DNA from: Bryobacter sp.
GTDB taxonomy: Bacteria; Acidobacteriota; Terriglobia; Bryobacterales; Bryobacteraceae
Length of the DNA stretch: 64,000 bases
Assembly: GCA_022843605.1 (NCBI GenBank)
Contig: JALHNI010000003.1
Span: forward strand, 1-64,000
Direction of reading: 5' to 3'
A model generated the notes under the pieces. It saw nothing but the letters and a program-made list of their open reading frames with translations. It was not told the origin of the DNA and did not search any database. Below, piece after piece: positions 1 through 64,000 of this stretch (the stretch's first letter is position 1; each line of letters begins with the position of its first letter). A program made the position numbers and the translations under genes.

Positions 1-413
1 TCCTCCACAAAAACTTCTTCCGCTACCGCTCCCAAATCGAAAACGAATACCACCGTGCCCTCCGCGCCCTCGAACGCGCCAAACTCCTCCCCAAAATTGG
101 CTCCGCTCCGGAGCCCCCAACAAATCCCCACCCCCCGGCAGGGCATCATGAAGAAGACACCAAAAGTCAGAGGAGTTCGCATGTGGTTCCTGTTGACGGC
201 CGCCCTGATGGCCGAACCGAATTCGTACGTCAGCCCGAAGGCTGCCGCACCCCTCAAAATCGACGGCGTCATCGACCACCAATGGGACTCCGCCCCTTGG
301 ACTTCCGACTTCGTCGACATCGAAGGCTCCGCGAAACCCAAGCCCCGCTTTCGCACCCGCGCCCGCATGATGTGGGACACCCAATACTTCTACATCGCCG
401 CCGAACTCTCTGA
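1..413 (+). CDS. C-terminal part of an unknown upstream gene (partial, end uncertain)
   Basis: In frame 3 the first ~110 bases read as a plausible protein tail (FFRYRSQIENEYHRALRALE, then a Pro-rich stretch). Short tails of the form 'RY...I...RAL..LE' with a Pro-rich end are something I associate with acidobacterial proteins, from memory only. The frame stays open through a second gene until a TGA at 411-413, and beyond about base 150 the residues look like an out-of-frame shadow (many Arg/His/Pro). So either the real stop has been lost by a frameshift or the true end is nearer 150-180. The start lies outside the window. No function can be assigned. Confidence 0.25.
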   Translation, partial: LHKNFFRYRSQIENEYHRALRALERAKLLPKIGSAPEPPTNPHPPAGHHEEDTKSQRSSHVVPVDGRPDGRTEFVRQPEGCRTPQNRRRHRPPMGLRPLDFRLRRHRRLRETQAPLSHPRPHDVGHPILLHRRRTL

Positions 414-1125
414 GCCGCACGTCTGGGGCACCCTCACCCGGCATGACTCCGTCATCTTTCACGACAACGACTTCGAAGTCTTCATCGATCCCAACGGCGA
501 TAGCCACGAGTACTTCGAATTCGAGATCAACGCGCTCAACACCTCCTGGGACCTCTTCCTCCCCAAGCCCTATAAAGACGCCGGAAGCGCCGACAACGGC
601 TGGGAAATTCCCGGTCTCCGCACCGCCGTTTCCGTTCGCGGTACCCTCAACGACCCTCGCGACATCGACCAGGGCTGGTCGGTTGAGATCGCCATTCCCT
701 GGGCTGCCTTCGGCGCCCGCGCCCGCATGCCCCTGCCTCCCCGCGAAGGCGACCAGTGGCGAGTCAACTTCTCTCGCGTTGAATGGCTCCACGAACTGGT
801 CGGCGGCAAGTACCAACGCATTAAAGGCACGAAGGAGGATAACTGGGTCTGGTCGCCCCAAGGCAAAGTGAACATGCACCTGCCCGAGCATTGGGGCTAC
901 GTGCAATTCGGCGGCGGAGCCTTCCGCCCTGACCCCTCACAGCCCGTCCGCCAGCGCCTGCAGGCCTACTACCAAAGCCAGTACGACTTCCACCGCTCCC
1001 GCAAACGCTGGGCCACCGATGCCGAGCTTCCCACCCCGCTCAAAGTCACCCGCGACCCGAAAGGTTGGCAGGCTTGCGAAGGCGCCCTGTGCATCCGCCA
1101 GGACGCTCTGGTGCAGCCTAGATAA
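181..1125 (+). CDS. Secreted carbohydrate-binding family 9-like protein
   Basis: 314-residue protein. The ATG at 181 is chosen because it follows a strong AGAGGAG ribosome site 6 bases upstream and opens directly into a short signal peptide (MWFLLTAALMA). The body has the CBM9-like pattern: a 'KIDGVIDHQWDSAPW' opening typical of the family, alternating beta-strand segments, the 'FHDNDFEVFIDPNGD' turn and 'GWSVEIAIPW'. Family members bind glycans or sit beside xylan-degrading domains; here no catalytic domain is present, so the protein is probably a stand-alone periplasmic or outer-surface binding protein. An in-frame ATG at 148 would add 11 residues, but it has no clear ribosome site and would bury the signal peptide. 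The neighbours do not suggest a substrate. Confidence 0.75.
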   Translation: MWFLLTAALMAEPNSYVSPKAAAPLKIDGVIDHQWDSAPWTSDFVDIEGSAKPKPRFRTRARMMWDTQYFYIAAELSEPHVWGTLTRHDSVIFHDNDFEVFIDPNGDSHEYFEFEINALNTSWDLFLPKPYKDAGSADNGWEIPGLRTAVSVRGTLNDPRDIDQGWSVEIAIPWAAFGARARMPLPPREGDQWRVNFSRVEWLHELVGGKYQRIKGTKEDNWVWSPQGKVNMHLPEHWGYVQFGGGAFRPDPSQPVRQRLQAYYQSQYDFHRSRKRWATDAELPTPLKVTRDPKGWQACEGALCIRQDALVQPR

Positions 1126-1405
1126 TCCAGAAGCCCATCAGTCGCACCACGTCCAGCGTCAATCGCGCCGCCACCACCAGGGCCAGCAAACCGGTCGCCT
1201 CTCGTGGCGGCCAATCCTTGGTTAGCAGCTTCCACGCCAGCAAAGCGAAACCGACAATCACCGCGAACGCTACCAGCGCCAACAGCAGCAGAATGAAGAA
1301 CGATGGCCGCTCTCCCAGCCACCCGAAGGCGACGATTCGAGCCGGCCCCGGTACCGCCAGCGCCCCGATCGTTGCCGCGCCTCCTGCCAGCCATCGTTGG
1401 TCCAT
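1118..1405 (-). CDS. Small multi-pass membrane protein, unknown
   Basis: 95 residues on the minus strand, converging with the CBM9-like gene and overlapping its end by 8 bases. Three hydrophobic stretches are visible: a short Ala/Gly-rich one near the N-terminus, a strong one (FFILLLLALVAFAVIVGFAL) around residues 36-56, and a third (GLLALVVAARLTLDVV) near residues 71-88. The start ATG has only a weak, very close GAAGGG upstream. It could be a small inner-membrane protein. I recognise no family. Confidence 0.5.
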   Translation of the reverse strand: MDQRWLAGGAATIGALAVPGPARIVAFGWLGERPSFFILLLLALVAFAVIVGFALLAWKLLTKDWPPREATGLLALVVAARLTLDVVRLMGFWII

Positions 1406-1445
1406 CCCTTCATCGTAGACTGAACCTAAAGAGGAGGATCATCGC

Positions 1446-2129
1446 TTGGCTTTGATCGGGTTTGTCGCCAATTACGAGGACCTGTCCACGGATCGTGGCT
1501 ACCAGTTTCGCTTCCGCTGCGACAAATGCGGCAACGGCTACATGACGCAGTACAAGGCGTCCACCCTCGGCATGGCACAGTCGTTGTTGAACGTCGCCGG
1601 CAGCTTTCTCGGCGGCATGGGTAACTTCGGCAACGCCGCTTACGAAGTGCAGCGCGCCGTCGGCGGCAAGGTTCACGACGCCGCCTTGGCCGAAGCCGTC
1701 GAGGAGGCTCGTCCCTCCTTCCGCCAGTGCACCAAGTGCGGTAAATGGGTTTGTGGCGAAGTCTGTTGGAACGCGAAAGCCAACCAATGCGAAGAGTGCG
1801 CGCCGGACTTCCACGAACACTTGGCCTCCAGTCAGGCCCAGGCCAAAGCGGACGCCGCCCGCGAACAGTTACAAAGTGCCGCCCGCGCCGTAAACTACAC
1901 CGAAGGCGTTGACCTCAGCGCCGACGCTTACGTTGCCGCCTCCACCGCCGCTACCAATTTGCAGGCCCGCAAAGTCACCTGCGCCGGTTGCGGTGCCGCC
2001 CTGTCGGACGCCGCCAAGTTCTGTGGTGAATGCGGCCAAGCCGTCCCGAAACCCGGCCCCAAGGCCTGCGGGAAATGCGGCACCATGACGGAGTCCAAGT
2101 TCTGCCCCGAGTGCGGCACCAAAATATAA
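1446..2129 (+). CDS. Zinc-ribbon protein with several Cys4 knuckles (TTG start)
   Basis: 227 residues. It starts at TTG 1446, with AGAGGAGG about 8-10 bases upstream; no ATG or GTG lies in a better place. Cysteine pairs mark at least four zinc knuckles: CDKCG near residue 25, CTKCG/CGEVC/CEEC between about 95 and 118, CAGCG/CGECG around 180-197, and CGKCG/CPECG at the C-terminus. The last two pairs resemble zinc-ribbon_2/double zinc-ribbon modules. Residues 45-80 are Gly/Ala-rich and mildly hydrophobic. Such proteins are cytoplasmic and usually bind nucleic acid or partner proteins; the exact role is unknown. It is followed at once by a strong hairpin terminator. Confidence 0.75.
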   Translation: MALIGFVANYEDLSTDRGYQFRFRCDKCGNGYMTQYKASTLGMAQSLLNVAGSFLGGMGNFGNAAYEVQRAVGGKVHDAALAEAVEEARPSFRQCTKCGKWVCGEVCWNAKANQCEECAPDFHEHLASSQAQAKADAAREQLQSAARAVNYTEGVDLSADAYVAASTAATNLQARKVTCAGCGAALSDAAKFCGECGQAVPKPGPKACGKCGTMTESKFCPECGTKI

Positions 2130-2157
2130 AAGCCGGAGTCCTTGCGAACTCCGGCTT
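2130..2157. terminator. Bidirectional hairpin terminator
   Basis: A perfect 10-bp stem AAGCCGGAGT/ACTCCGGCTT with an 8-base loop directly after the zinc-ribbon stop codon, flanked by A-rich sequence on the left and ending in TT on the right. It sits between two convergent genes and can serve both. Confidence 0.75.
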
Positions 2158-2178
2158 CCATGATCGTAAAGACGTGAA

Positions 2179-3330
2179 CTAGGCGTTGCGGGCCAGCGCC
2201 TCGCTGTTCCAGCCTTCCACCGTCTGGATGCAGCAGCGGATATAGCCGAAAGCAAAGGCAAAAGCCTGTTGGTGGCGCGGATCGCCCGCAATGTTCGGGA
2301 CGTGGTCCGGCATCACCATGCCGTCGTAGCCCACTTCTTTGTAGGTCTTGATGCATTCCAGGAAGTTGACGTCGCCGTCATCCGGCAGCACTTCCTGGAA
2401 GTTCAGGAACTTGCCCTTGATATTGCGGAAGTGCACGTTGAAGATCTTCTTGCGATTGCCGAAATAGCGGATGATCTCGTGGATCTCCTTGTTCGGATTC
2501 TCGAGATCTTCGCTGATCGTGCCCTGGCAGAAGTTCAGCCCGTGGTAAGGATTTTCTTTGATGCTGACGAACTTCTTCAAGCCGTCGAAGCTGCCCAGCA
2601 CCGTCTCGACGCCGCGCCAGCCCTTGCCCTTCGGCATGCCGGGGTCATGCGGATGGCAGGCGATCTTCACTTTGTACTCGGCGGCTACCGGCACCACGCG
2701 CTCCAGGAAGTAGGTGATGCGCTCCCAGTAGAGGTCGGCCGGAACAGGGCCGGCTTCGGTGAGTGGCGGATCCTGTTTGCCTTTGTCATAGACGAAGGTG
2801 CTCAGCGACGCCCCGCCGCGGCCGATCGTGCGCTCCGTGCGCACCACGCCCAGAATGCTCATGTTGTACTTCGCCGCCGGAATGCCGGCCCGCGAAATGT
2901 TGCGGATGATGTTCTGGATGTCTTCGATGTCGCGGTCACGCTGGGGGCTGTTCCCCTTCATGATGTCCGGGTACTCGTGCCGCGTAATGTACGCCGAACT
3001 CAGCGGCAGGGGCACCATGTCGAGATTCATCTTGTGCTTCTCAACCCGCTCCTTCAGCGCCTTCAGGTTGTCGACGCTCCACTTCTCGTCGTACTTCCGC
3101 GACGGCAAAGTGCTGCAGATGCTGGTGAGCCCAAAGGCGGCGAACAGGCCCAGGCTCACGTCGTCGTCCGCATTCTGCGTTCCAAGTTTCATCACTCCCG
3201 GCCGGCCGGAAAGCGAAGGGTGAAATGATTTTGCGGCGGCGGCAGCGGCCGGCGTCGCCATAACGGCAGCGGCGGCGCTGGCTCCGGCGGCAGTAGCGGC
3301 GGAGGTGCTGAGAAAGTTACGTCTCTTCAT
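2179..3330 (-). CDS. Tat-exported mannonate dehydratase (UxuA)-like TIM-barrel protein
   Basis: 383 residues. The N-terminus has a twin-arginine leader (MKRRNFLST, then a long Ala-rich segment), so export by the Tat route is likely. The mature part carries the motifs of the UxuA/mannonate dehydratase family of the AP-endonuclease-like TIM barrels: HPHDP at 226-230 (HPDDP in UxuA), HGLNFCQG at 263-270, HFRNIK at 300-305, DDGDVN at 317-322 and PDH at 341-343; these supply metal ligands. UxuA dehydrates D-mannonate to 2-keto-3-deoxygluconate in hexuronate breakdown. Canonical UxuA is cytoplasmic, so an exported version may act on a different sugar acid. Its start overlaps the end of tsaE by 14 bases. 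Confidence 0.75.
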
Positions 3331-3748
3331 GGTGCCGACATAATATCACTTCGATTCGCCGCGATTCGTCCGGTTCACGCTTCAGCCGCACCTCGATGTG
3401 TTCCCGCGGCCAGAGTTCGGGAAAGCGCTCGCCCCATTCGATCAGCGTGAGCGCCGGGCGGTCCAACAGTTCATCCAGGCCGAGCGCCGCTACCTCGTGA
3501 GCCTCGTCCAGACGGTAAAGGTCGATGTGGAAGACGCGCGGCGGATCGCCGTATTCGTGGATCAGCGTAAACGTCGGGCTCGTCACCGGGTCCGCGATTC
3601 CGCGCCCCTCCACGATGCCCTTGGTCAGAGTTGTCTTGCCCGCGCCCAGATCGCCAATCAGCAGCACCAGCGCTTGTTGTGGCCATTCCGCCGCCAACTG
3701 GCGGCCCAAAGCGATCGTCTCGTCTTCGCTATGCGTGATATGCGTCAC
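3317..3748 (-). CDS. tsaE: tRNA threonylcarbamoyladenosine biosynthesis ATPase TsaE
   Basis: 143 residues, GTG start. TsaE is the P-loop ATPase that works with TsaB and TsaD to place t6A at position 37 of ANN-decoding tRNAs. The Walker A motif GDLGAGKTT is near residue 33, followed by the family signature '[12 protein letters not shown]' and the 'HIDLYRLD' motif; 'LIEWGERF' near the end is also typical. Length is normal for the family. It overlaps nnr by 20 bases upstream and the sugar enzyme gene by 14 bases downstream, so it is translated as part of the rimP-nnr-tsaE operon. Confidence 0.95.
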
Positions 3749-5141
3749 GAAATGCCTCGGGCAGGTAGGTCAATAAGTCAGTGGCGATCACACAGCGCTC
3801 GGTCAGCTTGGCCTCCGCGCATTCGCCGGCCTTGCCGTGCAACCACACCGCCGCGAGGATAGCCGCCTTGGCTGCGTCCGGATATTGGGCCAGCAGGCTG
3901 GCGATCATGCCGGTGAGAATGTCGCCGGACCCCGCTTTGGCCATCGCCGGCGAGCCCGTCGGGTTCACGTACACTTCGCCGTCCGGAAACGCGATCAGGC
4001 TCCGCTGGCCCTTCAGCACCAGCACCACGCCGTTCTTCTGGGCAAACAGCCGGGCGTCCGACACGCGGTCGCCGGTGCCCTTGGGCTGCAGGCGGCGCAT
4101 CTCCCCGGGGTGTGGGGTCAGCACCCGTAAGGCGCCCGCCTTCGGAATCTTCGTGGCCGCCAGCGTGTTCAGGGCGTCGGCGTCCACCACCATCGGCTGG
4201 CGCGCCTTTCGGTAGAGATCGACAGCGCGAGCGTCAAGGCCAAGTCCGGGCCCGACGGCCAGTACCGCGTACTTCGTCAGATCATCGAGACTCTTCGCGA
4301 TCATCAGCTCAGGTGGTAGGCGATCGGCTGCGCTATGCACCGACACCCAGCCGGCTCCCGCGCGCAACGCAGCCATTCCGGCCATTTCGGCCGCTCCGGT
4401 TTTGCCGAAAGCGCCACCGACGACCAGCACGTGGCCGAAGTCGCCCTTGTGCGCGCCCTTCGCCCGAGGTGCGAGCACCGCGGCAAACTCACTCGGTTCG
4501 TTCAGGTGTAGTTGGCTGCGCAACAGGTGGCTTGGCGAGCCGATCTGGACAACGCGGAAGTCGCCCAGGTGGTCGCAGTTGGGCGGTAGCGCGTGGGCCG
4601 GTTTGGGCGCCGTGAAGGTGACGGTGAGCGCGGCGCGCACCACTTCGCCTTCTGACTCGCCCGAGTCGCTGGCCATGCCCGAGGGCAGGTCGACGGCGAT
4701 CACCGGGGCTTCCAGTAGGTTGATTTCGGCGATCAGTTCGGCGGCTCGCCCCCGCGCCGGACCCGTAATGCCGGTCCCCAGCAGCGCATCGACAATCAGC
4801 GTGGGAGCGTCGGCGAAGCCGAGCGGAACATCGGCCGTCTGCAGCATCCGGTACTGCGCCGCCGCCTCATCGCCCAGTTCGTCCGGGGCGCAAGACAGAA
4901 TCACGTCGACCCGGGCGCGATCCACCACGGCCAGAATCCGGGCGATCGCGAGTCCGTCGCCGCCGTTGTTGCCTTTGCCGCAGTACACCGCCACCCGCTG
5001 GTTCGCCAACGGCCCGAATCGCTCGCGCATCTGCTCCACCACGCGGTGGGCGGCGTTCTCCATCAGGATGAGTCCCGGAATGCCGAGCTCCATCGTCTGC
5101 TCGTCTACCTGACGCATCTCCGCCGCCGTCAGCACTCGCAC
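3729..5141 (-). CDS. nnr: Bifunctional NAD(P)H-hydrate epimerase / ADP-dependent dehydratase
   Basis: 470 residues. The GTG at 5141 is preferred: it follows AAAGGA by about 8 bases and lies 4 bases after the rimP stop. A TTG at 5165 would add eight residues and overlap rimP. The N-terminal half is the YjeF_N epimerase (LTAAEMRQVD, then GKGNNGGDGLA, the NAD(P)HX site); the C-terminal half (from about residue 225) is the ribokinase-like dehydratase with KGDFGHVLVVGG, GPGLG, HPGEM and the AGSGDILTG anion-hole motif. Together they repair hydrated NADH/NADPH. The tsaE start lies inside its 3' end. Confidence 0.95.
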   Translation of the reverse strand: MRVLTAAEMRQVDEQTMELGIPGLILMENAAHRVVEQMRERFGPLANQRVAVYCGKGNNGGDGLAIARILAVVDRARVDVILSCAPDELGDEAAAQYRMLQTADVPLGFADAPTLIVDALLGTGITGPARGRAAELIAEINLLEAPVIAVDLPSGMASDSGESEGEVVRAALTVTFTAPKPAHALPPNCDHLGDFRVVQIGSPSHLLRSQLHLNEPSEFAAVLAPRAKGAHKGDFGHVLVVGGAFGKTGAAEMAGMAALRAGAGWVSVHSAADRLPPELMIAKSLDDLTKYAVLAVGPGLGLDARAVDLYRKARQPMVVDADALNTLAATKIPKAGALRVLTPHPGEMRRLQPKGTGDRVSDARLFAQKNGVVLVLKGQRSLIAFPDGEVYVNPTGSPAMAKAGSGDILTGMIASLLAQYPDAAKAAILAAVWLHGKAGECAEAKLTERCVIATDLLTYLPEAFRDAYHA

Positions 5142-5145
5142 GCTT

Positions 5146-5622
5146 TTATCCTTTCGGCCACTCAAACTTCAGGTTGGCCTTGCTGATCTGGTCCAGAGGA
5201 ACGTTCAGAGGCTCCTCATCCACGGTGATCGTCACCACGCCGTTGGCGAAGCCAGTCAGCCGGCCCACCAGCGTCTTGTGCTTGCCAAGAGGCTCGCGCA
5301 GCACCAGCTTGGCGAGCTGGCCGGTAAAGCGCGCATAGTCGCGCGGTGTGGTGAGGGCGCGTTCAATGCCGGGGGAGCCCACCTCTAACTGGTAGCTGTC
5401 GCCCGGGATCAGGTCCTCGGCGTCCAGCACCGCCGACACCTGGTGCGACACCATCTCGCACTCGTCCAGCGACACCCCTCCTTCAACGTCCTTGTCGAGG
5501 GTGATGCGCAGCAGTCGGTGCTTCCCGCCGCCCACCAACTCCACTTGCATCACTTCCAGGCCCAGGCTGGCGGCAGCCTGTTCCACGATTTCCTTTAAGC
5601 GGCCGAGAACTACTTCGCGCAA
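5146..5622 (-). CDS. rimP: Ribosome maturation factor RimP
   Basis: 158 residues from the TTG at 5622, which follows GGGAGG closely and starts the family-like N-terminus (LREVVLGRLKEIVEQAA). A longer reading to 5739 exists, but its extra ~39 residues do not look like RimP and would overlap the start of speA. RimP binds free 30S subunits and helps S12 assemble. Seen here are the 'GLEVMQVELVGGG' core, 'LRITLDKDVEGGVSLDECEMVS' region, the 'LEVGSPGIERAL' signature and the SH3-like C-terminal part. First gene of the minus-strand operon. NusA, its usual neighbour in many bacteria, is absent here. Confidence 0.9.
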   Translation of the reverse strand: MREVVLGRLKEIVEQAAASLGLEVMQVELVGGGKHRLLRITLDKDVEGGVSLDECEMVSHQVSAVLDAEDLIPGDSYQLEVGSPGIERALTTPRDYARFTGQLAKLVLREPLGKHKTLVGRLTGFANGVVTITVDEEPLNVPLDQISKANLKFEWPKG

Positions 5623-5751
5623 AACGCCTCCCAGTGTCACCGTAGCAGAAGACTGTAACCGAAATGGCGTTTTGGGCATCTGCCGATTCGTTAAACTGAA
5701 GGGGAGCCGGGCCATGCGTGCCCACCCGCTCCCGTGCAAGGACCCGAACCG

Positions 5752-7695
5752 TTGAGCTTAAAAACTACCGATGCCCCGACGAACTTTGAACCCAACGAGC
5801 GCTGGTCAGCAATCGACGCCAACGAACTCTACGACGTCAGCCGCTGGGGCAAAGGCTATTTCTCGGTTGGTCAGAACGGGCACTTGTGGGTGCACCCATC
5901 CAAAGAGCCCGGCCGTTCGATCGATCTCAAGAATCTGATCGATACGCTCCGGCTGCGCGGCATTCAGGCGCCGATCCTGATCCGTTTCGGTGAAATCCTG
6001 CGTCACCAATTGGGCGAGATCAACGACGCCTTTCAAGTCGCCATCAAGGAAAACGGCTACCAGGGCAAGTACATTTGCGTTTACCCGATCAAGGTGAATC
6101 AGCAGCGGCACGTGGTGGAAGAGGTGCTCGCTTACGGTAAGCAGTATGGCTTCGGCCTGGAGGCCGGCTCAAAGCCCGAACTGATGGCGGTGCTCGGCAT
6201 CACCGACGGCTCGACGCCGATTGTCTGCAACGGATTCAAGGACGACGAGTACATCGAGATGGTGATGCTCGCCAAGAAGATCGGCCGTAACATCACGCCG
6301 ATCATTGAGAAGTATACCGAGCTCGACCTGATCCTCAAGTACGCGGAGAAGACGGGCGCGAGGCCCACCATTGGTGTGCGCGTGAAGCTGGCGGCGCGGG
6401 GTTCCGGCCGTTGGAAGAGTTCGGGCGGCTATCGCTCGAAGTTCGGTTTGACGGTGAGCGAGGCGCTGAAAGTTCTGGCGGAGCTGAAGGCGCGGGGCAT
6501 GGAAGATTGCCTGGACCTGCTGCACTTCCACTTAGGCAGCCAGATTACGAACATTCGCCAAATCAAGGGCGCGGTGACGGAACTCGCCCGCATCTACGCT
6601 GACCTAAAGAAGCAGGGCGCGGGCCTGAAGTTCCTGGACGTCGGCGGTGGCCTGGGCATCGACTACGACGGCTCACAGACCGACTTCGAATCCAGCGTGA
6701 ACTACACGCTGCAGGAATACGCCAACGACGTGGTGCATCACATCCAGCATGTCTGCGACGAAGAGTCCGTGCCGCATCCTACCATCGTGACGGAGAGCGG
6801 ACGGGCGATCGCCGCTTATCACAGCGTGCTGGTATTTAATGTGGTGGGCGTCTCCGGCTTTGGCGACGAAGAACTGAAGGACGTCAGTTCAGAGGCCGAA
6901 CAGCCGCTGATCGACTTACAGGAGACGCACCGGTCGCTGACGCTTAAGAATCTGCTCGAGAGTTTCCACGATGCGCAGCAGGCACTGGATTCGGCGTTGA
7001 ATCTGTTCTCGCTCGGCTATATGTCGCTCGAACAGCGCAGCATGGCCGAGAATTACTATTGGACGATCTGCCGCCGGGTGCTGAACATGGCGCGCTCCTT
7101 GGATGTATTCCCCGAGGAACTCGAAGGGCTCGATAGCCTTCTGGCCGATACTTACTTCTGCAACTTCAGCCTGTTCCAATCGATGCCGGATAGCTGGGCC
7201 ATTAAGCAACTCTTCCCGGTGATGCCGATTCACCGGCTGAACGAACGTCCGCACCGCAAGGGCGTGCTGGGCGACGTATCCTGTGACTCGGACGGCAAGA
7301 TTGACCAGTTTATCGACCGGCGCGACGTCAAGAAGACGCTCCCGCTGCATCCCTTCACCGATGGCGAGTACTATCTCGGTGCTTTCCTTGTCGGGGCCTA
7401 TCAGGAAATTCTGGGTGACTTACACAACCTGTTCGGCGATACGAATGCCGTGCACATTAAGTTAAGTGATACCGGTTCCTACGAGCTCGAGCACTACGTG
7501 CCGGGCGATACGGTGCGCGAGGTGTTGGACTACGTGCAGTTCTCTTCCAAGGCCCTGCTGGAGCAGTTCCGGCGCGATGTGGAAGTTGCGCTGCGCGAAG
7601 GCCGGATTGGCTACGAAGAATCCGGGCGCCTGCTGCGCTTTTACGAAGACGGATTGCAGGGTTATACCTACCTGGAAGACGCCCACGTTAAGTAG
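5752..7695 (+). CDS. speA: Biosynthetic arginine decarboxylase (PLP-dependent)
   Basis: About 647 residues from the TTG at 5752 (AAGGA nine bases upstream); a GTG at 5734 in the same frame is the alternative. Catalyses arginine to agmatine plus CO2, the first step of polyamine synthesis. The PLP lysine lies in YPIKVNQQRHVVEEV; GLEAGSKPEL, the TIM-barrel 'HLGSQITNI' and 'DVGGGLGIDYDGS' phosphate-binding motif follow, and the second active-site region is 'CDSDGKI'. Length matches bacterial SpeA (about 630-660). Divergent from rimP across roughly 130 bases. The 3' end runs into the following RNA methyltransferase gene. Confidence 0.95.
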   Translation: MSLKTTDAPTNFEPNERWSAIDANELYDVSRWGKGYFSVGQNGHLWVHPSKEPGRSIDLKNLIDTLRLRGIQAPILIRFGEILRHQLGEINDAFQVAIKENGYQGKYICVYPIKVNQQRHVVEEVLAYGKQYGFGLEAGSKPELMAVLGITDGSTPIVCNGFKDDEYIEMVMLAKKIGRNITPIIEKYTELDLILKYAEKTGARPTIGVRVKLAARGSGRWKSSGGYRSKFGLTVSEALKVLAELKARGMEDCLDLLHFHLGSQITNIRQIKGAVTELARIYADLKKQGAGLKFLDVGGGLGIDYDGSQTDFESSVNYTLQEYANDVVHHIQHVCDEESVPHPTIVTESGRAIAAYHSVLVFNVVGVSGFGDEELKDVSSEAEQPLIDLQETHRSLTLKNLLESFHDAQQALDSALNLFSLGYMSLEQRSMAENYYWTICRRVLNMARSLDVFPEELEGLDSLLADTYFCNFSLFQSMPDSWAIKQLFPVMPIHRLNERPHRKGVLGDVSCDSDGKIDQFIDRRDVKKTLPLHPFTDGEYYLGAFLVGAYQEILGDLHNLFGDTNAVHIKLSDTGSYELEHYVPGDTVREVLDYVQFSSKALLEQFRRDVEVALREGRIGYEESGRLLRFYEDGLQGYTYLEDAHVK

Positions 7696-8386
7696 AGTCC
7701 ATGTCGTTTTAGTGACGCCGCGCAACCCCTTGAATATCGGGGCGGTGGCGCGCGCGGTGAGTAACTTCGGCTTCGAGAGTCTGCGCCTGGTGGACCCCTA
7801 CCGTGTCGCGATGGACGAAGCGCGTAGCGCACCTGGCGCCGGCGCCATTCTCGCCGCGGCGCGGGAGTTCGCGACGGTGGCTGAGGCGGTGGCCGATTGC
7901 GGTCTGGTGGTGGGAACGGCCTCGATGGACTTGCGTGAGTCCCGCATGCCGCTCGATCGTCTGGAGGATGCGGCTCCGTTCATTCGCGGTACGCCGGGGG
8001 ATGTCGCCCTGCTTTTCGGCTCAGAGAAGTACGGACTTTCGAACGACGACATCAGCTTCTGCCATCGGCTGGTGCGCATTCCGACGCGGCCGGAACATGG
8101 GTCAATGAACCTGGGCCAAGCCGTGGCGGTCTGTCTCTACGAATTGATCCGGGAACCTGGCTCCTTCCCGCCGGCGATCCGCCGGCAAGCACCGGCCGAG
8201 CAGTTGGACCGTTTGGCCGATGGCTGGCACGCCGTGTTGACGCAGGCCGAGTATGCGCAGATGCCCACCACCATGCACAAGATCCGCCGGCTACTGCGAA
8301 GGCTGCAGCTGTCGCCCAAGGACGCGCAAGCTGTGCAAGGGATGGTGCGTCAGGTGCTTTGGAAACTCGGAAGCAAGTTATCCTAG
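7607..8386 (+). CDS. SpoU/TrmJ-type RNA 2'-O-methyltransferase (start uncertain)
   Basis: SPOUT-class methyltransferase. The conserved core opens with 'VHVVLVTPRNPLNIGAVARA' from about base 7697, followed by 'NFGFESLRLVDP', 'LLFGSEKYGLSN' and 'IPTRPEHGSMNLGQAVAVCLYEL', the three SpoU motifs that form the knotted SAM site; a TrmJ-like C-terminal helix region with 'LRRLQLS' follows. No ATG, GTG or TTG lies just before the core. The nearest upstream in-frame start is TTG 7607, inside speA; GTG 7712 would cut into the first beta strand. The gene may therefore use a non-standard start or be coupled to speA termination. Target RNA not determined. Confidence 0.85.
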   Translation: MATKNPGACCAFTKTDCRVIPTWKTPTLSRVHVVLVTPRNPLNIGAVARAVSNFGFESLRLVDPYRVAMDEARSAPGAGAILAAAREFATVAEAVADCGLVVGTASMDLRESRMPLDRLEDAAPFIRGTPGDVALLFGSEKYGLSNDDISFCHRLVRIPTRPEHGSMNLGQAVAVCLYELIREPGSFPPAIRRQAPAEQLDRLADGWHAVLTQAEYAQMPTTMHKIRRLLRRLQLSPKDAQAVQGMVRQVLWKLGSKLS

Positions 8387-8392
8387 AAATAC

Positions 8393-8659
8393 ATGACGAA
8401 ATGCGAACGCACTTACGAGTTGGCCCGCCCGCTCGATGACGGCCTGCTGAAGCAAATCGGCGCGATGCAGGGCATTGTGGGGATTCAGAAGCTGCGGCCG
8501 TCTGCGCAAATGGATGCGATTACGGTGGGTTGGGATGCCGCCCGCCTTTCCATTCCGCAATTGGAAAGCCTGTTGGCGCAGCATGGCTTTTCGCTGAAGC
8601 CTTTCGTTCCCCCGCCACCGCCCGTGAAGCCCGAGCCGGCACCTGAAGCAAAGGGATGA
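8393..8659 (+). CDS. Small hypothetical protein between RNA methyltransferase and NadE
   Basis: 88 residues, ATG start six bases after the methyltransferase stop. The fold looks like a short beta-alpha-beta unit (GIVGIQKLRPSAQMDAITVGWDAARLS, then a helix ESLLAQHGFSL) followed by a Pro-rich tail (PPPPPVKPEPAPEAKG). The pattern vaguely resembles heavy-metal-associated ferredoxin-like domains, but there is no CxxC metal site. Its stop overlaps the nadE start (ATGA), so the two are translationally coupled. Function unknown. Confidence 0.7.
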   Translation: MTKCERTYELARPLDDGLLKQIGAMQGIVGIQKLRPSAQMDAITVGWDAARLSIPQLESLLAQHGFSLKPFVPPPPPVKPEPAPEAKG

Positions 8660-10287
8660 AAGTCGCCCTTGCCCAGTTCAATCCCACGGTTGGCGCGCTA
8701 GCGGCGAATGCCGATCGCATGGCGGCCATGGCGCGCGATGCGGCCGCGCGCGGCGCCGACATCGTCGCGTTTCCGGAACTGGCGATCTGCGGTTATCCGC
8801 CGCGCGACCTGCTGGAGAAGCCGAGTTTCGTTGAGGGCTGTGCGCGTGAAGTGGAGCGTCTCGCGGATCTCACTCAGGATCTGCCGCTGGCTTTGATTGT
8901 CGGCACGGTGGCCCCGAACGTCCAGACTGCCGGCAAGCACCTCGCGAATGCCGCTCAGGTGCTCGCCGGTGGCAAGATCATTTTCGAGCAGCGCAAGATG
9001 CTGCTGCCCACCTACGACGTCTTCGACGAGACCCGCTACTTCGTGCCTGGCGAGCGCCAATCGATTTGGGAGTATCGCGGCACGAAGATCGCCCTCACTA
9101 TCTGCGAAGATGCCTGGAACGACAAGCAATTTTGGGATCGCCCCTTGTATACCCGAGATCCGGTGGCTGAGTTGGCCGCGGCGGGCGCGGAGTTCCTGAT
9201 TTCGATTAACGGGTCGCCTTACCACTTAGGCAAACGCGCCCAGCGCCGGGAGATGTTCACCGCGTTGGCGGAACGTCATCGCATGCCCGTTTACTATGTG
9301 AATCAGGCCGGCGGCAACGATCAGTTGGTGTTCGACGGATCCAGCTTTGCGCTGTTGCCCGATGGAACCGAACTGGCGTCGGCCTTGTCGTTTGGCGAGG
9401 ACCTGATCCTACCGGGTGACCATCACGCGAATCTCAATGACGAGACGGAAGCAGTTTACGACGCCCTGGTGCTGGGCACGCGCGATTACATCGGGAAATG
9501 CGGCTTCAAGAAGGTGCTGATTGGCCTGTCCGGCGGCATTGACTCTTCGATCACCGCCGCCGTGGCGGTGGATGCCGTTGGTGCGGAGAACGTGATCGGC
9601 GTATCGATGCCGGGGCCTTACTCATCAGACCATTCGCTCACCGATGCGCGCGAGATGGCCCACAGTCTGGGCATCCGTTACGAGGTTTCGCCGATCACCG
9701 AAGTTTGCGGGGTTTTCGAACAGGTGCTGGAGCCCTTGTTCTTGGGCTACAAGCGCGATGTGACGGAGGAGAACTTGCAGGCGCGGCTGCGGGGAGTTAC
9801 TCTGATGGCTCTCTCGAATAAGTTCGGGGCGATGGTGCTGACCACGGGCAATAAGAGTGAGTTAGCCGTCGGCTACTGCACGCTGTATGGCGATATGTGC
9901 GGCGGTCTCGCGGTGATTAGCGATGTGCCGAAGACGCTGGTTTACGAGCTTTCGCGGGTGGCCAATCGCCGCCATCCGGGCGCGATTCCGGAGAACGTTT
10001 TCACCAAGCCGCCCTCGGCCGAGTTACGGCCGGACCAGAAGGACTCTGATTCGCTGCCGGAGTACGATGTCCTCGATGCGATTCTGAAGGGCTATGTGGA
10101 GGAGTGCAAGAGTCCCGCGGCGATTGCCGAGGAGTTGGCGTTGCCCCTGCCTCTGGTGCGCGACATCGCCAACAAGGTGGATCGCAACGAGTACAAGCGC
10201 CAGCAGGCCGCACCCGGCTTGAAGGTGACGACCAAAGCTTTCGGAATCGGCCGGCGGTTTCCCATCGCGCAGCGCTTTTCCGAATAG
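8656..10287 (+). CDS. nadE: Glutamine-dependent NAD+ synthetase
   Basis: 543 residues. Converts nicotinic acid adenine dinucleotide, ATP and glutamine to NAD+. The N-terminal nitrilase-type glutaminase domain (about 1-255) shows the Glu of 'FPELAICGYPPRDLL', a Lys in 'QRKMLLPTYDVFDE' and the nucleophile Cys150 in 'TICEDAWND'. The C-terminal ATP-pyrophosphatase domain has the P-loop 'GLSGGIDSS' (about 291-299) and 'TTGNKSELAVGYCTLYGD'. Length is typical for bacterial two-domain NadE. ATGA overlap with the preceding small gene; next gene starts one base after the stop. Confidence 0.96.
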   Translation: MKVALAQFNPTVGALAANADRMAAMARDAAARGADIVAFPELAICGYPPRDLLEKPSFVEGCAREVERLADLTQDLPLALIVGTVAPNVQTAGKHLANAAQVLAGGKIIFEQRKMLLPTYDVFDETRYFVPGERQSIWEYRGTKIALTICEDAWNDKQFWDRPLYTRDPVAELAAAGAEFLISINGSPYHLGKRAQRREMFTALAERHRMPVYYVNQAGGNDQLVFDGSSFALLPDGTELASALSFGEDLILPGDHHANLNDETEAVYDALVLGTRDYIGKCGFKKVLIGLSGGIDSSITAAVAVDAVGAENVIGVSMPGPYSSDHSLTDAREMAHSLGIRYEVSPITEVCGVFEQVLEPLFLGYKRDVTEENLQARLRGVTLMALSNKFGAMVLTTGNKSELAVGYCTLYGDMCGGLAVISDVPKTLVYELSRVANRRHPGAIPENVFTKPPSAELRPDQKDSDSLPEYDVLDAILKGYVEECKSPAAIAEELALPLPLVRDIANKVDRNEYKRQQAAPGLKVTTKAFGIGRRFPIAQRFSE

Positions 10288-11670
10288 ATGAAGCTCCTGA
10301 AGGCGATCGCCGAGAGCTTACGCGGCGAGCATCGCGACTATACCGCGGGCTCGTTGCACCAAGCCATTGTGCTGCTCAGCGTGCCCATGGTGCTGGAAAT
10401 GGCGATGGAATCGCTGTTTGTGGTGGTCGATATCTTTTGGGTGGCGCGTCTGGGTGAGCGGGCGGTCTCGGCGGTGGGCATCACCGAGGCGATGTATGCC
10501 ATCGTGTTTGCGGCGGCGATGGGCTTGAGCGCCGCTGCCACCGCGACTGTGGCCCGCCGGATCGGCGAGAAGAATCCGGAAGCGGCGAGCCATGCGGGCG
10601 CGCAGGCCATCATTCTCGGGGTGATCGTCTCTTTGGCCTTCGCCATTCCCGGCTACATCTACGGCACTGAGTTACTTGCCTGGATGTCCGGCTCCGCTGG
10701 CCTCGCGGCTTACGGCGGCAGTTTCACCAAGATCATGCTGGCGGGCACGCCGGGGGTGGTGCTGCTGTTCCTGAATAACGCAATCTTTCGTGGCGCAGGG
10801 AACGCAACGATCGCCATGCACGCACTCTGGCTGGCGAACATCTGCAACATGATTCTGGACCCGCTGTTTATTTTCGGCTGGGGCCCGGTGCCGGCGATGG
10901 GCGTGACGGGGGCCGCGGTCGCGACGGTGACCGGCCGTTCCGTCGGTGCGCTCTACGGTTTCTGGCGGCTCTACGAGGGCCGCGGCGAACTGCGATTGCG
11001 CCTTTCGCACTTCAGTTGGGACGTGCCGCTGATGAAGCAGTTATTCGGCATCGCCGCGCCGGCGGGCTTTCAGTATCTGGTGCCGACGGCGAGTTGGCTC
11101 GGCCTGATGCGGATTGTGGCGGTGTTCGGCGGCGCGGCGACGGCCGGATACACCATCGCCATTCGCATTATTGTGTTTGTCTTGCTGCCGGCTTGGGGCC
11201 TATCGAACGCGGCGGCGACGCTGGTGGGGCAGAACCTGGGCGCGAAACAGCCGGAACGCGCGGAGAAGTCCGTGCTGGCGTGCGGCTTCTACAACATGAC
11301 CTTCTTGATGACTGTCTCGGTGGGATTGATTCTGTTTGCCGAGCCGCTGGTGCACGTCTTTACCCAGGAGGAGGCGGTGGTGAAGGTGGCGGTGGAGTGC
11401 TTGCGCATCCTGAGTTACGGCTACGGCTTCTACGCCTGGGGCATGGTGCTGATTCAGGCCTTTAACGGCGCCGGCGATACGCGCATTCCGACGATCGTGA
11501 ACTTCGGCTGTTACTGGCTGTTTCAATTGCCTCTCGCCTATGCGTGGGCGAATTGGTGGGGCGGTGGAACGGCGGGTGTCTTCTGGGCGGTGCCGATGGC
11601 GGAATTGCTGTTGGCGGTGGTGGCTTACACCCTGTTCCGCCGGGGAGCCTGGAAGAATACGGTGGTGTGA
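10288..11670 (+). CDS. MATE family multidrug/metabolite efflux transporter
   Basis: 460 residues with about twelve membrane segments arranged in two similar halves. MATE proteins export cationic drugs or metabolites using Na+ or H+ gradients. Family features include 'SVPMVLEMAMESLFVVVDIFWVARLG' at the N-terminus, 'FLNNAIFRGAGNATIAM' after TM5 and the second-half equivalent 'LIQAFNGAGDTRIPTIVN'. The start follows nadE directly, and the TGA stop shares one base with the ATG of the radical SAM gene, so nadE, the exporter and the radical SAM gene probably form one transcript. Substrate cannot be deduced. Confidence 0.93.
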   Translation: MKLLKAIAESLRGEHRDYTAGSLHQAIVLLSVPMVLEMAMESLFVVVDIFWVARLGERAVSAVGITEAMYAIVFAAAMGLSAAATATVARRIGEKNPEAASHAGAQAIILGVIVSLAFAIPGYIYGTELLAWMSGSAGLAAYGGSFTKIMLAGTPGVVLLFLNNAIFRGAGNATIAMHALWLANICNMILDPLFIFGWGPVPAMGVTGAAVATVTGRSVGALYGFWRLYEGRGELRLRLSHFSWDVPLMKQLFGIAAPAGFQYLVPTASWLGLMRIVAVFGGAATAGYTIAIRIIVFVLLPAWGLSNAAATLVGQNLGAKQPERAEKSVLACGFYNMTFLMTVSVGLILFAEPLVHVFTQEEAVVKVAVECLRILSYGYGFYAWGMVLIQAFNGAGDTRIPTIVNFGCYWLFQLPLAYAWANWWGGGTAGVFWAVPMAELLLAVVAYTLFRRGAWKNTVV

Positions 11671-13004
11671 TGCGGGTTTTGCTCGTCAATACCTACGACC
11701 TGGGCCACCAGCCTTTTGGCCTGGCTTCGCCGGCCGCTTGGCTGCTGCGTGACGGACATCAGGTGACGTGCGCCGACCTGGCCGTCGGCCGGTTGCCGGC
11801 GGACCTGACCGATTTCGACTGCATCGCCTTCCATTTGCCGATGCACACGGCGACGCGGATGGCCGCGCCACTCATCCAACGAATGCGGCGGCTGCTTCCC
11901 AGCGTGCGGATTGCCTGCTACGGACTCTACGCGCCATTGAATGCCGAGTATCTGCGGGAGTTGGGTGCGGAGGCCGTGATCGGAGGCGAGTTTGAGCCAG
12001 GACTCGTGAACTGGGTGAACGGGGCTTCGGTGAACGGCGTTGCCCTGGAGCGGCTCGCTTTTATTCCGCCGCAACGTGATCTGTTGCCGGTGCTCGACAA
12101 CTACGCCAAGTTGCGCGTAGACGGTGAGGCCCGTACGGTGGGATACACCGAGGCGAGCCGTGGCTGCAAACACCGGTGCCGTCATTGTCCGGTGGTGAAC
12201 GTCTATGACGGGCGTTTCCGGGTGGTGTCGGGAGAGGTGGTGCTGGAGGATATCCGGCGGCAGGTGGCGGCCGGCGCGCAGCACATCACCTTCGGCGACC
12301 CTGACTTCTGGAACGGCCCGACGCACGCGGAGCGCATCGTGGAAGCGCTGCACGCCGAGTTTCCCGCGCTTACCTACGACGTGACGATTAAGGTGGAGCA
12401 TCTGCTGCAGAATCGCGGTGGCTTGGCGGGATTGCGGGAAACAGGTTGCCTGATGATCACCAGTGCCGTGGAGTGCCTGGACGACCGGGTGCTGGCGTTG
12501 CTGGAGAAGGGCCATACGAAGGCCGATTTCGTGGAGGCCGTCGGGTTGGTGCGGGAGGCGGGGCTGACGCTGGCCCCGACGTTCATCGCCTTTACGCCAT
12601 GGACGACGCGAGCAGCGTACATCGACTTATTGAGGACGTTGGCGGAATTGGAACTGGTGGAGAACGTATCGCCAGTGCAGTTGGCTTTGCGTTTGCTGAT
12701 TCCGACGGGGTCTCGGTTACTGGAGTTACCTGAAGTTCAGGCCGTGGTAACCGGGTTTGACCGCGAAGCTTTGTTGCATCGTTGGCAGCATCCGGATGGG
12801 GAGATGGACCAGTTGGCGGCGGCGGCGATCCGCATTGCCGGGAAGCGCGGCACGCGAGCGGAGATCTTCCGGCAACTGTGGGAGCAGGCCACGAACGGGG
12901 ACTATGAGACGCCGCCACTTCCGGCGCGCGCGACGGTCCCCTTTCTGGACGAGCCTTGGTACTGTTGAGCAGAACCAACTGACGACCAGTTGGCCGTCCT
13001 TTAA
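11670..13004 (+). CDS. CUAEP-tail radical SAM selenoprotein (B12-binding-like N-terminus), TGA read as selenocysteine
   Basis: ATG at 11670 overlaps the MATE stop by one base. The N-terminal ~120 residues look like a degenerate B12-binding/Rossmann module (MRVLLVNTYDLGHQP, then 'YLRELGAEAVIGGEFE'). The radical SAM cluster is C166-x3-C170-x2-C173 (SRGCKHRCRHC), followed by 'ITFGDPDFWNG'. The frame meets TGA at 12966-12968, but continues as Ala-Glu-Pro and then reaches TAA at 13002-13004; reading TGA as Sec gives a C432-U433-A434-E435-P436 tail and 444 residues. I recall that NCBI protein families include a 'CUAEP/CCAEP-tail radical SAM (seleno)protein' group, which fits exactly. A 7-bp hairpin lies just after the TGA, and the TAA falls two bases before the end of the convergent gene. 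If TGA stops translation, the protein is 432 residues ending in Cys. Substrate unknown. Confidence 0.85.
12966..12968 (+). other. Proposed selenocysteine codon (TGA) in C-U-A-E-P motif
   Basis: In-frame TGA preceded by TGT (Cys) and followed by GCA GAA CCA (Ala-Glu-Pro), then eight more codons and TAA. The match of the four surrounding residues to the known Cys-Sec/Cys-Ala-Glu-Pro tail is the main evidence. Whether the genome carries selA, selB, selC and selD cannot be seen in this window. Confidence 0.8.
12975..12993 (+). promoter_or_regulatory. SECIS-like hairpin just downstream of the proposed Sec codon
   Basis: CCAACTG (12975-12981) pairs perfectly with CAGTTGG (12987-12993) around the five-base loop ACGAC, beginning six bases after the TGA. 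Bacterial SECIS elements sit directly 3' of UGA. However, the usual loop lies 16 or more bases from UGA and starts with G; here it lies 13 bases away and has no G in its first two positions unless the closing G-C pair opens. So position fits and details deviate. Confidence 0.5.
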
Positions 13005-13006
13005 AC

Positions 13007-13252
13007 CTAGTCGAGCCAGAGCAGGCGCAAGATCGTTTCGCGCCGGCGGATGCCACTGCGCAATTCGCTGGATAGCTTAAACGCGCGCAAGGAGAGTAGC
13101 GCGGCGAAGCCGGTGCTGCCAAGCGCAAACCATTGCAGCCGGGTAAGTCCGCTGGCCCCCACGTACTCCAGGCCCAACGAGACGAGTACCACCAGGTTGA
13201 GTACTAAGACAAGGAGCAGGAGCAGAGGCAGACCTTTTTCTTTAATTTCCAT
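13007..13252 (-). CDS. Small two-helix membrane protein
   Basis: 81 residues. ATG follows GGAGGAA by about 6-7 bases. Two hydrophobic segments: LPLLLLLVLVLNLVVLVSLG (residues 8-27) and LQWFALGSTGFAALLSLRAF (about 39-58), then a basic tail (RSGIRRRETILRLL) likely on the cytoplasmic side. No family recognised. It converges on the radical SAM gene; the gap to its proposed TAA is only two bases. Confidence 0.65.
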   Translation of the reverse strand: MEIKEKGLPLLLLLVLVLNLVVLVSLGLEYVGASGLTRLQWFALGSTGFAALLSLRAFKLSSELRSGIRRRETILRLLWLD

Positions 13253-13351
13253 ACTGAATTTCCTCCAAGTACTTGTCGGCGCGGCGGGCCAGGAACTTTA
13301 GCCGATCTTGGCCCATTACGTTTGTATTGCAAGTTCGATATGATGCCGTCG

Positions 13352-15895
13352 ATGAAGCGCGCCTTACTCACACTGCTGGCCGCCGCGGCCGGCTTGTGCG
13401 CCGCGGACTTTAATCGCGACATTGCGCCGGTGCTGGCCGCGCGGTGCCTGAAGTGCCACGGGGCGGCGCTGCAATTGAGCGGCCTGGACCTGCGGACGCG
13501 CGAAACCGCTTTGCGTGGCGGCACACACGGACCAGCCTTGGTGCCGTCCGACCCGGCCAAGAGCTCGCTGTTCCGGATGATCAGCGGCGAACTGAAACCG
13601 GCCATGCCGATGGACGGGAAGCTGACGGCGGCGGAGATCGAGGCTTTTCGCGTCTGGATTGCCGAGGGCGCGGCGTGGGGCGTGGTGGCCACGAAAGATG
13701 TGAAGGCGGAACTGCTGGCGATGGAGAACAGTCCGGTTGCGCCGGCGGCCCGGGAGTGGTGGAGCTTCCGGCCGTTGCGGCGCCCCGCGCCACCGGCGCC
13801 GGGCCATCCGATTGATGCCTTTATCGCGGCGAAGCTGGCGGGGCTCTCGCCGGCCGCGCGGGCGGACCGCCGGACATTGATTCGGCGCGCGGCGCTCGAC
13901 CTGACCGGTCTTCCGCCGACACCCGGCGAGGTGGAGGCCTTCGTCGCCGACCCGTCGCCCCGGGCTTGGGAATCCGTGATCGACCGGCTGCTCGCTTCGC
14001 CTCACTATGGCGAACGGTGGGGGCGTCATTGGCTGGATGTGGCGCGCTATGCGGACTCGAACGGCTTCGAGCATGACTTTGACCGCCCGAATGCCTTCCG
14101 CTACCGCGACTATGTGATTCGCAGCTTCAACGAGGACAAGCCCTATGACCAGTTACTCAGGGAGCAACTGGCCGGCGATGAGTTAGCGGAGGTGACGCAC
14201 GACACGCTGACGGCGACGGGTTTTCTGCGGAACCATGCGAAGGTCGGCTTCCGGGAGAAGGACAATCCGGAGTTTCGCTACGAGTACCTGGACGACATGA
14301 TCGCGACCGTGGGACGGGGCGTGCTGGGGCTGACCGTGCAGTGCGCGCGGTGCCATAACCATAAGTTCGATCCAATTCCGCAGCGGGATTACTACCGGCT
14401 GCAGGCGACCCTGTTCGGAGTGGTGGAGGTGGAGCATCCGCTGGTGCCGGCGGCGCAGGCGGAGGCCTATCAGGCGGCGACCGCGAGGATCGACGGCGAG
14501 GTGAAGCAGCGGCGTGCCGCGATCGCGACGATTGAGGCGCCTTATCGTGCGCAACTGCTGCCCGCCAAGTACACGCGGTTTCCGAAGAACGTTCAGGAGG
14601 CGATTGCGACACCGGAGGCGCAGCGGACGCCGGGGCAGGTGCTGTTGGCGAACCAGGTGATCCGGACGGTGGGGGTGTCGCCGGCGGAGATCCAGAAGAT
14701 CATCAGTGCGGCAGACGCGGCTCGGGTGAATCTGCTGCGCGGCGAGATTGCGCAGCTGGAGAGCCAGCGGCCCGCGCCGATTCCGATGGCGATGGGCATT
14801 ACGGATGGCGACTATCGGTATACGCCGGACGGCGCGGGGGATGAGCCAGCGCCGGGCAAGGGTGTGACGCAGGTCGCGACGGGTGGCAGCTTTCTGCATC
14901 AGGGTGCCGGGCGGTATCAGGCGCCGCCTTCTTACTTCCTGCATCGCGGCGATATCGCTAACAAGGGCTCTGAGATGAAGCCGGGTTTCGTCACCGTCGC
15001 GTCGACGGTGGAGACGCCGGTTGCGCGGCCGCCCGCGCATGGGCGGACTTCGGGGCGGCGCCTGGCGCTGGCGGATTGGCTGGTCTCGGCCGAGAACCCT
15101 TTAACTGCGCGGGTGATCGTGAACCGCGTGTGGCATCACCACTTCGGACGAGGCTTGTTCGCTTCGCTCGACAACGTCGGCAAGATGGGAGACCTCCCGA
15201 CGCATCCAGAGTTACTCGACTATCTCGCCACGGAATTTCGCGAGACGGGCTGGAGTTTCAAACGGCTGCATAAGTTGATTCTGACTTCGGAAGCTTATCA
15301 GCGATCGTCGCAGGATGAGAATCCGCGGAACTTAGCCGCGGATCCGGCGAACTTACTCTTGTGGCGGTATCGGGCGCATCGGCTGGAGGCGGAAGCGGTA
15401 CGGGACCAGATGCTGGCGGTCAGCGGGGCGCTGAATCGGCAACTGTACGGTCCGGCGGTGTTTCCGCCGTTGGCCCCGGAGGTGTTGGCCCAAATGAAGA
15501 ATGGCATTTGGAAGCAACAGCCGGAGGCGGAGACTTACCGGCGAAGCGTTTATGTGTATCGTAAACGTGGACTGCCGTTTCCGATGTTCGAGGTGTTTGA
15601 CCTGCCGGACCAGAATCTGACTTGCGCCGGCCGGATGGTATCCACCGTGCCGACGCAGGCACTCACGCTGATGAATAACGACTTTGTGCTGGGGCAATCC
15701 CGGATGTTCGCCGCCCGCTTGCGGGAAGGCGCTTTGGACGCGGACCGGCAGATCGAGAATGCTTACCGAGTCGCTTTGGGACGGCCTCCGCGCGCGGAGG
15801 AACGCCGCCTGGCGGCCGATTATCTGAAGACGGGCACGCTGGAAGGCTTCGCGCACGTGCTGCTGAACCTGAACGAATTCGTCTATATCCGGTAG
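13352..15895 (+). CDS. Planctomycete-type cytochrome c / DUF1549 / DUF1553 exported protein
   Basis: About 847 residues. Start ATG 13352 opens the signal peptide MKRALLTLLAAAAGLCAA; ATGs at 13340 and 13343 add four residues. Domain order matches the common family: an N-terminal haem site CLKCHG (PSCyt1), then DUF1549 with 'DLTGLPPTPGEVEAF' and 'ERWGRHWLDVARYADSNG', a second CxxCH (CARCHNHKFDPI), and a C-terminal DUF1553 with 'RVIVNRVWHHHFGRGL', 'THPELLDYLA' and 'STVPTQALTLMNNDF'. Such proteins are abundant in Planctomycetes, Verrucomicrobia and Solibacter-like acidobacteria and are usually paired with a DUF1501 protein; no such partner is in the window. Probably periplasmic, function unproven. 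Confidence 0.92.
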   Translation: MKRALLTLLAAAAGLCAADFNRDIAPVLAARCLKCHGAALQLSGLDLRTRETALRGGTHGPALVPSDPAKSSLFRMISGELKPAMPMDGKLTAAEIEAFRVWIAEGAAWGVVATKDVKAELLAMENSPVAPAAREWWSFRPLRRPAPPAPGHPIDAFIAAKLAGLSPAARADRRTLIRRAALDLTGLPPTPGEVEAFVADPSPRAWESVIDRLLASPHYGERWGRHWLDVARYADSNGFEHDFDRPNAFRYRDYVIRSFNEDKPYDQLLREQLAGDELAEVTHDTLTATGFLRNHAKVGFREKDNPEFRYEYLDDMIATVGRGVLGLTVQCARCHNHKFDPIPQRDYYRLQATLFGVVEVEHPLVPAAQAEAYQAATARIDGEVKQRRAAIATIEAPYRAQLLPAKYTRFPKNVQEAIATPEAQRTPGQVLLANQVIRTVGVSPAEIQKIISAADAARVNLLRGEIAQLESQRPAPIPMAMGITDGDYRYTPDGAGDEPAPGKGVTQVATGGSFLHQGAGRYQAPPSYFLHRGDIANKGSEMKPGFVTVASTVETPVARPPAHGRTSGRRLALADWLVSAENPLTARVIVNRVWHHHFGRGLFASLDNVGKMGDLPTHPELLDYLATEFRETGWSFKRLHKLILTSEAYQRSSQDENPRNLAADPANLLLWRYRAHRLEAEAVRDQMLAVSGALNRQLYGPAVFPPLAPEVLAQMKNGIWKQQPEAETYRRSVYVYRKRGLPFPMFEVFDLPDQNLTCAGRMVSTVPTQALTLMNNDFVLGQSRMFAARLREGALDADRQIENAYRVALGRPPRAEERRLAADYLKTGTLEGFAHVLLNLNEFVYIR

Positions 15896-15906
15896 TGGCG
15901 GATGCG

Positions 15907-17430
15907 TTAGTGCCGGAAGTGCCGTACGCCCGTGAACACCATGGCCAATCCTAAGCGATTGGCGGCGGCAATCACATCGGGATCCTTGACGGAGCCGCCG
16001 GGCTGAATGGCGGCGGTGATGCCATGCTTGGCGGCTTCTTCCAGGCCATCGGGGAAGGGGAAGAAGGCGTCGGAAGCTACGACAGAACCGGTGAGCGGCA
16101 GGTGCGACTTCATGGCGCCGACCTTGACGGAATCGACGCGGCTCATCTGTCCGGCGCCGGCGCTGACAGCCTGGCCGGGCCGCGCGTAAAGGATGGCGTT
16201 GGACTTGAGGTGCTTTACGACTTTCCAGCCGAAGCGCAGGGCGTGCCATTCTTCGGGCGTTGGCTGGCGCTCGGTGACGACGCGGGCGTCGGCGAGTTGG
16301 GCACGGTCAGCCGTTTGGACGAGGTAGCCGCCGGAGATGCTCTTGACGACTGGTTCCGCGAGGTCGGTGGTGGCGACGCGGAGGACGCGCAGGTTCTTTT
16401 TGGCGGCCAGGATCTGCAGGGCCTCGTCGCGGTAGCCCGGGGCGGCGATGGCTTCGGTGAAGAGCTTGGCGACTTCGGTGGCCGTGGCAGCGTCCAGGGG
16501 GCGGTTGAAAGCGAGCACGCCGCCGAAGGCCGAGATGGGGTCGGCTTCAAGAGCGAGGGCGTAGGCTTCCACCAGGGTGTTGGCTTCGGCGCAGCCGCAG
16601 GGGTTGGTGTGCTTGATGATGGCGCAGGCGGGCAGTTCGGTGAACTCGTTGATCAACTGCCAGGCGGCGTCGAGGTCGACCAGGTTGTTGTAGGAAAGCT
16701 CCTTGCCCTGCAACTGTTCCGCGCCGGCGATGCCGGTGGCGCGGGTGGAGTAAAGCGCGGCGGACTGGTGTGGATTTTCGCCGTAGCGTAGGTCGAAAGC
16801 CTTGGGGACTTGCAAGTCGAGCGTGGCGGGCAGCGTGGCAGGAGGCGCGTCGATTTGGGCGAGGCGAGCGGTAATCGCACGGTCATAGGCGGCGGTGCGG
16901 GCGAAGGCCTTGCGGGCCAGTTCCCAGCGATAGGCGGGTGGCAACTCGCCGTGCTCGCGCAGGAGGCGGATGGTTTCGTCATAGTCGGCGGGAGAGGTGA
17001 CGACGCCGACGCTTTCGTAGTTTTTGGCGGCGGCGCGGATCATGGTGGGTCCGCCGATGTCGATGTTCTCGATTAACTGCTCAACGGTGACGCCGGTCTG
17101 GGCGGCCACTTTCTCGAACTCGTAGAGGTTGACGCAGACGAGGTCAATGGGGGGAATGCCGTGTTCCCGCATCGCGGCCAGATGGGCGGGCTGATCGCGG
17201 CGCGCGAGCATGCCACCGGCGATCCGCGGATGAATGGTCTTGAGGCGGCCGTCCATCATTTCGGGGAAGCCGGTGACTTCGCTGACATCGCGGACCGGGA
17301 TGCCGGCGGTGGCGATAGCTTTGGCGGTGCCGCCGGTGGAGACGAGTTCCACGCCGAATTGGTGGAGGGCCCGGGCGAAATCGACCAGGCCGGTTTTGTC
17401 AGTAACGCTCAACAGCGCGCGTGCAATCAT
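15907..17430 (-). CDS. purH: Bifunctional AICAR formyltransferase / IMP cyclohydrolase
   Basis: 507 residues. Catalyses the last two steps of de novo IMP synthesis. The N-terminal IMPCH domain starts '[15 protein letters not shown]', followed by '[11 protein letters not shown]', '[18 protein letters not shown]' and '[13 protein letters not shown]'. The AICAR transformylase domain shows '[13 protein letters not shown]', 'KHTNPCGCA' with the catalytic Lys-His, '[12 protein letters not shown]', and '[10 protein letters not shown]'. Length is normal. Divergent from hpnE with only about 30 bases between starts, so their promoters must overlap or lie inside coding sequence. Confidence 0.97.
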
Positions 17431-17460
17431 GAACCTCTATTCTCGCGCAATAATCAAAAG

Positions 17461-18798
17461 GTGGCCCATCCGATCGCTCCTCAGTCAGTTGGAAAGGTAG
17501 CGATTCTGGGGGGTGGCCTGGCCGGTTTGGCGGCTGCGGCAGCCTTGGGCGGGGCCGGCTACGATGTGGATCTCTTCGAAGCGCGCCCCTATTTCGGCGG
17601 GCGGGCGACCTCCTACGCGATTGCCGAAGAGACGATCGACAACTGCCAGCACATCCTGTTGCGTTGCTGCGTGAATCTGATGGATTTCTACGAACGTCTG
17701 GGGGCGGCCGGCGAGATCGAGTTTCACCGCAACATCGACTTTATTGAGCCCGGCGGGCGAACTTCCCGCCTTTATGCCGGCTGGTTGCCGCCGCCGCTGC
17801 ACTTTGCGAGCGCGTTTTCGAGGGCGACCTGGCTGACCTGGGGTGAGAAGTTCGCTCTGGGCCGAGGATTGTTGGCCATGCGGCAGCAGCGGCTGACTCG
17901 GACTGACTTGGATGCCATCACGATGCAGGCGTGGCTTGAGCAAAATCACCAGCCGCCGAGGGTGATCGAGCGGTTTTGGCGGCAGGTATTGGTGAGTGCG
18001 ATCAACGAAGAGCTGCACCTGATGTCGGCGGCGCATGGATTTCAGGTCTTCTGGCTCGGTTTTCTGGCGGGGCCGGACTTCTACGAGATGGGCATCCCCG
18101 CGGTGCCGCTGGCGGAGCTTTACGGGCAGGCGCGCTGGGAACGCTATCCCCAGGTGCGCTTGCGGGGACGGACGCCGGTGGAAGCGGTGAGATTCGACGG
18201 GGCCCGCATCAGTGGCATCGTGGCCGGGGGCGAACTGCAGACGGCCGATGCGTACGTGAGCGCGCTGCCGTTTGAGAAGGCGCAGCCACTGCTGCCGCCA
18301 TTGCCCATCGACTGGACGGCGTTTACGCACTCGCCGATTACGGGCATTCACCTGTGGTTCGATCGTCCGGTGACGCAGTTGCCGCATGGCACTCTGTTGG
18401 ACCGGACGATTCAATGGTTCTTCAACAAGGATGAGGGCCGCTATCTGCAGGTGGTGGTATCGGCGTCGCGCAGCTTGACGGAGATGGCGCGGGGCGACGT
18501 GATCGCGCTCACTTTGCGCGAGCTTGCGGAATTCTTGCCGACCGTGCACGAGGCGCAACTCGTGAAGGCGCATGTGGTGAAGGAGGTGCGGGCGACGTTT
18601 TCGGCGTGCCCGGGCCTGGAAGCGAAGCGTCCGCCGGCAAAGACCCACTTCGAGAATCTGTTTCTGGCGGGCGACTGGACGCGTTCGGGATGGCCCGCCA
18701 CGATGGAAGGCGCGGTGCGCAGCGGCTATCTGGCGGCTGAAGCGGTAGCCGAGAGTCTGGGGCGGCCATTGAAGTTCCTGAAGCCCGATGTCGCCTGA
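17461..18798 (+). CDS. hpnE: Hydroxysqualene dehydroxylase HpnE
   Basis: 445 residues, GTG start at 17461; extending upstream would run into purH antisense. FAD-dependent amine-oxidase-fold enzyme that reduces hydroxysqualene to squalene in the HpnC-HpnD-HpnE route feeding hopanoids. The dinucleotide site GGGLAGLAAAAAL lies near residues 14-26, followed by 'FEARPYFGGRATSY', 'DNCQHILLRCCVNLMDFYERLG' (a pattern typical of HpnE/phytoene-desaturase relatives) and the C-terminal FAD motif 'NLFLAGDWTRSGWPATMEGAVRSG'. No hpnC, hpnD or shc lies in the window. A carotenoid desaturase is the alternative, but the QH and C-terminal pattern favours HpnE. Confidence 0.88.
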   Translation: MAHPIAPQSVGKVAILGGGLAGLAAAAALGGAGYDVDLFEARPYFGGRATSYAIAEETIDNCQHILLRCCVNLMDFYERLGAAGEIEFHRNIDFIEPGGRTSRLYAGWLPPPLHFASAFSRATWLTWGEKFALGRGLLAMRQQRLTRTDLDAITMQAWLEQNHQPPRVIERFWRQVLVSAINEELHLMSAAHGFQVFWLGFLAGPDFYEMGIPAVPLAELYGQARWERYPQVRLRGRTPVEAVRFDGARISGIVAGGELQTADAYVSALPFEKAQPLLPPLPIDWTAFTHSPITGIHLWFDRPVTQLPHGTLLDRTIQWFFNKDEGRYLQVVVSASRSLTEMARGDVIALTLRELAEFLPTVHEAQLVKAHVVKEVRATFSACPGLEAKRPPAKTHFENLFLAGDWTRSGWPATMEGAVRSGYLAAEAVAESLGRPLKFLKPDVA

Positions 18799-18811
18799 TA
18801 GGATGGCAGCC

Positions 18812-19882
18812 ATGATGCGGCTCCTGATGGTTGCCCTAGTGAGTTGCTCCGTTGCGGCTCAGCCGGCTCCGCCGCCCTTTGCGGCGACCATCGCTGAGTT
18901 CTCTGAGCCCAGCGGTTTCTTTGATACCGACAATCTGATTTCGAACGAGCGAACGTTTCTGCATGTAACGGGCCCGATGAAGCGGCAAGGGGTGACGGGT
19001 GGCCTCTACATCGGCGTCGGTCCGGACCAGAACTTCTCCTATATCGCGCAGATCCGGCCGGCGATCGCGTTCCTGGTGGACATCCGGCGGGACAACCTGC
19101 TGGGGCATCTGATGTTTCGCGCGCTCTTTGAAATGGCCCGGACGAGGACCGAGTATCTGTGCCTGTGGCTGGCGCGGACGTGCCCGGCCCGGGAGATCGA
19201 GAGCATCGAGAAGCTGGTGGAGGCGATCGACAAGGCGCCCGCGCCTCGCGAACGTTTTGACGCGGCGGCCACCGCGGTGCGTGAGCGGGTGCTGACTTAT
19301 GGAGTAGATCTCTCGAAGGACGACTTGCAGGTGATCCGGCGGATCCACGAGCGGTTTGCGTCCGCAGGGCTGAACTTGAAGTTTGAGACGCACGGCCGCC
19401 GGCAGCAGGACTACTATCCGCGGCTGCGTGAGCTGATTCTAGGGCGGGACGCCGGTGGCCAATACGCGAGCTACCTGGCGTCGGACGAGCGCTATCAGAC
19501 AGTGAGGAAGATGCAGGCCGCCGGGCGCATCATCCCGGTGGTTGGCAACCTGGCGGGCCCGCAGGCGTTGCGGCGAATCGCGGTTTATGCGAAGGCCAAT
19601 CAATTGACGCTGTCGGCTTTCTACGCGTCGAACGTCGAGCAATATCTCTTCCGCAGCCGTGGAGATTTCGGTCGTTTTGCGGGCAATCTGCTGGCCTTGC
19701 CGCATACTCCGGGGACCGTCATCATTCGCAGTTGCTTTGGGCTCTATGCCCGCGGCCTTGCACCGGAAGGGAGTTATAGCGCGCAGTTGCTGCAACCGGT
19801 GGAAGAACTGATTGCCGCGCAGGCTCGGGGCAAGATCTCGGGTTTTGAGGATCTGGTGCGGTTGAGCGAGGTGGGCCGCTAG
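18812..19882 (+). CDS. Secreted conserved protein of unknown function
   Basis: 356 residues from ATG 18812, which opens a signal peptide (MMRLLMVALVSCSVAAQ). The mature protein has 'SEPSGFFDTDNLISNERTFL', 'GGLYIGVGPDQNFSYIAQIRP', 'FLVDIRRDNLLGHLMFRALFEMA' and 'RIIPVVGNLAGPQALRRIA'. The arrangement of a GxGxxxN loop, a 'DIRR' strand end and a later 'VVGNLAG' suggests a Rossmann-like fold, but I cannot name a family with confidence. Upstream it nearly touches hpnE; downstream it overlaps the phosphotriesterase-like gene by 4 bases, tail to tail. Confidence 0.8.
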   Translation: MMRLLMVALVSCSVAAQPAPPPFAATIAEFSEPSGFFDTDNLISNERTFLHVTGPMKRQGVTGGLYIGVGPDQNFSYIAQIRPAIAFLVDIRRDNLLGHLMFRALFEMARTRTEYLCLWLARTCPAREIESIEKLVEAIDKAPAPRERFDAAATAVRERVLTYGVDLSKDDLQVIRRIHERFASAGLNLKFETHGRRQQDYYPRLRELILGRDAGGQYASYLASDERYQTVRKMQAAGRIIPVVGNLAGPQALRRIAVYAKANQLTLSAFYASNVEQYLFRSRGDFGRFAGNLLALPHTPGTVIIRSCFGLYARGLAPEGSYSAQLLQPVEELIAAQARGKISGFEDLVRLSEVGR

Positions 19883-20778
19883 CGGCCGAAGGCGCGGCGG
19901 GGATTGGTCCAGAGCAATTGGGTGCGGGTGGCGGCATCAAGCTTGGGCAGCAAGTCGGTATAGAGGCAGGTGTAGCCGCGATAGTCGCCACCGCGCGGTT
20001 CGCCGACGTGATACCAGCCGGCGTCGTGCGAAATGAGCGTGCGGTGGAGCATTTTGTGTTCCGCCATGAAGCGGATGCAGTCGAGGTGCCACTGAAGCGA
20101 GCCCGGGCTGATGCCATCGAACTCCACCCAGCCGCCGCTTTCCGCCACTCGCTGATGGATGGCATGGTCGCGTTCACTTTGCGCATGCACCCAGACCCAC
20201 TTGGCCGGCGAATGGCGCATCGTCCGCAGGATGGAAAGTTGTTCGAGCGCGGCGGCGCCGTTGCCGGTGTGTACCGCGATGGTGAGGCCGGTGGCGCGGG
20301 AGGTGAGCACGGCCGCCTCTACCAGTTTGCGATCGAGCGGATGCAACGGACCGCGGTTGACGCCGATTTTGATGAAGCGCGGGCGGACGCCGTCGATGCC
20401 GCCGCGCGCTTCGGCGATCCAGCGGGCGGCGAGTTCGCTGGCGGACTCCCGGCGGGCAAAGTCGGGCAGGTATTTGAAGTCGCCGGCGCCGTAGAGGCCG
20501 GTATTGGTCCAGAGTTCGAGGCCGGAGTCGCGGGCCAGCCGTTGCAGGAGTAGGGGATCGCGGCCGAGGAAGTTGGGGGTGCACTCGAGCAATCGCCGGC
20601 AGCCCAGAGCGTGGAGCGCCTTGAGGTGGGGCAGGGCAATGGCGGCCACTTCGTCGGGTTGGTAGCGGCCCGGCCGGATGGCCGCGGCGCCCACGAAATC
20701 CACCATCACATGTTCATGGACGAGGATACTCGGGGTGGCCTGGGCCAGGGGAGCCAAAAGGAAGTCGCGGCGTTGCAT
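19879..20778 (-). CDS. Phosphotriesterase-family metal hydrolase, exported
   Basis: 299 residues. The first residues (MQRRDFLLAPLAQATP) look like a short Tat-type leader. Metal-binding motifs of the phosphotriesterase/Php family are present: HEH at about 21-23 (ILVHEHVMVDF), the bridging Lys region 'RFIKIGVNRGPL', His in 'TIAVHTGNG', His in 'VWVHAQSERD', and the Asp of 'LISHDAGWY'. Physiological members hydrolyse lactones or phosphoesters; this one is short compared with PTE (about 330). Probably a periplasmic lactonase-like enzyme; substrate unknown. Confidence 0.82.
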   Translation of the reverse strand: MQRRDFLLAPLAQATPSILVHEHVMVDFVGAAAIRPGRYQPDEVAAIALPHLKALHALGCRRLLECTPNFLGRDPLLLQRLARDSGLELWTNTGLYGAGDFKYLPDFARRESASELAARWIAEARGGIDGVRPRFIKIGVNRGPLHPLDRKLVEAAVLTSRATGLTIAVHTGNGAAALEQLSILRTMRHSPAKWVWVHAQSERDHAIHQRVAESGGWVEFDGISPGSLQWHLDCIRFMAEHKMLHRTLISHDAGWYHVGEPRGGDYRGYTCLYTDLLPKLDAATRTQLLWTNPRRAFGR

Positions 20779-20807
20779 GCTTACCAGTCATAGTAGATGA
20801 AAGCCAA

Positions 20808-21275
20808 ATGCCGATTCTCTTCCTCCTGCTTCGCATCCTCTCCGGAATCCTGCTGACTTGCGGCCTCACCGTGCTGATGCTGATCGTCTTCCTCCATAGT
20901 GCGGTGAACCTGATGAAGGAGGGCGTCGGGGTGTTGGGTTATGTAGCGACGCTGTTCGGTTCCGGTTTCACCAAGGGAACCGCGCCGACGGATCCGCAGG
21001 GCTTTATGGTTACGATGCCGCAGGTGGGGCTGACAGTGCTGTTCGTGGCGATGATCGTCTCGCTGTTTCTTCCAGGATCGAGGCTCTTGCTGCATGCCGT
21101 CGCTGTGGCTGGGGGAGTCGCTTTAGTCTGGTACGCGCGGATGCTGTTCAACGGTCCGCAGCTGGAGCTTCTGTGCTTGCCGGTGTTCCCCGTTTGGTAC
21201 GTCTACTATGCGCTGTGCCTGTTCTGGAGCGGTAGCCAGAACCCGTTGATCCAGGCTAATCCGGCTGTTCGTTGA
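20808..21275 (+). CDS. Multi-pass membrane protein, unknown
   Basis: 155 residues with about four hydrophobic helices: LLLRILSGILLTCGLTVLML (5-24), a GVLGYVATLFG patch, VGLTVLFVAMIVSLFLPG, and LHAVAVAGGVALVWYA, ending with a Trp/Tyr-rich 'VWYVYYALCLFW'. Divergent from the hydrolase with 29 bases between starts. Together with the two following plus-strand genes it may form a membrane-protein operon. No family recognised. Confidence 0.75.
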   Translation: MPILFLLLRILSGILLTCGLTVLMLIVFLHSAVNLMKEGVGVLGYVATLFGSGFTKGTAPTDPQGFMVTMPQVGLTVLFVAMIVSLFLPGSRLLLHAVAVAGGVALVWYARMLFNGPQLELLCLPVFPVWYVYYALCLFWSGSQNPLIQANPAVR

Positions 21276-21299
21276 TCGCCGTGGCATAATCAGGCTTCA

Positions 21300-22145
21300 A
21301 TGCCCGCCCTGTCTCTTCTTCAAAAGTACCCCTGGCTGACAGGCTTCGCGGTGCTGCTGTACTCGATCGCGGTGACTTTGCCGCACGAGAAGGTACAGGA
21401 CTGGCTGGCGATTGCCGTGGTGAAGCCGCTCGGGATCGGGACTTTTTACCTGATGATGGCGTCGCTGGCGCTGAGCGCTCTGGTGCTGGCCGGTTTCGTG
21501 TTCGCCCGCCGGTTGCCGCGGCATCCGGCCCGGGGCGGCCTGGTGACTTACGGGGTGCTGACGCTGATTCTGGTGTTGCTAAGCTGGCGTTTTCTGTCGG
21601 TGAACAATTCTGAATTGGCGCATTTTCCCCAATACGCGCTCACCGGCTTCGTGCTGATGGCGCTCACGCTGACGGTGACGGAGACGCTGAGTTGGGTGAC
21701 TTTGCTGGGCGGACTCGACGAAGCATACCAGTACGCTGTGATCCATCCCACCTGGGGCAATCCTTATGACTTCAACGATGTCGTGCTGGACTTTTTGGGG
21801 GGCGCGATCGGCATGTTGCTTTGCGTACTTTGGCTGGATGCCCGGCCGCGTCTGCGAGCGGGCTGGTACTGGAAGCCAGGGATCCTGCTGCTGGGGCTGG
21901 TGGTGACGGTGGGCGCGCTGATGTTGCTGACGAATAACGCGGTGGTGTATGAGGACAAGCAGCGCACCGATTATTGGTTTGCGTTGAGCCGACAGACGCC
22001 TATGGGATTCTGGTTTTTCGACGCGACGTGGGGTCCCCGCACCATCCACGCCATTGCACCGCTCGAAGGGCCGCTGGTGATCCTGGGATTGCTGGCCATT
22101 TATAGCTGGCTTGACCGCCGTTACGAATTCCGGATTGCTGGATGA
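21300..22145 (+). CDS. VanZ-like membrane protein
   Basis: 281 residues with about seven membrane segments. The central part matches VanZ-like proteins: 'ELAHFPQYALTGFVLMAL' (E..HF.QY..) and 'LDEAYQYAV...DFNDVVLDFLGGAIG' (DE..Q ... D..D...N/G..G). The usual Arg of the GR..D motif is replaced (GNPYDFND). VanZ relatives are linked with cell-envelope stress or antibiotic tolerance, but the biochemistry is not settled. The stop overlaps the ATG of the STT3 gene by four bases (ATGA type), suggesting coupled expression. Confidence 0.78.
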   Translation: MPALSLLQKYPWLTGFAVLLYSIAVTLPHEKVQDWLAIAVVKPLGIGTFYLMMASLALSALVLAGFVFARRLPRHPARGGLVTYGVLTLILVLLSWRFLSVNNSELAHFPQYALTGFVLMALTLTVTETLSWVTLLGGLDEAYQYAVIHPTWGNPYDFNDVVLDFLGGAIGMLLCVLWLDARPRLRAGWYWKPGILLLGLVVTVGALMLLTNNAVVYEDKQRTDYWFALSRQTPMGFWFFDATWGPRTIHAIAPLEGPLVILGLLAIYSWLDRRYEFRIAG

Positions 22146-24190
22146 ACCCGTGGCTGGTGGTAAGTGCGCTGAGTCTGGTGGCCTTGTGGCTGCGGACCGG
22201 CAATCTCTATTCGCGGGTGTTCGGCGAGCCGGGGTTGGTGAACTTTATCGAGAGCGATGCGTGGTGGCATGTGCGGGTGATCGAGCACATGGCGCGCAAC
22301 TTTCCGTTCCGGATGACGCTGGATCCGTACGGGCGGATCGATGGCGGGCAACCAGTGGATACCGGTATTTTCTACGATGCCTTGCCGGCGGCACTGGCTT
22401 GGGCGGCGAGGCTCTCACCCGAGGCGATTCATCAACTCGCCGCCTGGTATCCGGCGGTGCTGGGCGTCCTGCTGGTGCCGGTGACGTTTCTTTGCGGCCG
22501 GGCAATATTCAGCAGCAGCGCGGGCTTATGGGCGGCCGCGGTGGTGGCGACCCTGCCGGGACACTTTCTGAATACGGGCAGCCTTGGCTTTACTGACCAT
22601 CATGTGATGGAAGCGTTGCTGACGTCGGTATTGTTGTGGCTGCTGACGCGCGAGCCGCGGAGTTCCCCGTGGAAATTGGGCGCGGCGCTCACCGCGTACT
22701 TACTGACTTTCCCTGGCGGCGCATTCGTCGTGGCGATCATTACCTTCTGGTACTGGCTGCAGGCGGCATGCGGCGACGTGCCGGAGTCGCGTAACTTCGC
22801 GCTGGCCTGCCTGATCGCGGCTCCTTTCACTTACTGGCAGGTACGTGTCTACCTGATGCGCTATTCGCTGGCCGCCGTCGTGCTGGCGGCTGCCGGACTG
22901 TGGCTGTTGCCGGTATTCGCGGCGTGGTGCCAGCGGCAGGCACGGCCGACGCTCACCTTTCTGGGGATCTCGGCAACCGGAGGAGCGGTGACACTCGCGG
23001 CTCTCTCGGCAGTGCTTTCCGGAGAGGAGTCGATCTTCGCGGTGGTGGGCCGCATGACCGCGGCGGGCCCCTTGGCGGGGACGGTGGGTGAGTTACAGTC
23101 ACTTACGCGGATGAAGGGCTTCTTTTCGCTGGAGTATCCGTGGCGCGAGTTTGGCGGTGCGTTAGTGGGTGCGATTGCCGCTCTGCCGTTGCTGGCGGAG
23201 TCAGCCTGGCGCCGCCCCACCGGCCGCCATTTACTGTTTCTGTTGTGGGCGGCCACCTTCTTTGTGATGGCCATGACGCAGGCGCGGATGACTTACTACT
23301 TCGGGGTGAGCGCGGCGTTGCTTTCCGGGTATCTGATGAGCCAACTGCGCGCTCGTTCCTGGGCCGCGTTGGCGCTGGCAGCATTCCTGATCGTGCCGAA
23401 CGCGATTCAGGCGGTGACCGACCAGAGGGACTTTCTGGGACAGGTGACACCGGATTGGCGCGAGGCGTTGCAGTATCTGCGCGAGCGAACGCCGGAGCCA
23501 TTTGGGGATCCAAAGGCTTTCCAAGCTTGGCCCAGGCAGTCGGCTACTTATAGCGTCCTGGGTTGGTGGGACTACGGCTATTGGATTACGGCGGTGGGAC
23601 GCCGGGTGCCGGTGACCAATCCCACGCAGGGCAACGTTGAGCCGGCGGCGAAGTTCTTTCTGGCTACGGCGGAACTGCCGGCGCTCTACGAGTTGGCGGA
23701 GGCGCGCGTGGGGTACATCGTCGTCGATCATCGCTTGCCGTTTTTGGGCGACGAGAGGGCATTTCGCGGCTATTTTGCGAATCTGTTTGCTTACACGAAG
23801 TCTGCCCGAGTGAGTGACTACATGCTGCCCTATGTCGAGCCGGGCCAGCCGAGCCGAGTGTTTTTCCGGGCGAGTTACTTTCGGACGATGTTAGTGCGGC
23901 TGTATCTGAGTGGCGGACAGGGGCTGCCGGCGTCGCAGACGGGAAAGTTTGCGGTGATTGAGGCGCAGGGCGATCGAGTGCAGCGGCGGCGGGGCCAGTT
24001 CGATTCCTTGGCTGAAGCACAGGCAGCGAGCCAGTGCGCGGGGTGTGAAGTGGTGAGCGAGAATCCGTTGACGCCTTGTGTGGACCTGGATCCCGTGCCG
24101 TTTGCGGAGCCGGTATTCGAGTCCTCTACGTCGGCCATTCGCTGGCCAGGGCGGCGGCGGGCCGAAGTGCAGATTTATCGGGTGCGTTAG
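22142..24190 (+). CDS. STT3/PglB-type oligosaccharyltransferase
   Basis: 682 residues: about 12-13 membrane helices followed by a soluble C-terminal domain from about residue 420. All catalytic motifs of the STT3 family are visible: the first DxxxxxR-type motif with D39 (ESDAWWHVR), the second acidic motif D152-H-H-V-M-E157, the TIxE-like loop T314-V-G-E317 and W475-W-D-Y-G479 that contacts the acceptor sequon. STT3/PglB moves a lipid-linked glycan onto Asn in N-x-S/T on the periplasmic face. No PglF/PglD-like glycan genes lie nearby. A general membrane glycosyltransferase is unlikely given the WWDYG. Confidence 0.92.
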   Translation: MNPWLVVSALSLVALWLRTGNLYSRVFGEPGLVNFIESDAWWHVRVIEHMARNFPFRMTLDPYGRIDGGQPVDTGIFYDALPAALAWAARLSPEAIHQLAAWYPAVLGVLLVPVTFLCGRAIFSSSAGLWAAAVVATLPGHFLNTGSLGFTDHHVMEALLTSVLLWLLTREPRSSPWKLGAALTAYLLTFPGGAFVVAIITFWYWLQAACGDVPESRNFALACLIAAPFTYWQVRVYLMRYSLAAVVLAAAGLWLLPVFAAWCQRQARPTLTFLGISATGGAVTLAALSAVLSGEESIFAVVGRMTAAGPLAGTVGELQSLTRMKGFFSLEYPWREFGGALVGAIAALPLLAESAWRRPTGRHLLFLLWAATFFVMAMTQARMTYYFGVSAALLSGYLMSQLRARSWAALALAAFLIVPNAIQAVTDQRDFLGQVTPDWREALQYLRERTPEPFGDPKAFQAWPRQSATYSVLGWWDYGYWITAVGRRVPVTNPTQGNVEPAAKFFLATAELPALYELAEARVGYIVVDHRLPFLGDERAFRGYFANLFAYTKSARVSDYMLPYVEPGQPSRVFFRASYFRTMLVRLYLSGGQGLPASQTGKFAVIEAQGDRVQRRRGQFDSLAEAQAASQCAGCEVVSENPLTPCVDLDPVPFAEPVFESSTSAIRWPGRRRAEVQIYRVR

Positions 24191-24192
24191 GG

Positions 24193-26118
24193 TTAGCCCC
24201 AAAGTTGCCGCGATTTTGCTTTGCGCGCGAGGCCTTTCATGATGCGTTCCATGCCGGTGCCGAAGGGCTGGTCGGTGGTGAGGTAGGTCCAGGTGGCGCC
24301 GCGGCGAGCGGGCTCGTCGTTACCGGCTTCCAGTTCCACCTGATCCCAGAGCGAGGTGAACAGGTGATCGATGGTGCGGAGGTATTCGCTGAGGGGATCG
24401 CGTCCACCGAGATTGAGCCACGCAAAGCCGGTTTTGAGCTCGGCGATTTCTTCGAGGTAGCAGGCCCAGGCTTCATCGACGGCGGCGAGGCGGCCGAGGT
24501 GCTCCGGCGCATCAATGAGCGAGTCGCGCTGGGCCAGCACCGCGTGGCGCTGACCTTCGAGTACGCGCTCGTATTTGTCCAGAAAAAGGCGCGCGTCCAG
24601 GTGCTGTCCTTCGGCGCGGCGCTGCAACATGCCGATGTCGGCGACGGTGCGGATGGGTTCGCCGTCCTCGCGAAAGCGGCGGACGAGATCGTCTTCAAGG
24701 GAGACGAAGAACTGGGAACTACCGGGGTCTCCCTGGCGGCCGGCCCTTCCGCGCAACTGGTGATCGATGCGGCGGCTGGCGTGCCGGCTGGTGCCGATGA
24801 CATGCAAGCCGCCGAGTGCGGGGACGCCTTCGCCGAGGAGGATGTCGACGCCGCGGCCGGCCATGTTGGTGGAGACGGTGACCGCGCCGCGCTGGCCGGC
24901 GCGAGCGATGAGCGAGGCTTCAGTGGCTTCGTGCCGGGCGTTGAGCACCTGATGCGGCAGGCCGGCGAGGGCGGCGCTGAGTTGCTCGGAGGCTTCAACG
25001 GAGTCGGTACCGACCAGGACGGGCCGGCCTGAAGCATGCAGGCGATGGATCTCCTCGACGACCGCCTGCAGCTTGGCGGCTTTGGTTTCGAAGAGGCGGT
25101 CCGGCAGATCCTGCCTGATCATCGGACGGTGGGTGGGCAGCGTTTCGAGATCCAGTTCGTAGAGGCTCCTGAACTCCAGGGCCTGGGTGACGGCCGTCCC
25201 GGTCATGCCGCTGAGGTGCTGATACTGCAAGACGTAGTTTTGTAGGGTGATGGACGAGAGTACGCGCCCGGGATCGCGGATGGCGAGCCCTTCTTTTTCT
25301 TCGAGGGCCGCATGGATTCCAGCCGGCCAGCGGCGTTCCTGGGCGAGGCGGCCTTTGAACTCGTCCACCGGAATCACGCGGCCGTCCTGCACCAGATAGT
25401 CAGAGTCCCGGGCGAGCAGGTAGCGGGCGTGGATGGCGTGATAGACGGCGGTGAGGAGGGGCAGATTGTCGTAGATGTTGCCGAGCGACCGCTCGATTTC
25501 GTGCAGGCCGAGGTCAGTGAGTTGGACGTCGGGCTGAACGGTGTTGAGGGTGAAGTGCAGATGGGGCTGAAGCCGCTGAACCGCGCGGGCCGCCTGGGTG
25601 GCTCGTTCGGCCACGCCGGCGGTTTCACCGGCCAGCACAAGTGGGATGCGCGCTTCGTCGATCAGGATGGAATCGGCTTCATCGATGAGGGCGGCGTGCA
25701 GGGTGCGCTGCACGCGTTCGGCGCGGGTGAGGGCGCGGCAGTCGCGCAGATGGTCGAAGCCGGCTTCGGTAGCGGCAAGGTAGGTGATGTCAGCGGCGTA
25801 GGCCTCGCGCCGCTCCTGTTCGGTGCTGGACTGGCGGATCCAGGCGGCGCGGAGGCCCAGATGGCGGTAAGCGGGGCCCATCCATTCGGCGTCGCGCTGG
25901 GCCAGGTAGTCGTTTGCGGTGAGGACGTGGACGCCGTGGCCATCCTGGGCCAGAACGGCGGCGGCAGGCATCGCCGCGAGAGTCTTCCCTTCGCCGGTCT
26001 GCATTTCGACAATGCGCCCTTCGAGTAGCGCCTGCGCGCAACGAATCTGGGTGGGGAACAGGGTGAGCCCCAACGTCGACCGCGCGGCTTCCACGGCACG
26101 CGAAAAAGTATCCTGCAT
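24193..26118 (-). CDS. Accessory SecA-type preprotein translocase ATPase (short SecA)
   Basis: 641 residues, against about 850-950 for housekeeping SecA. ATG follows AGAGAGGAC by 5-6 bases. Motor motifs are intact: FPTQIRCAQALLEG, Walker A GEGKT at 42-46, 'VHVLTANDYLAQRDAEWM', DEAD-type 'LIDEADSILIDEARIPL', 'MTGTAVTQ', 'VSTNMAGRGVDILLGEGV' and 'HQLRGRAGRQGDPGSSQFFVSLEDDL'. The C-terminal linker and Cys-His zinc tail are missing, and the wing/scaffold region is short. This suggests a SecA2-like export motor for a subset of proteins. It converges on the STT3 gene with a two-base gap. Confidence 0.88.
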   Translation of the reverse strand: MQDTFSRAVEAARSTLGLTLFPTQIRCAQALLEGRIVEMQTGEGKTLAAMPAAAVLAQDGHGVHVLTANDYLAQRDAEWMGPAYRHLGLRAAWIRQSSTEQERREAYAADITYLAATEAGFDHLRDCRALTRAERVQRTLHAALIDEADSILIDEARIPLVLAGETAGVAERATQAARAVQRLQPHLHFTLNTVQPDVQLTDLGLHEIERSLGNIYDNLPLLTAVYHAIHARYLLARDSDYLVQDGRVIPVDEFKGRLAQERRWPAGIHAALEEKEGLAIRDPGRVLSSITLQNYVLQYQHLSGMTGTAVTQALEFRSLYELDLETLPTHRPMIRQDLPDRLFETKAAKLQAVVEEIHRLHASGRPVLVGTDSVEASEQLSAALAGLPHQVLNARHEATEASLIARAGQRGAVTVSTNMAGRGVDILLGEGVPALGGLHVIGTSRHASRRIDHQLRGRAGRQGDPGSSQFFVSLEDDLVRRFREDGEPIRTVADIGMLQRRAEGQHLDARLFLDKYERVLEGQRHAVLAQRDSLIDAPEHLGRLAAVDEAWACYLEEIAELKTGFAWLNLGGRDPLSEYLRTIDHLFTSLWDQVELEAGNDEPARRGATWTYLTTDQPFGTGMERIMKGLARKAKSRQLWG

Positions 26119-26159
26119 GGGAATGTCCTCTCTTGGCTCTCAGGAACGGGCGAAGCGTT

Positions 26160-26396
26160 CTAGAGCGGGGGAGGGCGCTGGTGGTGGGGCTGGGAGAAGC
26201 CGGGAAAACCGTGGGCAGATGAAGGAGGCGGGACGGGGAGGAGGAAGGGTTTGGAGGGTACAGGCGAAATCTGCGGCGCCGGCAAGGAGGGTTGCGGCTG
26301 GCGGGCGGCTCTTGCCGTGCAAACGACGCAGGAATGGGAAACAGAGCGGACAGAGATTGACGGCGCCGCTTGCAGCAACGCCGCCAACAGGAACAA
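26160..26396 (-). CDS. Possible small secreted Pro-rich protein (weak)
   Basis: The ~295-base gap between the accessory secA and tig holds one minus-strand frame of 78 residues that begins with TTG 18 bases after the tig stop. It starts with a signal-like MFLLAALLQAAPSIS and then becomes Pro/Ser-rich. No good ribosome site is visible and composition may be chance in this C-rich strand. Nothing else is seen in the gap apart from the ribosome site of the accessory secA. Confidence 0.2.
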   Translation of the reverse strand: MFLLAALLQAAPSISVRSVSHSCVVCTARAARQPQPSLPAPQISPVPSKPFLLPVPPPSSAHGFPGFSQPHHQRPPPL

Positions 26397-26413
26397 CAGT
26401 GGAGCGAGGCGGC

Positions 26414-27730
26414 TTATGCCTCCGCCTCAGTCGGCTCGGCGACTTCGGCCGGGTCAGCCGGCATTTCGCCCGCCACTTTCCGGGCATTGTCGAAGAGGAA
26501 ATTGCGGGTCTTCCAGTCGCGGATCTGGCTGGCCACGTTCTGCATGATGCCGTCCTTTTCCCAGCGCTGGCGGACGGCGATGGGGGGCTCACGGCGTTCG
26601 CGGGCCACGCGCTGAATCTCGCGGTCGAGATCTTCCTGCGTCGCGTCGATGGTTTCGGCTTTGGCGATGCGGTCCATCAGGACGCTGGCCTTCACCTGGC
26701 GCGCGGCGGTCTCTTTGCGGGCTTCGCGGATCTTCTCCCAATCCAGATTCATCTGGCTGGGGTCACCGCCGTTTTGCTGGACCATCTGCAGATAGTTTTC
26801 GACGTCGATCTGAATCTGGCGGTCCACCCAGGCCTGGGGTACGGCGAAGGGATGGGCGTCCACGAGTTTGTCGAGCAGGAGGCGCTTGGAGCCTTCCTGG
26901 GCGCTGGTTTCTTTGCCGCGGAGGAGTTGGGTGCGGACGGCACTCTTGAGTTCATCGAAGGTCTGGAAGTCGCCCAGGTCCTTGGCGAAATCGTCGTTCA
27001 GCTCGGGCAATTCCTTGCGCCGCAGCTGGTTGAGGGTGATGCGGAAGGCGACTTTCTTGCCAGCCAGCTTTTCGTGGGAATAGTCTTCGGGATAGTCGAC
27101 GGTGACTTCGGTCGTGGCGCCGGGCTCCAAGCCCGTGATGCCGGCGGTGAACTCGGCCATGGTGCTTTCGGCACCGATTTCGAGCTGGAGGTCCTTGGTG
27201 CTGACGGGTTCGCCGTCGACGCCGGAAATGCTTTCGAGGTCGACGACGGCGAAGTCGCCGGCTTTGGCCGGGCGAGGATCTTCGTTGACGAACTGGGCTT
27301 TGTCCTCACGGATTTCGGCGATGCGGGCATCGAGCTCTTCGTCAGCGATGACGGGCTCGTTGTAGATCACTTCGAGATTGCGGTACTCGCCGAGTTCGAA
27401 CTCCGGTACGACTTCGAAGCGGGCTTTAAAGGCCACGTCCATGCCGTCGAGGTATTTCAGGTCGACGATGTCCGGGCGGCCGACCACCTGAATCTGGTCG
27501 GCTTTGAAGCGTTCCTGCAGCACCTTCGGAATCAGCGTCTCCAGGGTTTCCTGACGGATCTCACCGGCAAACTTCTGCCGCACAATGCCCATGGGCGCTT
27601 TGCCGGGCCGGAAGCCGGGCAAACGCACTTTTTGCGTGTAGCCTTGGGCGATCCGTTCGCTTTCTTTCTCCACCTCGTGAGCCGGGATGGTGAACTCTAA
27701 CTCGTGTTGACAACCTTCAATCAGCGCCAT
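26414..27730 (-). CDS. tig: Trigger factor chaperone/peptidyl-prolyl isomerase
   Basis: 438 residues. Ribosome-bound chaperone for nascent chains. The N-terminal ribosome-docking signature GFRPGKAPMGIV is at about 39-50; the FKBP-like PPIase region (about 150-240) contains 'GDFAVVDLESISGVDGEP', 'EFTAGITGLEPGATTEVTVDYPEDY' and 'VAFRITLNQLRRKELPELNDDFAKDLG', the family hallmark; a long helical C-terminal arm follows, with an acidic tail rich in Glu/Pro/Ala. In many bacteria tig precedes clpP-clpX; here it is followed by the accessory secA, which may reflect rearrangement. Confidence 0.96.
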   Translation of the reverse strand: MALIEGCQHELEFTIPAHEVEKESERIAQGYTQKVRLPGFRPGKAPMGIVRQKFAGEIRQETLETLIPKVLQERFKADQIQVVGRPDIVDLKYLDGMDVAFKARFEVVPEFELGEYRNLEVIYNEPVIADEELDARIAEIREDKAQFVNEDPRPAKAGDFAVVDLESISGVDGEPVSTKDLQLEIGAESTMAEFTAGITGLEPGATTEVTVDYPEDYSHEKLAGKKVAFRITLNQLRRKELPELNDDFAKDLGDFQTFDELKSAVRTQLLRGKETSAQEGSKRLLLDKLVDAHPFAVPQAWVDRQIQIDVENYLQMVQQNGGDPSQMNLDWEKIREARKETAARQVKASVLMDRIAKAETIDATQEDLDREIQRVARERREPPIAVRQRWEKDGIMQNVASQIRDWKTRNFLFDNARKVAGEMPADPAEVAEPTEAEA

Positions 27731-27780
27731 GGCTCTAAATCATTCTCACTTCGGGGCAATCTTATTTATGGGGAAAAATC

Positions 27781-27801
27781 AAAAAACAGGCCAGAAGCCT
27801 G
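27781..27801 (-). promoter_or_regulatory. Hairpin plus T-run in the tig leader
   Basis: Read on the minus strand: CAGGC-TTCTG-GCCTG followed at once by TTTTTTG and a second T-run, the form of an intrinsic terminator, but placed about 55 bases upstream of the tig start rather than after a gene. A TACAAT -10-like hexamer lies just upstream (27812-27817, minus strand), so the hairpin would sit at the very 5' end of the tig transcript. Could be an attenuator or a 5' stabilising stem. Confidence 0.35.
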
Positions 27802-27844
27802 CTACTAGCATTGTAACAGCCTGCGTCGGATAATAGCGGAACCG

Positions 27845-30373
27845 ATGCCTGACCTCCGTCGCGCGATCCTCGTGATACTTTTCGTCGCCGTCGCGGCGGT
27901 ACAGGTGCGCTGGGCGACTTCGACGGTCTCGGTCCTGGTGCAGCCCGTCAACGCCGCCAATTTGATTGACGCCGTCAATGGCTCGCTGGAACTCGGCGAA
28001 CCAGGTGCCAAGCTGATCGGCGCCGCTGCCCAGGCAACCGACCGGGTCGTGGCCTTTGGCGGCGAAGCGGTCGCTGACCGTCATACGCTCTACCGCCGAT
28101 TGATGGTAGCGCCCGTCGGCCCCGTGACACTCACGCTGGCGCGGGGAGCCGAGAGGGTGCTGGTTCCTTTCACCGTCACGCGCAATGAAGAGCGCTCTGG
28201 TTTCTGGAGCGTCCTGCTCGTCATCTCTCTCAATATCCTGATTCCTGGCCTTTGCGTCCTGCTCGGCTTCTTCGTCGCGTGGTGCCGCCCCGCCGAACTG
28301 AGGGCTTGGCTGTTGCTGTTGACGCTGCTCGGCTGGTCGCAGTTCGTGCACTCCAACAGCTGGATGCGCTGGGGCTGGTCCTACGAGATGCGTGCGCTTG
28401 CCTTTGCCCTGGAGTCCTTTGTCAGCCTCTTCTGGCCTTCGGCCTGGCTCTGGTTCTGCGTCGACTTCCCCGACGCCCGCGAGCGCGCCCTAACGTTTCG
28501 CGTGGTCCGGGTGATCTTCATCGTGCCAGCTTTTGTCCTCGCTCTGCTGAATGCCGTCTCCGGCGGTTTGCGCGCGTTCAGTCCGGCACCGCTGCCCTGG
28601 GGCCCGGTTTTCAGCTGGCTAAACGAATACAGCGTCTTCAGCATTTTGTTGATGGGCCCGATTGGCTTCAGCTTCGCGACGCTTTTTCATCGATTCTTCC
28701 GTGAGCGGAATCCCGATCAGCGCCGGCGTCTGCGCCTCTTCCTCACGGGCCTCAACCTCGGCCTTCTGCCGATCGCGCTCATGGTGCTGTACACCTTCCT
28801 GGCGCAGAAGATCCTCGACGATATCCCCGAACCGATTCTGATTCCCGGCCTTCTCATGTTCGGGTTCCTGCCGCTGACGCTGGCCTATGTCGTGCTGGTG
28901 GAGCGTGCTTTCGACGTGGGCGTCGTGCTGCGGCAGGGGTTGCAGTACGCCGTGGCGACGCGCGGCGTGAAGGCGATCCGGATGGTGATTATAGCGACGC
29001 TGCTTTTCTATGCTTTCCGCATCGGCAGCGACGCCAGCCTGAATACGCCGCAGCGACTGACGCGCTTTTCGGTGGCGATTGGCGCGGCGTTTCTGCTCTC
29101 GCGAGCTTTCGTCCCGGTGTTGGCCTGGGTGGATCGCCGCTTCTTCCGCGAGGCGGTGGATACGGAACGGTTGCTGAACAAACTCCACACGGACGTGGTC
29201 CGCCTCGTCGATACGCGGCAGGTGCTGGAGACCGTAGCCGTACGCATCTCCGAGGCGCTGCATGTTTCTTGTGTCGCCGGCCTGGCGCCGGTGAATGGCC
29301 ACTTCGTGGCCGCGCACTCGATTGGTTGCGCCGCCGATGCCGCTCTCCCGGCCGCCGGGGCCGTGGTCGCGAGGCTGAACCAGGGCGCGCAGAACATTGC
29401 CCAGCTTCGCCGGATTGCGGATGCGCGCGAATTCGCCGCGCTAGAGGCGCTGAATGCCGAGGTGCTGCTGCCGCTGATGGCGCAGGAGCGGTTGCTGGGT
29501 ATTCTGAGTCTGGGTCCCAAGCAGTCAGAGGAGCCTTACTCGCCGACGGACTTGCGTTTGCTGGAGTCAGTGGCGGTGCATACGGGGCTGGCGCTCGAGA
29601 ATAGCCGTCTAACGGCGGCGGTAGCCCAGGAAGCGGCGCAGCGGGAACGAATCCACCGGGAGATTGAGATTGCGCGCGAAGTACAGGAGCGGCTGCTGCC
29701 GCGGGAGGGTCCGCGGGTGCCGGGTCTCGACTACGCGGGCCACTGCCGCCCGGCGTTGACGATCGGCGGCGATTACTTCGACTACTTGCAGACGCCAAGC
29801 GGAGAGGTGGGGTTTGCGCTGGGCGACATTGCGGGGAAGGGTGTGCCGGCGGCGTTACTGATGGCCAGTCTGCAGGCGTCTTTGCGCGGGCTCACCGCTG
29901 GAGGCGTGAGTGATCTACGCGAACTGATGGCGAAGCTGAACACTTTGGTGTACGACGCGACGCCGAAGAATCGCTTCGCCACGTTCGTGTATGTACTCTA
30001 TGACCACACTACGCGCCGGGCGCGTCTGTGCTCGGCCGGGCACAATGCGAGCCTGCTGATTCGCCAAGGACAGGTGGAGTGGATTCGGCCGGCGGGCGTG
30101 GCGTTGGGGCTGACTCGCAGGGCGAAGTACGAACAGGCGGAGCTGACGCTGGAGGCCGATGACCGGCTGATTCTTTACACCGACGGGATCACAGAGGCGC
30201 GGGATGCGAGCGGCGAGGAGTACGGGGAGGCGCGGTTAGCGGAACTTGCTCTGGGGATGGGCGAACTGGGGGCGGCAGAAAGCTTGGCTGCCATTGTGTC
30301 TGATGTCGACCGGTTTGTGGGAGGTGCGCCGCAGCACGATGACCTGACGGCCGTCGTGCTGCGGGCCGGGTAA
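27845..30373 (+). CDS. RsbU-like PP2C phosphatase with membrane sensor and GAF domain
   Basis: 842 residues. Order: an N-terminal membrane anchor and a ~90-residue extracytoplasmic part with a PDZ-like feel, seven or so membrane helices (about 120-400), a GAF domain (about 455-590), a coiled coil (AQEAAQRERIHREIEIAREVQERLLP) and a SpoIIE/PP2C phosphatase (about 610-842). The phosphatase has the metal-site motifs GGDYFDY, GDIAGKGVPAALLM, CSAGHNASLL, LYTDGITEA and HDDLTAVVL. Such enzymes dephosphorylate anti-anti-sigma proteins in partner-switching cascades. No anti-sigma or antagonist gene lies beside it, so it may act on distant partners. Confidence 0.88.
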   Translation: MPDLRRAILVILFVAVAAVQVRWATSTVSVLVQPVNAANLIDAVNGSLELGEPGAKLIGAAAQATDRVVAFGGEAVADRHTLYRRLMVAPVGPVTLTLARGAERVLVPFTVTRNEERSGFWSVLLVISLNILIPGLCVLLGFFVAWCRPAELRAWLLLLTLLGWSQFVHSNSWMRWGWSYEMRALAFALESFVSLFWPSAWLWFCVDFPDARERALTFRVVRVIFIVPAFVLALLNAVSGGLRAFSPAPLPWGPVFSWLNEYSVFSILLMGPIGFSFATLFHRFFRERNPDQRRRLRLFLTGLNLGLLPIALMVLYTFLAQKILDDIPEPILIPGLLMFGFLPLTLAYVVLVERAFDVGVVLRQGLQYAVATRGVKAIRMVIIATLLFYAFRIGSDASLNTPQRLTRFSVAIGAAFLLSRAFVPVLAWVDRRFFREAVDTERLLNKLHTDVVRLVDTRQVLETVAVRISEALHVSCVAGLAPVNGHFVAAHSIGCAADAALPAAGAVVARLNQGAQNIAQLRRIADAREFAALEALNAEVLLPLMAQERLLGILSLGPKQSEEPYSPTDLRLLESVAVHTGLALENSRLTAAVAQEAAQRERIHREIEIAREVQERLLPREGPRVPGLDYAGHCRPALTIGGDYFDYLQTPSGEVGFALGDIAGKGVPAALLMASLQASLRGLTAGGVSDLRELMAKLNTLVYDATPKNRFATFVYVLYDHTTRRARLCSAGHNASLLIRQGQVEWIRPAGVALGLTRRAKYEQAELTLEADDRLILYTDGITEARDASGEEYGEARLAELALGMGELGAAESLAAIVSDVDRFVGGAPQHDDLTAVVLRAG

Positions 30374-30377
30374 ACTT

Positions 30378-30863
30378 TTAGAAGGGGACGTCGTCGTCGG
30401 AGATGCCGGGGTCGAAAGCGGGGGCGGCCGGAGGCTGGGTGCGCTGGGCGCTGCGCGGCATGGAGACCGGGGCGCCGCCGCCGCTGGGGCGTTCGTAACC
30501 GCCGCCGCCCTCTTCGCCGCCGCCGCGACCGCCGCCGGAGTTCAGCAGCATCAGCTCTTCGCAAACCACTTCGGTGTAGCTGCGCTTCTGGCCCTCTTTG
30601 TCCTCATAGGAACTGGTGCGCAGTCGCCCTTCCACGTAGACTTGCTTACCTTTGGTGAGGTAAGGCGCGACATTTTCCTGCTTCCAGAGCGTGATGTTGT
30701 GCCACTCGGTCTCTTCCTTCCAGTCGCCGGAGGATTGATCCTTCCAGCGCCGTTGAGTGGCCAGAGTGAACTTGGTGACGGGGGTACCACCGGCGGTGAA
30801 CTTGGTCTCCGCGTCCTTCCCCAAATTGCCGATCAGAATTACTTTGTTTACGCTACGCGCCAT
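30378..30863 (-). CDS. ssb: Single-stranded DNA-binding protein
   Basis: 161 residues. OB-fold domain in the first ~110 residues (VNKVILIGNLGKDAE, 'WKEETEWHNITLWKQENVAPYLTKGKQVYVEGRL'), then a Gly-rich linker and the acidic C-terminal tip DDDVPF that recruits repair and replication proteins. Length and tail are typical. Converges on the RsbU-like gene with a four-base gap. Confidence 0.96.
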   Translation of the reverse strand: MARSVNKVILIGNLGKDAETKFTAGGTPVTKFTLATQRRWKDQSSGDWKEETEWHNITLWKQENVAPYLTKGKQVYVEGRLRTSSYEDKEGQKRSYTEVVCEELMLLNSGGGRGGGEEGGGGYERPSGGGAPVSMPRSAQRTQPPAAPAFDPGISDDDVPF

Positions 30864-30881
30864 GTTGTCTCGAATGTACCC

Positions 30882-31634
30882 TTATTTTGGCAGAAACAGC
30901 AACACCGTCCCCAGGAAGGCCAGGGTGAGGGCGATGCGTTCAAACCAGACTTCGGGCAGGACATGCAGCAGCCGCCGGCCGAGCAGGGCGCCGGCAATGG
31001 TGGCGGGGGCGAGCGCGGCGTCAAAGGCAAGGGATTTCCAACTGAAGAGGCCGTGATAGTGGTAGACGGGGATCTTGGCGGCATTGACACAAAAGAAGAA
31101 CCAGGCGCCGGTGGCGACGAATTCCTCGCGCGGCAGGCGGCGGCTGAGGAGGTAGACGTTCATGACGGGTCCGGCGGCGTTGGCGACCATGGTGGAGAAG
31201 CCGGCGGCCACACCGTAGACGCCGGCATGCCAGCGGGCTTCGGGGCGATGCACGTCAGAGGGAAGCGTCTTCTTGCGTTTGCGCCAGAGGAACAGCAGCA
31301 GCATGCCGAGGAGGATAAAGCCGACCAGCGTCCGCAGCAGTTGTTCGGGATAACCGAGGGCATAGGCGCCGGCGGCTAAGCCGATCACTACCCAGGGGAG
31401 CAGGGTAAAGAGGCGGTTGGCGGCGGCGTGGCGGCGGTAGTAAATAATCGCGAAGAGGTCAGCGGTGAGGAGAACGGGCAAGAGCCAACCGGCGGAGAGG
31501 CGGGCATCGCCGACGGTGAGCACGAAGAGGGGAACGGCCATAATGCCCAAACCGGGCATACCGGTCTTGGCGAGACCGATGTTAAAGGCGCAGAATGCAC
31601 CCAGGAGCCACTTCCACCAAACGAGTTCAGGCAA
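30882..31634 (-). CDS. TauE/SafE family sulfite/sulfonate exporter-like membrane protein
   Basis: 250 residues with seven to eight membrane helices. The TauE/SafE pattern is present in two halves: 'GLAKTGMPGLGIMAVPLF' at 20-37 and 'AAGFSTMVANAAGPVMNVYLLSRRLPREEF' around 148-177, with the loop 'FFFCVNAAKIPVYHYHGLFS'. The family exports anions such as sulfite, sulfoacetate or other organosulfur compounds; substrate unknown here. It precedes ssb on the same strand by 18 bases, likely only by proximity. Confidence 0.88.
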   Translation of the reverse strand: MPELVWWKWLLGAFCAFNIGLAKTGMPGLGIMAVPLFVLTVGDARLSAGWLLPVLLTADLFAIIYYRRHAAANRLFTLLPWVVIGLAAGAYALGYPEQLLRTLVGFILLGMLLLFLWRKRKKTLPSDVHRPEARWHAGVYGVAAGFSTMVANAAGPVMNVYLLSRRLPREEFVATGAWFFFCVNAAKIPVYHYHGLFSWKSLAFDAALAPATIAGALLGRRLLHVLPEVWFERIALTLAFLGTVLLFLPK

Positions 31635-31670
31635 GTTACAACTGTGACATACTCCGCATGCTTCTTTGGC

Positions 31671-32045
31671 TCAGCCGGCGTCTTTGGTGGCGCGTTCCAG
31701 GCTGCGCTCGACGAGGCGGCGAGGGTCCAACAGGTGCATGGGCTTAAATTGCTTGCGGGTCCATTGGCAGTCGCCGACGAATTCAACGCCGAGGAAGTAT
31801 CCAGCGTCTGTGATGAACTTGCAGTAGCGGACGTCGCCGGCGAACTGGCCACGGCTGTGCTTGATCTGCAAGCGGGTGCCGATCTCAATGGGCTCCTCGG
31901 TCTGGAGGCAGACTCCGTTGGTGGAGATGTCGTCCAGATTCGCGGTGATCTGTTGTTCTTTGCCTGCTTGGTCCTGGTATTCGACATCTACCAGATCCGC
32001 GCAAAGCATTCGGGGTTTGGTGCGCCGGTCCTGCATACGCTCCAT
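31671..32045 (-). CDS. PilZ-domain protein (predicted c-di-GMP receptor)
   Basis: 124 residues, a single PilZ domain. The two c-di-GMP-binding motifs are present: the RxxxR-like 'DRRTKPR' at residues 6-12 and DxSxxG 'DISTNG' at about 39-44, followed by the beta-barrel strands 'IGTRLQIKH', 'FAGDVRYCKF', 'YFLGVEFV'. PilZ proteins pass c-di-GMP signals to motility, adhesion or polysaccharide synthesis. About 100 bases upstream hold no gene. Confidence 0.88.
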   Translation of the reverse strand: MERMQDRRTKPRMLCADLVDVEYQDQAGKEQQITANLDDISTNGVCLQTEEPIEIGTRLQIKHSRGQFAGDVRYCKFITDAGYFLGVEFVGDCQWTRKQFKPMHLLDPRRLVERSLERATKDAG

Positions 32046-32147
32046 ATATCGACCTCCGCCGGACTCAGGATTACCTGAATTGTTCCGGAATTTATTGCCT
32101 ATCGAGCTAGTACTCTGAGTCTACCTCTACTTAGGGCTTAGTGGAAG

Positions 32148-32843
32148 TCACTCGGCCACCAGCCGATATCCGACGCCGGGCTCGGTGAGAAGATGCTTGG
32201 GCCGGGCCGGATCCTGTTCCAGCTTTCGCCGCAATTGCGCCATGTAAACACGCAAATACTGGGCTTGCTCCGTATGGTTGGGGCCCCACACTTCGCCGAG
32301 CAACTGGCGCTGGGTGATGACGCGGCCGGTGTGGCGAATCAACGTGCGCAGCAGTTTGAACTCAATTGGCGTCAGGTGTACCTCCTCGCCTCCCACCAGG
32401 ACGAGGCGCTTGTCGAGATCGACGTCGATGCGGCCGGCGCGGAAGATGCTGCCCTCCGCTCCGCTCTTCACCACGGCTGACCGGCGGAGGGCGGCGCGAA
32501 TCCGGGCGATCAGTTCGCCCACGGCAAACGGCTTGCCGACGAAATCGTCGGCGCCGGCGTCGAGGGCCTCAATCTTGTTGCGCTCCTGCCCGCGCGCGGA
32601 GAGCACGATGATCGGCAGTTGGGACCAGGAACGCACCTGCCGGATGACCTCCAGGCCATCGGCGTCGGGCAGGCCGAGGTCGAGCACGATGAGGTCCGGT
32701 TGACGGGCGGCGGCCTGAGCCAAGCCGTCCTTTGCAGTTTCGGCCTCGTACAGGCGGTAGTCGTCGGCGGTGAGCGATGCGCGCAGAAAACGGCGAATCT
32801 GCGGGTCGTCCTCAATCAGGAGGATTTGTGGGGCGTTATGCAA
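32148..32843 (-). CDS. kdpE: KdpE response regulator (OmpR family)
   Basis: About 231 residues from TTG 32843, whose start overlaps the kdpD stop (TTGCATAA); a GTG at 32870 adds nine residues. Receiver domain: acidic pocket IEDD near the N-terminus, phospho-acceptor Asp in 'DLIVLDLGLPDADG', Thr/Ser in 'VLSARGQ', Lys in 'VGKPFAVGELIARI'. Winged-helix output: 'LTPIEFKLLRTLIRHTGRVITQRQLLGEVWG', 'LRVYMAQLRRKLE', 'EPGVGYRL'. Activates kdp transcription when K+ is limiting or turgor falls. Last gene of the kdp operon. Confidence 0.93.
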   Translation of the reverse strand: MHNAPQILLIEDDPQIRRFLRASLTADDYRLYEAETAKDGLAQAAARQPDLIVLDLGLPDADGLEVIRQVRSWSQLPIIVLSARGQERNKIEALDAGADDFVGKPFAVGELIARIRAALRRSAVVKSGAEGSIFRAGRIDVDLDKRLVLVGGEEVHLTPIEFKLLRTLIRHTGRVITQRQLLGEVWGPNHTEQAQYLRVYMAQLRRKLEQDPARPKHLLTEPGVGYRLVAE

Positions 32844-35502
32844 GGCCGGGCATCCGGGGAGGCGTTCCACCGATCGGCAGGTGTACGCGGATCACGGCGC
32901 CGCCGCCGGAACGTTGCAGGGCTTCGATGCGGCCGCCGTGGCCGTTGACGATCGCGCGGCAGATGGCCAAGCCGAGTCCGGCACCGCGTCCGCTCTGTTC
33001 CGAGCCGCGGAAGAATTTCTCGAAGATGCGGTTCTCCTGACCGGGAGGCAGGCCCGGGCCACGGTCACGCACTTCGACGGAGACCTGCTCACCGTCGCGG
33101 AGCGCCGCGATCTCGATCGGCGTTCCAGCCGGCGTGTACTTCACGGCATTCTCCAGTAGGTTGATCAGCACTTGTTCGAGTAGTACATCATCGACGGAGA
33201 GCATCGGCAAGTCGAGGGGGAGGCTGGTGGTGACTTCGCGGCCGGCCAGGATTGGCTCCAGGCGGGTGAGCGCTGCGCCGACGATCTCCTCTAGCGGATG
33301 CCACTCGCGTTTCACCTCCGCGCCGGCATCAAGCTTCGTCATTTCGAGCAGATTGTTGACCAGCCGGCCCAAGCGCGTCGCTTCCTCGGCGATGCTTTCG
33401 AGTAAGCCTAGCCGGGTGGCGGCATCGAAGTGCTCACCGCGGGTCAATAAACTGGTGGCGGCGCCGGTGATGGAGGCGAGCGGGGTTCGCAGGTCATGCG
33501 AGACGGCCGAAAGCAGCGAGTTGCGCATCTGTTCGCTTTCCATCTTCACTGCCGTGTCGGCTGCGGCCGCTGCTGCGGCGGCACGCTCCAAAGCCAAGGT
33601 GGTTTGGCTGGCGAAGACGTCGAGCAAGTGCAAACGCTCCGGGGTGTTGGCGCGTGCGGGTAGTACGGCCATCACGCCGAACACCTTGCGCGGCTGGCCC
33701 AGAGGCAGGTAGATCGCCGTCGCGCCGGGCAGCGTGTCCAGGCCTTTGCCTGCTTTCTGAGCGTGGTCAAACACCCATTGCGCGATGCCCTCTTCGCTCA
33801 ATGGTACGGGCAGGTGGTCGGTGGTGCGGCGGCGGAAAGAGATCTTGCCGTCTTCGCCCGGCAGGAAGATCACCACTTGTCCGCCGAAGATCTCGCGGGT
33901 GATGTTTCCAGCCAGGCGGGCAACGTCGAACTGGCGGGTTTCACCGGCCAGTTCGCGCGTGAGCTGGTAGAGCGCCTGAGTTTGGGCCTCACGCTCGACG
34001 GCGTGCTCGGCTTGCTGACGAATGCGGACCGTGAGTCCGCTGATGATCAGCCCCACGGCGAGCATCACCAGAAATGTGACGACGTACTCGTAGTCCGTCA
34101 CGGAGAAAGTGAGGTAGGGCGGGACGCAGAAGAAGTCAAAGGCCGCGACGCTGAGGAACGCGGCGTAGAAGGCAACGCGACGCCGGGAGCGCATCGCAAC
34201 GGTGACGATGCCCAGCAGGAAAAGCATGGCGAGATTGGTGGGCGCGAGCCAGGGGCGCAAGAGGAGCGCCACCGCACTGGACAGGGCGACCGCGGCGGTG
34301 GCCCAAGCCCAGTCCTGCCAAGACGGATTGATGCTTTCTGCTGGTGCGCCCGCTGGTTCGGGCGCGCCGGGCTCACCGGAGATCGCGTAAATCTCCACTT
34401 CACCGCTGAGTTCGATGAGATCGTCGAGCACGGAGCCGCGCCACAGTCGTCGCCACAAGGGGCCCGCCTGTTTGCCGATGACGATCTTGGAGACATTCTT
34501 TGAGCGGGCGTATTGCAGAAGAGCGGGGGCTACGCGCGGGCCGACGAGGTTCACGGTTTTCGCCCCGAGCTGCTCGGCCAACCGCAGTGAGGCGAGCAGA
34601 CTCGTACGCCGCTCGTCGGGTAGGTTGGCGTAGGCCGGAGTCTCCACAAAGGCGACGATCCACTCGGCGTGTAGACGGTCCGCCATGCGCTTCGCTGCGC
34701 GAATTAGTTTGGCGGAAAACGGACTCGGCCCGATACAAACCAGCAGCCGCTCCATGACGGGCCAGGTGGATTCGATGGAATGGTTTGCCCGGTAGCTGCG
34801 CATTTGCGCATCCACGCGATCGGCGGTGCGGCGGAGGGCCATCTCGCGCAACGCATTCAGATTGCCGGCGCGGAAGAAGCTTTGGCGCGCTCGCTGCGCC
34901 TGATCGGGAATGTAGACTTTGCCTTCCTCCAGACGTTGCAGCAGTTCCTCGACTGGCAGGTCAACGAGTTCGATCTCGTCGGCTTGATCAAGCACGGAGT
35001 CCGGCAAGGTCTCGCGCACGGTGACACCGGTCACCTGGGCCACGATGTCGTTGAGGCTGTCGAGATGCTGCACGTTGAGCGTGGTGTAGACGTTGATGCC
35101 GGCTTCCACCAGTTCCAGCACGTCCTGCCAACGCTTGACGTGGCGCGAGCCGGGGGCGTTGGTGTGGGCAAGCTCGTCCACCAGCAGCAGATCGGGGCGG
35201 CGGGCCAGTGCTCCATCGAGGTCGAACTCATCCAGGGTGATGCCGCGGTGGGTGATTTGACGCCGGGGCAGGATGTCGAGACCGTCCAGCAAGGCATTGG
35301 TTTCGGCGCGGCGATGCGTTTCTACTAGCCCGACCAGTACCTCGAGGCCCGCTTCGCGTTGACGCCGCGCGGCTTCTAACATCGCAAACGTCTTGCCGAC
35401 GCCGGGGGAAGAGCCGAAGAAGACCTTCAGACGGCCGCGTTTCTGCTTGCGGTCCTCCGCCGCGACGCGCTCGAGCAATTCATCTGGATTGGGCCGCGGC
35501 AT
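32836..35502 (-). CDS. kdpD: KdpD sensor histidine kinase
   Basis: 888 residues, full domain set: N-terminal KdpD domain with Walker A GSSPGVGKT (about 30-38) and 'LLVDELAHTNAPGSRH', a universal-stress-like segment ('RLLVCIGPSPFSAKLIRAAKRMADRLHAEW'), four membrane helices (DUF4118 region, about 405-510), a GAF-like region, the HisKA box 'AVSHDLRTPLASITG' and HATPase motifs (N box 'NLLENAVKYTP', 'DRGPGLPPG', 'GAGLGLAICRAIV'). Senses K+ limitation and phosphorylates KdpE. Ends inside the kdpE start and follows kdpC by 11 bases. Confidence 0.96.
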   Translation of the reverse strand: MPRPNPDELLERVAAEDRKQKRGRLKVFFGSSPGVGKTFAMLEAARRQREAGLEVLVGLVETHRRAETNALLDGLDILPRRQITHRGITLDEFDLDGALARRPDLLLVDELAHTNAPGSRHVKRWQDVLELVEAGINVYTTLNVQHLDSLNDIVAQVTGVTVRETLPDSVLDQADEIELVDLPVEELLQRLEEGKVYIPDQAQRARQSFFRAGNLNALREMALRRTADRVDAQMRSYRANHSIESTWPVMERLLVCIGPSPFSAKLIRAAKRMADRLHAEWIVAFVETPAYANLPDERRTSLLASLRLAEQLGAKTVNLVGPRVAPALLQYARSKNVSKIVIGKQAGPLWRRLWRGSVLDDLIELSGEVEIYAISGEPGAPEPAGAPAESINPSWQDWAWATAAVALSSAVALLLRPWLAPTNLAMLFLLGIVTVAMRSRRRVAFYAAFLSVAAFDFFCVPPYLTFSVTDYEYVVTFLVMLAVGLIISGLTVRIRQQAEHAVEREAQTQALYQLTRELAGETRQFDVARLAGNITREIFGGQVVIFLPGEDGKISFRRRTTDHLPVPLSEEGIAQWVFDHAQKAGKGLDTLPGATAIYLPLGQPRKVFGVMAVLPARANTPERLHLLDVFASQTTLALERAAAAAAAADTAVKMESEQMRNSLLSAVSHDLRTPLASITGAATSLLTRGEHFDAATRLGLLESIAEEATRLGRLVNNLLEMTKLDAGAEVKREWHPLEEIVGAALTRLEPILAGREVTTSLPLDLPMLSVDDVLLEQVLINLLENAVKYTPAGTPIEIAALRDGEQVSVEVRDRGPGLPPGQENRIFEKFFRGSEQSGRGAGLGLAICRAIVNGHGGRIEALQRSGGGAVIRVHLPIGGTPPRMPGLA

Positions 35503-35513
35503 CTGCTTTCAGG

Positions 35514-36077
35514 TTAGCGGTCGAGGGCCCGGTTGAGTTGCACGACGTTGACGGCGGGTTCGCCGAGAATGCCCCAAGCGCGGCCAGTGGAGTGCTCGGC
35601 GATCAACTGATAGACGCGGTCAAGGCTCAGGTTTCTAACTCGGGCCACGCGGGCCGCCTGGTAGGCGGCGGCGGCCGGGGTGATGTGCGGATCGAGCCCA
35701 CTGGCGGAGGCCGTGAGTAAGTCAATGGGCGGAGGGTTGCGGGGATCGAGAGCTTGCAGTGCGGCCCGCCGGGCCTCCATCGCCTTCTTCAGGTCCGGAT
35801 GGTGCGGCCCGTAGTTGGAGCCTGAAGAGGAGGCCGGGTTGTAAGGCTCAAGGCTGGTGGCCGAGAGGCGAGACCAGAAGTACTTCGGATCTTCGAAGCT
35901 CTGGCCGATCAGGTTGGAGCCCCTCACTTTTCCGTTTTCCACGATCAAGCTGCCCGTTGCTTGCGCAGGGAAGACGAGTTTGGCGATGCCGGTGATCGCC
36001 AGCGGATAAATCACTCCAGTGAGTACGGTGAGCGTCAGGAACGTAGTCAGTGCTGCACGAATCATGGTTATACCCAT
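35514..36077 (-). CDS. kdpC: K+-transporting ATPase subunit KdpC
   Basis: 187 residues with one N-terminal membrane helix ([21 protein letters not shown]) and a periplasmic domain. Family marks: '[10 protein letters not shown]', '[22 protein letters not shown]', '[22 protein letters not shown]' and '[11 protein letters not shown]' at the C-terminus. KdpC stabilises the KdpA-KdpB complex. Overlaps the end of kdpB by ten bases. Confidence 0.96.
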
Positions 36078-38140
36078 CCCAATCCAGCCAGAATCATGTC
36101 GATCACTTTGATCCCCGCGAACGGCAGCAGGACGCCACCCGCTCCGTAGATGAGCAAGTGCCTTTGCAGGAGATCTGCCGCTGACACGGGCCGGTACTGA
36201 ATGCCACGCAGGGCCAGCGGGATCAGCGCGACGATGATGAGGGCGTTGAAGATCACCGCCGACAGAATCGCGCTTTCCGGCGACGCCAGGTGCATGACGT
36301 TCAGCGCGCTGAGTTGCGGATAGGTGGTGGCGAAGGCCGCCGGGATGATGGCGAAGTATTTGGCGACGTCGTTGGCGGTGGAGAAAGTGGTGAGGGCGCC
36401 ACGGGTCATCAGCATTTGCTTGCCGATCTGGACGATTTCAATGAGCTTGGTGGGGTTCGAATCGAGGTCCACCATGTTGCCCGCTTCTTTTGCCGCTTGT
36501 GTGCCGGTGTTCATGGCGACGGCGACATCGGCTTGGGCGAGCGCGGGTGCGTCATTGGTGCCGTCCCCGGTCATGGCGACCAGGCGGCCTTCGGCCTGAC
36601 GTTCGCGAATCAGTTGGAGCTTGCGTTCTGGCGTCGCTTCGGCGAGAAAGTCATCGACGCCGGCTTCGGCCGCAATCGCCGCGGCGGTGAGCGGATTGTC
36701 GCCGGTGATCATGATGGTCTTGATGCCGGCGCGGCGCAGTTCGGCGAAGCGCTCCTTGATGCCGCCCTTGACGATGTCCTTCAAGTGAATGACGCCGAGC
36801 ACCCGGTTACCTTCCGCCACCACGAGCGGGGTGCCGCCCTGGCGGGCGATGCTCTCCACGGCCTGGCGGACGCCAGTGGGAAAGCTACCGCCGAGCGAAG
36901 TGACGTAGGCCTCGATGGAGTCGGCTGCGCCTTTGCGGATCTGTCGGCCATCGAGGTCGACGCCGCTCATGCGGGTGCGCGCGGTAAACGGCACAAAGTG
37001 CGCGCCGAGTTGGTGTAGATCGCGCTCGCGAATCTGGAACTTCTCCTTGGCGAGGATGACGACGCTGCGCCCCTCCGGTGTTTCATCCGCCAGTGACGCC
37101 AGTTGCGCCGCGTCGGCGAGTTGAGTTTCACTCACGCCGTCGGCCGGCACGAAGGCTGTCGCCTGGCGGTTGCCGAGCGTGATGGTGCCGGTCTTATCGA
37201 GTAGCAAGACGTCGACATCGCCCGCGGCCTCCACGGCGCGGCCGGACATGGCGAGCACGTTGGCCTGCAGCATACGGTCCATCCCGGCGATACCGATCGC
37301 CGAAAGCAGCGCGCCGATGGTGGTGGGAATCAGGCAGACCAACAAAGCCACCAGCACGGTGACCGTGACGGGTTGCCCCTTGCCCGCCTCATTGACGGCA
37401 AAGATCGAGAACGGCAGCAATGTCGCGGTCGCCATCAGAAAGACGATCGTCAGCGCGGCCAGCAGGATATTGAGCGCGATTTCGTTTGGCGTCTTTTGAC
37501 GTTTCGCGCCTTCCACCATCGCGATCATGCGTTCGAGGAAGCTCTCGCCGGCTTCGGCGGTGACGCGGATCACCAGCCAGTCAGAGAGGACGCGCGTGCC
37601 GCCGGTGACACTGGAGCGGTCGCCGCCGCTTTCGCGAATCACCGGGGCGCTCTCGCCGGTGATCGCGCTCTCGTCGACGGAGGCCGCGCCTTCGATGATC
37701 TCGCCGTCCATTGGAATGAACTCGCCGGTTTCCACGACGACCACGTCGCCTTTGTGCAGCAGGGCGCCGGAGACCGTGGTGTAGGAACTGCCGTATCGCG
37801 GTTCGTCCAGCCTTTTGGCATTCACGTCGCGGCGGCTCTTGCGTAGCGTGTCGGCTTGCGCTTTGCCCCGGCCTTCGGCCATCGCTTCGGCGAAGTTGCC
37901 AAACAGCACCGTGAACCAGAGCCACAGGCTGATGCCCAGGATGAAGGGCGCAGGCGCTTCGCCCCGCCCGGTGAGCGCTTGCAGGCCCAGTACGGTGGTG
38001 AAGACGCTGCCCACGAGGACGACAAACATGACGGGATTCTTGGCCTGATGCCGCGGATCCAGCTTGCGAACGGAATCCATCAAAGCGCCGCGCACGATGT
38101 GCGGATCGAACCGTGCACTTTTGCTCATTGTTTTACTCAC
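36068..38140 (-). CDS. kdpB: K+-transporting P-type ATPase catalytic subunit KdpB
   Basis: 690 residues from GTG 38140, placed by a GGAGG seven bases upstream and by overlap with the kdpA stop (GTGA); an internal ATG four codons on is the alternative. P-type ATPase motifs: actuator 'TGES', phosphorylation loop DKTGTITLG (near residue 313), '[10 protein letters not shown]' nucleotide-binding site, '[10 protein letters not shown]', '[20 protein letters not shown]'. Hydrolyses ATP to drive K+ through KdpA. Confidence 0.97.
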
Positions 38141-39753
38141 TGCAATGCCTCCACAATCGGACCTAAAGCCAGTGCCGGGATAAAGGCCAGCACGCCGACA
38201 ATCAGAACTGCGCCGACTAACAGGCCGACAAATAATGGGGTGTGGGTCGGCAAGGTGCCGGGCCCCACCGGCACCGTCTTCTTGCGCGCCAGCGATCCAG
38301 CGATCGCCAGCACCGGCCAAGCCACCCAGTAGCGTGCGAAGAACATCGCGACGCCGCCCGTCAGGTTCACCAATGGATTGTTCGCTCCGTAGCCGCCGAA
38401 GGCGCTGCCGTTGTTGTTGCCCATGGAAGAGAAGGCATAGAGAATCTCGCTGAAGCCATGCGCGCCGCGGTCCTGCAGACCGCTCAGGCCCATCGGCGTG
38501 ACGACGGAGATCGCGGTGCCGAGTAACACGCACACCGGCGGTACCAGAATGGCAATCGAGGCCATCTTCATCTCGAATGCTTCGATTTTCTTGCCGAGAT
38601 ACTCCGGAGTCCGGCCCACCATCAGGCCAGCCAGGAACACGGCGATGATCGCGAAGACGACCATGCCGTAGAGGCCGGAGCCCACACCGCCAAACACCAC
38701 TTCGCCCAACTGCATCAGGAACATCGGAATCAGTCCGCCGATGGGGGTGAAGGAGTCGTGCATGGCGTTTACTGAGCCATTGGAGGCGGCGGTGGTGGCT
38801 ACGGCCCACAGCGCCGAGTTCGTGGTGCCGAAGCGGACCTCTTTACCCTCCATGTTGCCGACCTCTACTTGCGCTTCAATCAGCAGCAGTGGGACGAAAA
38901 TCAGCACCATGGCGGCCAGCAGTGCCCAGCCCTGCCGGTTGTCGTTCACCATTCTGCCGAAGGTGACGCAGAGCGCGGCCGGGATCAGCAGGATGGAAAG
39001 CACTTGAAAGAAGTTCGAAAGCGCCGTCGGATTCTCGAAGGGATGCGCCGAGTTGACGTTGAAGAAGCCGCCTCCGTTGGTCCCCAACTGTTTGATTGCT
39101 ACCTGCGACGCCGCGGGGCCCATTGGCAGTACCCGTTTCGAATCGGCCACCGGCACGTAGCCGTCCAGGTTCTGGATGACGCCTTGCGAGACCAGGAAGA
39201 TCGCGAGAATTGCGGAAAGCGGCAGCAGGATGTACAAAGTGCCGCGGACCAGATCCGCCCAGAAGTTGCCGATCGATTCGCTGTTTTTCGAGGCCAGCCC
39301 GCGCGCCAAGGCGGCCACGACGGCGAGGCCGGAGGCGGCGGAGACGAAGTTCTGCACAGTCAGACCCACCATCTGCGTGAAGTAGCTCAGTGTGGATTCG
39401 CCGCCGTAGTTCTGCCAGTTCGTATTCGTCGCGAAGCTGATGGCGATGTTGAGGGCCGTGTGCGGCTCCAGCGCGCCAAAGCCCTGGGGATTCAGCGGGA
39501 GCAGATGCTGCAATCGGAGAATCGAATAGACGGCCAAAACGCCCAAGGCATTGAAGGCGAGAAACGCCGCCGCATAGACCTTCCAGGTCATGCCCTGGTC
39601 CGGATTCACCCCGGCAAGGCGGTAGAGCCCGCGCTCCAAGGTGCTGGTCCGGCGGCCTTCCAGTACGCTGGCCATGTAGTTGCCCAAGGGCTTCACGCAC
39701 AGCAGGAGGACGAGGAGATAGAAGCCAAGTTGAGTAAGGTCGTTGCCGCTCAT
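38137..39753 (-). CDS. kdpA: K+-transporting ATPase channel-like subunit KdpA
   Basis: 538 residues with about ten membrane helices and four pseudo-repeated selectivity loops, visible as '[11 protein letters not shown]', '[20 protein letters not shown]', '[22 protein letters not shown]' and '[19 protein letters not shown]'. The potassium-translocating subunit, from the Trk/Ktr-like superfamily. Overlaps kdpF by one base and kdpB by four. Confidence 0.97.
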
Positions 39754-39842
39754 TAGAATTTCTCCGGGAGCAGCAGGGCCACAAAAAGATAGAGCAGCAG
39801 CAGAACGGCAACGATGCCGCCTGTCAGATAGAGGAGGTTCAT
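39753..39842 (-). CDS. kdpF: KdpF small stabilising subunit
   Basis: 29 residues: one hydrophobic helix (LLYLTGGIVAVLLLLYLFVA) ending LLLPEKF, matching KdpF, which stabilises the KdpFABC complex. ATG follows GGGGAGG by five bases. Its start overlaps the stop of an upstream 27-residue frame (ATGA) and its stop shares one base with the kdpA start. Confidence 0.9.
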   Translation of the reverse strand: MNLLYLTGGIVAVLLLLYLFVALLLPEKF

Positions 39843-39922
39843 TGCGGCCTCCCCGCTACCCGAATGCACTGGTAGGTGAGTGCAAACAGCAACGCCACGA
39901 TGGCGATAGAGCCGATATCCAT
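39839..39922 (-). CDS. 27-residue membrane micro-ORF upstream of kdpF
   Basis: ATG 39922 to TGA 39839: MDIGSIAIVALLFALTYQCI followed by RVAGRPQ. One hydrophobic helix with an acidic N-terminus and basic C-terminus, the classic N-out/C-in pattern. The TGA overlaps the kdpF ATG (ATGA). GGAGG lies just one base before its ATG, closer than ideal. Small membrane ORFs of this kind ahead of kdpF occur in other kdp operons as I recall, but I know of no name. May be a second small Kdp subunit or a coupling leader. Confidence 0.5.
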   Translation of the reverse strand: MDIGSIAIVALLFALTYQCIRVAGRPQ

Positions 39923-39977
39923 GCCTCCAGCGTAGAGAGGCAAGCATTAAGGTCTTGCAAAGACGTGAGGCTACGCC

Positions 39978-39995
39978 ATCAAGAAAGTATCAAGA
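39978..39995 (-). promoter_or_regulatory. Direct repeat upstream of kdp, candidate KdpE site
   Basis: ATCAAGA-N4-ATCAAGA (TCTTGAT twice on the kdp coding strand), exact seven-base repeats with an 11-base period. OmpR-family regulators such as KdpE bind tandem repeats spaced one helical turn. It lies 56 bases upstream of the first kdp ORF, in the only gap available for a kdp promoter, and touches the end of the PQQ gene. Confidence 0.4.
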
Positions 39996-39996
39996 T

Positions 39997-41580
39997 TTAC
40001 GGTTCCGGGAGGCGGAAGGTGAACAGTGCGGAACCCACGGCGATGGCCACATGCTGGCGGCCATCCACCAGGTAGGTAATCGGCGACGCAATCACTTGGC
40101 CGCCGAGGTATTTGTTCCACAGCAGCTTACCGGTCTTGGCGTCCAACGCGAAGAAGTGTCCTTCGCGGTTGCCGCTAAACAGGATGTCGGTGGCGGTGGT
40201 GAGCAGGCCGCTTTCGCTCATATCGGACATCGGGAAGTCCCAGACCTTCTTTCCCGTCACCGGATCCAGAGCTCGAACCGCGGCGTAGCCGTCTTCGGTA
40301 CCGCGCTTCATCATCGGCTCGCGGCGTGTCGGCGGTACAGGCGCCTTCACGCCGCCGCCGGCGTACCACTTGCCTTTCTCATAGTCCTGATTCCAGGTGA
40401 AGTAAGTGCTGTGATAGTTTTCCCAGGCGGTTAGGTAAAAGAGGCCGGTGCGCGGGCTGTATGAAGGCGCATACCAATTGGTGCCGCCCTGCACGCCGGG
40501 GTAGGTCTTAGTGCCCTGCTTACTGGGGCCGCGCCCCGGATTCAGAATGGGGCGGCCTTTGTCGTCAAGACCCGAAGCCCAATCGAGCTTGACGAAGGCC
40601 GTGCCGCGCAGAAACTCGCCGGTTGCGCGGTCAAAGACGTAGAAGAAGCCATTGCGATTCGCCCAGTACATTAACTTACGCTGGCGGCCCTGCCACTCGC
40701 GATCCACCAGCACGGCAGTCTGGACGGCATCGAAGTCCCATTGGTCGTGCGGCGTGAATTGGAAGTGCCACTTCAGCTTGCCGGTGTCGGGGTCGATGGC
40801 GATGACGCTATCGGAATACAGGTTGTCGCCGGCGCGCACGGTGGGATTCCAGTCGGGTCCCGGATTGCCGGTGCCCCAGTAGGTGAGGTTGAGTTCCGGG
40901 TCATAGGAGCCGGTGAGCCAGATGGGTCCACCGCCGTGTTTCCAACTGTCGCCGGCCCAGGTTTCGTTGCCCTTCTCGCCCGGACCGGGGATGGTCTGGA
41001 AGCGCCAGAGTTCGCGGCCGGTTTTGATGTCGAGCGCCGCCAGGAAGCCGCGAATGCCGAGTTCGCCACCCGCCGAGCCGATCAGCACTTTGTCCTTCAC
41101 CACCATCGGCGCGTGGGTGAAGACGTAGCCTTCCTGATGGTCGGCGAGAGTCGTCTCCCACTTCTTGCGGCCGGTGCGCGCATCAAGGGCGATCATCTTG
41201 GCGTCGTGGGTGCCATGAAAGATGGTGCCGTCATGGTAGGCCACACCGCGGTTGATCTTGCCGCAGCAGGGGAAGGTGACGTCGGGCAGTTTGTGCTCGT
41301 AGATCCAGAAGGGGCGGCCGGTGGCCGGGTCCAAGGCGACGACGTTGTTCGGCGCTTCGGTGATGTACATCACGCCATCGATGACCAGCGGCGTGGCTTC
41401 GAACTTTTCGAGGGAGCGCGCCTGGAAGACCCAGCCCAGCTCAAGCCCTTTGACGTTGGCCGGCGTAATCTGATTCAGTTCGCTATAGTGCGTGCTTTGA
41501 TGCGAGCCGTGGTACATCGTCCATTCGCCCGGTTTCTGGGCCAGCAAGCCTGCGGCCACGAGTAAGTAAATGCGGATCAT
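39997..41580 (-). CDS. PQQ-dependent alcohol dehydrogenase, lanthanide-type signature
   Basis: 527 residues with an N-terminal signal (MIRIYLLVAAGLLAQ) and an eight-bladed quinoprotein propeller with Trp-docking repeats. The vicinal disulfide C105-C106 (FPCCGKINRG), Glu173 (AGGELG), Asn239 (WGTGNP) and catalytic Asp282 match MxaF/XoxF active sites. An Asp two residues after the catalytic one (W-D282-F-D284) is the extra ligand that marks lanthanide-dependent enzymes; calcium enzymes have Ala or Ser there. Periplasmic oxidation of an alcohol or aldehyde, passing electrons to the dihaem cytochrome encoded four bases-overlapping upstream. Substrate unknown. Confidence 0.9.
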   Translation of the reverse strand: MIRIYLLVAAGLLAQKPGEWTMYHGSHQSTHYSELNQITPANVKGLELGWVFQARSLEKFEATPLVIDGVMYITEAPNNVVALDPATGRPFWIYEHKLPDVTFPCCGKINRGVAYHDGTIFHGTHDAKMIALDARTGRKKWETTLADHQEGYVFTHAPMVVKDKVLIGSAGGELGIRGFLAALDIKTGRELWRFQTIPGPGEKGNETWAGDSWKHGGGPIWLTGSYDPELNLTYWGTGNPGPDWNPTVRAGDNLYSDSVIAIDPDTGKLKWHFQFTPHDQWDFDAVQTAVLVDREWQGRQRKLMYWANRNGFFYVFDRATGEFLRGTAFVKLDWASGLDDKGRPILNPGRGPSKQGTKTYPGVQGGTNWYAPSYSPRTGLFYLTAWENYHSTYFTWNQDYEKGKWYAGGGVKAPVPPTRREPMMKRGTEDGYAAVRALDPVTGKKVWDFPMSDMSESGLLTTATDILFSGNREGHFFALDAKTGKLLWNKYLGGQVIASPITYLVDGRQHVAIAVGSALFTFRLPEP

Positions 41581-42332
41581 CGCGAGCCTCCGGTCATCAG
41601 GAACGCCACTAAGTCATCGACCTGCGCGTCGGTCAGCTTGGTGGCCGGCATCGGCGAAGTTCGGACAATCTCGTAAGTGGACAACGCCGACTTCATGACG
41701 GACTTCAGCCCGCTCGAATCGCGGTACTGGACGCTGTAAGTATCTTCGTTGAGGCGGGTGCCGGTGAGCGTGGCGCCCGCTTTGGTGGTGGCGCGAATCC
41801 GGAAATACTGTGGCGGCACGTCCGCCTGCGGATCCACAATCGAACGGCGGATCTCGCCCACCGACTGAAACTTGCCGATGCCGGCCAAGTCCGGCGCGGT
41901 ACCGTCGACGTGGCAGCGGGCGCAGCCCTCGCTGCGAAAGAGCGCCGCCCCGCGCGCCGAATCGCCTTTGACGGCGGTAGCCGTAGCGCGGCCCGCGCTG
42001 AACGAGCGGATGTAAGCCAAAGTGGACCAGGTCTCCCGCGCGTTCAACCCGAAGGCCGGCATCGTGGTGCCGGGCACGCCTTTGTTGATGATGGCGAAGA
42101 GGCCTTCGTCGGAGGAGGCCCGGCGGAACTGGCCGGTGGTGAAGTCCGGAGTGCCTTGTCCGCCGCGGCCGTCACGGCCATGGCAACTGGCGCACTGCGA
42201 CAGAAAGATGCGCGCGCCGTTCTCGCGGTCGGCGGGAGTATTGAACGGATTGGTCATCGTCAGCGAGCTTTCTTCCTGGGCCCAGCCCAGGGTCGCGCCG
42301 GCGAGCAGTGAAATCAGTTTGAAGTATCTCAA
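41577..42332 (-). CDS. Dihaem c-type cytochrome, likely electron acceptor of the PQQ enzyme
   Basis: 251 residues from TTG 42332, which opens a signal peptide (MRYFKLISLLAGATLGWAQ) a few bases after a GGGG stretch; upstream reading lies antisense to the next gene. Two haem sites: C47-A-S-C50-H51 in 'SQCASCHGRDGRGGQGTPDF' and C137-A-R-C140-H141 in 'SEGCARCHVDG'. The second half resembles the 'putative haem-binding' domain with 'IRRSIVDPQADVPPQYF' and a C-terminal 'LTDAQVDDLVAFLM' helix. Overlaps the PQQ gene start by four bases, supporting a redox pair. Confidence 0.88.
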   Translation of the reverse strand: MRYFKLISLLAGATLGWAQEESSLTMTNPFNTPADRENGARIFLSQCASCHGRDGRGGQGTPDFTTGQFRRASSDEGLFAIINKGVPGTTMPAFGLNARETWSTLAYIRSFSAGRATATAVKGDSARGAALFRSEGCARCHVDGTAPDLAGIGKFQSVGEIRRSIVDPQADVPPQYFRIRATTKAGATLTGTRLNEDTYSVQYRDSSGLKSVMKSALSTYEIVRTSPMPATKLTDAQVDDLVAFLMTGGSR

Positions 42333-42389
42333 GCGCCCCTGATTGTACAGCGGAGTTTGGGCCGGCGCCAGCGGCGCTATTCTGACAGT

Positions 42390-43670
42390 ATGCGGCTTCT
42401 GGTGTTGACGACCATCTATTCGGCAATGATTCTCGGTGCGGCTCCCGCGCGTCCCACCTTTTACAAAGACGTCCTGCCGGTGCTGCAGAGTAAGTGCCAG
42501 GGCTGCCATCGCCCGGGCGAAGCGGCGCCGATGTCGTTTCTGACTTATGAAGGGACCCGGCCCTATGCGGCGGCCATTCGCCAGGCGGTGTTGAGTAAGA
42601 AGATGCCGCCCTGGGGCGCCGACGGTGTCCACGGCAAGTTTCAGAATGATCCGCGCCTCACCGAGGACGAGAAGAGTACGCTGCTGGCCTGGGTGGCGGC
42701 CAAGGCGCCCGCCGGCGACCCGAAGCAGGCGCCTGCCGCCCGTCAGTTTGTCGAAGGCTGGAACGTCGGTCAGCCGGACCTGGTGGTCGCGATGCCCAAG
42801 GCCTATGAGGTCCCCGCCAAGGGTACAGTCGAGTACACCCGCTTCATTCTGCCGCTGAACTTTACCGAGGACCGTTGGATTAGCACGGCGGAAGTGCGTC
42901 CCGGCAACCGTGCCGTCGTCCATCACGTGATTGCCTATGTACGCGATCCCAAGAGCAAATGGCTGCGGGCCGAGCCCATGAATCAGCCGATCGTCAAAGT
43001 GGCGAAGAGCGATGGCGGTGCTCGTTACTGGCTGGCCGCCTATGCTCCCGGCGTCCCGGCGATCCCTGGTACACCTGGCCGTGCGCTGCGCATTAAGGCC
43101 GGCTCGGACCTGGTGTTCGAGATGCACTACACCACTAACGGCGAACCCGCCACTGACCTGACGAAGGTCGGTATCGTCTTCGCCAAGGAGCCCCCCAAAG
43201 AGGTGATGGCCACCATCGGGGTGGACAACCATGAATTCGCCATCCCGCCCGGCGCGGACAGCCACGAAGTGAAGGCCCGCTGGGAGGTGCCCAACGAAAT
43301 GACGCTGGTGAACCTGACCCCGCACATGCACTTGCGCGGCAAGGACTTCCGCTACGAAGCCACCTACCCCACTGGCGAAACCGAAGTGCTGCTGAACGTT
43401 CCGCGCTACGACTTCAACTGGCAGCACACTTACGTACTCGCCCAGCCCAAAGTGCTGCCCGCCGGTACGGTGATCAACGTGATCGCCCACTTCGACAATT
43501 CGCCGAACAACAAGTTCAACCCGGATCCGAAGGCCGAAGTCCGCTACGGCGACCAGAGCTGGGAAGAGATGATGATCGGATTCGGGACTGTGGTGTGGGA
43601 CGCGAAGGACGTCGACAAGAATATGTTCGCGCCGCGCAAGCCGGCTCAGCCCAGAAAGCCAGCGGAATAG
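42390..43670 (+). CDS. Cytochrome c / copper type II monooxygenase-like exported protein
   Basis: 426 residues from ATG 42390, which starts a signal peptide (MRLLVLTTIYSAMILGA). A haem site C36-Q-G-C39-H40 sits in 'LQSKCQGCHRPGEAAPMSF'. The rest has two beta-rich halves with His motifs of the peptidylglycine/dopamine monooxygenase fold: 'AVVHHVIAYV', 'VFEMHYTTNGEP' and 'LTPHMHLRGKDFRYEA'. Known members of the fold hydroxylate substrates with copper and ascorbate; in environmental bacteria the role of this cytochrome-fused type is unknown. Divergent from the dihaem cytochrome over 57 bases. Confidence 0.82.
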   Translation: MRLLVLTTIYSAMILGAAPARPTFYKDVLPVLQSKCQGCHRPGEAAPMSFLTYEGTRPYAAAIRQAVLSKKMPPWGADGVHGKFQNDPRLTEDEKSTLLAWVAAKAPAGDPKQAPAARQFVEGWNVGQPDLVVAMPKAYEVPAKGTVEYTRFILPLNFTEDRWISTAEVRPGNRAVVHHVIAYVRDPKSKWLRAEPMNQPIVKVAKSDGGARYWLAAYAPGVPAIPGTPGRALRIKAGSDLVFEMHYTTNGEPATDLTKVGIVFAKEPPKEVMATIGVDNHEFAIPPGADSHEVKARWEVPNEMTLVNLTPHMHLRGKDFRYEATYPTGETEVLLNVPRYDFNWQHTYVLAQPKVLPAGTVINVIAHFDNSPNNKFNPDPKAEVRYGDQSWEEMMIGFGTVVWDAKDVDKNMFAPRKPAQPRKPAE

Positions 43671-43673
43671 GGC

Positions 43674-43979
43674 CTATTGGCGATGTTCGCGGCGGAGTTT
43701 GGCGTCGAACCAAAAGGGGCCGAACGGGAGTACCGCCGCGGCCAGGGCCATCAAAATCAAAGCCGGACGCCAACTGAAGCGGCGGGCCGCCAGCAGCACC
43801 ATTAGTACATAGACGACGAAGAGCAGTCCATGCAAACTGCCCACGACGCGCACGGCTTCCGGTTGCCCGGCGACGTACTTCAAGGGCATGGCAATGCCCA
43901 GCAACACCAGGAACGAGACGCCTTCAGCGAGGCCGGCCCAGCGGAGCCTTTTGTAAGCGGGTGTGGCAAAGATTGGAAT
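43674..43979 (-). CDS. DUF3817 membrane protein, probable ATT start
   Basis: The conserved block 'LRWAGLAEGVSFLVLLGIAM' then 'PLKYVAGQPEAVRVVGSLHG' matches DUF3817 (small three-helix membrane proteins). The family N-terminus (about 20 residues before 'AEGVSF') is encoded in frame back to a TGA, but that stretch holds no ATG, GTG or TTG; only ATT at 43979 (with TGGAAG nearby) gives a protein of normal length (101 residues). A GTG or TTG start near 43907-43910 would delete the first helix. Function of the family is unknown. Confidence 0.7.
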   Translation of the reverse strand: MPIFATPAYKRLRWAGLAEGVSFLVLLGIAMPLKYVAGQPEAVRVVGSLHGLLFVVYVLMVLLAARRFSWRPALILMALAAAVLPFGPFWFDAKLRREHRQ

Positions 43980-43994
43980 ACTTCCAGTGTGCCA

Positions 43995-44816
43995 TCAAAG
44001 TGTCTTGCGTAGCCAGTCGATCACCGGTTGTTTGTAGGTGTGGAAGCGCTGGTCCTTTTCCCAATTCATCACACCGTGGACGCCGTCCTGAACGGTGATG
44101 ATTTCCACCGGGATGCCCCGCTTCTTGAACATCTCCACATGCAGGGTGCCCTGCTCATAGGGCACTTGCTCGTCCTTGGTGCCATGCACGATGAGGAACG
44201 GCGGTGTCTTTCGGTTGACGTAGGTATCCGGTGAGGCGGCGCGGAGTTTGGGCTTAGCGGCTTCGTTATAGCCGTCGATCTGGAAGAAGGTCTTCATCCC
44301 CTCGGTCATTGGCTTGTGCTCGAAACGGCTTTGGGCGAAGCGCACCATGTCGATCGGTCCGTAGAAGCTCACCACGGCGGCGACGCCGAGGTCGTTTTTG
44401 GCGCCCACCAGATTCACCAGATGCGCTCCGGCGGATTCACCCATGAGCGCGATCTTGTTCGGATTCACCTTGTACTTTTTGGCGTTCTGCTTCACAAAGC
44501 GAATGGCCGATTCGACGTCCAGGCGCGCGGCCGGGTAGGGGTGCTTCGGTGCCAGGCGATAGTCGATGGTGAACCAGGCCATGCCGGTTTGGTCGAGCAC
44601 AGGGAACAAGGCGTGCACGAAGTTGACGGTCTTGTGTCCCGCGGTCCAACCGCCGCCGTGTACCAGAATCACCGCCGGAAAGGGTCCGGGCCCTTCGGGA
44701 ATGTGAGCGTCGAGCTTCAGGCTTTCGCCTCCGGGCGCGGCGAACTCGATGTCCGGCGTTACCTGATAGGGAGCGGCGGCCAGGACGGTAGCGGTCAACA
44801 AGGTGGCGAGTAACAT
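43995..44816 (-). CDS. Secreted alpha/beta hydrolase (HSL/BD-FAE esterase-like)
   Basis: 273 residues with a signal peptide (MLLATLLTATVLAAA). Oxyanion motif HGGGW at 53-57, nucleophile Ser128 in 'MGESAGAH', an Asp in 'VHGTKDEQVPYEQG' and the His in 'VQDGVHGVMNW'. This resembles acetyl-esterase/feruloyl-esterase-like hydrolases acting on acylated sugars or small esters. The next upstream gene on the same strand is another esterase, so the two may cooperate in polysaccharide deacylation. Confidence 0.88.
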   Translation of the reverse strand: MLLATLLTATVLAAAPYQVTPDIEFAAPGGESLKLDAHIPEGPGPFPAVILVHGGGWTAGHKTVNFVHALFPVLDQTGMAWFTIDYRLAPKHPYPAARLDVESAIRFVKQNAKKYKVNPNKIALMGESAGAHLVNLVGAKNDLGVAAVVSFYGPIDMVRFAQSRFEHKPMTEGMKTFFQIDGYNEAAKPKLRAASPDTYVNRKTPPFLIVHGTKDEQVPYEQGTLHVEMFKKRGIPVEIITVQDGVHGVMNWEKDQRFHTYKQPVIDWLRKTL

Positions 44817-44828
44817 GTCGCGAGTATC

Positions 44829-46733
44829 TTATCGCGGAGCCGATACCCACTCGCGATAGACCTCGGCCCACGGTGCGCCTTCGCGCCGCGGCCGGCCAGT
44901 CCCCGTCAGCGGGCGTCCGCCGGAGGGGGCGCGCGGCTGGATGACGATCGGTTTCACGAAGCGTTCCAGGTCGGGCAGGTCATAGTCTTCGATCACGCCG
45001 GGGATGATCAGGCTGGCGAGCCCTTCGTGGACCTTCGCCCGAATGACGTCCATGTAGGAGGTGATGCTACCCTCCATCGCCACCCGTTCCACCGGTTCCA
45101 GCAGGGCGGTATGCAGAGCGATCACTCCACCATGCCCGCGTCCGATGATGGACACCCGCGCCGGATCCACCCGTGGATGCTGCTTGAGGGCCCGTAGCGC
45201 TTCCAGGGCGTCCGCCGTTTGGGTGCCCGTCATGGTGCGGCCCAGCAGCAGCGCCCGCATGGCGTTCTGCCATTGTGGGTTGTATTGCCGGGGCGACGCC
45301 TCTTCCGGCCAACCGGTGAGCTTCGGCGCGGTGACGATGTAGCCGGCGGCGGCCATGGCCTTCATTTCGTCGTTGGGCTGCTGGCGCGCGGCCGGATCAA
45401 GATAAAGGATCGCGGGCCGGCGGCCCTCATTGTCCAAGCCGACCCATAGGGCCGGAAGCTGCCCGGCGGCTACTCGCTGCACGACGATCCGCCTCTGGAC
45501 GATCTCCGCCAATTGCTGCCGGGTAGTGGCGCGCAGGGCGGACCGCCGGGCGTACTTCGTTGCGGCCTCGCGGGCGTTGATCGACTGAACGGTTTCGCCG
45601 CCCAGCGACGTCTTCACCTGGCCGGTGGGGGTCGCTTCCAGGTCGCGTTCGTGTTCCGTGTTGAAGGCCGGTTCCGGCGCGGAGGCAGCCGGGGGCTTGC
45701 CCAGCAGGAACTGGTCGAACCAGGCGTAAGTGCTCTCGCGGCGCGGCAGACTCCAGCCGTGGGTATCGTCGAACTCGAAAAAGCCGACGCGATCGGGCAC
45801 GTCCAGAATGCGGTAGGCGCGCCCGGCTTCGGCGAAAGCCTTGCGCGCGCCGGCGATCGGGAAGAAGTCGCGGATGGCGGCATGCATTTTTACGGGCCGC
45901 GGAGCGAAGGCGAGCAGGAAGTCAGAGAAGTCGAGGCCGTCGGCAAGGAAGCCCGCGAAGTTCTGTTCCGCGTCCTGGGGGCCTGGATTCTTCCAGAGCT
46001 CATCCCAACTGGTGAGGTAGCAGGACGGCGCGGCGGCGGTCAGCCGGGGTTCCAACGCCATCAGATAGGCGGACTGCGTGCCGCCCCCGGAGTTGCCGGT
46101 GACGCCGAGGCGATTGCGGTCTACTTCCGGGCGGGTTAACAGATAGTCAATGGCGCGGATGCCGTCCCACACCTCGTAGCGCGCGACATTGCTGCCGGCC
46201 AGAAAGCACTGGGTGCCGCTCATGATGTGCTCACTGGTACCGACGCCCACCAGCGAGCGGCCGTAGTCGGCATCGAAGTACTCTTGGCGCTCGCCTTGCC
46301 CCGGCGGATCGATAGCCAGGACGAGAATGCCTCGTTTGGCCATGCCGATCCAGGCGCGCTGATAGATGGCGATGGCTTTGCCGCTGCTGGAATGGCCGGC
46401 GACGCCGAGGACCGCCGGGAAAGGCCCAGGGCCGTTCGGCACGTAGACGTTCGCCGTGACGTAGAAGCGCGGCAGGCTCTCGAAGATCAGTTTTTCGACG
46501 CGATAGCCGTCGCGGTTGAGGGTGCCGGTGATGCGTGGGTTGAGCGGCGTCTTTACGGCCGGCAGACCGCCCAAGGCGCGCAGGACGGAGTCCCGTACAT
46601 GTTGCTGCCGGGCTCGCACCTGGGCGGGCGTCGAGAGCGCGGCGACCTCCTGCTGGTGGCGGGCAAAGGCTTCACGCGCGAGCGCGTCGAACGGCCCATC
46701 CTGGGCGAGGAACAGGAGCGAGAGAAACAGCAC
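44829..46733 (-). CDS. Tandem alpha/beta hydrolase (acetyl-xylan-esterase-like), second domain degenerate
   Basis: 634 residues, short N-terminal signal (MLFLSLLFLAQ). First hydrolase domain: nucleophile Ser215 in 'GVTGNSGGGTQSAY' and His in 'FDDTHGWSLPRRES' complete an esterase triad of the AXE1/dienelactone type. A second alpha/beta domain (about 400-600) has 'SIIGRGHGGVIALH' where the GxSxG serine would be, so it lacks a nucleophile and is probably structural or binding. Same strand as the 273-residue esterase, 12 bases upstream. Confidence 0.82.
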   Translation of the reverse strand: MLFLSLLFLAQDGPFDALAREAFARHQQEVAALSTPAQVRARQQHVRDSVLRALGGLPAVKTPLNPRITGTLNRDGYRVEKLIFESLPRFYVTANVYVPNGPGPFPAVLGVAGHSSSGKAIAIYQRAWIGMAKRGILVLAIDPPGQGERQEYFDADYGRSLVGVGTSEHIMSGTQCFLAGSNVARYEVWDGIRAIDYLLTRPEVDRNRLGVTGNSGGGTQSAYLMALEPRLTAAAPSCYLTSWDELWKNPGPQDAEQNFAGFLADGLDFSDFLLAFAPRPVKMHAAIRDFFPIAGARKAFAEAGRAYRILDVPDRVGFFEFDDTHGWSLPRRESTYAWFDQFLLGKPPAASAPEPAFNTEHERDLEATPTGQVKTSLGGETVQSINAREAATKYARRSALRATTRQQLAEIVQRRIVVQRVAAGQLPALWVGLDNEGRRPAILYLDPAARQQPNDEMKAMAAAGYIVTAPKLTGWPEEASPRQYNPQWQNAMRALLLGRTMTGTQTADALEALRALKQHPRVDPARVSIIGRGHGGVIALHTALLEPVERVAMEGSITSYMDVIRAKVHEGLASLIIPGVIEDYDLPDLERFVKPIVIQPRAPSGGRPLTGTGRPRREGAPWAEVYREWVSAPR

Positions 46734-46741
46734 GCTTCACT

Positions 46742-47569
46742 TTACAACTCCAGTTTGCCGGCGAACAGCATGTCCTGGAGCTTGAACTTGCGCTTGATCT
46801 CGAGCGGCCCCAACTTCGTCGCAAACTCCACTTCCTTGTCGTCGAGCGTGATCGCCTCGGAGCGTGGGAATAAGAAGAAGAGGGTCATCGTCTTCTCGAG
46901 CGTGGCCATCTTCACGTCTTCGGGCTTGATCGGTTCTTTGCCTTTGCGCAGCAACGACGTGGAGCGGGCCATCACCTGCAGCATCCGTTCTGGATCCCGG
47001 CCGCCTTTGCTTTCCGAACCTTTGCTGGCGGACCCCGGACGCCCCGCACCCATGAGGGGCAGTTTCTCCACCACGATGACGTAGTACGGCTCTTCGTTGG
47101 CCAAAACCGTTTTCGCGTCGGCGGCTGTGGCGGCTTCGTTGCCGAACTTATTGCGCAGTAGGGCTTGCTTTACGGGGAGAGCGCTTTGCCAACGGATCAG
47201 CACGACGGTTTGCGGCGGGCCGCCCATGCCCCCACCCATGCCACCGCCGCCGCCCATACCCCCTCCGCCACCCATGCCACCGCCACCGCCCATGCCGCCA
47301 CCGCCGCCCGAGCTAGCGTCCACATCCGCCCCGCCGCCACCACCTCCGCGCATGCCACCGCCGCCACCCCGGCCTCCGCGTCCACCACCCCCACCGCCTG
47401 GGCCTCCCATTCCGCCTCCCGCCATGGTCGCAGTTGTTTCCCGCGACCATGGCGAAGCCGTCAGCACCCGCTCGACTTCCTTCGTGGACCAATCTGTAAA
47501 GGGCTTTTTGTCCCAAACGTCCGCTGCGATCAGGGTAAACACCAGCGAGAGGGGCACAAACGGTTTCAT
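46742..47569 (-). CDS. Secreted Gly-rich protein with GWxTD-like N-terminus
   Basis: 275 residues. Signal-like N-terminus (MKPFVPLSLVFTLIAADVW), then 'KKPFTDWSTKEVERVLTASP', a pattern often seen in Bryobacterales secreted proteins with a GWxTD-type motif. Residues ~52-118 are almost pure Gly with Met/Arg, including four GGGGGM repeats. The C-terminal half is normal globular sequence ('VVLIRWQSALPVKQALLRNKFG', 'KMATLEKTMTLFFLFPRSEAITLDDKEVEFATKLG'). Function unknown. Starts nine bases upstream of the tandem hydrolase gene. Confidence 0.8.
   Translation of the reverse strand: MKPFVPLSLVFTLIAADVWDKKPFTDWSTKEVERVLTASPWSRETTATMAGGGMGGPGGGGGGRGGRGGGGGMRGGGGGGADVDASSGGGGGMGGGGGMGGGGGMGGGGGMGGGMGGPPQTVVLIRWQSALPVKQALLRNKFGNEAATAADAKTVLANEEPYYVIVVEKLPLMGAGRPGSASKGSESKGGRDPERMLQVMARSTSLLRKGKEPIKPEDVKMATLEKTMTLFFLFPRSEAITLDDKEVEFATKLGPLEIKRKFKLQDMLFAGKLEL
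47206..47410 (-). repeat. Low-complexity Gly-codon tract
   Basis: On the plus strand a CC-rich tract with repeated ccaccgccgcccat-type units, coding for poly-Gly with regularly spaced Met on the minus strand. Units of 18 bases (GGGGGM) occur four times between about 47218 and 47312. Confidence 0.85.
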
Positions 47570-47767
47570 GCCTCAGCGTGTCACGCCGGGTGGATAAGAC
47601 TCTCCAAAGTTTTGTAAAGACCGCCCAAATCGCGTAGCAAAATGAAGCATGTTTACTTATGCGACATTAAATTGAGCTGACTGTTCTATTGTTCGGCAAA
47701 ATCGCCCTAGCCGGGCCACCTGAGAGGCGCGACTACTCTCTCTTAGTGTTAAGAACTTGGCAGCATT

Positions 47768-47795
47768 TTGATGTGCAGCCGTGCTTAACTATAGT
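47768..47795 (+). promoter_or_regulatory. Predicted sigma70-type promoter
   Basis: TTGATG and TATAGT separated by 16 bases, ending about 65 bases before the ATG at 47860. It lies in the ~290-base gap (47570-47859) that separates the Gly-rich gene from the surface-polymer cluster. Nothing else clear is seen in that gap. Confidence 0.5.
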
Positions 47796-47859
47796 CAAAC
47801 AAAGCGAGTACGGACTGTATTGCAGCCCATACCGCGACCTTGTTCAGGAGATCTTTGTC

Positions 47860-48033
47860 ATGATACGTGCCCTTGGAGTGACCCTCATGGTGGCTGGCAG
47901 CCCGACCGTGATGATGGCCTACACGGACCCCGGAACCGGAATGCTGGTCTGGCAGTCAGTTATGGCCGTTTCGATTGGATTCTTGTTCACCACGCGCCGC
48001 ATCCTCGCCCGCGTGTTCAAGCGCAATCAGTAG
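47860..48033 (+). CDS. Small membrane protein heading the surface-polymer cluster
   Basis: 57 residues. ATG 47860 follows CAGGAGA by about 8 bases. The core 'AYTDPGTGMLVWQSVMAVSI' and the following 'GFLFTTRRILARVF' match the small 'AYIDPGTGS' membrane proteins that often precede methyltransferase and sulfatase genes in polysaccharide loci (family knowledge from memory). One or two membrane helices, basic C-terminus. Three bases before the next gene. Confidence 0.75.
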   Translation: MIRALGVTLMVAGSPTVMMAYTDPGTGMLVWQSVMAVSIGFLFTTRRILARVFKRNQ

Positions 48034-48036
48034 GCT

Positions 48037-49449
48037 ATGGCGCAAGTTTCGTTTCGCGACCCCGAAGGTTTCGTGGTTGCTGGATCGGCTGCTAGACCGA
48101 TCTTCCGTGTATCTAAACCGGAAGCCGCTCAACGGCTCCTAACTCTCCTCGATACCCCGATGGGGAAGCAAATGGTTGACGGTGGGGACTTCGTCCGCAC
48201 CGCGCTGGCTTCGCCCGCCGAACGGCGGGCGGTGCTGGACCGGACGCATTCCCCTCAGGGCGCGGTGGTGCTGGAGCATGAACGGGTTTGGCTTCCTACC
48301 TATCCCAGTGAGTGGACGCGAGGCATGCTGCGGGAAGCGGGGCTGTTGACGCTTCGTTTGGCCGAGACTTTGCTCTCCCAGGGACACGGGCTGAAGGATG
48401 CCACCCCCTGGAACATTCTGTTCCGCGGCGCCAAGCCAGTGTTTGTCGATGCTCTCTCCGTGGAAGAACGCGATCCATGCGATCCACTTTGGCGGCCTCT
48501 CGCGCAATTCCTGTCGACCTTTGCTTATCCACTTTGGCTTGACGAATGGAAGGGCGTGGCCGTGCATGAGGCCTTTAACGGACGGCGCGAAGGTTGGCGC
48601 ACCGAGGAGATGTACGCGCGGATCGGCTGGAGGGACCGTCTCCGTCCAGGGGCGTTTTCCTGGATTACGATGGCTGAATGGATGCGCGACGAGGCCAAGG
48701 AAGAGACCTACCGGCCTTCCGCCGTGCGCGATTCCGAGACGGCCCGCTTCATTCTCGGGCGTCTGTTCCGGCGTCTGCGGCGGACGATGGAAGCGGCTTC
48801 GGATGGCCTGGAGCGAGGCACCAGTTGGAGCGGCTACCAGGTCTTTTGCCACTACGACCGTGAGGCGCGCGAGGCCAAGCGCGTGTTTGTGGCCGAAGCG
48901 ATGAAGGGCTCCGGCGACGTGCTCGATCTGGGGGCCAACGATGGCGAGTACTCGCGACTGGCGGCCGAACAGGGCGCGCGAGTCGTCGCCGTCGAAGGCG
49001 ATCCGCAAGCGGCGAACGAGATCTGGCGCCACGCTCACCGGGCTGGACTGAACATCCTGCCGGTGGTGATGAATCTCGCTCAGCCTACGCCGCCCACCGG
49101 ATGGCGGAATCGTGAACAGACCGCATTTTTCGACCGAGCAGCCGGCGAGTTCGACACCGTGTTGATGCTGGCGCTGCTGCACCATCTCACGCTTACCGAG
49201 CGCGTGCCGCTCTGTTGGATCCTGGACCTGGCCGCTGACCTGACCCGTCGCACCCTGATCATCGAGTACGTCAGCCCCGAGGATCCCTTCTACCGCCGTC
49301 TGCTGCGTGGCCGGGACCACCTGCATACCGGCGACACCCGCGAAGCTTTCGAGGCCGAACTCGGCCGCCGGTTTCAGATTCGCCGCCAGCAGCCGATCCT
49401 CGATGGCCGCCGGCATCTCTACTGGTGCGAGAAGCGAATCCATCCGTGA
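48037..49449 (+). CDS. Kinase-like domain fused to SAM-dependent methyltransferase
   Basis: 470 residues. The N-terminal part has a remnant protein/sugar-kinase catalytic look: 'HGLKDATPWNILFRGAKPVFVD' resembles D-x4-N and the following metal-binding D. The C-terminal part from about residue 280 is a class I methyltransferase: 'GDVLDLGANDGEYSRLAAEQG' (SAM loop), 'VVAVEGDPQAAN', 'FDTVLMLALLHHL'. Its TGA overlaps the GTG of the next gene. Likely modifies a glycan or its lipid carrier during surface polymer synthesis. Confidence 0.82.
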   Translation: MAQVSFRDPEGFVVAGSAARPIFRVSKPEAAQRLLTLLDTPMGKQMVDGGDFVRTALASPAERRAVLDRTHSPQGAVVLEHERVWLPTYPSEWTRGMLREAGLLTLRLAETLLSQGHGLKDATPWNILFRGAKPVFVDALSVEERDPCDPLWRPLAQFLSTFAYPLWLDEWKGVAVHEAFNGRREGWRTEEMYARIGWRDRLRPGAFSWITMAEWMRDEAKEETYRPSAVRDSETARFILGRLFRRLRRTMEAASDGLERGTSWSGYQVFCHYDREAREAKRVFVAEAMKGSGDVLDLGANDGEYSRLAAEQGARVVAVEGDPQAANEIWRHAHRAGLNILPVVMNLAQPTPPTGWRNREQTAFFDRAAGEFDTVLMLALLHHLTLTERVPLCWILDLAADLTRRTLIIEYVSPEDPFYRRLLRGRDHLHTGDTREAFEAELGRRFQIRRQQPILDGRRHLYWCEKRIHP

Positions 49450-50816
49450 GGCCTGCGCTCGCCGCCATTTCACTGGCAAATCTCTTTCTGGTGCGCATCT
49501 GGACGGAACTACTCGGCGAGCAGACCGAAGAAATTCCGCCGATCTGGTATGGCGCGGCGTTGCTCAATCTGCTGGCGCTGAGCCTCCTCATCTGGGCGAT
49601 CGCCCGATGGGGAGGCTTCGCCGGCCGCGTGGCGCTCGCCGTGGGCGGGTCGCTGTTACTGGCGAAGGAACTCACCATGGCCGTTGGTCATGATGCCACT
49701 GCGATGAAAAGCTTCATGGCCGGGTTGGTGGCCCAAGGACTGCGTCAAGGCTGGCTGGTGCCGGCCGGAGTTGTGGCGGCGCTGGCGTTGGCCTGGGTGG
49801 CTTGGCGGACCCAGTTGCGCTGGGCTCCGCCGTTGCTGGAGATCTTGTGTCCGATCGTCGTCGTGACGGCCGGTCAGGCCGCTTGGCGGGCCACCTTGCC
49901 GCCGCCTCCTCAGCCCATCACGCGCATGTCCCAGCCGGGCAAGTTCAAGCCCGGGCCGCGTGTGGTTTGGGTGATCTTCGATGAATTCGACGAACGCATT
50001 GTCTTTTCAAGGCGGCCGGCCGGCTTGAAGCTGCCCGCCCTTGACGCTCTGCGCGACGAGGCCATTGCATTTCCTCAGGCCTTCAGTCCCTCGAACTCCA
50101 CGGCGGACTCGATTCCGGCGCTGTTGGGCGATCTCTTTGAGCGCTCCCAAAGCGTTGGCATCCGTTCGGGCGTCGTCGGCTGGTTTTTGCCGTACTGCCG
50201 GAAGTACGGGGCTTCACTGGCGGAATGCCGGTCCTGGCGGATGGACTTGCAGCGGAATAGCTACGCGCTGGGCCTGTTTGGCGCGGTGGGGAGCCAGTTG
50301 CGTAGTCTCTTCGAGTCCAGCCTGTACTCGATTTTCGGCCAGTCCATCACGGTGGAGGCGCATGGGCGTACGGTACTGGAGATGGAGGCGGCGGCGGTGG
50401 CGTTGGCCGGCCGGGGCGACCTGAATCTGGTGTTTCTGCATCTGCCGGTGCCGCATCCGCCCTATGTTTACAACCCGGTGCGCCGGGATCTAAGCGCGCG
50501 AAATCAGGATGAGCGCGGCTATCTGGCGAACCTTGAGTTGGCTGACCGGATGCTGGGCAAGATCCGCGCGGGGCTGGAAGCGAGTGGGCTTTGGACGGGA
50601 ACGAACGTGCTGGTTTCGGGCGATCACGGCTTTCGCCAAGCCCGCCGCATTGGCTATTCGCTGGAGGACCGGCATGTGCCACTCCTCTGGAAACCCGCCG
50701 GTGCCAAGCAGACGCGTGTGGTGAGCCAGCGCTTTGAAACGATCCAGACGGCCGGCCTGATTTCCCGGCTATTGGGTGGTGAGCCAGCGGAGAGCATGCT
50801 CGCGGGGTATCCTTGA
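49446..50816 (+). CDS. Membrane sulfatase/LTA-synthase-fold enzyme
   Basis: 456 residues; GTG start overlapping the previous stop (GTGA). Four to five N-terminal membrane helices (to about 150), then an alkaline-phosphatase-superfamily domain: metal-binding 'VWVIFDEFDERI', nucleophile region 'SPSNSTADSIPALLGD', 'LVFLHLPVPHPPYVY', and 'VLVSGDHGFRQ' with the second metal motif. It resembles phosphoethanolamine/phosphoglycerol transferases and membrane sulfatases. Probably decorates a surface glycan from the periplasmic side. Confidence 0.8.
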   Translation: MRPALAAISLANLFLVRIWTELLGEQTEEIPPIWYGAALLNLLALSLLIWAIARWGGFAGRVALAVGGSLLLAKELTMAVGHDATAMKSFMAGLVAQGLRQGWLVPAGVVAALALAWVAWRTQLRWAPPLLEILCPIVVVTAGQAAWRATLPPPPQPITRMSQPGKFKPGPRVVWVIFDEFDERIVFSRRPAGLKLPALDALRDEAIAFPQAFSPSNSTADSIPALLGDLFERSQSVGIRSGVVGWFLPYCRKYGASLAECRSWRMDLQRNSYALGLFGAVGSQLRSLFESSLYSIFGQSITVEAHGRTVLEMEAAAVALAGRGDLNLVFLHLPVPHPPYVYNPVRRDLSARNQDERGYLANLELADRMLGKIRAGLEASGLWTGTNVLVSGDHGFRQARRIGYSLEDRHVPLLWKPAGAKQTRVVSQRFETIQTAGLISRLLGGEPAESMLAGYP

Positions 50817-50829
50817 GTTCGACCCCTGC

Positions 50830-51714
50830 ATGGCCAAGCCTGATCTTCACCCTAAGCCCGAATCCGTCCCGCTGCCCGAAACGGTACCCGTTCCGTTGCG
50901 GGTCTCCGTCATCGTCATCGCCCACAATCAGGTGGGCGCGTTGCGCCAGTCGCTAGCGGCACTGGAGCGGTCCACGCCGCGCGAGATGCTGGAAGTGCTC
51001 GTTGTCGATGCCGGCAGCGACGATTCCACCCGCGACATTGAGACCGACTTTCCCGCCATCAAGCTGCTGCGTACGCCCAAGAATTTCGGCTGGACGAAAT
51101 CCGCCAACATTGGCACTCGCACCGCCAAGGGCGAGTTCCTGTTCTTTTTGCCTCCGGGCGTTGAAGTGCAAACCGACACGGTGGAGCGTTTAACGGCGCG
51201 GCTGGATGCCGAAAGCGACGTCACGGTCGTTTGCCCGGTGGAGCGCAACTCCTCCGGGGAAACGGTGGGGCGTTCGTTCCAACTGCCGTCTCCGGCTGAA
51301 CTCAGCGCGCGGGTGAGCGGCGGCCAGTGGCCGATGGCGAGCGGCCTTGAGTTTCCGGCCGGCGCGCCGATCATGATCCGACGCCAGGCGATCGTCCAGA
51401 TTAACTACCTGGACGAGAAGCGTTACGGGCAGTTTGGTGCGGACCTGGACCTCTTCTACCAGGTGAAGCGCGGCGGACGGCGAGTGGCGTTGGCTGACGA
51501 TGTCCCGGTGCTGGTGCGCGAACGGCCCACGGAACTGGCCCTGGGGACGGATCCGGTGGACATGGCCCACGGCGCGGCGACTTACACCGGCAAATGGTTC
51601 GGCTTCGGCGCTGGACTGGGCATGCGCGTGAAGCTGGCGCTGTCTCGATTGGGGAGCCTCGATCTCGGTGGCTTCGTCGGAGTGTTAAGCGGCTCAAAGA
51701 CCGATGGCCAATAG
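50830..51714 (+). CDS. Family 2 glycosyltransferase
   Basis: 294 residues from ATG 50830. GT-A fold: 'RVSVIVIAHNQVGALRQSLAAL', 'LEVLVVDAGSDDSTRDI', 'LLRTPKNFGWTKSANIG' and 'GEFLFFLPPGVEVQ', where the usual DxD is replaced by PGVEV, as in some inverting GT2 members. 'QINYLDEKRYGQFGADLDLFYQVKRGG' fits the acceptor-side ED motif region (GADLD). Last gene of the four-gene cluster, 13 bases after the sulfatase-fold gene. Confidence 0.85.
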   Translation: MAKPDLHPKPESVPLPETVPVPLRVSVIVIAHNQVGALRQSLAALERSTPREMLEVLVVDAGSDDSTRDIETDFPAIKLLRTPKNFGWTKSANIGTRTAKGEFLFFLPPGVEVQTDTVERLTARLDAESDVTVVCPVERNSSGETVGRSFQLPSPAELSARVSGGQWPMASGLEFPAGAPIMIRRQAIVQINYLDEKRYGQFGADLDLFYQVKRGGRRVALADDVPVLVRERPTELALGTDPVDMAHGAATYTGKWFGFGAGLGMRVKLALSRLGSLDLGGFVGVLSGSKTDGQ

Positions 51715-54700
51715 CTAGCTGAGAGACTGGGCCGCGGCGCGGCCGGTGAAGAGCTCATAGTGCCGCTGGATCTGCTTTTTCACGCGGGCAATGCTCTCGC
51801 TCTTGATATCGCCGTAGCCGCGGACCTGATCCATCATGGCGAGCAGTTCGAGGATCGGCGCTTCGGTTTCGGGGCGCCAGAGTTCGGCGCATTCCTCCAC
51901 CCAGGCGCGGTACCAGATGATCAGTTCGCGTTCTTCGCGGCGGTGCTGAGCGTAGGCGAAGACGTCCAGCGGACCACCGCGCACGAACTTCAGCATGGCC
52001 AGCACACGCATCCAACCGGCGGCCCAGGGCCCCAGGTTGAGCTTCTTCTTCCAGCCCATCGCCCGCAGCACCGGAGGATGCAGTACGTAGCCGTGCCATA
52101 GGGGATCGCTGAAGGTGCTCTCGATCTCGGCATTCAGTTCCGGGGCGGTGAGCAGGCGGGCGACTTCGTATTCGTCCTTGTAGGCCATCACCTTGTAGAG
52201 ATAGCGGCCGACAACTTCTCGCATGCCTTCGGGCTGCGCTTCGACAAAGTCCTTCCAGAGCTGGGCGTAGGCCTTGCTTTGATAGGCGGTGAGTTTGGCG
52301 AAGTAGTCCACCGGGCCGTCGGTAGCTTTCTTCGGCTTGACGATTGCCTCGACGCGGGCGGCGTCCGTGTAGTAAAGCCGCCCCCACAGGAGGGCTTCGA
52401 GATTGCGCTCGGCTTCGACGCCATTCAACCGGATCGCCTGCTCGAGCGACTCGAGGGGGAGTGGCAGCAGGCCGGCCTGCCAGGCGGCGCCGAGGAGGAA
52501 GATATTGACGGCCAGATGGCTACTGAAGAGCGCTTCGGCAACGCGCGTCGCATCGAGGTAGACGTTGCGGTCCCGCCGCGTGACTTGGGCAACGGTATCG
52601 ACATTCTGCTGCGGCCCCGGCATGGGGAGACGCTGGCGAATTGAGGATGCGGTCGGTACAACGTCGGTGTTGATGACGGCGACGGTGCGGGCGGGGTCGG
52701 CGCACTTCAGGTTGTCCGGGGCGACCACACCGAGGGAGTCGAAACCGAGGATCAGGTCGGCGTTGGCCGTGTTGATGCGGTTCGCGCCGGGCCATTCTTT
52801 GCGGCTGAGGGTGAGGTGTGACACGACGGCGCCGCCCTTCTGGGCGAGGCCAGTCTGGTCCAGGGTGGAGACGCAGAGGCCGTCCAGGGTGGCGGCGGTG
52901 GCCAGCAGCGCGTTGATGGTGATGACGCCAGTGCCGCCGATGCCGGGAGAGAGGATCCGGTAGCCGACGGGGCCGACCTTGGGCAGTTGTTTCGGCTCAG
53001 GAACATCGTCATGCGCCAATGCCGGTAGCTTGCGTACCGGGAGACCGGTGCCCGGCTTGACTTCCACCATGACAAACGACGGGCAATCACCCAGTGCGCA
53101 GGTGTAGTCCTTATTGCAGGACGACTGGTGGATGGTCATCTTCTCGCCCAACGGAGTCATCACCGGCTGCAGGCTCATGCAGTTGGATTGAGTGACGCAA
53201 TCGCCGCAGCCTTCGCAGACTTCGGGGTGGATGATGAGACGTTTGGTGGGTTCATCGGCCTTCCCGCGCGAGCGCGCACGGCGCTTTTCGGCAGCGCACT
53301 CCTGGTCATAGATCATCACCGTGACGCCAGCGATCTTGGGCAGTTCGAGCATGGTGGCTTCGAACTCGATGCGATCGCGGACCTCGGCGATTTTGGCGAA
53401 CCGGCTGCGTTGCCCAGCGTAGAGCTTGGTGTCTTCCACCAGGACGACGATCTTCTTGACGCCTTCGGCGGCCAGTTTCTGGGTGAGTTCGGGCACCGGA
53501 AGGACGCCGGTGGCGGCCTGGCCACCGGTCATGGCGACGTGTCCGTTGTAGAGCAGCTTGAACGTGATGTGGACGTTCGCAGCGACGCAGGCCTGGATGG
53601 CGAGCGATCCGGAATGGAAGTAGGTGCCGTCGCCGAGGTTCTGGAAGATGTGTTCCCGGTGGCTGAAGAGGGACATGCCGACCCAGGGCACGCCTTCGCC
53701 GCCCATCTGCGTGGCATATTCATAGCCACGATTGGTTTCGGGCATCAGGATGCCCATGCCGTGGCAACCGGTGCCGCCGCCGGCGGCTTGGCCGGGCATC
53801 AGCAGCGTTGAGCGGTTGTGGGGGCAGCCGGAGCAGAAATTCGGAAGACGCACCGGGGCGAGCGTGCCCGTGGCCGGGCGCTGCAACTCTTTCACGCGTT
53901 TCGCCAAGCCGGCCTGCGTGAGCACCCGTTCAAGGACGGTGGCGATGATATCCGGGTCGAGCTCGTTGTAGTTGGGGACCAGCGTGTCTCCGGCGCTATC
54001 CACCTTGCCGATGACCTTGGGGCGGGTGGGGAAATCGTAGAGCGCGTCGCGAATCTGCGTTTCGAGGAAGGCGCGTTTCTCTTCGATCACCAGGATGGTT
54101 TCGAGGCCTTCGGCGAACTCTTCGGTGAAGGTTTTCTCGAGCGGAAAGGTCATGCCGTACTTCGCAATGCGGATACCGAGCGCATCGAGCTGGGCGGCGA
54201 TGCCGGCGTCGGAGAGCGCCTGCATGAGGTCGTAGTAGGCTTTACCGGCGGTGGCGATGCCGAGCTTGGCGCGCGGAGCGCCTTCCAGGCGGTTGAGACC
54301 GTTGCGGGCGGCGAAGCGTCGAGCGGCCTCAAGGCGGGGCCCGAAGGCTTCCTGCTCGGCGGCGATGGTCCAGGGGGCGAGCATGCGCGTCTCGCTCTTT
54401 TTTTGATAGCTGTCGGGGACGACAAAGTCGTGCCGGTCGAGATCGAGGTTGACGGTGGCACCGCCGTCGCAGACGTTGGTGACCAGCTTGAGGCCGACCC
54501 AGGAGCCGGAATAGCGGGACATGGCGAGGCCAGCGAGGCCGAGGTCGAGGATCTCTTGCGGATTGCCGGGCACCAGGACGGGCATGGCCCAGTTCATCAG
54601 GCTGAAGTCGCTTTGATGCGGGATGGTTGAGCTTTTCGAGGCGTGGTCGTCACCGGCGAGGACAAGGGCGCAGCCCAGTTTGCTGGTGCCCGCCAGATTG

Positions 54701-55071
54701 GCGTGCCGGAAGATGTCGCCGCTGCGGTCGACGCCGGGGCCCTTGCCGTACCAGATTCCGGCGACGCCGTCGACGCGGGCGGGCCCCATGGTTTCGAGAA
54801 TCTGGGAGCCGTAGATGGCGGTGGCGCCGAGGTCTTCATTGACGGCGGGCCAATGGTGAATTTCGTGCTGCGCGAGCAGCTTCTTTTCCTTGGCGAGGGC
54901 GAGGTCGTAGCCGCCGAGGGGTGAGCCTTCGTAGCCCGAGATGAGGGCTCCGGTGTTGCGGCCGGCGCGACGGTCGAGACGCATTTGGTCGAGGGGCAGG
55001 CGCACGAGCGCTTGAATGCCGGTGAGATAAGCTTTCCCCTCGGTCCGTGTGTATTTGTCGCTTAGCTCCAA
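51715..55071 (-). CDS. Indolepyruvate ferredoxin oxidoreductase, fused alpha/beta type
   Basis: About 1118 residues from TTG 55071 (start 'LELSDKYTRTEGKAYLTGIQALVRLP'); a TTG at 55149 is less likely because it overlaps the divergent ATG. Oxidatively decarboxylates aryl or branched 2-oxo acids to acyl-CoA with ferredoxin. Marks: 'GYEGSPLGGYDLAL', the TPP region 'SGCPHNRSTLLMPGQAAGGGTGCHGMG', iron-sulfur cysteines 'CEGCGDCVTQSNC' and 'CNKDYTCALGDCPSF', and a C-terminal gamma-like domain 'LSPGIGGTGVITINALLATAA'. Single-gene fusions of this size are common in aerobes. Confidence 0.93.
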   Translation of the reverse strand: MELSDKYTRTEGKAYLTGIQALVRLPLDQMRLDRRAGRNTGALISGYEGSPLGGYDLALAKEKKLLAQHEIHHWPAVNEDLGATAIYGSQILETMGPARVDGVAGIWYGKGPGVDRSGDIFRHANLAGTSKLGCALVLAGDDHASKSSTIPHQSDFSLMNWAMPVLVPGNPQEILDLGLAGLAMSRYSGSWVGLKLVTNVCDGGATVNLDLDRHDFVVPDSYQKKSETRMLAPWTIAAEQEAFGPRLEAARRFAARNGLNRLEGAPRAKLGIATAGKAYYDLMQALSDAGIAAQLDALGIRIAKYGMTFPLEKTFTEEFAEGLETILVIEEKRAFLETQIRDALYDFPTRPKVIGKVDSAGDTLVPNYNELDPDIIATVLERVLTQAGLAKRVKELQRPATGTLAPVRLPNFCSGCPHNRSTLLMPGQAAGGGTGCHGMGILMPETNRGYEYATQMGGEGVPWVGMSLFSHREHIFQNLGDGTYFHSGSLAIQACVAANVHITFKLLYNGHVAMTGGQAATGVLPVPELTQKLAAEGVKKIVVLVEDTKLYAGQRSRFAKIAEVRDRIEFEATMLELPKIAGVTVMIYDQECAAEKRRARSRGKADEPTKRLIIHPEVCEGCGDCVTQSNCMSLQPVMTPLGEKMTIHQSSCNKDYTCALGDCPSFVMVEVKPGTGLPVRKLPALAHDDVPEPKQLPKVGPVGYRILSPGIGGTGVITINALLATAATLDGLCVSTLDQTGLAQKGGAVVSHLTLSRKEWPGANRINTANADLILGFDSLGVVAPDNLKCADPARTVAVINTDVVPTASSIRQRLPMPGPQQNVDTVAQVTRRDRNVYLDATRVAEALFSSHLAVNIFLLGAAWQAGLLPLPLESLEQAIRLNGVEAERNLEALLWGRLYYTDAARVEAIVKPKKATDGPVDYFAKLTAYQSKAYAQLWKDFVEAQPEGMREVVGRYLYKVMAYKDEYEVARLLTAPELNAEIESTFSDPLWHGYVLHPPVLRAMGWKKKLNLGPWAAGWMRVLAMLKFVRGGPLDVFAYAQHRREERELIIWYRAWVEECAELWRPETEAPILELLAMMDQVRGYGDIKSESIARVKKQIQRHYELFTGRAAAQSLS

Positions 55072-55148
55072 GTTTCCATCATCGTACCATTCAGGTTCCG
55101 GGTGACTTTCCTGGCGCTCTGTAGCGGACCGCGGATGGTGGAGATACA

Positions 55149-56450
55149 ATGACGGCGATGGCTTTACCGCGTACCGTCCTGGTTAAACAACATTTCCCCG
55201 ATCGCCGCATTGTGGATATCCCCGCTGAGGTGCAGCGGGAGCTTTCCGGTTCTTCGCTGGGGGCCAGCTTGAAGCCTGGGGCGCGCATCGCGATCGGGGT
55301 GGGCAGCCGCGGCATCTCGAACATTTCGACGATCGTGCGAGCGGTGGTCGACTACTGGAAGTCGCGCGGGATGAACCCGTTTATCTTCCCGGCCATGGGC
55401 AGCCACGGCGCCGCGACGGCCGAAGGGCAAGCGGACGTGCTGGCCCACTACGGCATTCACGAAGCGACGATGGGCGTGCCGGTGATCTCGCACCTGGATG
55501 TGGTGAGCGTCGGCAAGACCGCCGACGGCATTGAATCCTTCCTCGACAAGAATGCCTTCGAAAGCGACGGCGTGATGTTGATCGGCCGGGTGAAATGGCA
55601 CACGGACTTTGCGGGCGCGATTGAGAGCGGCCTGTTCAAGATGATGGCCATCGGGCTGGGCAAGTTTGCCGGCGCGCAGAACTATCACACGCATGCCTTC
55701 AAGAAAGGCCTGGATCATGTGATCCGCGCGGTTGGCCGGCAGGTGCTGTCTTCAGGCCGAATCCTGGGCGGGTTGGCGATTCTGGAAGATGCGTATCACA
55801 ACACCGCCAAGCTGGAAGCCGTGCCGACGACGAACATGGAGAGCCGCGAGGAAGAGTTGCTGGCTCTGGTGAAGAGCTGGATGGCGCATGTGCCCTGCGA
55901 CCTCGACATTTTGATTCTCGACGAGATCGGCAAGAACATTTCGGGCGCGGGCATGGACACGAAGGTCGCCAACCGTTCGGTGCAGGGGGCCTATAATCCG
56001 TGGCCGAATACGCCGCATTTTCAGCGCATCTTTGTGCGCGACGTTTCGGACAACACATATGGCAACGCGGTGGGCCTCGGCATGGCGGACGTTCTGAACA
56101 GCCGGATGTTGCCCAAGATTGATTGGACTCCGACGCGGATTAATTCGCTGACGGCATCGACGCCCGCGGCGATCCGAACTCCAGTGAATTTCCCGACCGA
56201 CGTGGAGTGCCTGGAACGCATGATGCCGACGGTGGGTAAGCACGATCTGTCGGAAGTGACGATCGGGCGCATCCGGAATACCTTGGAACTCGGGTTGGTG
56301 GAGCTTTCGGAGAACCTGCTGCCGGTGATTGCCGGGCGCAAGGAGATCGAAGTGATGACCGAGCCGCGGCCGATGGACCTGGATGCCGAGGGGAACTTTC
56401 GGTCGAAGTTGTCGCCGGCGCATTTGGGTGAACCGGTGGCGAGTCACTAA
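55149..56450 (+). CDS. LarA-like (DUF2088) lactate racemase-family protein
   Basis: 433 residues; ATG 55149 or the in-frame ATG 55158. N-terminal DUF2088/LarA-N pattern: 'LKPGARIAIGVGSRGISNISTIV', 'FIFPAMGSHGAATAEGQADVLAHYGI', and 'VMLIGRVKWHTDFAGAIESGLFKMMAIGLGK'. LarA is a nickel-pincer lactate racemase; related proteins act on other alpha-hydroxy acids. The nickel-cofactor genes larB/C/E are not present here. Divergent from the IOR gene over 77 bases, followed by a strong terminator. Confidence 0.82.
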   Translation: MTAMALPRTVLVKQHFPDRRIVDIPAEVQRELSGSSLGASLKPGARIAIGVGSRGISNISTIVRAVVDYWKSRGMNPFIFPAMGSHGAATAEGQADVLAHYGIHEATMGVPVISHLDVVSVGKTADGIESFLDKNAFESDGVMLIGRVKWHTDFAGAIESGLFKMMAIGLGKFAGAQNYHTHAFKKGLDHVIRAVGRQVLSSGRILGGLAILEDAYHNTAKLEAVPTTNMESREEELLALVKSWMAHVPCDLDILILDEIGKNISGAGMDTKVANRSVQGAYNPWPNTPHFQRIFVRDVSDNTYGNAVGLGMADVLNSRMLPKIDWTPTRINSLTASTPAAIRTPVNFPTDVECLERMMPTVGKHDLSEVTIGRIRNTLELGLVELSENLLPVIAGRKEIEVMTEPRPMDLDAEGNFRSKLSPAHLGEPVASH

Positions 56451-56472
56451 GTCCTTTCTTTCGTGTTTGATG

Positions 56473-56513
56473 ACGGGAGCCGCGACGTGGGCCGTGGCTC
56501 CCGTTTCTCTTTT
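56473..56513 (+). terminator. Intrinsic terminator after the LarA-like gene
   Basis: Perfect nine-base stem ACGGGAGCC/GGCTCCCGT with a 14-base loop, followed by TTCTCTTTT. A smaller CCCTCG/CGAGGG hairpin follows at 56522-56536. The rest of the gap to 56737 shows no gene. Confidence 0.8.
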
Positions 56514-56737
56514 CGGATCAACCCTCGTTTCGAGGGGCTACGGAGCGAAGCCAATTTTCAGCGATTACGACCGTTGCCCGGTGGTTCGCCCTTCTTTCAG
56601 AATCGCAGGTGGGGGCAAGTTTGGGGGTGACTTTTAGCCCGTGGGTGGGAGGGAAGTGGTTGAGCGGGTGAGGGTTGGCAATATTTTCAGTTTTGGTGAC
56701 CGGGGGAGTTGGGGGGCCGGTGGACTAGTATGGACTG

Positions 56738-57712
56738 ATGGCTGGTACCGGTCGCATCGAGATTGTCACCTTGGCGGATGAGCGCTACGCGTTGCCGCTG
56801 GCGGCGATGGTGCGGAGTGTTCTGGATCAATTGGCGCCGGAACGGCGGGTGCGGATCACGGTGATCGACGGGGGGATCAGCGAGAGCATAAAACGGGAGT
56901 TGGAGCGTTCGTGGAGTAGTTCCGCGGCTTGGCCGCGTTGCCGGGTTGAGTGGAAGGCGCCGGACTACGGGGACGAGGCGGAGATTCCGGTGTGGGGCCG
57001 GGTTCCGAAGATCACCTACGCGCGGATTCACCTTTCGGCCTATTTACCGGAGGCAGCGCGGGTGATTCTGCTGGATTCCGATGTCCTGGCTCTGACCTGC
57101 GTGGGACGCCTCTGGGATACGCCCCTCAAGGGGGCCGTCGCCGGCGCGACAGTTGACCCGTTCGTGCCTTTCGTATCGTCACGCGACGGTTTGGCTCGGT
57201 ACGAGGAGTTGGGATTGCCCTCCGATGCGCCTTATCTGAACGCCGGGGTGATGCTGGTGGATCTCGACCGTTGGCGGCGGGAGGAGATTGCGCGCAAGGC
57301 TTTCGCCTACATCCGGAAAAACTGGCAGGTGACCCGATGGTATGACCAGGATGCGCTGAACGCAGTGCTGGCGGGGCGCTGGCGGGAGTTGGACGGCCGC
57401 TGGCAAGCCCAGCCGAGGGCGGCCGATCTTTCGATGGCGGGGGTAGCGGCGAGTGAGCAGCCTTGGATCGTGCATTTTTCAGGTCGGCTGAAACCCTGGG
57501 TCTATGAAGTGGGGTCGGTTGCGGACCGGGAGTTTTTCGCAGTGCTCGACCGGACGGCGTGGAGCGGTTGGCGGCCTTCGAGATCCGCGAGAACGAGGCT
57601 AACCGCTTTGTATGCGCGCCGGTTGCGTCCTCTGCTTTATCCTCTGGAGGTGCGGGCCCTGGGCTATTTGGACCGTTATCACCGTTGGCGGTTGACGCCC
57701 AAGGCCGGGTAG
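56738..57712 (+). CDS. Family 8 glycosyltransferase
   Basis: 324 residues. GT8 features: 'IEIVTLADERYALPLAAMVRSVLDQL' opening, 'VPKITYARIHLSAYLPEAARVILLDSDVLAL' with the DxD (D-S-D), 'PYLNAGVMLVDLDRWRRE', 'RWYDQDALNAVLAG' and 'WIVHFSGRLKPW' with the metal-binding His. Retaining transfer of hexoses, often in LPS or polysaccharide synthesis. Stands alone between the terminator and a repeat element. Confidence 0.88.
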   Translation: MAGTGRIEIVTLADERYALPLAAMVRSVLDQLAPERRVRITVIDGGISESIKRELERSWSSSAAWPRCRVEWKAPDYGDEAEIPVWGRVPKITYARIHLSAYLPEAARVILLDSDVLALTCVGRLWDTPLKGAVAGATVDPFVPFVSSRDGLARYEELGLPSDAPYLNAGVMLVDLDRWRREEIARKAFAYIRKNWQVTRWYDQDALNAVLAGRWRELDGRWQAQPRAADLSMAGVAASEQPWIVHFSGRLKPWVYEVGSVADREFFAVLDRTAWSGWRPSRSARTRLTALYARRLRPLLYPLEVRALGYLDRYHRWRLTPKAG

Positions 57713-57789
57713 TAACCGGCGGCATAACAAACTTGGGCCTGGACATGGGGATCGCGTGGGTAGGGAATCGCGGCGGGAGGCAAAGAAAA

Positions 57790-57877
57790 CCCTCCCTAAG
57801 GGTCGTGGTTCAATTGCTGAAGCATGGTCGTAAGCGGACCAAGAAACTTCGAACCGAACCCCGACCTTTAGGGAGGG
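57790..57877. repeat. Imperfect inverted repeat, MITE- or REP-like element
   Basis: Arms of 22 bases (57790-57811 and 57856-57877) match at 20 positions, around CCCTCCCTAA and GGTC and GGTTC; the centre is 44 bases long. No open frame. It lies in the gene-free stretch 57713-58035 between GT8 and the pilin gene. A second small hairpin (CGCTCC/GGAGCG near 57940-57953) follows. May be a miniature mobile element or an extragenic palindrome. Confidence 0.55.
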
Positions 57878-58035
57878 CGGGAAGGGACTACAGAGGGCAT
57901 CGCGGGCCCCGAGTGGCGAACTGTTGAGGCTGGCCGCGCTCCTTGGGGGAGCGTTTCAGGCGAGCCGGTTGCCAAATTACCCTTCGGTGAGGGCCCGCGG
58001 ATTGGGCTTCAAACGGTGGGTGAGGGAGGGGGAGC

Positions 58036-58218
58036 TTAGGAACCCGAACCGATTGAAGCCGCGAAGAGGAAGTAGTGGCTGACGTTGCCGGCCAGTTGAC
58101 TGGCTTGCGCCACGAGCTCTGGCATGATCGCTCCGGCGGCCATGGCGATGACACCCGCCATCAGACCGTACTCGACCAGATCGACCTTGATTTCACCCTG
58201 AGCCTGTTTGTTTTTCAT
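58036..58218 (-). CDS. Flp-type (type IVb) pilin
   Basis: 60 residues. 'VDLVEYGLMAGVIAMAAGAI' is the conserved Flp segment with the Glu at position +5 relative to the cleavage region. The residue before the hydrophobic helix region is Lys-Val-Asp rather than the common Gly-x-Thr/Ala, so the prepilin site is unusual. Flp pilins are assembled by Tad machinery for tight adherence; no tad/cpa genes lie nearby. AGGAGG is 13 bases before the ATG, longer than usual spacing. Confidence 0.8.
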   Translation of the reverse strand: MKNKQAQGEIKVDLVEYGLMAGVIAMAAGAIMPELVAQASQLAGNVSHYFLFAASIGSGS

Positions 58219-58353
58219 TAGGATCTACCGTCCTCCTTGATTGAATACTACGCCTAGGTAGTGGAGGATTGAAAGTCGAAATGGCACCTAGAGAAGGCCT
58301 ACCTCTCGGCCCTATGGTCTGGGTAGGATACCGGAGCCCCGGCCTCGTTGGTA

Positions 58354-59553
58354 CTAGTCCAAGGCGGCGGATGCGGCAATGGAGACGAAGGCGTTGCGTT
58401 CGTCAGAGCCCCCTTCGCGATGGATCATGAAGATGCCGATCATGTCGCGTTTGGGATCGATGAAGCAGTAAGTGCCATAGCGTCCGCCGTGGCCGTAGGT
58501 TCCAGGGGAGAGCAGGGTGAGGGCGGCTTGGGGATCGCGGAGAAAGGTCCAGCCGAGGCCGGCGCTCATGCCGGCGGCGGCGCCGGGGAGGACACCGGTG
58601 TGGTTGGCGGTCATGAGGTCAACTGAGGCGCGGGAGAGAAGGCGGGTGCCTTCCAGTTGGCCGCCATTCAGCATGAGCTGGTAAAGGCGGAAGAGGTCGG
58701 CGACGGTGGAGTAGAGGCCGCCTTCGGGAAGCGGGTACTTGGCGTTTTCGCGGAACTTCATGACGCCTTCGCCGAGCGGATCTGAGGTGTACTTGATGGT
58801 TTTGCCGTCCTTCACCACGTAGGCGGTGGGCATGCGGTGGAACTTCTCTTTGGGCGGATAGATGTAGGTGTCAACCATACCGAGAGGGGCAAAGATGCGG
58901 GTGGCCAGAAACTTCTCGAAAGCCAGGCCGCTTTTCACTTCGATGACGCGGGCGAGGGCGGCGATGCCGTTGTTCGAGTAACTCCAGCGGGTGCCCGGGT
59001 CAAAGAGCAGGGGCTGCTGGGACTCGACGAGAACCACTTCGGCCAGGCTGCGATGGAGCGCGCCGTGCAACTCGCCGATGCCGGCGGGCGGATTGAGGAG
59101 CATGCCGGAGGTGTGGGTCATGAGGTCGCGCAGGGTGACGAGGCGGGACGGCTTGCGGAGGACGCCGGCATCGAGGACTTGCAGGCCGCGGAACTCGGGC
59201 AGGTGCTTCTCAACGGGGTCAGAGAGGTGGAGCAGGCCCTCTTCCTGCAGCATCATGATGCCGAGGCAGACGACGGGCTTGGTCATGGAATGGAGCTGGA
59301 AGATGGCGTCGGGCTTGATGGCCTGTTTGGTGTCGAAGTCGGTGTAGCCGATGGCATCAATGGCGGCGACGTGTCCGTGGCGGGCGACCAGGGTAACCAT
59401 GCCGGCGGCCTTGCCTTGATCGACGAAGGGCTTGAGGCGGGCCGGGATTTGGGCGAGGCGCTGGGGATCGAGCCCGGTCTTCTTGGCGTCGGTGATGACG
59501 GGCGGGGCGGCGAGCAGCGCGGCGGCGGTGAGCAGGACGAGGGAGTGTCGCAT
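58354..59553 (-). CDS. Beta-lactamase-fold serine hydrolase (class C/esterase type)
   Basis: 399 residues from ATG 59553, which opens a signal peptide (MRHSLVLLTAAALLAA). Catalytic SxxK is S89-M-T-K92, the Tyr motif is 'YSNNG' near residue 210, and the third motif is HGG ('TYGHGGRYGTY'). This is the class C beta-lactamase/esterase EstB/penicillin-binding-like family; many are esterases or peptidases, not antibiotic resistance enzymes. Divergent from the following secreted gene over about 105 bases. Confidence 0.9.
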   Translation of the reverse strand: MRHSLVLLTAAALLAAPPVITDAKKTGLDPQRLAQIPARLKPFVDQGKAAGMVTLVARHGHVAAIDAIGYTDFDTKQAIKPDAIFQLHSMTKPVVCLGIMMLQEEGLLHLSDPVEKHLPEFRGLQVLDAGVLRKPSRLVTLRDLMTHTSGMLLNPPAGIGELHGALHRSLAEVVLVESQQPLLFDPGTRWSYSNNGIAALARVIEVKSGLAFEKFLATRIFAPLGMVDTYIYPPKEKFHRMPTAYVVKDGKTIKYTSDPLGEGVMKFRENAKYPLPEGGLYSTVADLFRLYQLMLNGGQLEGTRLLSRASVDLMTANHTGVLPGAAAGMSAGLGWTFLRDPQAALTLLSPGTYGHGGRYGTYCFIDPKRDMIGIFMIHREGGSDERNAFVSIAASAALD

Positions 59554-59658
59554 CGGGCCTGATTTTATCGCAGTGGCGGAAGCGGCTTGAGAACTATTTG
59601 ACAACTTCCTGACCGGCAGTTGCCGACTTACGCAATGGCGAGCCGTAGACTCGAGAGC

Positions 59659-60426
59659 ATGAAGAAGCAAAACCTTGTCTGTTCCATGATTCTGATGGCG
59701 ATGCCGCTTGCGGCTCAGCCAGCAGCGGCGATTTTCGGTGCGTCGGGCGCGGATGCCGCGGCCATCCGTTCGGCGGTGACGGCGTTTCAGGAGTCGTTAG
59801 GCCCGTTGAACGCGCCAGGAGCCACGGGCAATCCGGCGGGCCGGCGAGAGATCAATTGGGACGGGGTGCCGGCGGGTTTCTCGTCACCGAATAACATGCC
59901 GCCCGATTTCTTCAACAAGAACTCGGTGCGGGGCGCGGTGTTTGCGGCGGACCAACCGGATTGGACGGGATTTCAGGTGAGCGCGAACTCGGCGGACGGG
60001 CCGGTGCGGTTCGACAACCTCTATGCGGGCAATGCGGCGATCTTCAGCGTGTTCAGTGCGCAGAAGCTGTTTACCAGCGTGGGGACGAACGTCTATAACC
60101 TCGACTTTTTCGTTCCTGGCACGGAGGTGCGGGGGAAGGTGAAGGGCTTCGGCGCCGTGTTTGCCAATGTGGCGTTGCCATTCACTTCGGCGATCGAGCT
60201 TTACAACGGCGACGGTTTGCTGTTGGGCCGGTACTATGTGCCGGTGGCGGCCAAGGGTCTCTCGTTTATCGGCGTGACCTTTGCGAACAAGATGGTGACG
60301 CGGGTGCGCATCGTGCCGGGGAACGCGGTGGTGGGGACGGCTGACGATCCGGCGAATGGGCGGAATGTCGTGGTGGTGGATGACTTCATCTACGGCGAGC
60401 CGACGAGCGACTGCGTCGTGAACTAA
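59659..60426 (+). CDS. Secreted protein of unknown function
   Basis: 255 residues from ATG 59659 with a clear signal peptide (MKKQNLVCSMILMAMPLAAQ). The body has 'REINWDGVPAGFSSPNNMPPDFFN', 'FQVSANSADGPVRFDNLY', 'VFANVALPFTSAIELYNGDGLLL' and a C-terminal 'VVVVDDFIYGEP', a beta-rich layout like calcium- or carbohydrate-binding secreted domains. I have no family name. Followed at once by a long hairpin. Confidence 0.78.
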   Translation: MKKQNLVCSMILMAMPLAAQPAAAIFGASGADAAAIRSAVTAFQESLGPLNAPGATGNPAGRREINWDGVPAGFSSPNNMPPDFFNKNSVRGAVFAADQPDWTGFQVSANSADGPVRFDNLYAGNAAIFSVFSAQKLFTSVGTNVYNLDFFVPGTEVRGKVKGFGAVFANVALPFTSAIELYNGDGLLLGRYYVPVAAKGLSFIGVTFANKMVTRVRIVPGNAVVGTADDPANGRNVVVVDDFIYGEPTSDCVVN

Positions 60427-60437
60427 GTCGAAGAGGG

Positions 60438-60473
60438 CGGTCCGCCGTTGCTGCGTTGGGTGGCGGCGGACCG
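60438..60473 (+). terminator. Hairpin after the secreted protein gene
   Basis: Perfect ten-base stem CGGTCCGCCG/CGGCGGACCG with a 16-base loop starting 11 bases after the stop. It lacks a strong T-run, so it may be a weak terminator or transcript-stabilising stem. Confidence 0.55.
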
Positions 60474-60617
60474 TGGTCAGGTTTTCCGGTTAGGTCACAG
60501 GGAACGGGACACCGAGGCCGATGTCCGTGGATATCATGGCTTCGAGATGGAGGACTTTGCAGTACGACGTTTCGGTCATGCAACGCGATCCGGGAGTCAT
60601 TGATTAATGAAGCAACG

Positions 60618-60947
60618 TCATGCAGATGCCTGTTGCCTTTCTTCCAACCAGTTCATTAGTGTGATGATGTACGTCGAATTCCGCGTAATCCCGACAAGTT
60701 CCGTTCGCGGCAGGTTGCCGCTCCTGTAGCGTAGCCAAACCCTTGCCACGTTCTCAAACGGAATCTGTCCAACCTTGCGTGGCTTACCCTTGATTCCGGG
60801 ACTGGTGACGAAGATGTGATCCGGTCGGATTTCGACGACTTCGAACCAGTTATTGAGGTGACCTTTTGCGGCGCTCCAGGTGCGATGTCTGCCCAGCGCG
60901 AGCTTTTGCTGGAGGTCGGCCCACGTGGGCGTTTGTGACTGTTGCAT
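60618..60947 (-). CDS. Orphan hypothetical protein in AT-richer accessory stretch
   Basis: 109 residues, ATG start, no strong ribosome site. Sequence looks protein-like: 'WADLQQKLALGRHRTWSAAK', 'NNWFEVVEIRPDHIFVTSPG', 'VARVWLRYRSGNLPRTELVG', 'TRNSTYIITLMNWLEERQ'. The base composition is more even than the GC-rich neighbours, which suggests recent transfer. No family recognised; resembles small genomic-island proteins. Confidence 0.55.
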   Translation of the reverse strand: MQQSQTPTWADLQQKLALGRHRTWSAAKGHLNNWFEVVEIRPDHIFVTSPGIKGKPRKVGQIPFENVARVWLRYRSGNLPRTELVGITRNSTYIITLMNWLEERQQASA

Positions 60948-61395
60948 GAAATTCTAATCGGAAGCAATGGGTGTTTTCGGGAGACCGGACCGGTGATTTG
61001 ATGAAACAGGGGGAGCTTAGAAGTGGAGCTCGTGTCTGGCACCGAGTCGAAAGACTGTGATGGTCAAGCTCCGTAGATACCGACCAGAGTGTCTGGCATG
61101 CACCATACTTTTCTGCCAAACTTCACTAGCCTACCAACTTTGTCTTCCAAATTCTTCAGCCGCCACACTCACTGCAGACTGCTTGAATCAGCGAGGGAAT
61201 TCCGAGTTATCTTTCGGGCATATTCAGCGTTAACGGGCTGAACGAGCCAAGCTTGACCAAGGCCAGCGAGAGCCATATCAGGCGTAAGATACAAGCGGGG
61301 AAGCGGGAGTGATTCCGAAACACAACTGAGCCCTATCAATGGCAGACTGCTGAAAATGCCGGACCGGTCGGGAGACCGGTCCCACGGGCAGCCTG
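60948..61395. other. Intergenic stretch without a convincing gene
   Basis: About 450 bases of lower GC than the surroundings. Only short frames are present; the one at 61169-61492 minus shows a somewhat protein-like tail ('MALAGLGQAWLVQPVNAEYA') but its start lies in the next gene. At 61361-61382 a perfect eight-base palindrome arm pair GGACCGGT/ACCGGTCC with a six-base loop could terminate the methyltransferase gene on the minus strand. Confidence 0.4.
61361..61382. terminator. GGACCGGT/ACCGGTCC hairpin
   Basis: Perfect eight-base stem with loop CGGGAG, 14 bases beyond the stop of the minus-strand methyltransferase gene. A related 'GGGAGACCGG' string occurs near 60978, so it may be a decayed repeat rather than only a terminator. 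Confidence 0.4.
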
Positions 61396-62181
61396 CTAGA
61401 CGAGGGAGGTGGTAGCGATGACGCGGACGCGCCAGTCGTGGGCGTTGCCGTGGGCGTCGATGACTTCGCGGTAGGTGAGGTTTTCGAACCATTCGTCGAT
61501 GCGGAGGCCGAGGATGGAGAGGTGTTCGCGGAGGCGCTCGGGCGGGACGAATTGGGACCAGGGTTCGGCGGTATTGAAGCCGCAGGGGGTGGCGAGGAGG
61601 AGCCGGCCGCCGGGGCGAAGGACGCGGATCATCTGGGCGAGGCCGGCAACGGGGTCCGGGAGGCGGCAGAGGAGCAGGGTGGCGAGGACGAGGTCGAAGG
61701 TGAGCGGGGCGAAGGGCAGGTTGAGCGCGCTGGCCTGGGCAATTTTGACGTTGGGCAGTTGGCGCGGTTCGGAGAAGACGATGTTGGGCCGGCCCCAGCG
61801 TTCGAGGCCGGGGAGCGGTATCGGGTCAAGGCCGTTGAGCAACTGTACGGAGCGGCGGCACATGTTGTAGGAGAGGTCGAGGCCGGCGAACTGGGTTTCC
61901 GGCAGGGCGGGGGCGCAATCGTAGAGGACGCGGCCGACGCCGCAGCCGAGGTCCAGGACGGTTTTGGGCGCCGAGGCGAGCAACAGGGCGCTCATGGTGC
62001 GATAGAGGCCTTCGGCGGAGCCATCGCCGAAGAGGCGATGACCGTAGGCGATGCCGGTATAGACGTCGGGGACGTTGAAGTCGCGATCGTAGCGGCTGTT
62101 GGCCCGGTCAGCGGCGGAGCAGGGAGCGAAGACGGGGATGCGGCCGTCGATCCACTCGAGGGGCGAGCGGTCGAAGGTCAT
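61396..62181 (-). CDS. SAM-dependent methyltransferase
   Basis: 261 residues from ATG 62181, which overlaps the stop of the upstream SDR gene (TAATG). Class I methyltransferase: 'TVLDLGCGVGRVLYDCAPALPE' (SAM loop), 'QFAGLDLSYNMCRRSVQLL', 'ASALNLPFAPLTFDLVLATLLLCRL' and 'MIRVLRPGGRLLLATPCGFN'. The C-terminal part is UbiE/ArsM-like in style. With the SDR and the divergent KAS III gene it may modify a lipid or polyketide-like product. Confidence 0.85.
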   Translation of the reverse strand: MTFDRSPLEWIDGRIPVFAPCSAADRANSRYDRDFNVPDVYTGIAYGHRLFGDGSAEGLYRTMSALLLASAPKTVLDLGCGVGRVLYDCAPALPETQFAGLDLSYNMCRRSVQLLNGLDPIPLPGLERWGRPNIVFSEPRQLPNVKIAQASALNLPFAPLTFDLVLATLLLCRLPDPVAGLAQMIRVLRPGGRLLLATPCGFNTAEPWSQFVPPERLREHLSILGLRIDEWFENLTYREVIDAHGNAHDWRVRVIATTSLV

Positions 62182-63173
62182 TAGCGGGCCGCCAACACCT
62201 GCTCGCCCACGTGGCAATAGCGAACGATGGCGGGAAGGAAGGATTCCACGCGCGGGGGCGGGGCGGGGATGCGGCGGAGGGTTTCGGCGTTGAGAAAGCT
62301 TTGGTCGCGGCCCAGGTGGGGCAGGAAGAGGCCGAGAGCTTCCATGAGGCGGCCGGTGAGCCCGCCGAGGCGGCTTTTGAGGAAACGGTCGAACTCGGCG
62401 AGGGGTACGAGTTCGGGGGCGGGGCAATCGTAGATCTCGGAGCAGAGGGCCATCATGTCGGCGAGGCGGATGGCGGCTTGGGGGCCGGCGGAGAGATGCG
62501 CGATGCTGCCGGAGGAGAAGGCGTGTTGGTGGAGATGCCAGAGAGACGGGACGGTCCAGTCTTCGGCGATCAGGTCGACGGGGATGTCGGGGTGGCCGGG
62601 CGCGACCGGAAAGATGCGGCGCGGGAAGAGCTTCAGCAACTGGTGGACGTGGTTGAACTGGGTGACGACGCCGGTGCTGGCGTTGCCGGCCAGGGAGCTG
62701 AGGCGCACGATCTGGACGGGGATGTCGGCGGCAGCGGCCAGGGCGAGGGTTTCGGCTTCGGCCTTCGACTGTTCGTAGCTATTGGGATAGCTGTGGGCGC
62801 GGAAGGGGGCTTCGGGCAGTTGGCCTTCATCGTTGCCCATGACGTAGACGGTGCTGACGTGGGTGAACTTGCGGAGTTTCGGAGCGCGGCGGGCGAAATC
62901 GAGCAGGCGGCCGGTGGCCTCAGTATTGATGGCGCGGGCCTCGGCAAGAGGCAGGTCAAAACGGACGGCGGCGGCGCTGTGAATGATCTCGGTGACTTCG
63001 TTGAGGTGCTGATGAAGTGAGAAGGCGGGGTTGGCGAGGTCGCCGGGGATGACCTGGACGTTCGAGCCCATGGGAACGGGACGTCGCGCGACGGCGAGGA
63101 CGGATCGGTCCCGGGAGTGTTCGAGGAGGAGCCGACCGACGAGTCCGGTAGCGCCGGTCAAGAGCAAAGACAT
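62181..63173 (-). CDS. Extended SDR, thioester-reductase/male-sterility-like
   Basis: 330 residues from ATG 63173 ('MSLLLTGATGLVGRLLLEHS'). Rossmann motif TGATGLVG, 'IIHSAAAVRFDLPLAEARAINTEATGRLLDFA', catalytic region 'THVSTVYVMGN' with 'YPNSYEQSKAEAE' (Y-x3-K). These match the NAD_binding_4 branch that reduces acyl thioesters in fatty-acyl reductases and carrier-bound terminal reductases, though a sugar-epimerase-type SDR remains possible. Divergent from the KAS III gene over about 124 bases. Confidence 0.8.
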   Translation of the reverse strand: MSLLLTGATGLVGRLLLEHSRDRSVLAVARRPVPMGSNVQVIPGDLANPAFSLHQHLNEVTEIIHSAAAVRFDLPLAEARAINTEATGRLLDFARRAPKLRKFTHVSTVYVMGNDEGQLPEAPFRAHSYPNSYEQSKAEAETLALAAAADIPVQIVRLSSLAGNASTGVVTQFNHVHQLLKLFPRRIFPVAPGHPDIPVDLIAEDWTVPSLWHLHQHAFSSGSIAHLSAGPQAAIRLADMMALCSEIYDCPAPELVPLAEFDRFLKSRLGGLTGRLMEALGLFLPHLGRDQSFLNAETLRRIPAPPPRVESFLPAIVRYCHVGEQVLAAR

Positions 63174-63297
63174 GAAACTTTGGACAGGATAGCAGGTGCG
63201 GACGTCACTCTGGGAAGCGCTAACGCTTTCCAGCGCCATGTGAGACCATAGTACTGATGCTTTTCCCCACCCTGCACGCTTCTGGGGTTTTCTCCGC

Positions 63298-64000
63298 GTG
63301 ATCGATCGTTTCCGTTTTCGCATTGCCGGCTGTGGCACTGCTCTCCCCCGCACTCCTTTATCGAACGTCGAACTGGCAAAGCAGTTGGGCGTGGAAACCT
63401 CCTGGATTGAGAGCCGGTGCGGCGTGGAAACGCGGTACCGCTCAGAAGAGGACGAAACCACGCTGTCCCTGGCGGTGGAAGCCTCGCAGATGGTGTTGAA
63501 GCAGGTGCCCGGTTTTGTGCCGGATATGTTGATTTGTTCGACGTTTACGCCGGAATACCTGCTTTGTCCGACCGCTCCGGCGATTGCGCACAAGTTGGCT
63601 TTGGGGCCAATCGGGGCATTCGATTTGAATGCGGCCTGTTCCGGTGCGGCGATCGGGTTTCTGACGGCGATCAACTTTTTGGCGACGGGATTTGCCAAAC
63701 GCATCCTGCTGGTGTGCAGCGACACGCCGACGAAGTTTCTGGCGGATGGAGATCGTAACACGCGCATTCTGATGGGCGATGGAGCGGCGGCGATGGCGCT
63801 GGAGACGACGGGTTCGTGCCAGAGCCGGCTGCTTTCATGGTCGATCGGGAGTGACGGCGAAGGCGCTTCTTTCTATTCGGTACCGGTGGGTGGTTCGGCC
63901 TGTCCGCAGCCGCCGGTGACGGGTCCGCTGGAGGGCGAACTTGCACTGTCGGTGAAGATGGAAGGTCGCGCGCTGTTCAAGTTTGCGGTGGCGCAGGGCG
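63298..64000 (+). CDS. 3-oxoacyl-ACP synthase III (KAS III/FabH-like), truncated by window end
   Basis: GTG start at 63298 ('MIDRFRFRIAGCGTALPRTP'); about 234 residues are visible and the frame runs off the window. 'WIESRCGVETRYRSEEDET' is the KAS III N-terminal signature, catalytic Cys114 is in 'DLNAACSGAAIGFLTAINF', followed by 'ILLVCSDTPTKFLADGDRNT' and 'ILMGDGAAAMALE'. KAS III starts fatty-acid chains, or joins acyl groups in natural-product pathways. The His-Asn part of the triad lies outside. Linkage to a thioester-reductase-like SDR and methyltransferase hints at a specialised role. Confidence 0.92.
   Translation, partial: MIDRFRFRIAGCGTALPRTPLSNVELAKQLGVETSWIESRCGVETRYRSEEDETTLSLAVEASQMVLKQVPGFVPDMLICSTFTPEYLLCPTAPAIAHKLALGPIGAFDLNAACSGAAIGFLTAINFLATGFAKRILLVCSDTPTKFLADGDRNTRILMGDGAAAMALETTGSCQSRLLSWSIGSDGEGASFYSVPVGGSACPQPPVTGPLEGELALSVKMEGRALFKFAVAQG

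What the first reader, a model, noticed from the sequence alone, without database searches (positions are those of the whole stretch)
11670..13004. Radical SAM selenoprotein with an in-frame TGA in a C-U-A-E-P tail
The frame of the radical SAM gene reaches TGA after Cys432, but the next codons are Ala-Glu-Pro and a TAA follows 33 bases later, two bases before the convergent gene ends. Seen directly: TGT-TGA-GCA-GAA-CCA and a Cys3 radical SAM cluster (C166, C170, C173). Known: I recall an NCBI family whose members end in CUAEP or CCAEP, radical SAM (seleno)proteins of unknown function. Inference: TGA codes selenocysteine, and ordinary gene callers would truncate the protein. A Cys-Sec pair at the flexible tail suggests redox chemistry or metal/substrate capture.
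Basis: partly seen in the sequence, partly recalled or inferred. Interest (0 to 1): 0.95.

Follow-up and report, generated by a model that had tools for sequence, protein, structure and literature searches.

The report
Selenium enzyme with obligate ligase partner
A bacterial gene for a radical-SAM enzyme carries an in-frame TGA that is predicted to encode selenocysteine in a Cys-Sec-Ala-Glu-Pro tail, and the family co-occurs almost perfectly with one ligase gene in the sampled genomes, so the two enzymes would likely build an unknown small molecule, possibly one containing arsenic or a similar element.

Summary
TGA at 12966-12968 follows Cys432 and precedes Ala-Glu-Pro; the frame ends at TAA 13002-13004. 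The read-through protein is a clear member of NCBIfam NF040546, "CUAEP/CCAEP-tail radical SAM (seleno)protein" (595 bits, cut-off 500). In 80 of 80 fetched relatives this codon is TGA (59) or Cys (21), and a hairpin just after it is kept beyond codon constraint in the TGA forms. The genome has selA, selB, selC and selD. Selenium itself was not shown.

New here: (1) the family is the sister of ArsL, the arsinothricin enzyme proposed to attach a SAM-derived aminocarboxypropyl group to arsenite; both end in a Cys-Cys or Cys-Sec pair; (2) in 396 phylum genomes it co-occurs with one ATP-grasp ligase subfamily (60 of 61 genomes with the family, 8 of 335 without), most often as the next gene. In the window's genome the ligase gene is unlinked.

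Best reading: the Cys-Sec tail likely holds a soft element at the SAM site, the enzyme makes an amino acid containing it, and the ligase couples that. The element is inferred; no arsenic gene was found nearby.

The parts
11670..13004 (+). CUAEP/CCAEP-tail radical SAM gene read through the TGA (444 aa, Sec433 predicted)
   Evidence: NF040546, 595.1 bits, cut-off 500
12165..12188 (+). CX3CX2C motif (C166, C170, C173), predicted [4Fe-4S] ligands
   Evidence: invariant in 82 of 82 family rows and 4 of 4 ArsL-type rows
12447..12449 (+). Cys260, conserved in this family (81 of 82) and absent from the 4 ArsL-type proteins; candidate third soft ligand (inference)
12963..12977 (+). TGT-TGA-GCA-GAA-CCA: Cys432-Sec433-Ala-Glu-Pro; TGA at 12966-12968
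   Evidence: homologous codon TGA 59, Cys 21 of 80
12981..12998 (+). candidate bacterial SECIS hairpin, stem GACG(A)CC / GG(C)CGUC, loop AGUU at 12988-12991, one A-C mismatch; a competing hairpin lies at 12975-12993
   Evidence: family covariation and codon-preserving shuffles; folds of the window piece
10288..11670 (+). MATE efflux transporter, overlaps the radical SAM start by one base; found beside the gene only in the same-genus genome, so probably not part of the conserved system
   Evidence: 88% identical MATE in L174, no hit in the other 115 loci searched, many with short flanks
13007..13252 (-). convergent 81-aa ORF without family match; probably not part of the system
   Evidence: no hit in 116 related loci

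Best explanation
This gene belongs to NCBIfam's CUAEP/CCAEP-tail radical SAM family and its TGA is predicted to be read as selenocysteine; the Cys432-Sec433 pair likely holds a soft element such as arsenite beside the [4Fe-4S]-bound SAM, the enzyme would attach a SAM-derived group to it, and the co-occurring ATP-grasp ligase would then join that unusual amino acid to another one. Shown by sequence and calls: the TGA, its Cys counterpart in relatives, selA/B/C/D in the genome, the hairpin constraint in TGA forms, the sister relation to ArsL with the same core residues, and the near-perfect co-occurrence with one ATP-grasp subfamily in the phylum sample. Inferred: Sec insertion itself, element binding by Cys-Sec (perhaps with Cys260), the 3-amino-3-carboxypropyl chemistry (itself only proposed for ArsL in the paper read), the identity of the element, and the peptide product.
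For: Sec: TGA 59 / Cys 21 / other 0 of 80 loci; at least 9 forced Sec-Cys switches on a tree built without the tail, 12 at the fewest on that tree; selB over cut-off in 44 of 46 TGA-form and 5 of 10 stop-free Acidobacteriota genomes (Fisher p 0.0012), and in 11 of 12 against 4 of 8 among 20 other genomes; own selC, selB, selA, selD over cut-off (anticodon TCA). Hairpin: 5.78 of 6 pairs in 58 TGA forms, codon-preserving null 3.80, sd 0.09; 3.76 in 21 Cys forms. ArsL kinship: second-best family NF040542 at 253.8 bits, collinear core, 52 positions conserved in both, the Cys pair among them, ArsL rows a separate sister. Partner: ATP-grasp_4 + LAL_C2 protein (L118), in 60 of 61 genomes with the family and 8 of 335 without (3 of those 8 hold a fragment of it), p 6e-61, not corrected for relatedness; 35 of 61 pairs lie within 600 bases in four arrangements, 25 of them downstream on the same strand. 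Three of four ArsL-type clusters viewed also hold an ATP-grasp gene. Cys-Sec ('CU') is the motif listed for several organometal selenoproteins (HgcA, SaoL, SaoC, MbdU) in table passages of PMC13188914.
Against: No arsenic gene was found near the window gene (nine neighbours scanned) or among the recurrent neighbours that were annotated; of 76 non-ligase operon candidates only 42 were scanned, with three more from L096 and the window's MATE, and only the first 25 families are listed. The genome has no ArsN1b arsinothricin acetyltransferase at E 0.001. The ArsL cut-off and RCCLKC tail are not met. The ATP-grasp genes of ArsL clusters are only 18-22% identical to the L118 partner, so they are hardly its orthologues. 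Two Acidobacteriota TGA-form genomes and one other MAG lack a selB over cut-off. The window's own hairpin scores 5 of 6, not above its codon-preserving null (P 0.38). The window's ligase gene is not linked to it. No coordinates of the model could be read, so the tail was not shown to reach the cluster.
Confidence: 0.4

Rival explanations
1. The enzyme is a Sec protein of the same two-gene pathway, but its radical acts on an organic amino acid or peptide by ordinary 5'-deoxyadenosyl chemistry; the Cys-Sec tail closes the active site or gives a hydrogen atom, and the ATP-grasp ligase couples the product.
Against: Nearest other sequence family is ArsL, which shares the terminal Cys pair and the core residues; Cys-Sec rather than Cys-x-x-Sec.
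Confidence: 0.3
2. The Cys-Sec tail is a redox shuttle, as in mammalian thioredoxin reductase (recalled), that reduces a disulfide or the substrate after each turnover.
For: A weakly predicted stretch at 411-420 precedes the tail; L101 has two TGA in a row; adjacent Cys-Sec near the C terminus recalls TrxR.
Against: No reductase or thioredoxin-like family is among the annotated recurrent neighbours or the first 25 families; Trp430 and Glu428 invariant and the piece before the pair is moderately ordered; the four ArsL-type proteins have three tail cysteines.
Confidence: 0.15
3. Same capture chemistry, but for another soft element (mercury, antimony, tellurium, selenium or a metal) and for detoxification or a metal-binding compound.
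For: In L096 and L107 the gene is followed by DUF169, CpaM methyltransferase and an HgcAB-like fusion; Nfu-like proteins just upstream in five loci.
Against: The HgcAB-like cluster was seen beside the gene in only 2 of 81 loci; the nearest characterised enzyme acts on arsenite.
Confidence: 0.12
4. TGA is a real stop; the conserved AEP is a relic of a Cys-form ancestor.
For: Selenium incorporation was not measured; the window hairpin has a mismatch; three TGA-form genomes lack selB over cut-off.
Against: 59 TGA forms keep AEP, with third-position variation only in the 57 aligned and the window, covarying hairpin, Sec machinery.
Confidence: 0.03

Closest known systems
NCBIfam NF040546, CUAEP/CCAEP-tail radical SAM (seleno)protein
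   Same: Full-length match over cut-off, same tail, Sec or Cys at the same place
   Different: Nothing; it is a member. The family's description gives no function.
ArsL (NF040542, RCCLKC-tail), arsinothricin biosynthesis
   Same: Collinear radical SAM core, 52 conserved positions in common, terminal Cys pair, an ATP-grasp gene in 3 of 4 clusters viewed
   Different: Below the ArsL cut-off; predicted Sec in place of one Cys; about 30 extra residues before the pair in the window protein, more in others; no third tail Cys; Cys260, His59, His172 and His282 only here; no ars gene found nearby
L-amino acid ligases of the ATP-grasp class (BacD, DdaF)
   Same: Partner protein of L118 has ATPgrasp_N, ATP-grasp_4 and LAL_C2 domains
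   Different: Far below the cut-offs of BacD and DdaF; a separate subfamily tied to this radical SAM family
AprD4, radical SAM diol dehydratase (6fd2)
   Different: 20% identity; aligned range ends at residue 411, before the tail; different chemistry

Membership tests
NF040546 CUAEP/CCAEP-tail radical SAM (seleno)protein | HMM score over curated cut-off of 500 bits | tested here: met
   595.1 bits, residues 3-442
NF040546 CUAEP/CCAEP-tail radical SAM (seleno)protein | C-U-A-E-P or C-C-A-E-P tail | tested here: met
   TGT-TGA-GCA-GAA-CCA
Selenoprotein | Sec machinery selA, selB, selC, selD in the genome | tested here: met
   479.3, 356.8, 71.2 and 375.8 bits, each over cut-off; anticodon TCA
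Selenoprotein | TGA aligned with Cys in homologues, with conserved sequence on both sides | tested here: met
   59 TGA, 21 Cys of 80
Selenoprotein | constrained hairpin just downstream of the TGA, in the family | tested here: met
   58 TGA forms 5.78 of 6 pairs against a codon-preserving null of 3.80; covariation
Selenoprotein | SECIS hairpin in the window gene itself | tested here: inconclusive
   5 of 6 pairs, null reaches that in 38%; a competing fold is the minimum; no Rfam match
Selenoprotein | Selenium in the protein | not testable with these tools
   needs 75Se labelling or mass spectrometry
ArsL (NF040542) | HMM score over cut-off of 450 bits | tested here: not met
   253.8 bits
ArsL (NF040542) | RCCLKC C terminus | tested here: not met
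   tail is CUAEPTDDQLAVL
ArsL (NF040542) | arsenic gene neighbourhood (arsM, arsR, arsQ) | tested here: not met
   nine neighbours at 5734-20778 plus the MATE and the 81-aa ORF: speA, TrmJ-like, NAD synthase, purH, HpnE, others unnamed, no ars family
ArsL-like chemistry | transfer of the 3-amino-3-carboxypropyl group to arsenite | not testable with these tools
   enzyme assay needed
Cobalamin-dependent radical SAM | DxHxxG cobalamin motif in the N domain | tested here: not met
   absent in the query, in the first 120 residues of 82 of 82 family rows and of 4 of 4 ArsL-type rows; Pfam B12-binding 19.5 bits, cut-off 32.1

The most novel reading that the evidence does not exclude
A widespread two-enzyme pathway of soil and thermophilic bacteria makes organoarsenical (or other organometalloid) amino-acid peptides: a selenocysteine-tailed sister of ArsL captures the element with Cys-Sec and builds the carbon-element bond, and its obligate ATP-grasp partner caps it as a peptide.
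Probability: 0.25. Interest if true: 0.88.

Novelty: new member of a known kind. Interest (0 to 1): 0.62.

Why it matters
The family is named in NCBIfam but I found no printed function (term 'CUAEP': 0 papers of the library; 'CCAEP' and 'NF040546' absent from the main text of the 2026 review PMC13188914; the two Haft papers most likely to treat it are not held, so this is not proof of absence). Tying it to ArsL and to one ligase turns an unexplained selenoprotein family, over cut-off in 61 of 396 sampled Acidobacteriota genomes and 54 of 101 of the window's own bacterial family, into a testable two-gene pathway. If the product holds arsenic or another soft element, soil organometalloid chemistry would have a large hidden source.

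Tried and rejected
Rejected: TGA as plain stop; cobalamin dependence; the MATE exporter as part of the conserved system (hit only in the same-genus L174 among 116 loci); the convergent 81-aa ORF (no hit). YggX-like Fe trafficking genes (21 of 81 loci; one member named by Pfam) may be neighbourhood carried along in related genomes; not tested further. Led nowhere: folding 60 bases from before the TGA (z -0.6); Rfam around the TGA (nothing at E up to 1); PDB sequence search (nothing at E 0.001); plasmid search with the ligase (best 31% identity); simple energy comparison of TGA and Cys forms (energies not different, p 0.46; mononucleotide-shuffle z-scores differ, p 0.0008); paper searches on HgcAB-like fusions. 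ArsL-type ATP-grasp as orthologue of the partner: 18-22% identity to L118's, not supported. The model's coordinates are not given by the tool, so the tail-to-cluster distance was not measured.

Papers: PMC8552651 outline with abstract and two named sections; PMC13188914 found passages only; all others seen only as search listings. How thioredoxin reductase works, that Cys-x-x-Sec is the usual redox motif, and what AprD4 does beyond its PDB title are recalled.
Full report
1. The observation. The gene runs from ATG 11670 to TAA 13002-13004 if the TGA at 12966-12968 is read. It has C166, C170 and C173 in a CX3CX2C motif and the tail Y-C-U-A-E-P-T-D-D-Q-L-A-V-L. The details in the finding are right, including the 33 bases to the TAA and the two bases to the end of the convergent ORF.

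2. What it is. The read-through protein scores 595.1 bits on NCBIfam NF040546, CUAEP/CCAEP-tail radical SAM (seleno)protein (cut-off 500), and 253.8 bits on NF040542, ArsL (cut-off 450, not met).

3. Is the TGA selenocysteine? Eighty loci from titled genome records of several phyla were fetched with a 26-row alignment. All 80 hold the tail: TGA in 59, TGC in 16, TGT in 5, nothing else. On a tree made without the tail the Sec/Cys state needs at least 9 changes on well supported branches and 12 at the fewest on the tree itself. After the TGA, the first two positions of the Ala, Glu and Pro codons are invariant in 58 of 58 sequences while the third positions vary (L075 and L097 were left out as too short). 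One Chloroflexi locus, L101, has TGATGA: two TGA in a row, in place of Cys-Sec.

4. Machinery. The genome has selC (71.2 bits, anticodon TCA), selB (356.8), selA (479.3) and selD (375.8), each over cut-off. In 396 Acidobacteriota genomes 61 pass the NF040546 cut-off: 46 with a TGA inside the match, 10 complete matches without a stop (counted as Cys forms), 5 cut short before the tail (counted). For 23 of the 46 and 5 of the 10 the codon was read in the fetched locus and agrees. SelB is over cut-off in 44 of 46 TGA forms, 5 of 10 Cys forms and 200 of 335 genomes without the family over cut-off. I classed single genomes by best E-value, since bit scores were listed only for the best places; no listed E-value fell between 4e-65 and 3e-79. 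Twenty of the 80 loci, most with record titles outside Acidobacteriota, gave selB in 11 of 12 TGA forms and 4 of 8 Cys forms (completeness not told). The three TGA-form exceptions are G110 (95% complete), G287 (75% complete) and the MAG of L132.

5. Hairpin. Counting the T of TGA as 0, bases 16-21 pair with 26-31 or 27-32 (loop AGUU or AGGUU type). The 58 TGA forms average 5.78 of 6 pairs; codon-preserving shuffles give 3.80 (sd 0.09); 21 Cys forms give 3.76 against 3.22 (sd 0.18). On the alignment 4 of 6 pairs change on both sides in some sequences and the paired share falls from 88.5% to 46-56% when slid; in Cys forms it is 52.5%. The window itself scores 5 of 6 with one A-C mismatch, which alone is not above its null (P 0.38); the same-genus gene in L174 reads GACGGCC-AGUU-GGCUGUC there, fully paired by inspection, one pair being G-U. 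A competing hairpin (-9.6 kcal/mol, z -2.28) is the minimum-energy fold of the window's 36-base piece. Rfam gave no match. So the SECIS claim rests on the family.

6. ArsL. In a joint alignment with four RCCLKC-tail proteins (one annotated ArsL) the core is collinear and 52 positions are conserved in both (95% or more of 82 rows, 4 of 4 ArsL-type), among them the cluster cysteines, D210, D212, D237, H244, E268, K280, R341 and the Cys pair at 432-433. The pair is aligned across a long gap, so its equivalence is an alignment result, not a proof. Class-specific to the CUAEP family are H59, H172, H282 and C260 (81 of 82). ArsL rows are a separate sister. ArsL is proposed to move the 3-amino-3-carboxypropyl group of SAM to arsenite (abstract and discussion of PMC8552651); in that paper E. 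coli cells carrying arsL made hydroxyarsinothricin.

7. Partner. Clustering 1096 neighbour ORFs of 81 loci (80 plus the window) gave one dominant family, an ATP-grasp protein, in 38 of 81 loci and as the next gene on the same strand in 31; many loci are cut by contig ends. In the representative L118 Pfam finds ATPgrasp_N, ATP-grasp_4 and LAL_C2; in L129, where it lies upstream, ATPgrasp_N and ATP-grasp_4 but no LAL_C2 in the list. A profile of 19 of them searched in the same 396 genomes at E 1e-60 hits 68 genomes: 60 of 61 with the radical SAM gene over cut-off and 8 of 335 without, three of the eight holding a fragment of it (p 6e-61, not corrected for relatedness). Of the 61, 35 have the two genes within 600 bases (25 same strand downstream, 6 convergent, 2 same strand upstream, 2 divergent), 7 lie further apart on one contig, 18 on different contigs, 1 lacks it (G335, 74% complete). 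In the window's genome the partner is unlinked, G000:C107:2965-4170, 58% identical to the one in L061. Linkage in four arrangements, and co-occurrence without linkage, make a functional tie much more likely than shared inheritance of one block. The test was made in one phylum only.

8. Context against arsenic. The scanned window neighbours are speA, a TrmJ-like methyltransferase, NAD synthase, purH, HpnE and unnamed genes, no ars family. Among recurrent neighbours that were annotated none is an ars family (42 of 76 non-ligase operon candidates scanned, the others left out by eye as probable spurious ORFs). The own genome lacks ArsN1b; the wider test of that family did not run. ArsL-type clusters do hold ars genes and, in Priestia, Alicyclobacillus and Pantoea, an ATP-grasp gene, but that ATP-grasp is only 18-22% identical to the L118 partner. 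In L096 and L107 the radical SAM gene is followed by DUF169, the methyltransferase CpaM and an HgcAB-like fusion (members not scanned singly are covered by the tallies), a hint at soft-element chemistry. The 2026 review lists CU motifs for HgcA, SaoL, SaoC and MbdU.

10. Verdict. A genuine, probably selenocysteine-containing member of a named but unexplained family (Sec about 0.95, my estimate). Function: element capture by Cys-Sec and an ArsL-like step followed by ligation, 0.4; the element is open.

Noticed in passing
L101, gene 6197-7597 (Chloroflexi MAG): Two consecutive in-frame TGA codons, ...SWY-U-U-AEP: the neighbouring Cys codon is replaced by TGA as well.
   Followed up: partly
L136 (Thermomicrobium roseum DSM 5159 plasmid NC_011961.1), 7935-9371: RefSeq CDS WP_012643191.1 is named CUAEP/CCAEP-tail protein but ends at the TGA before AEP; the read-through form scores 782 bits on NF040546.
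   Followed up: yes
L096 10363-13039 and L107 11169-13903: Radical SAM gene followed by DUF169, CpaM methyltransferase and an HgcAB-like fusion gene.
   Followed up: partly
L072 (CALQBJ020000119.1): Record titled Bifidobacterium breve carries a Cys-form gene that groups with an Acidobacteriota MAG; probably a mislabelled bin.
   Followed up: no
L099, L108, L110, L118, L130 upstream of the gene: Nfu/NifU-type Fe-S scaffold proteins just upstream in several phyla.
   Followed up: no
G404:C164:2438-3652: A relative from the window's bacterial family with an in-frame TAA and a match ending before the tail; possibly a decayed copy.
   Followed up: no
window 13007-13252, minus strand: 81-aa convergent ORF with no family match and no hit in 116 related loci.
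   Followed up: partly
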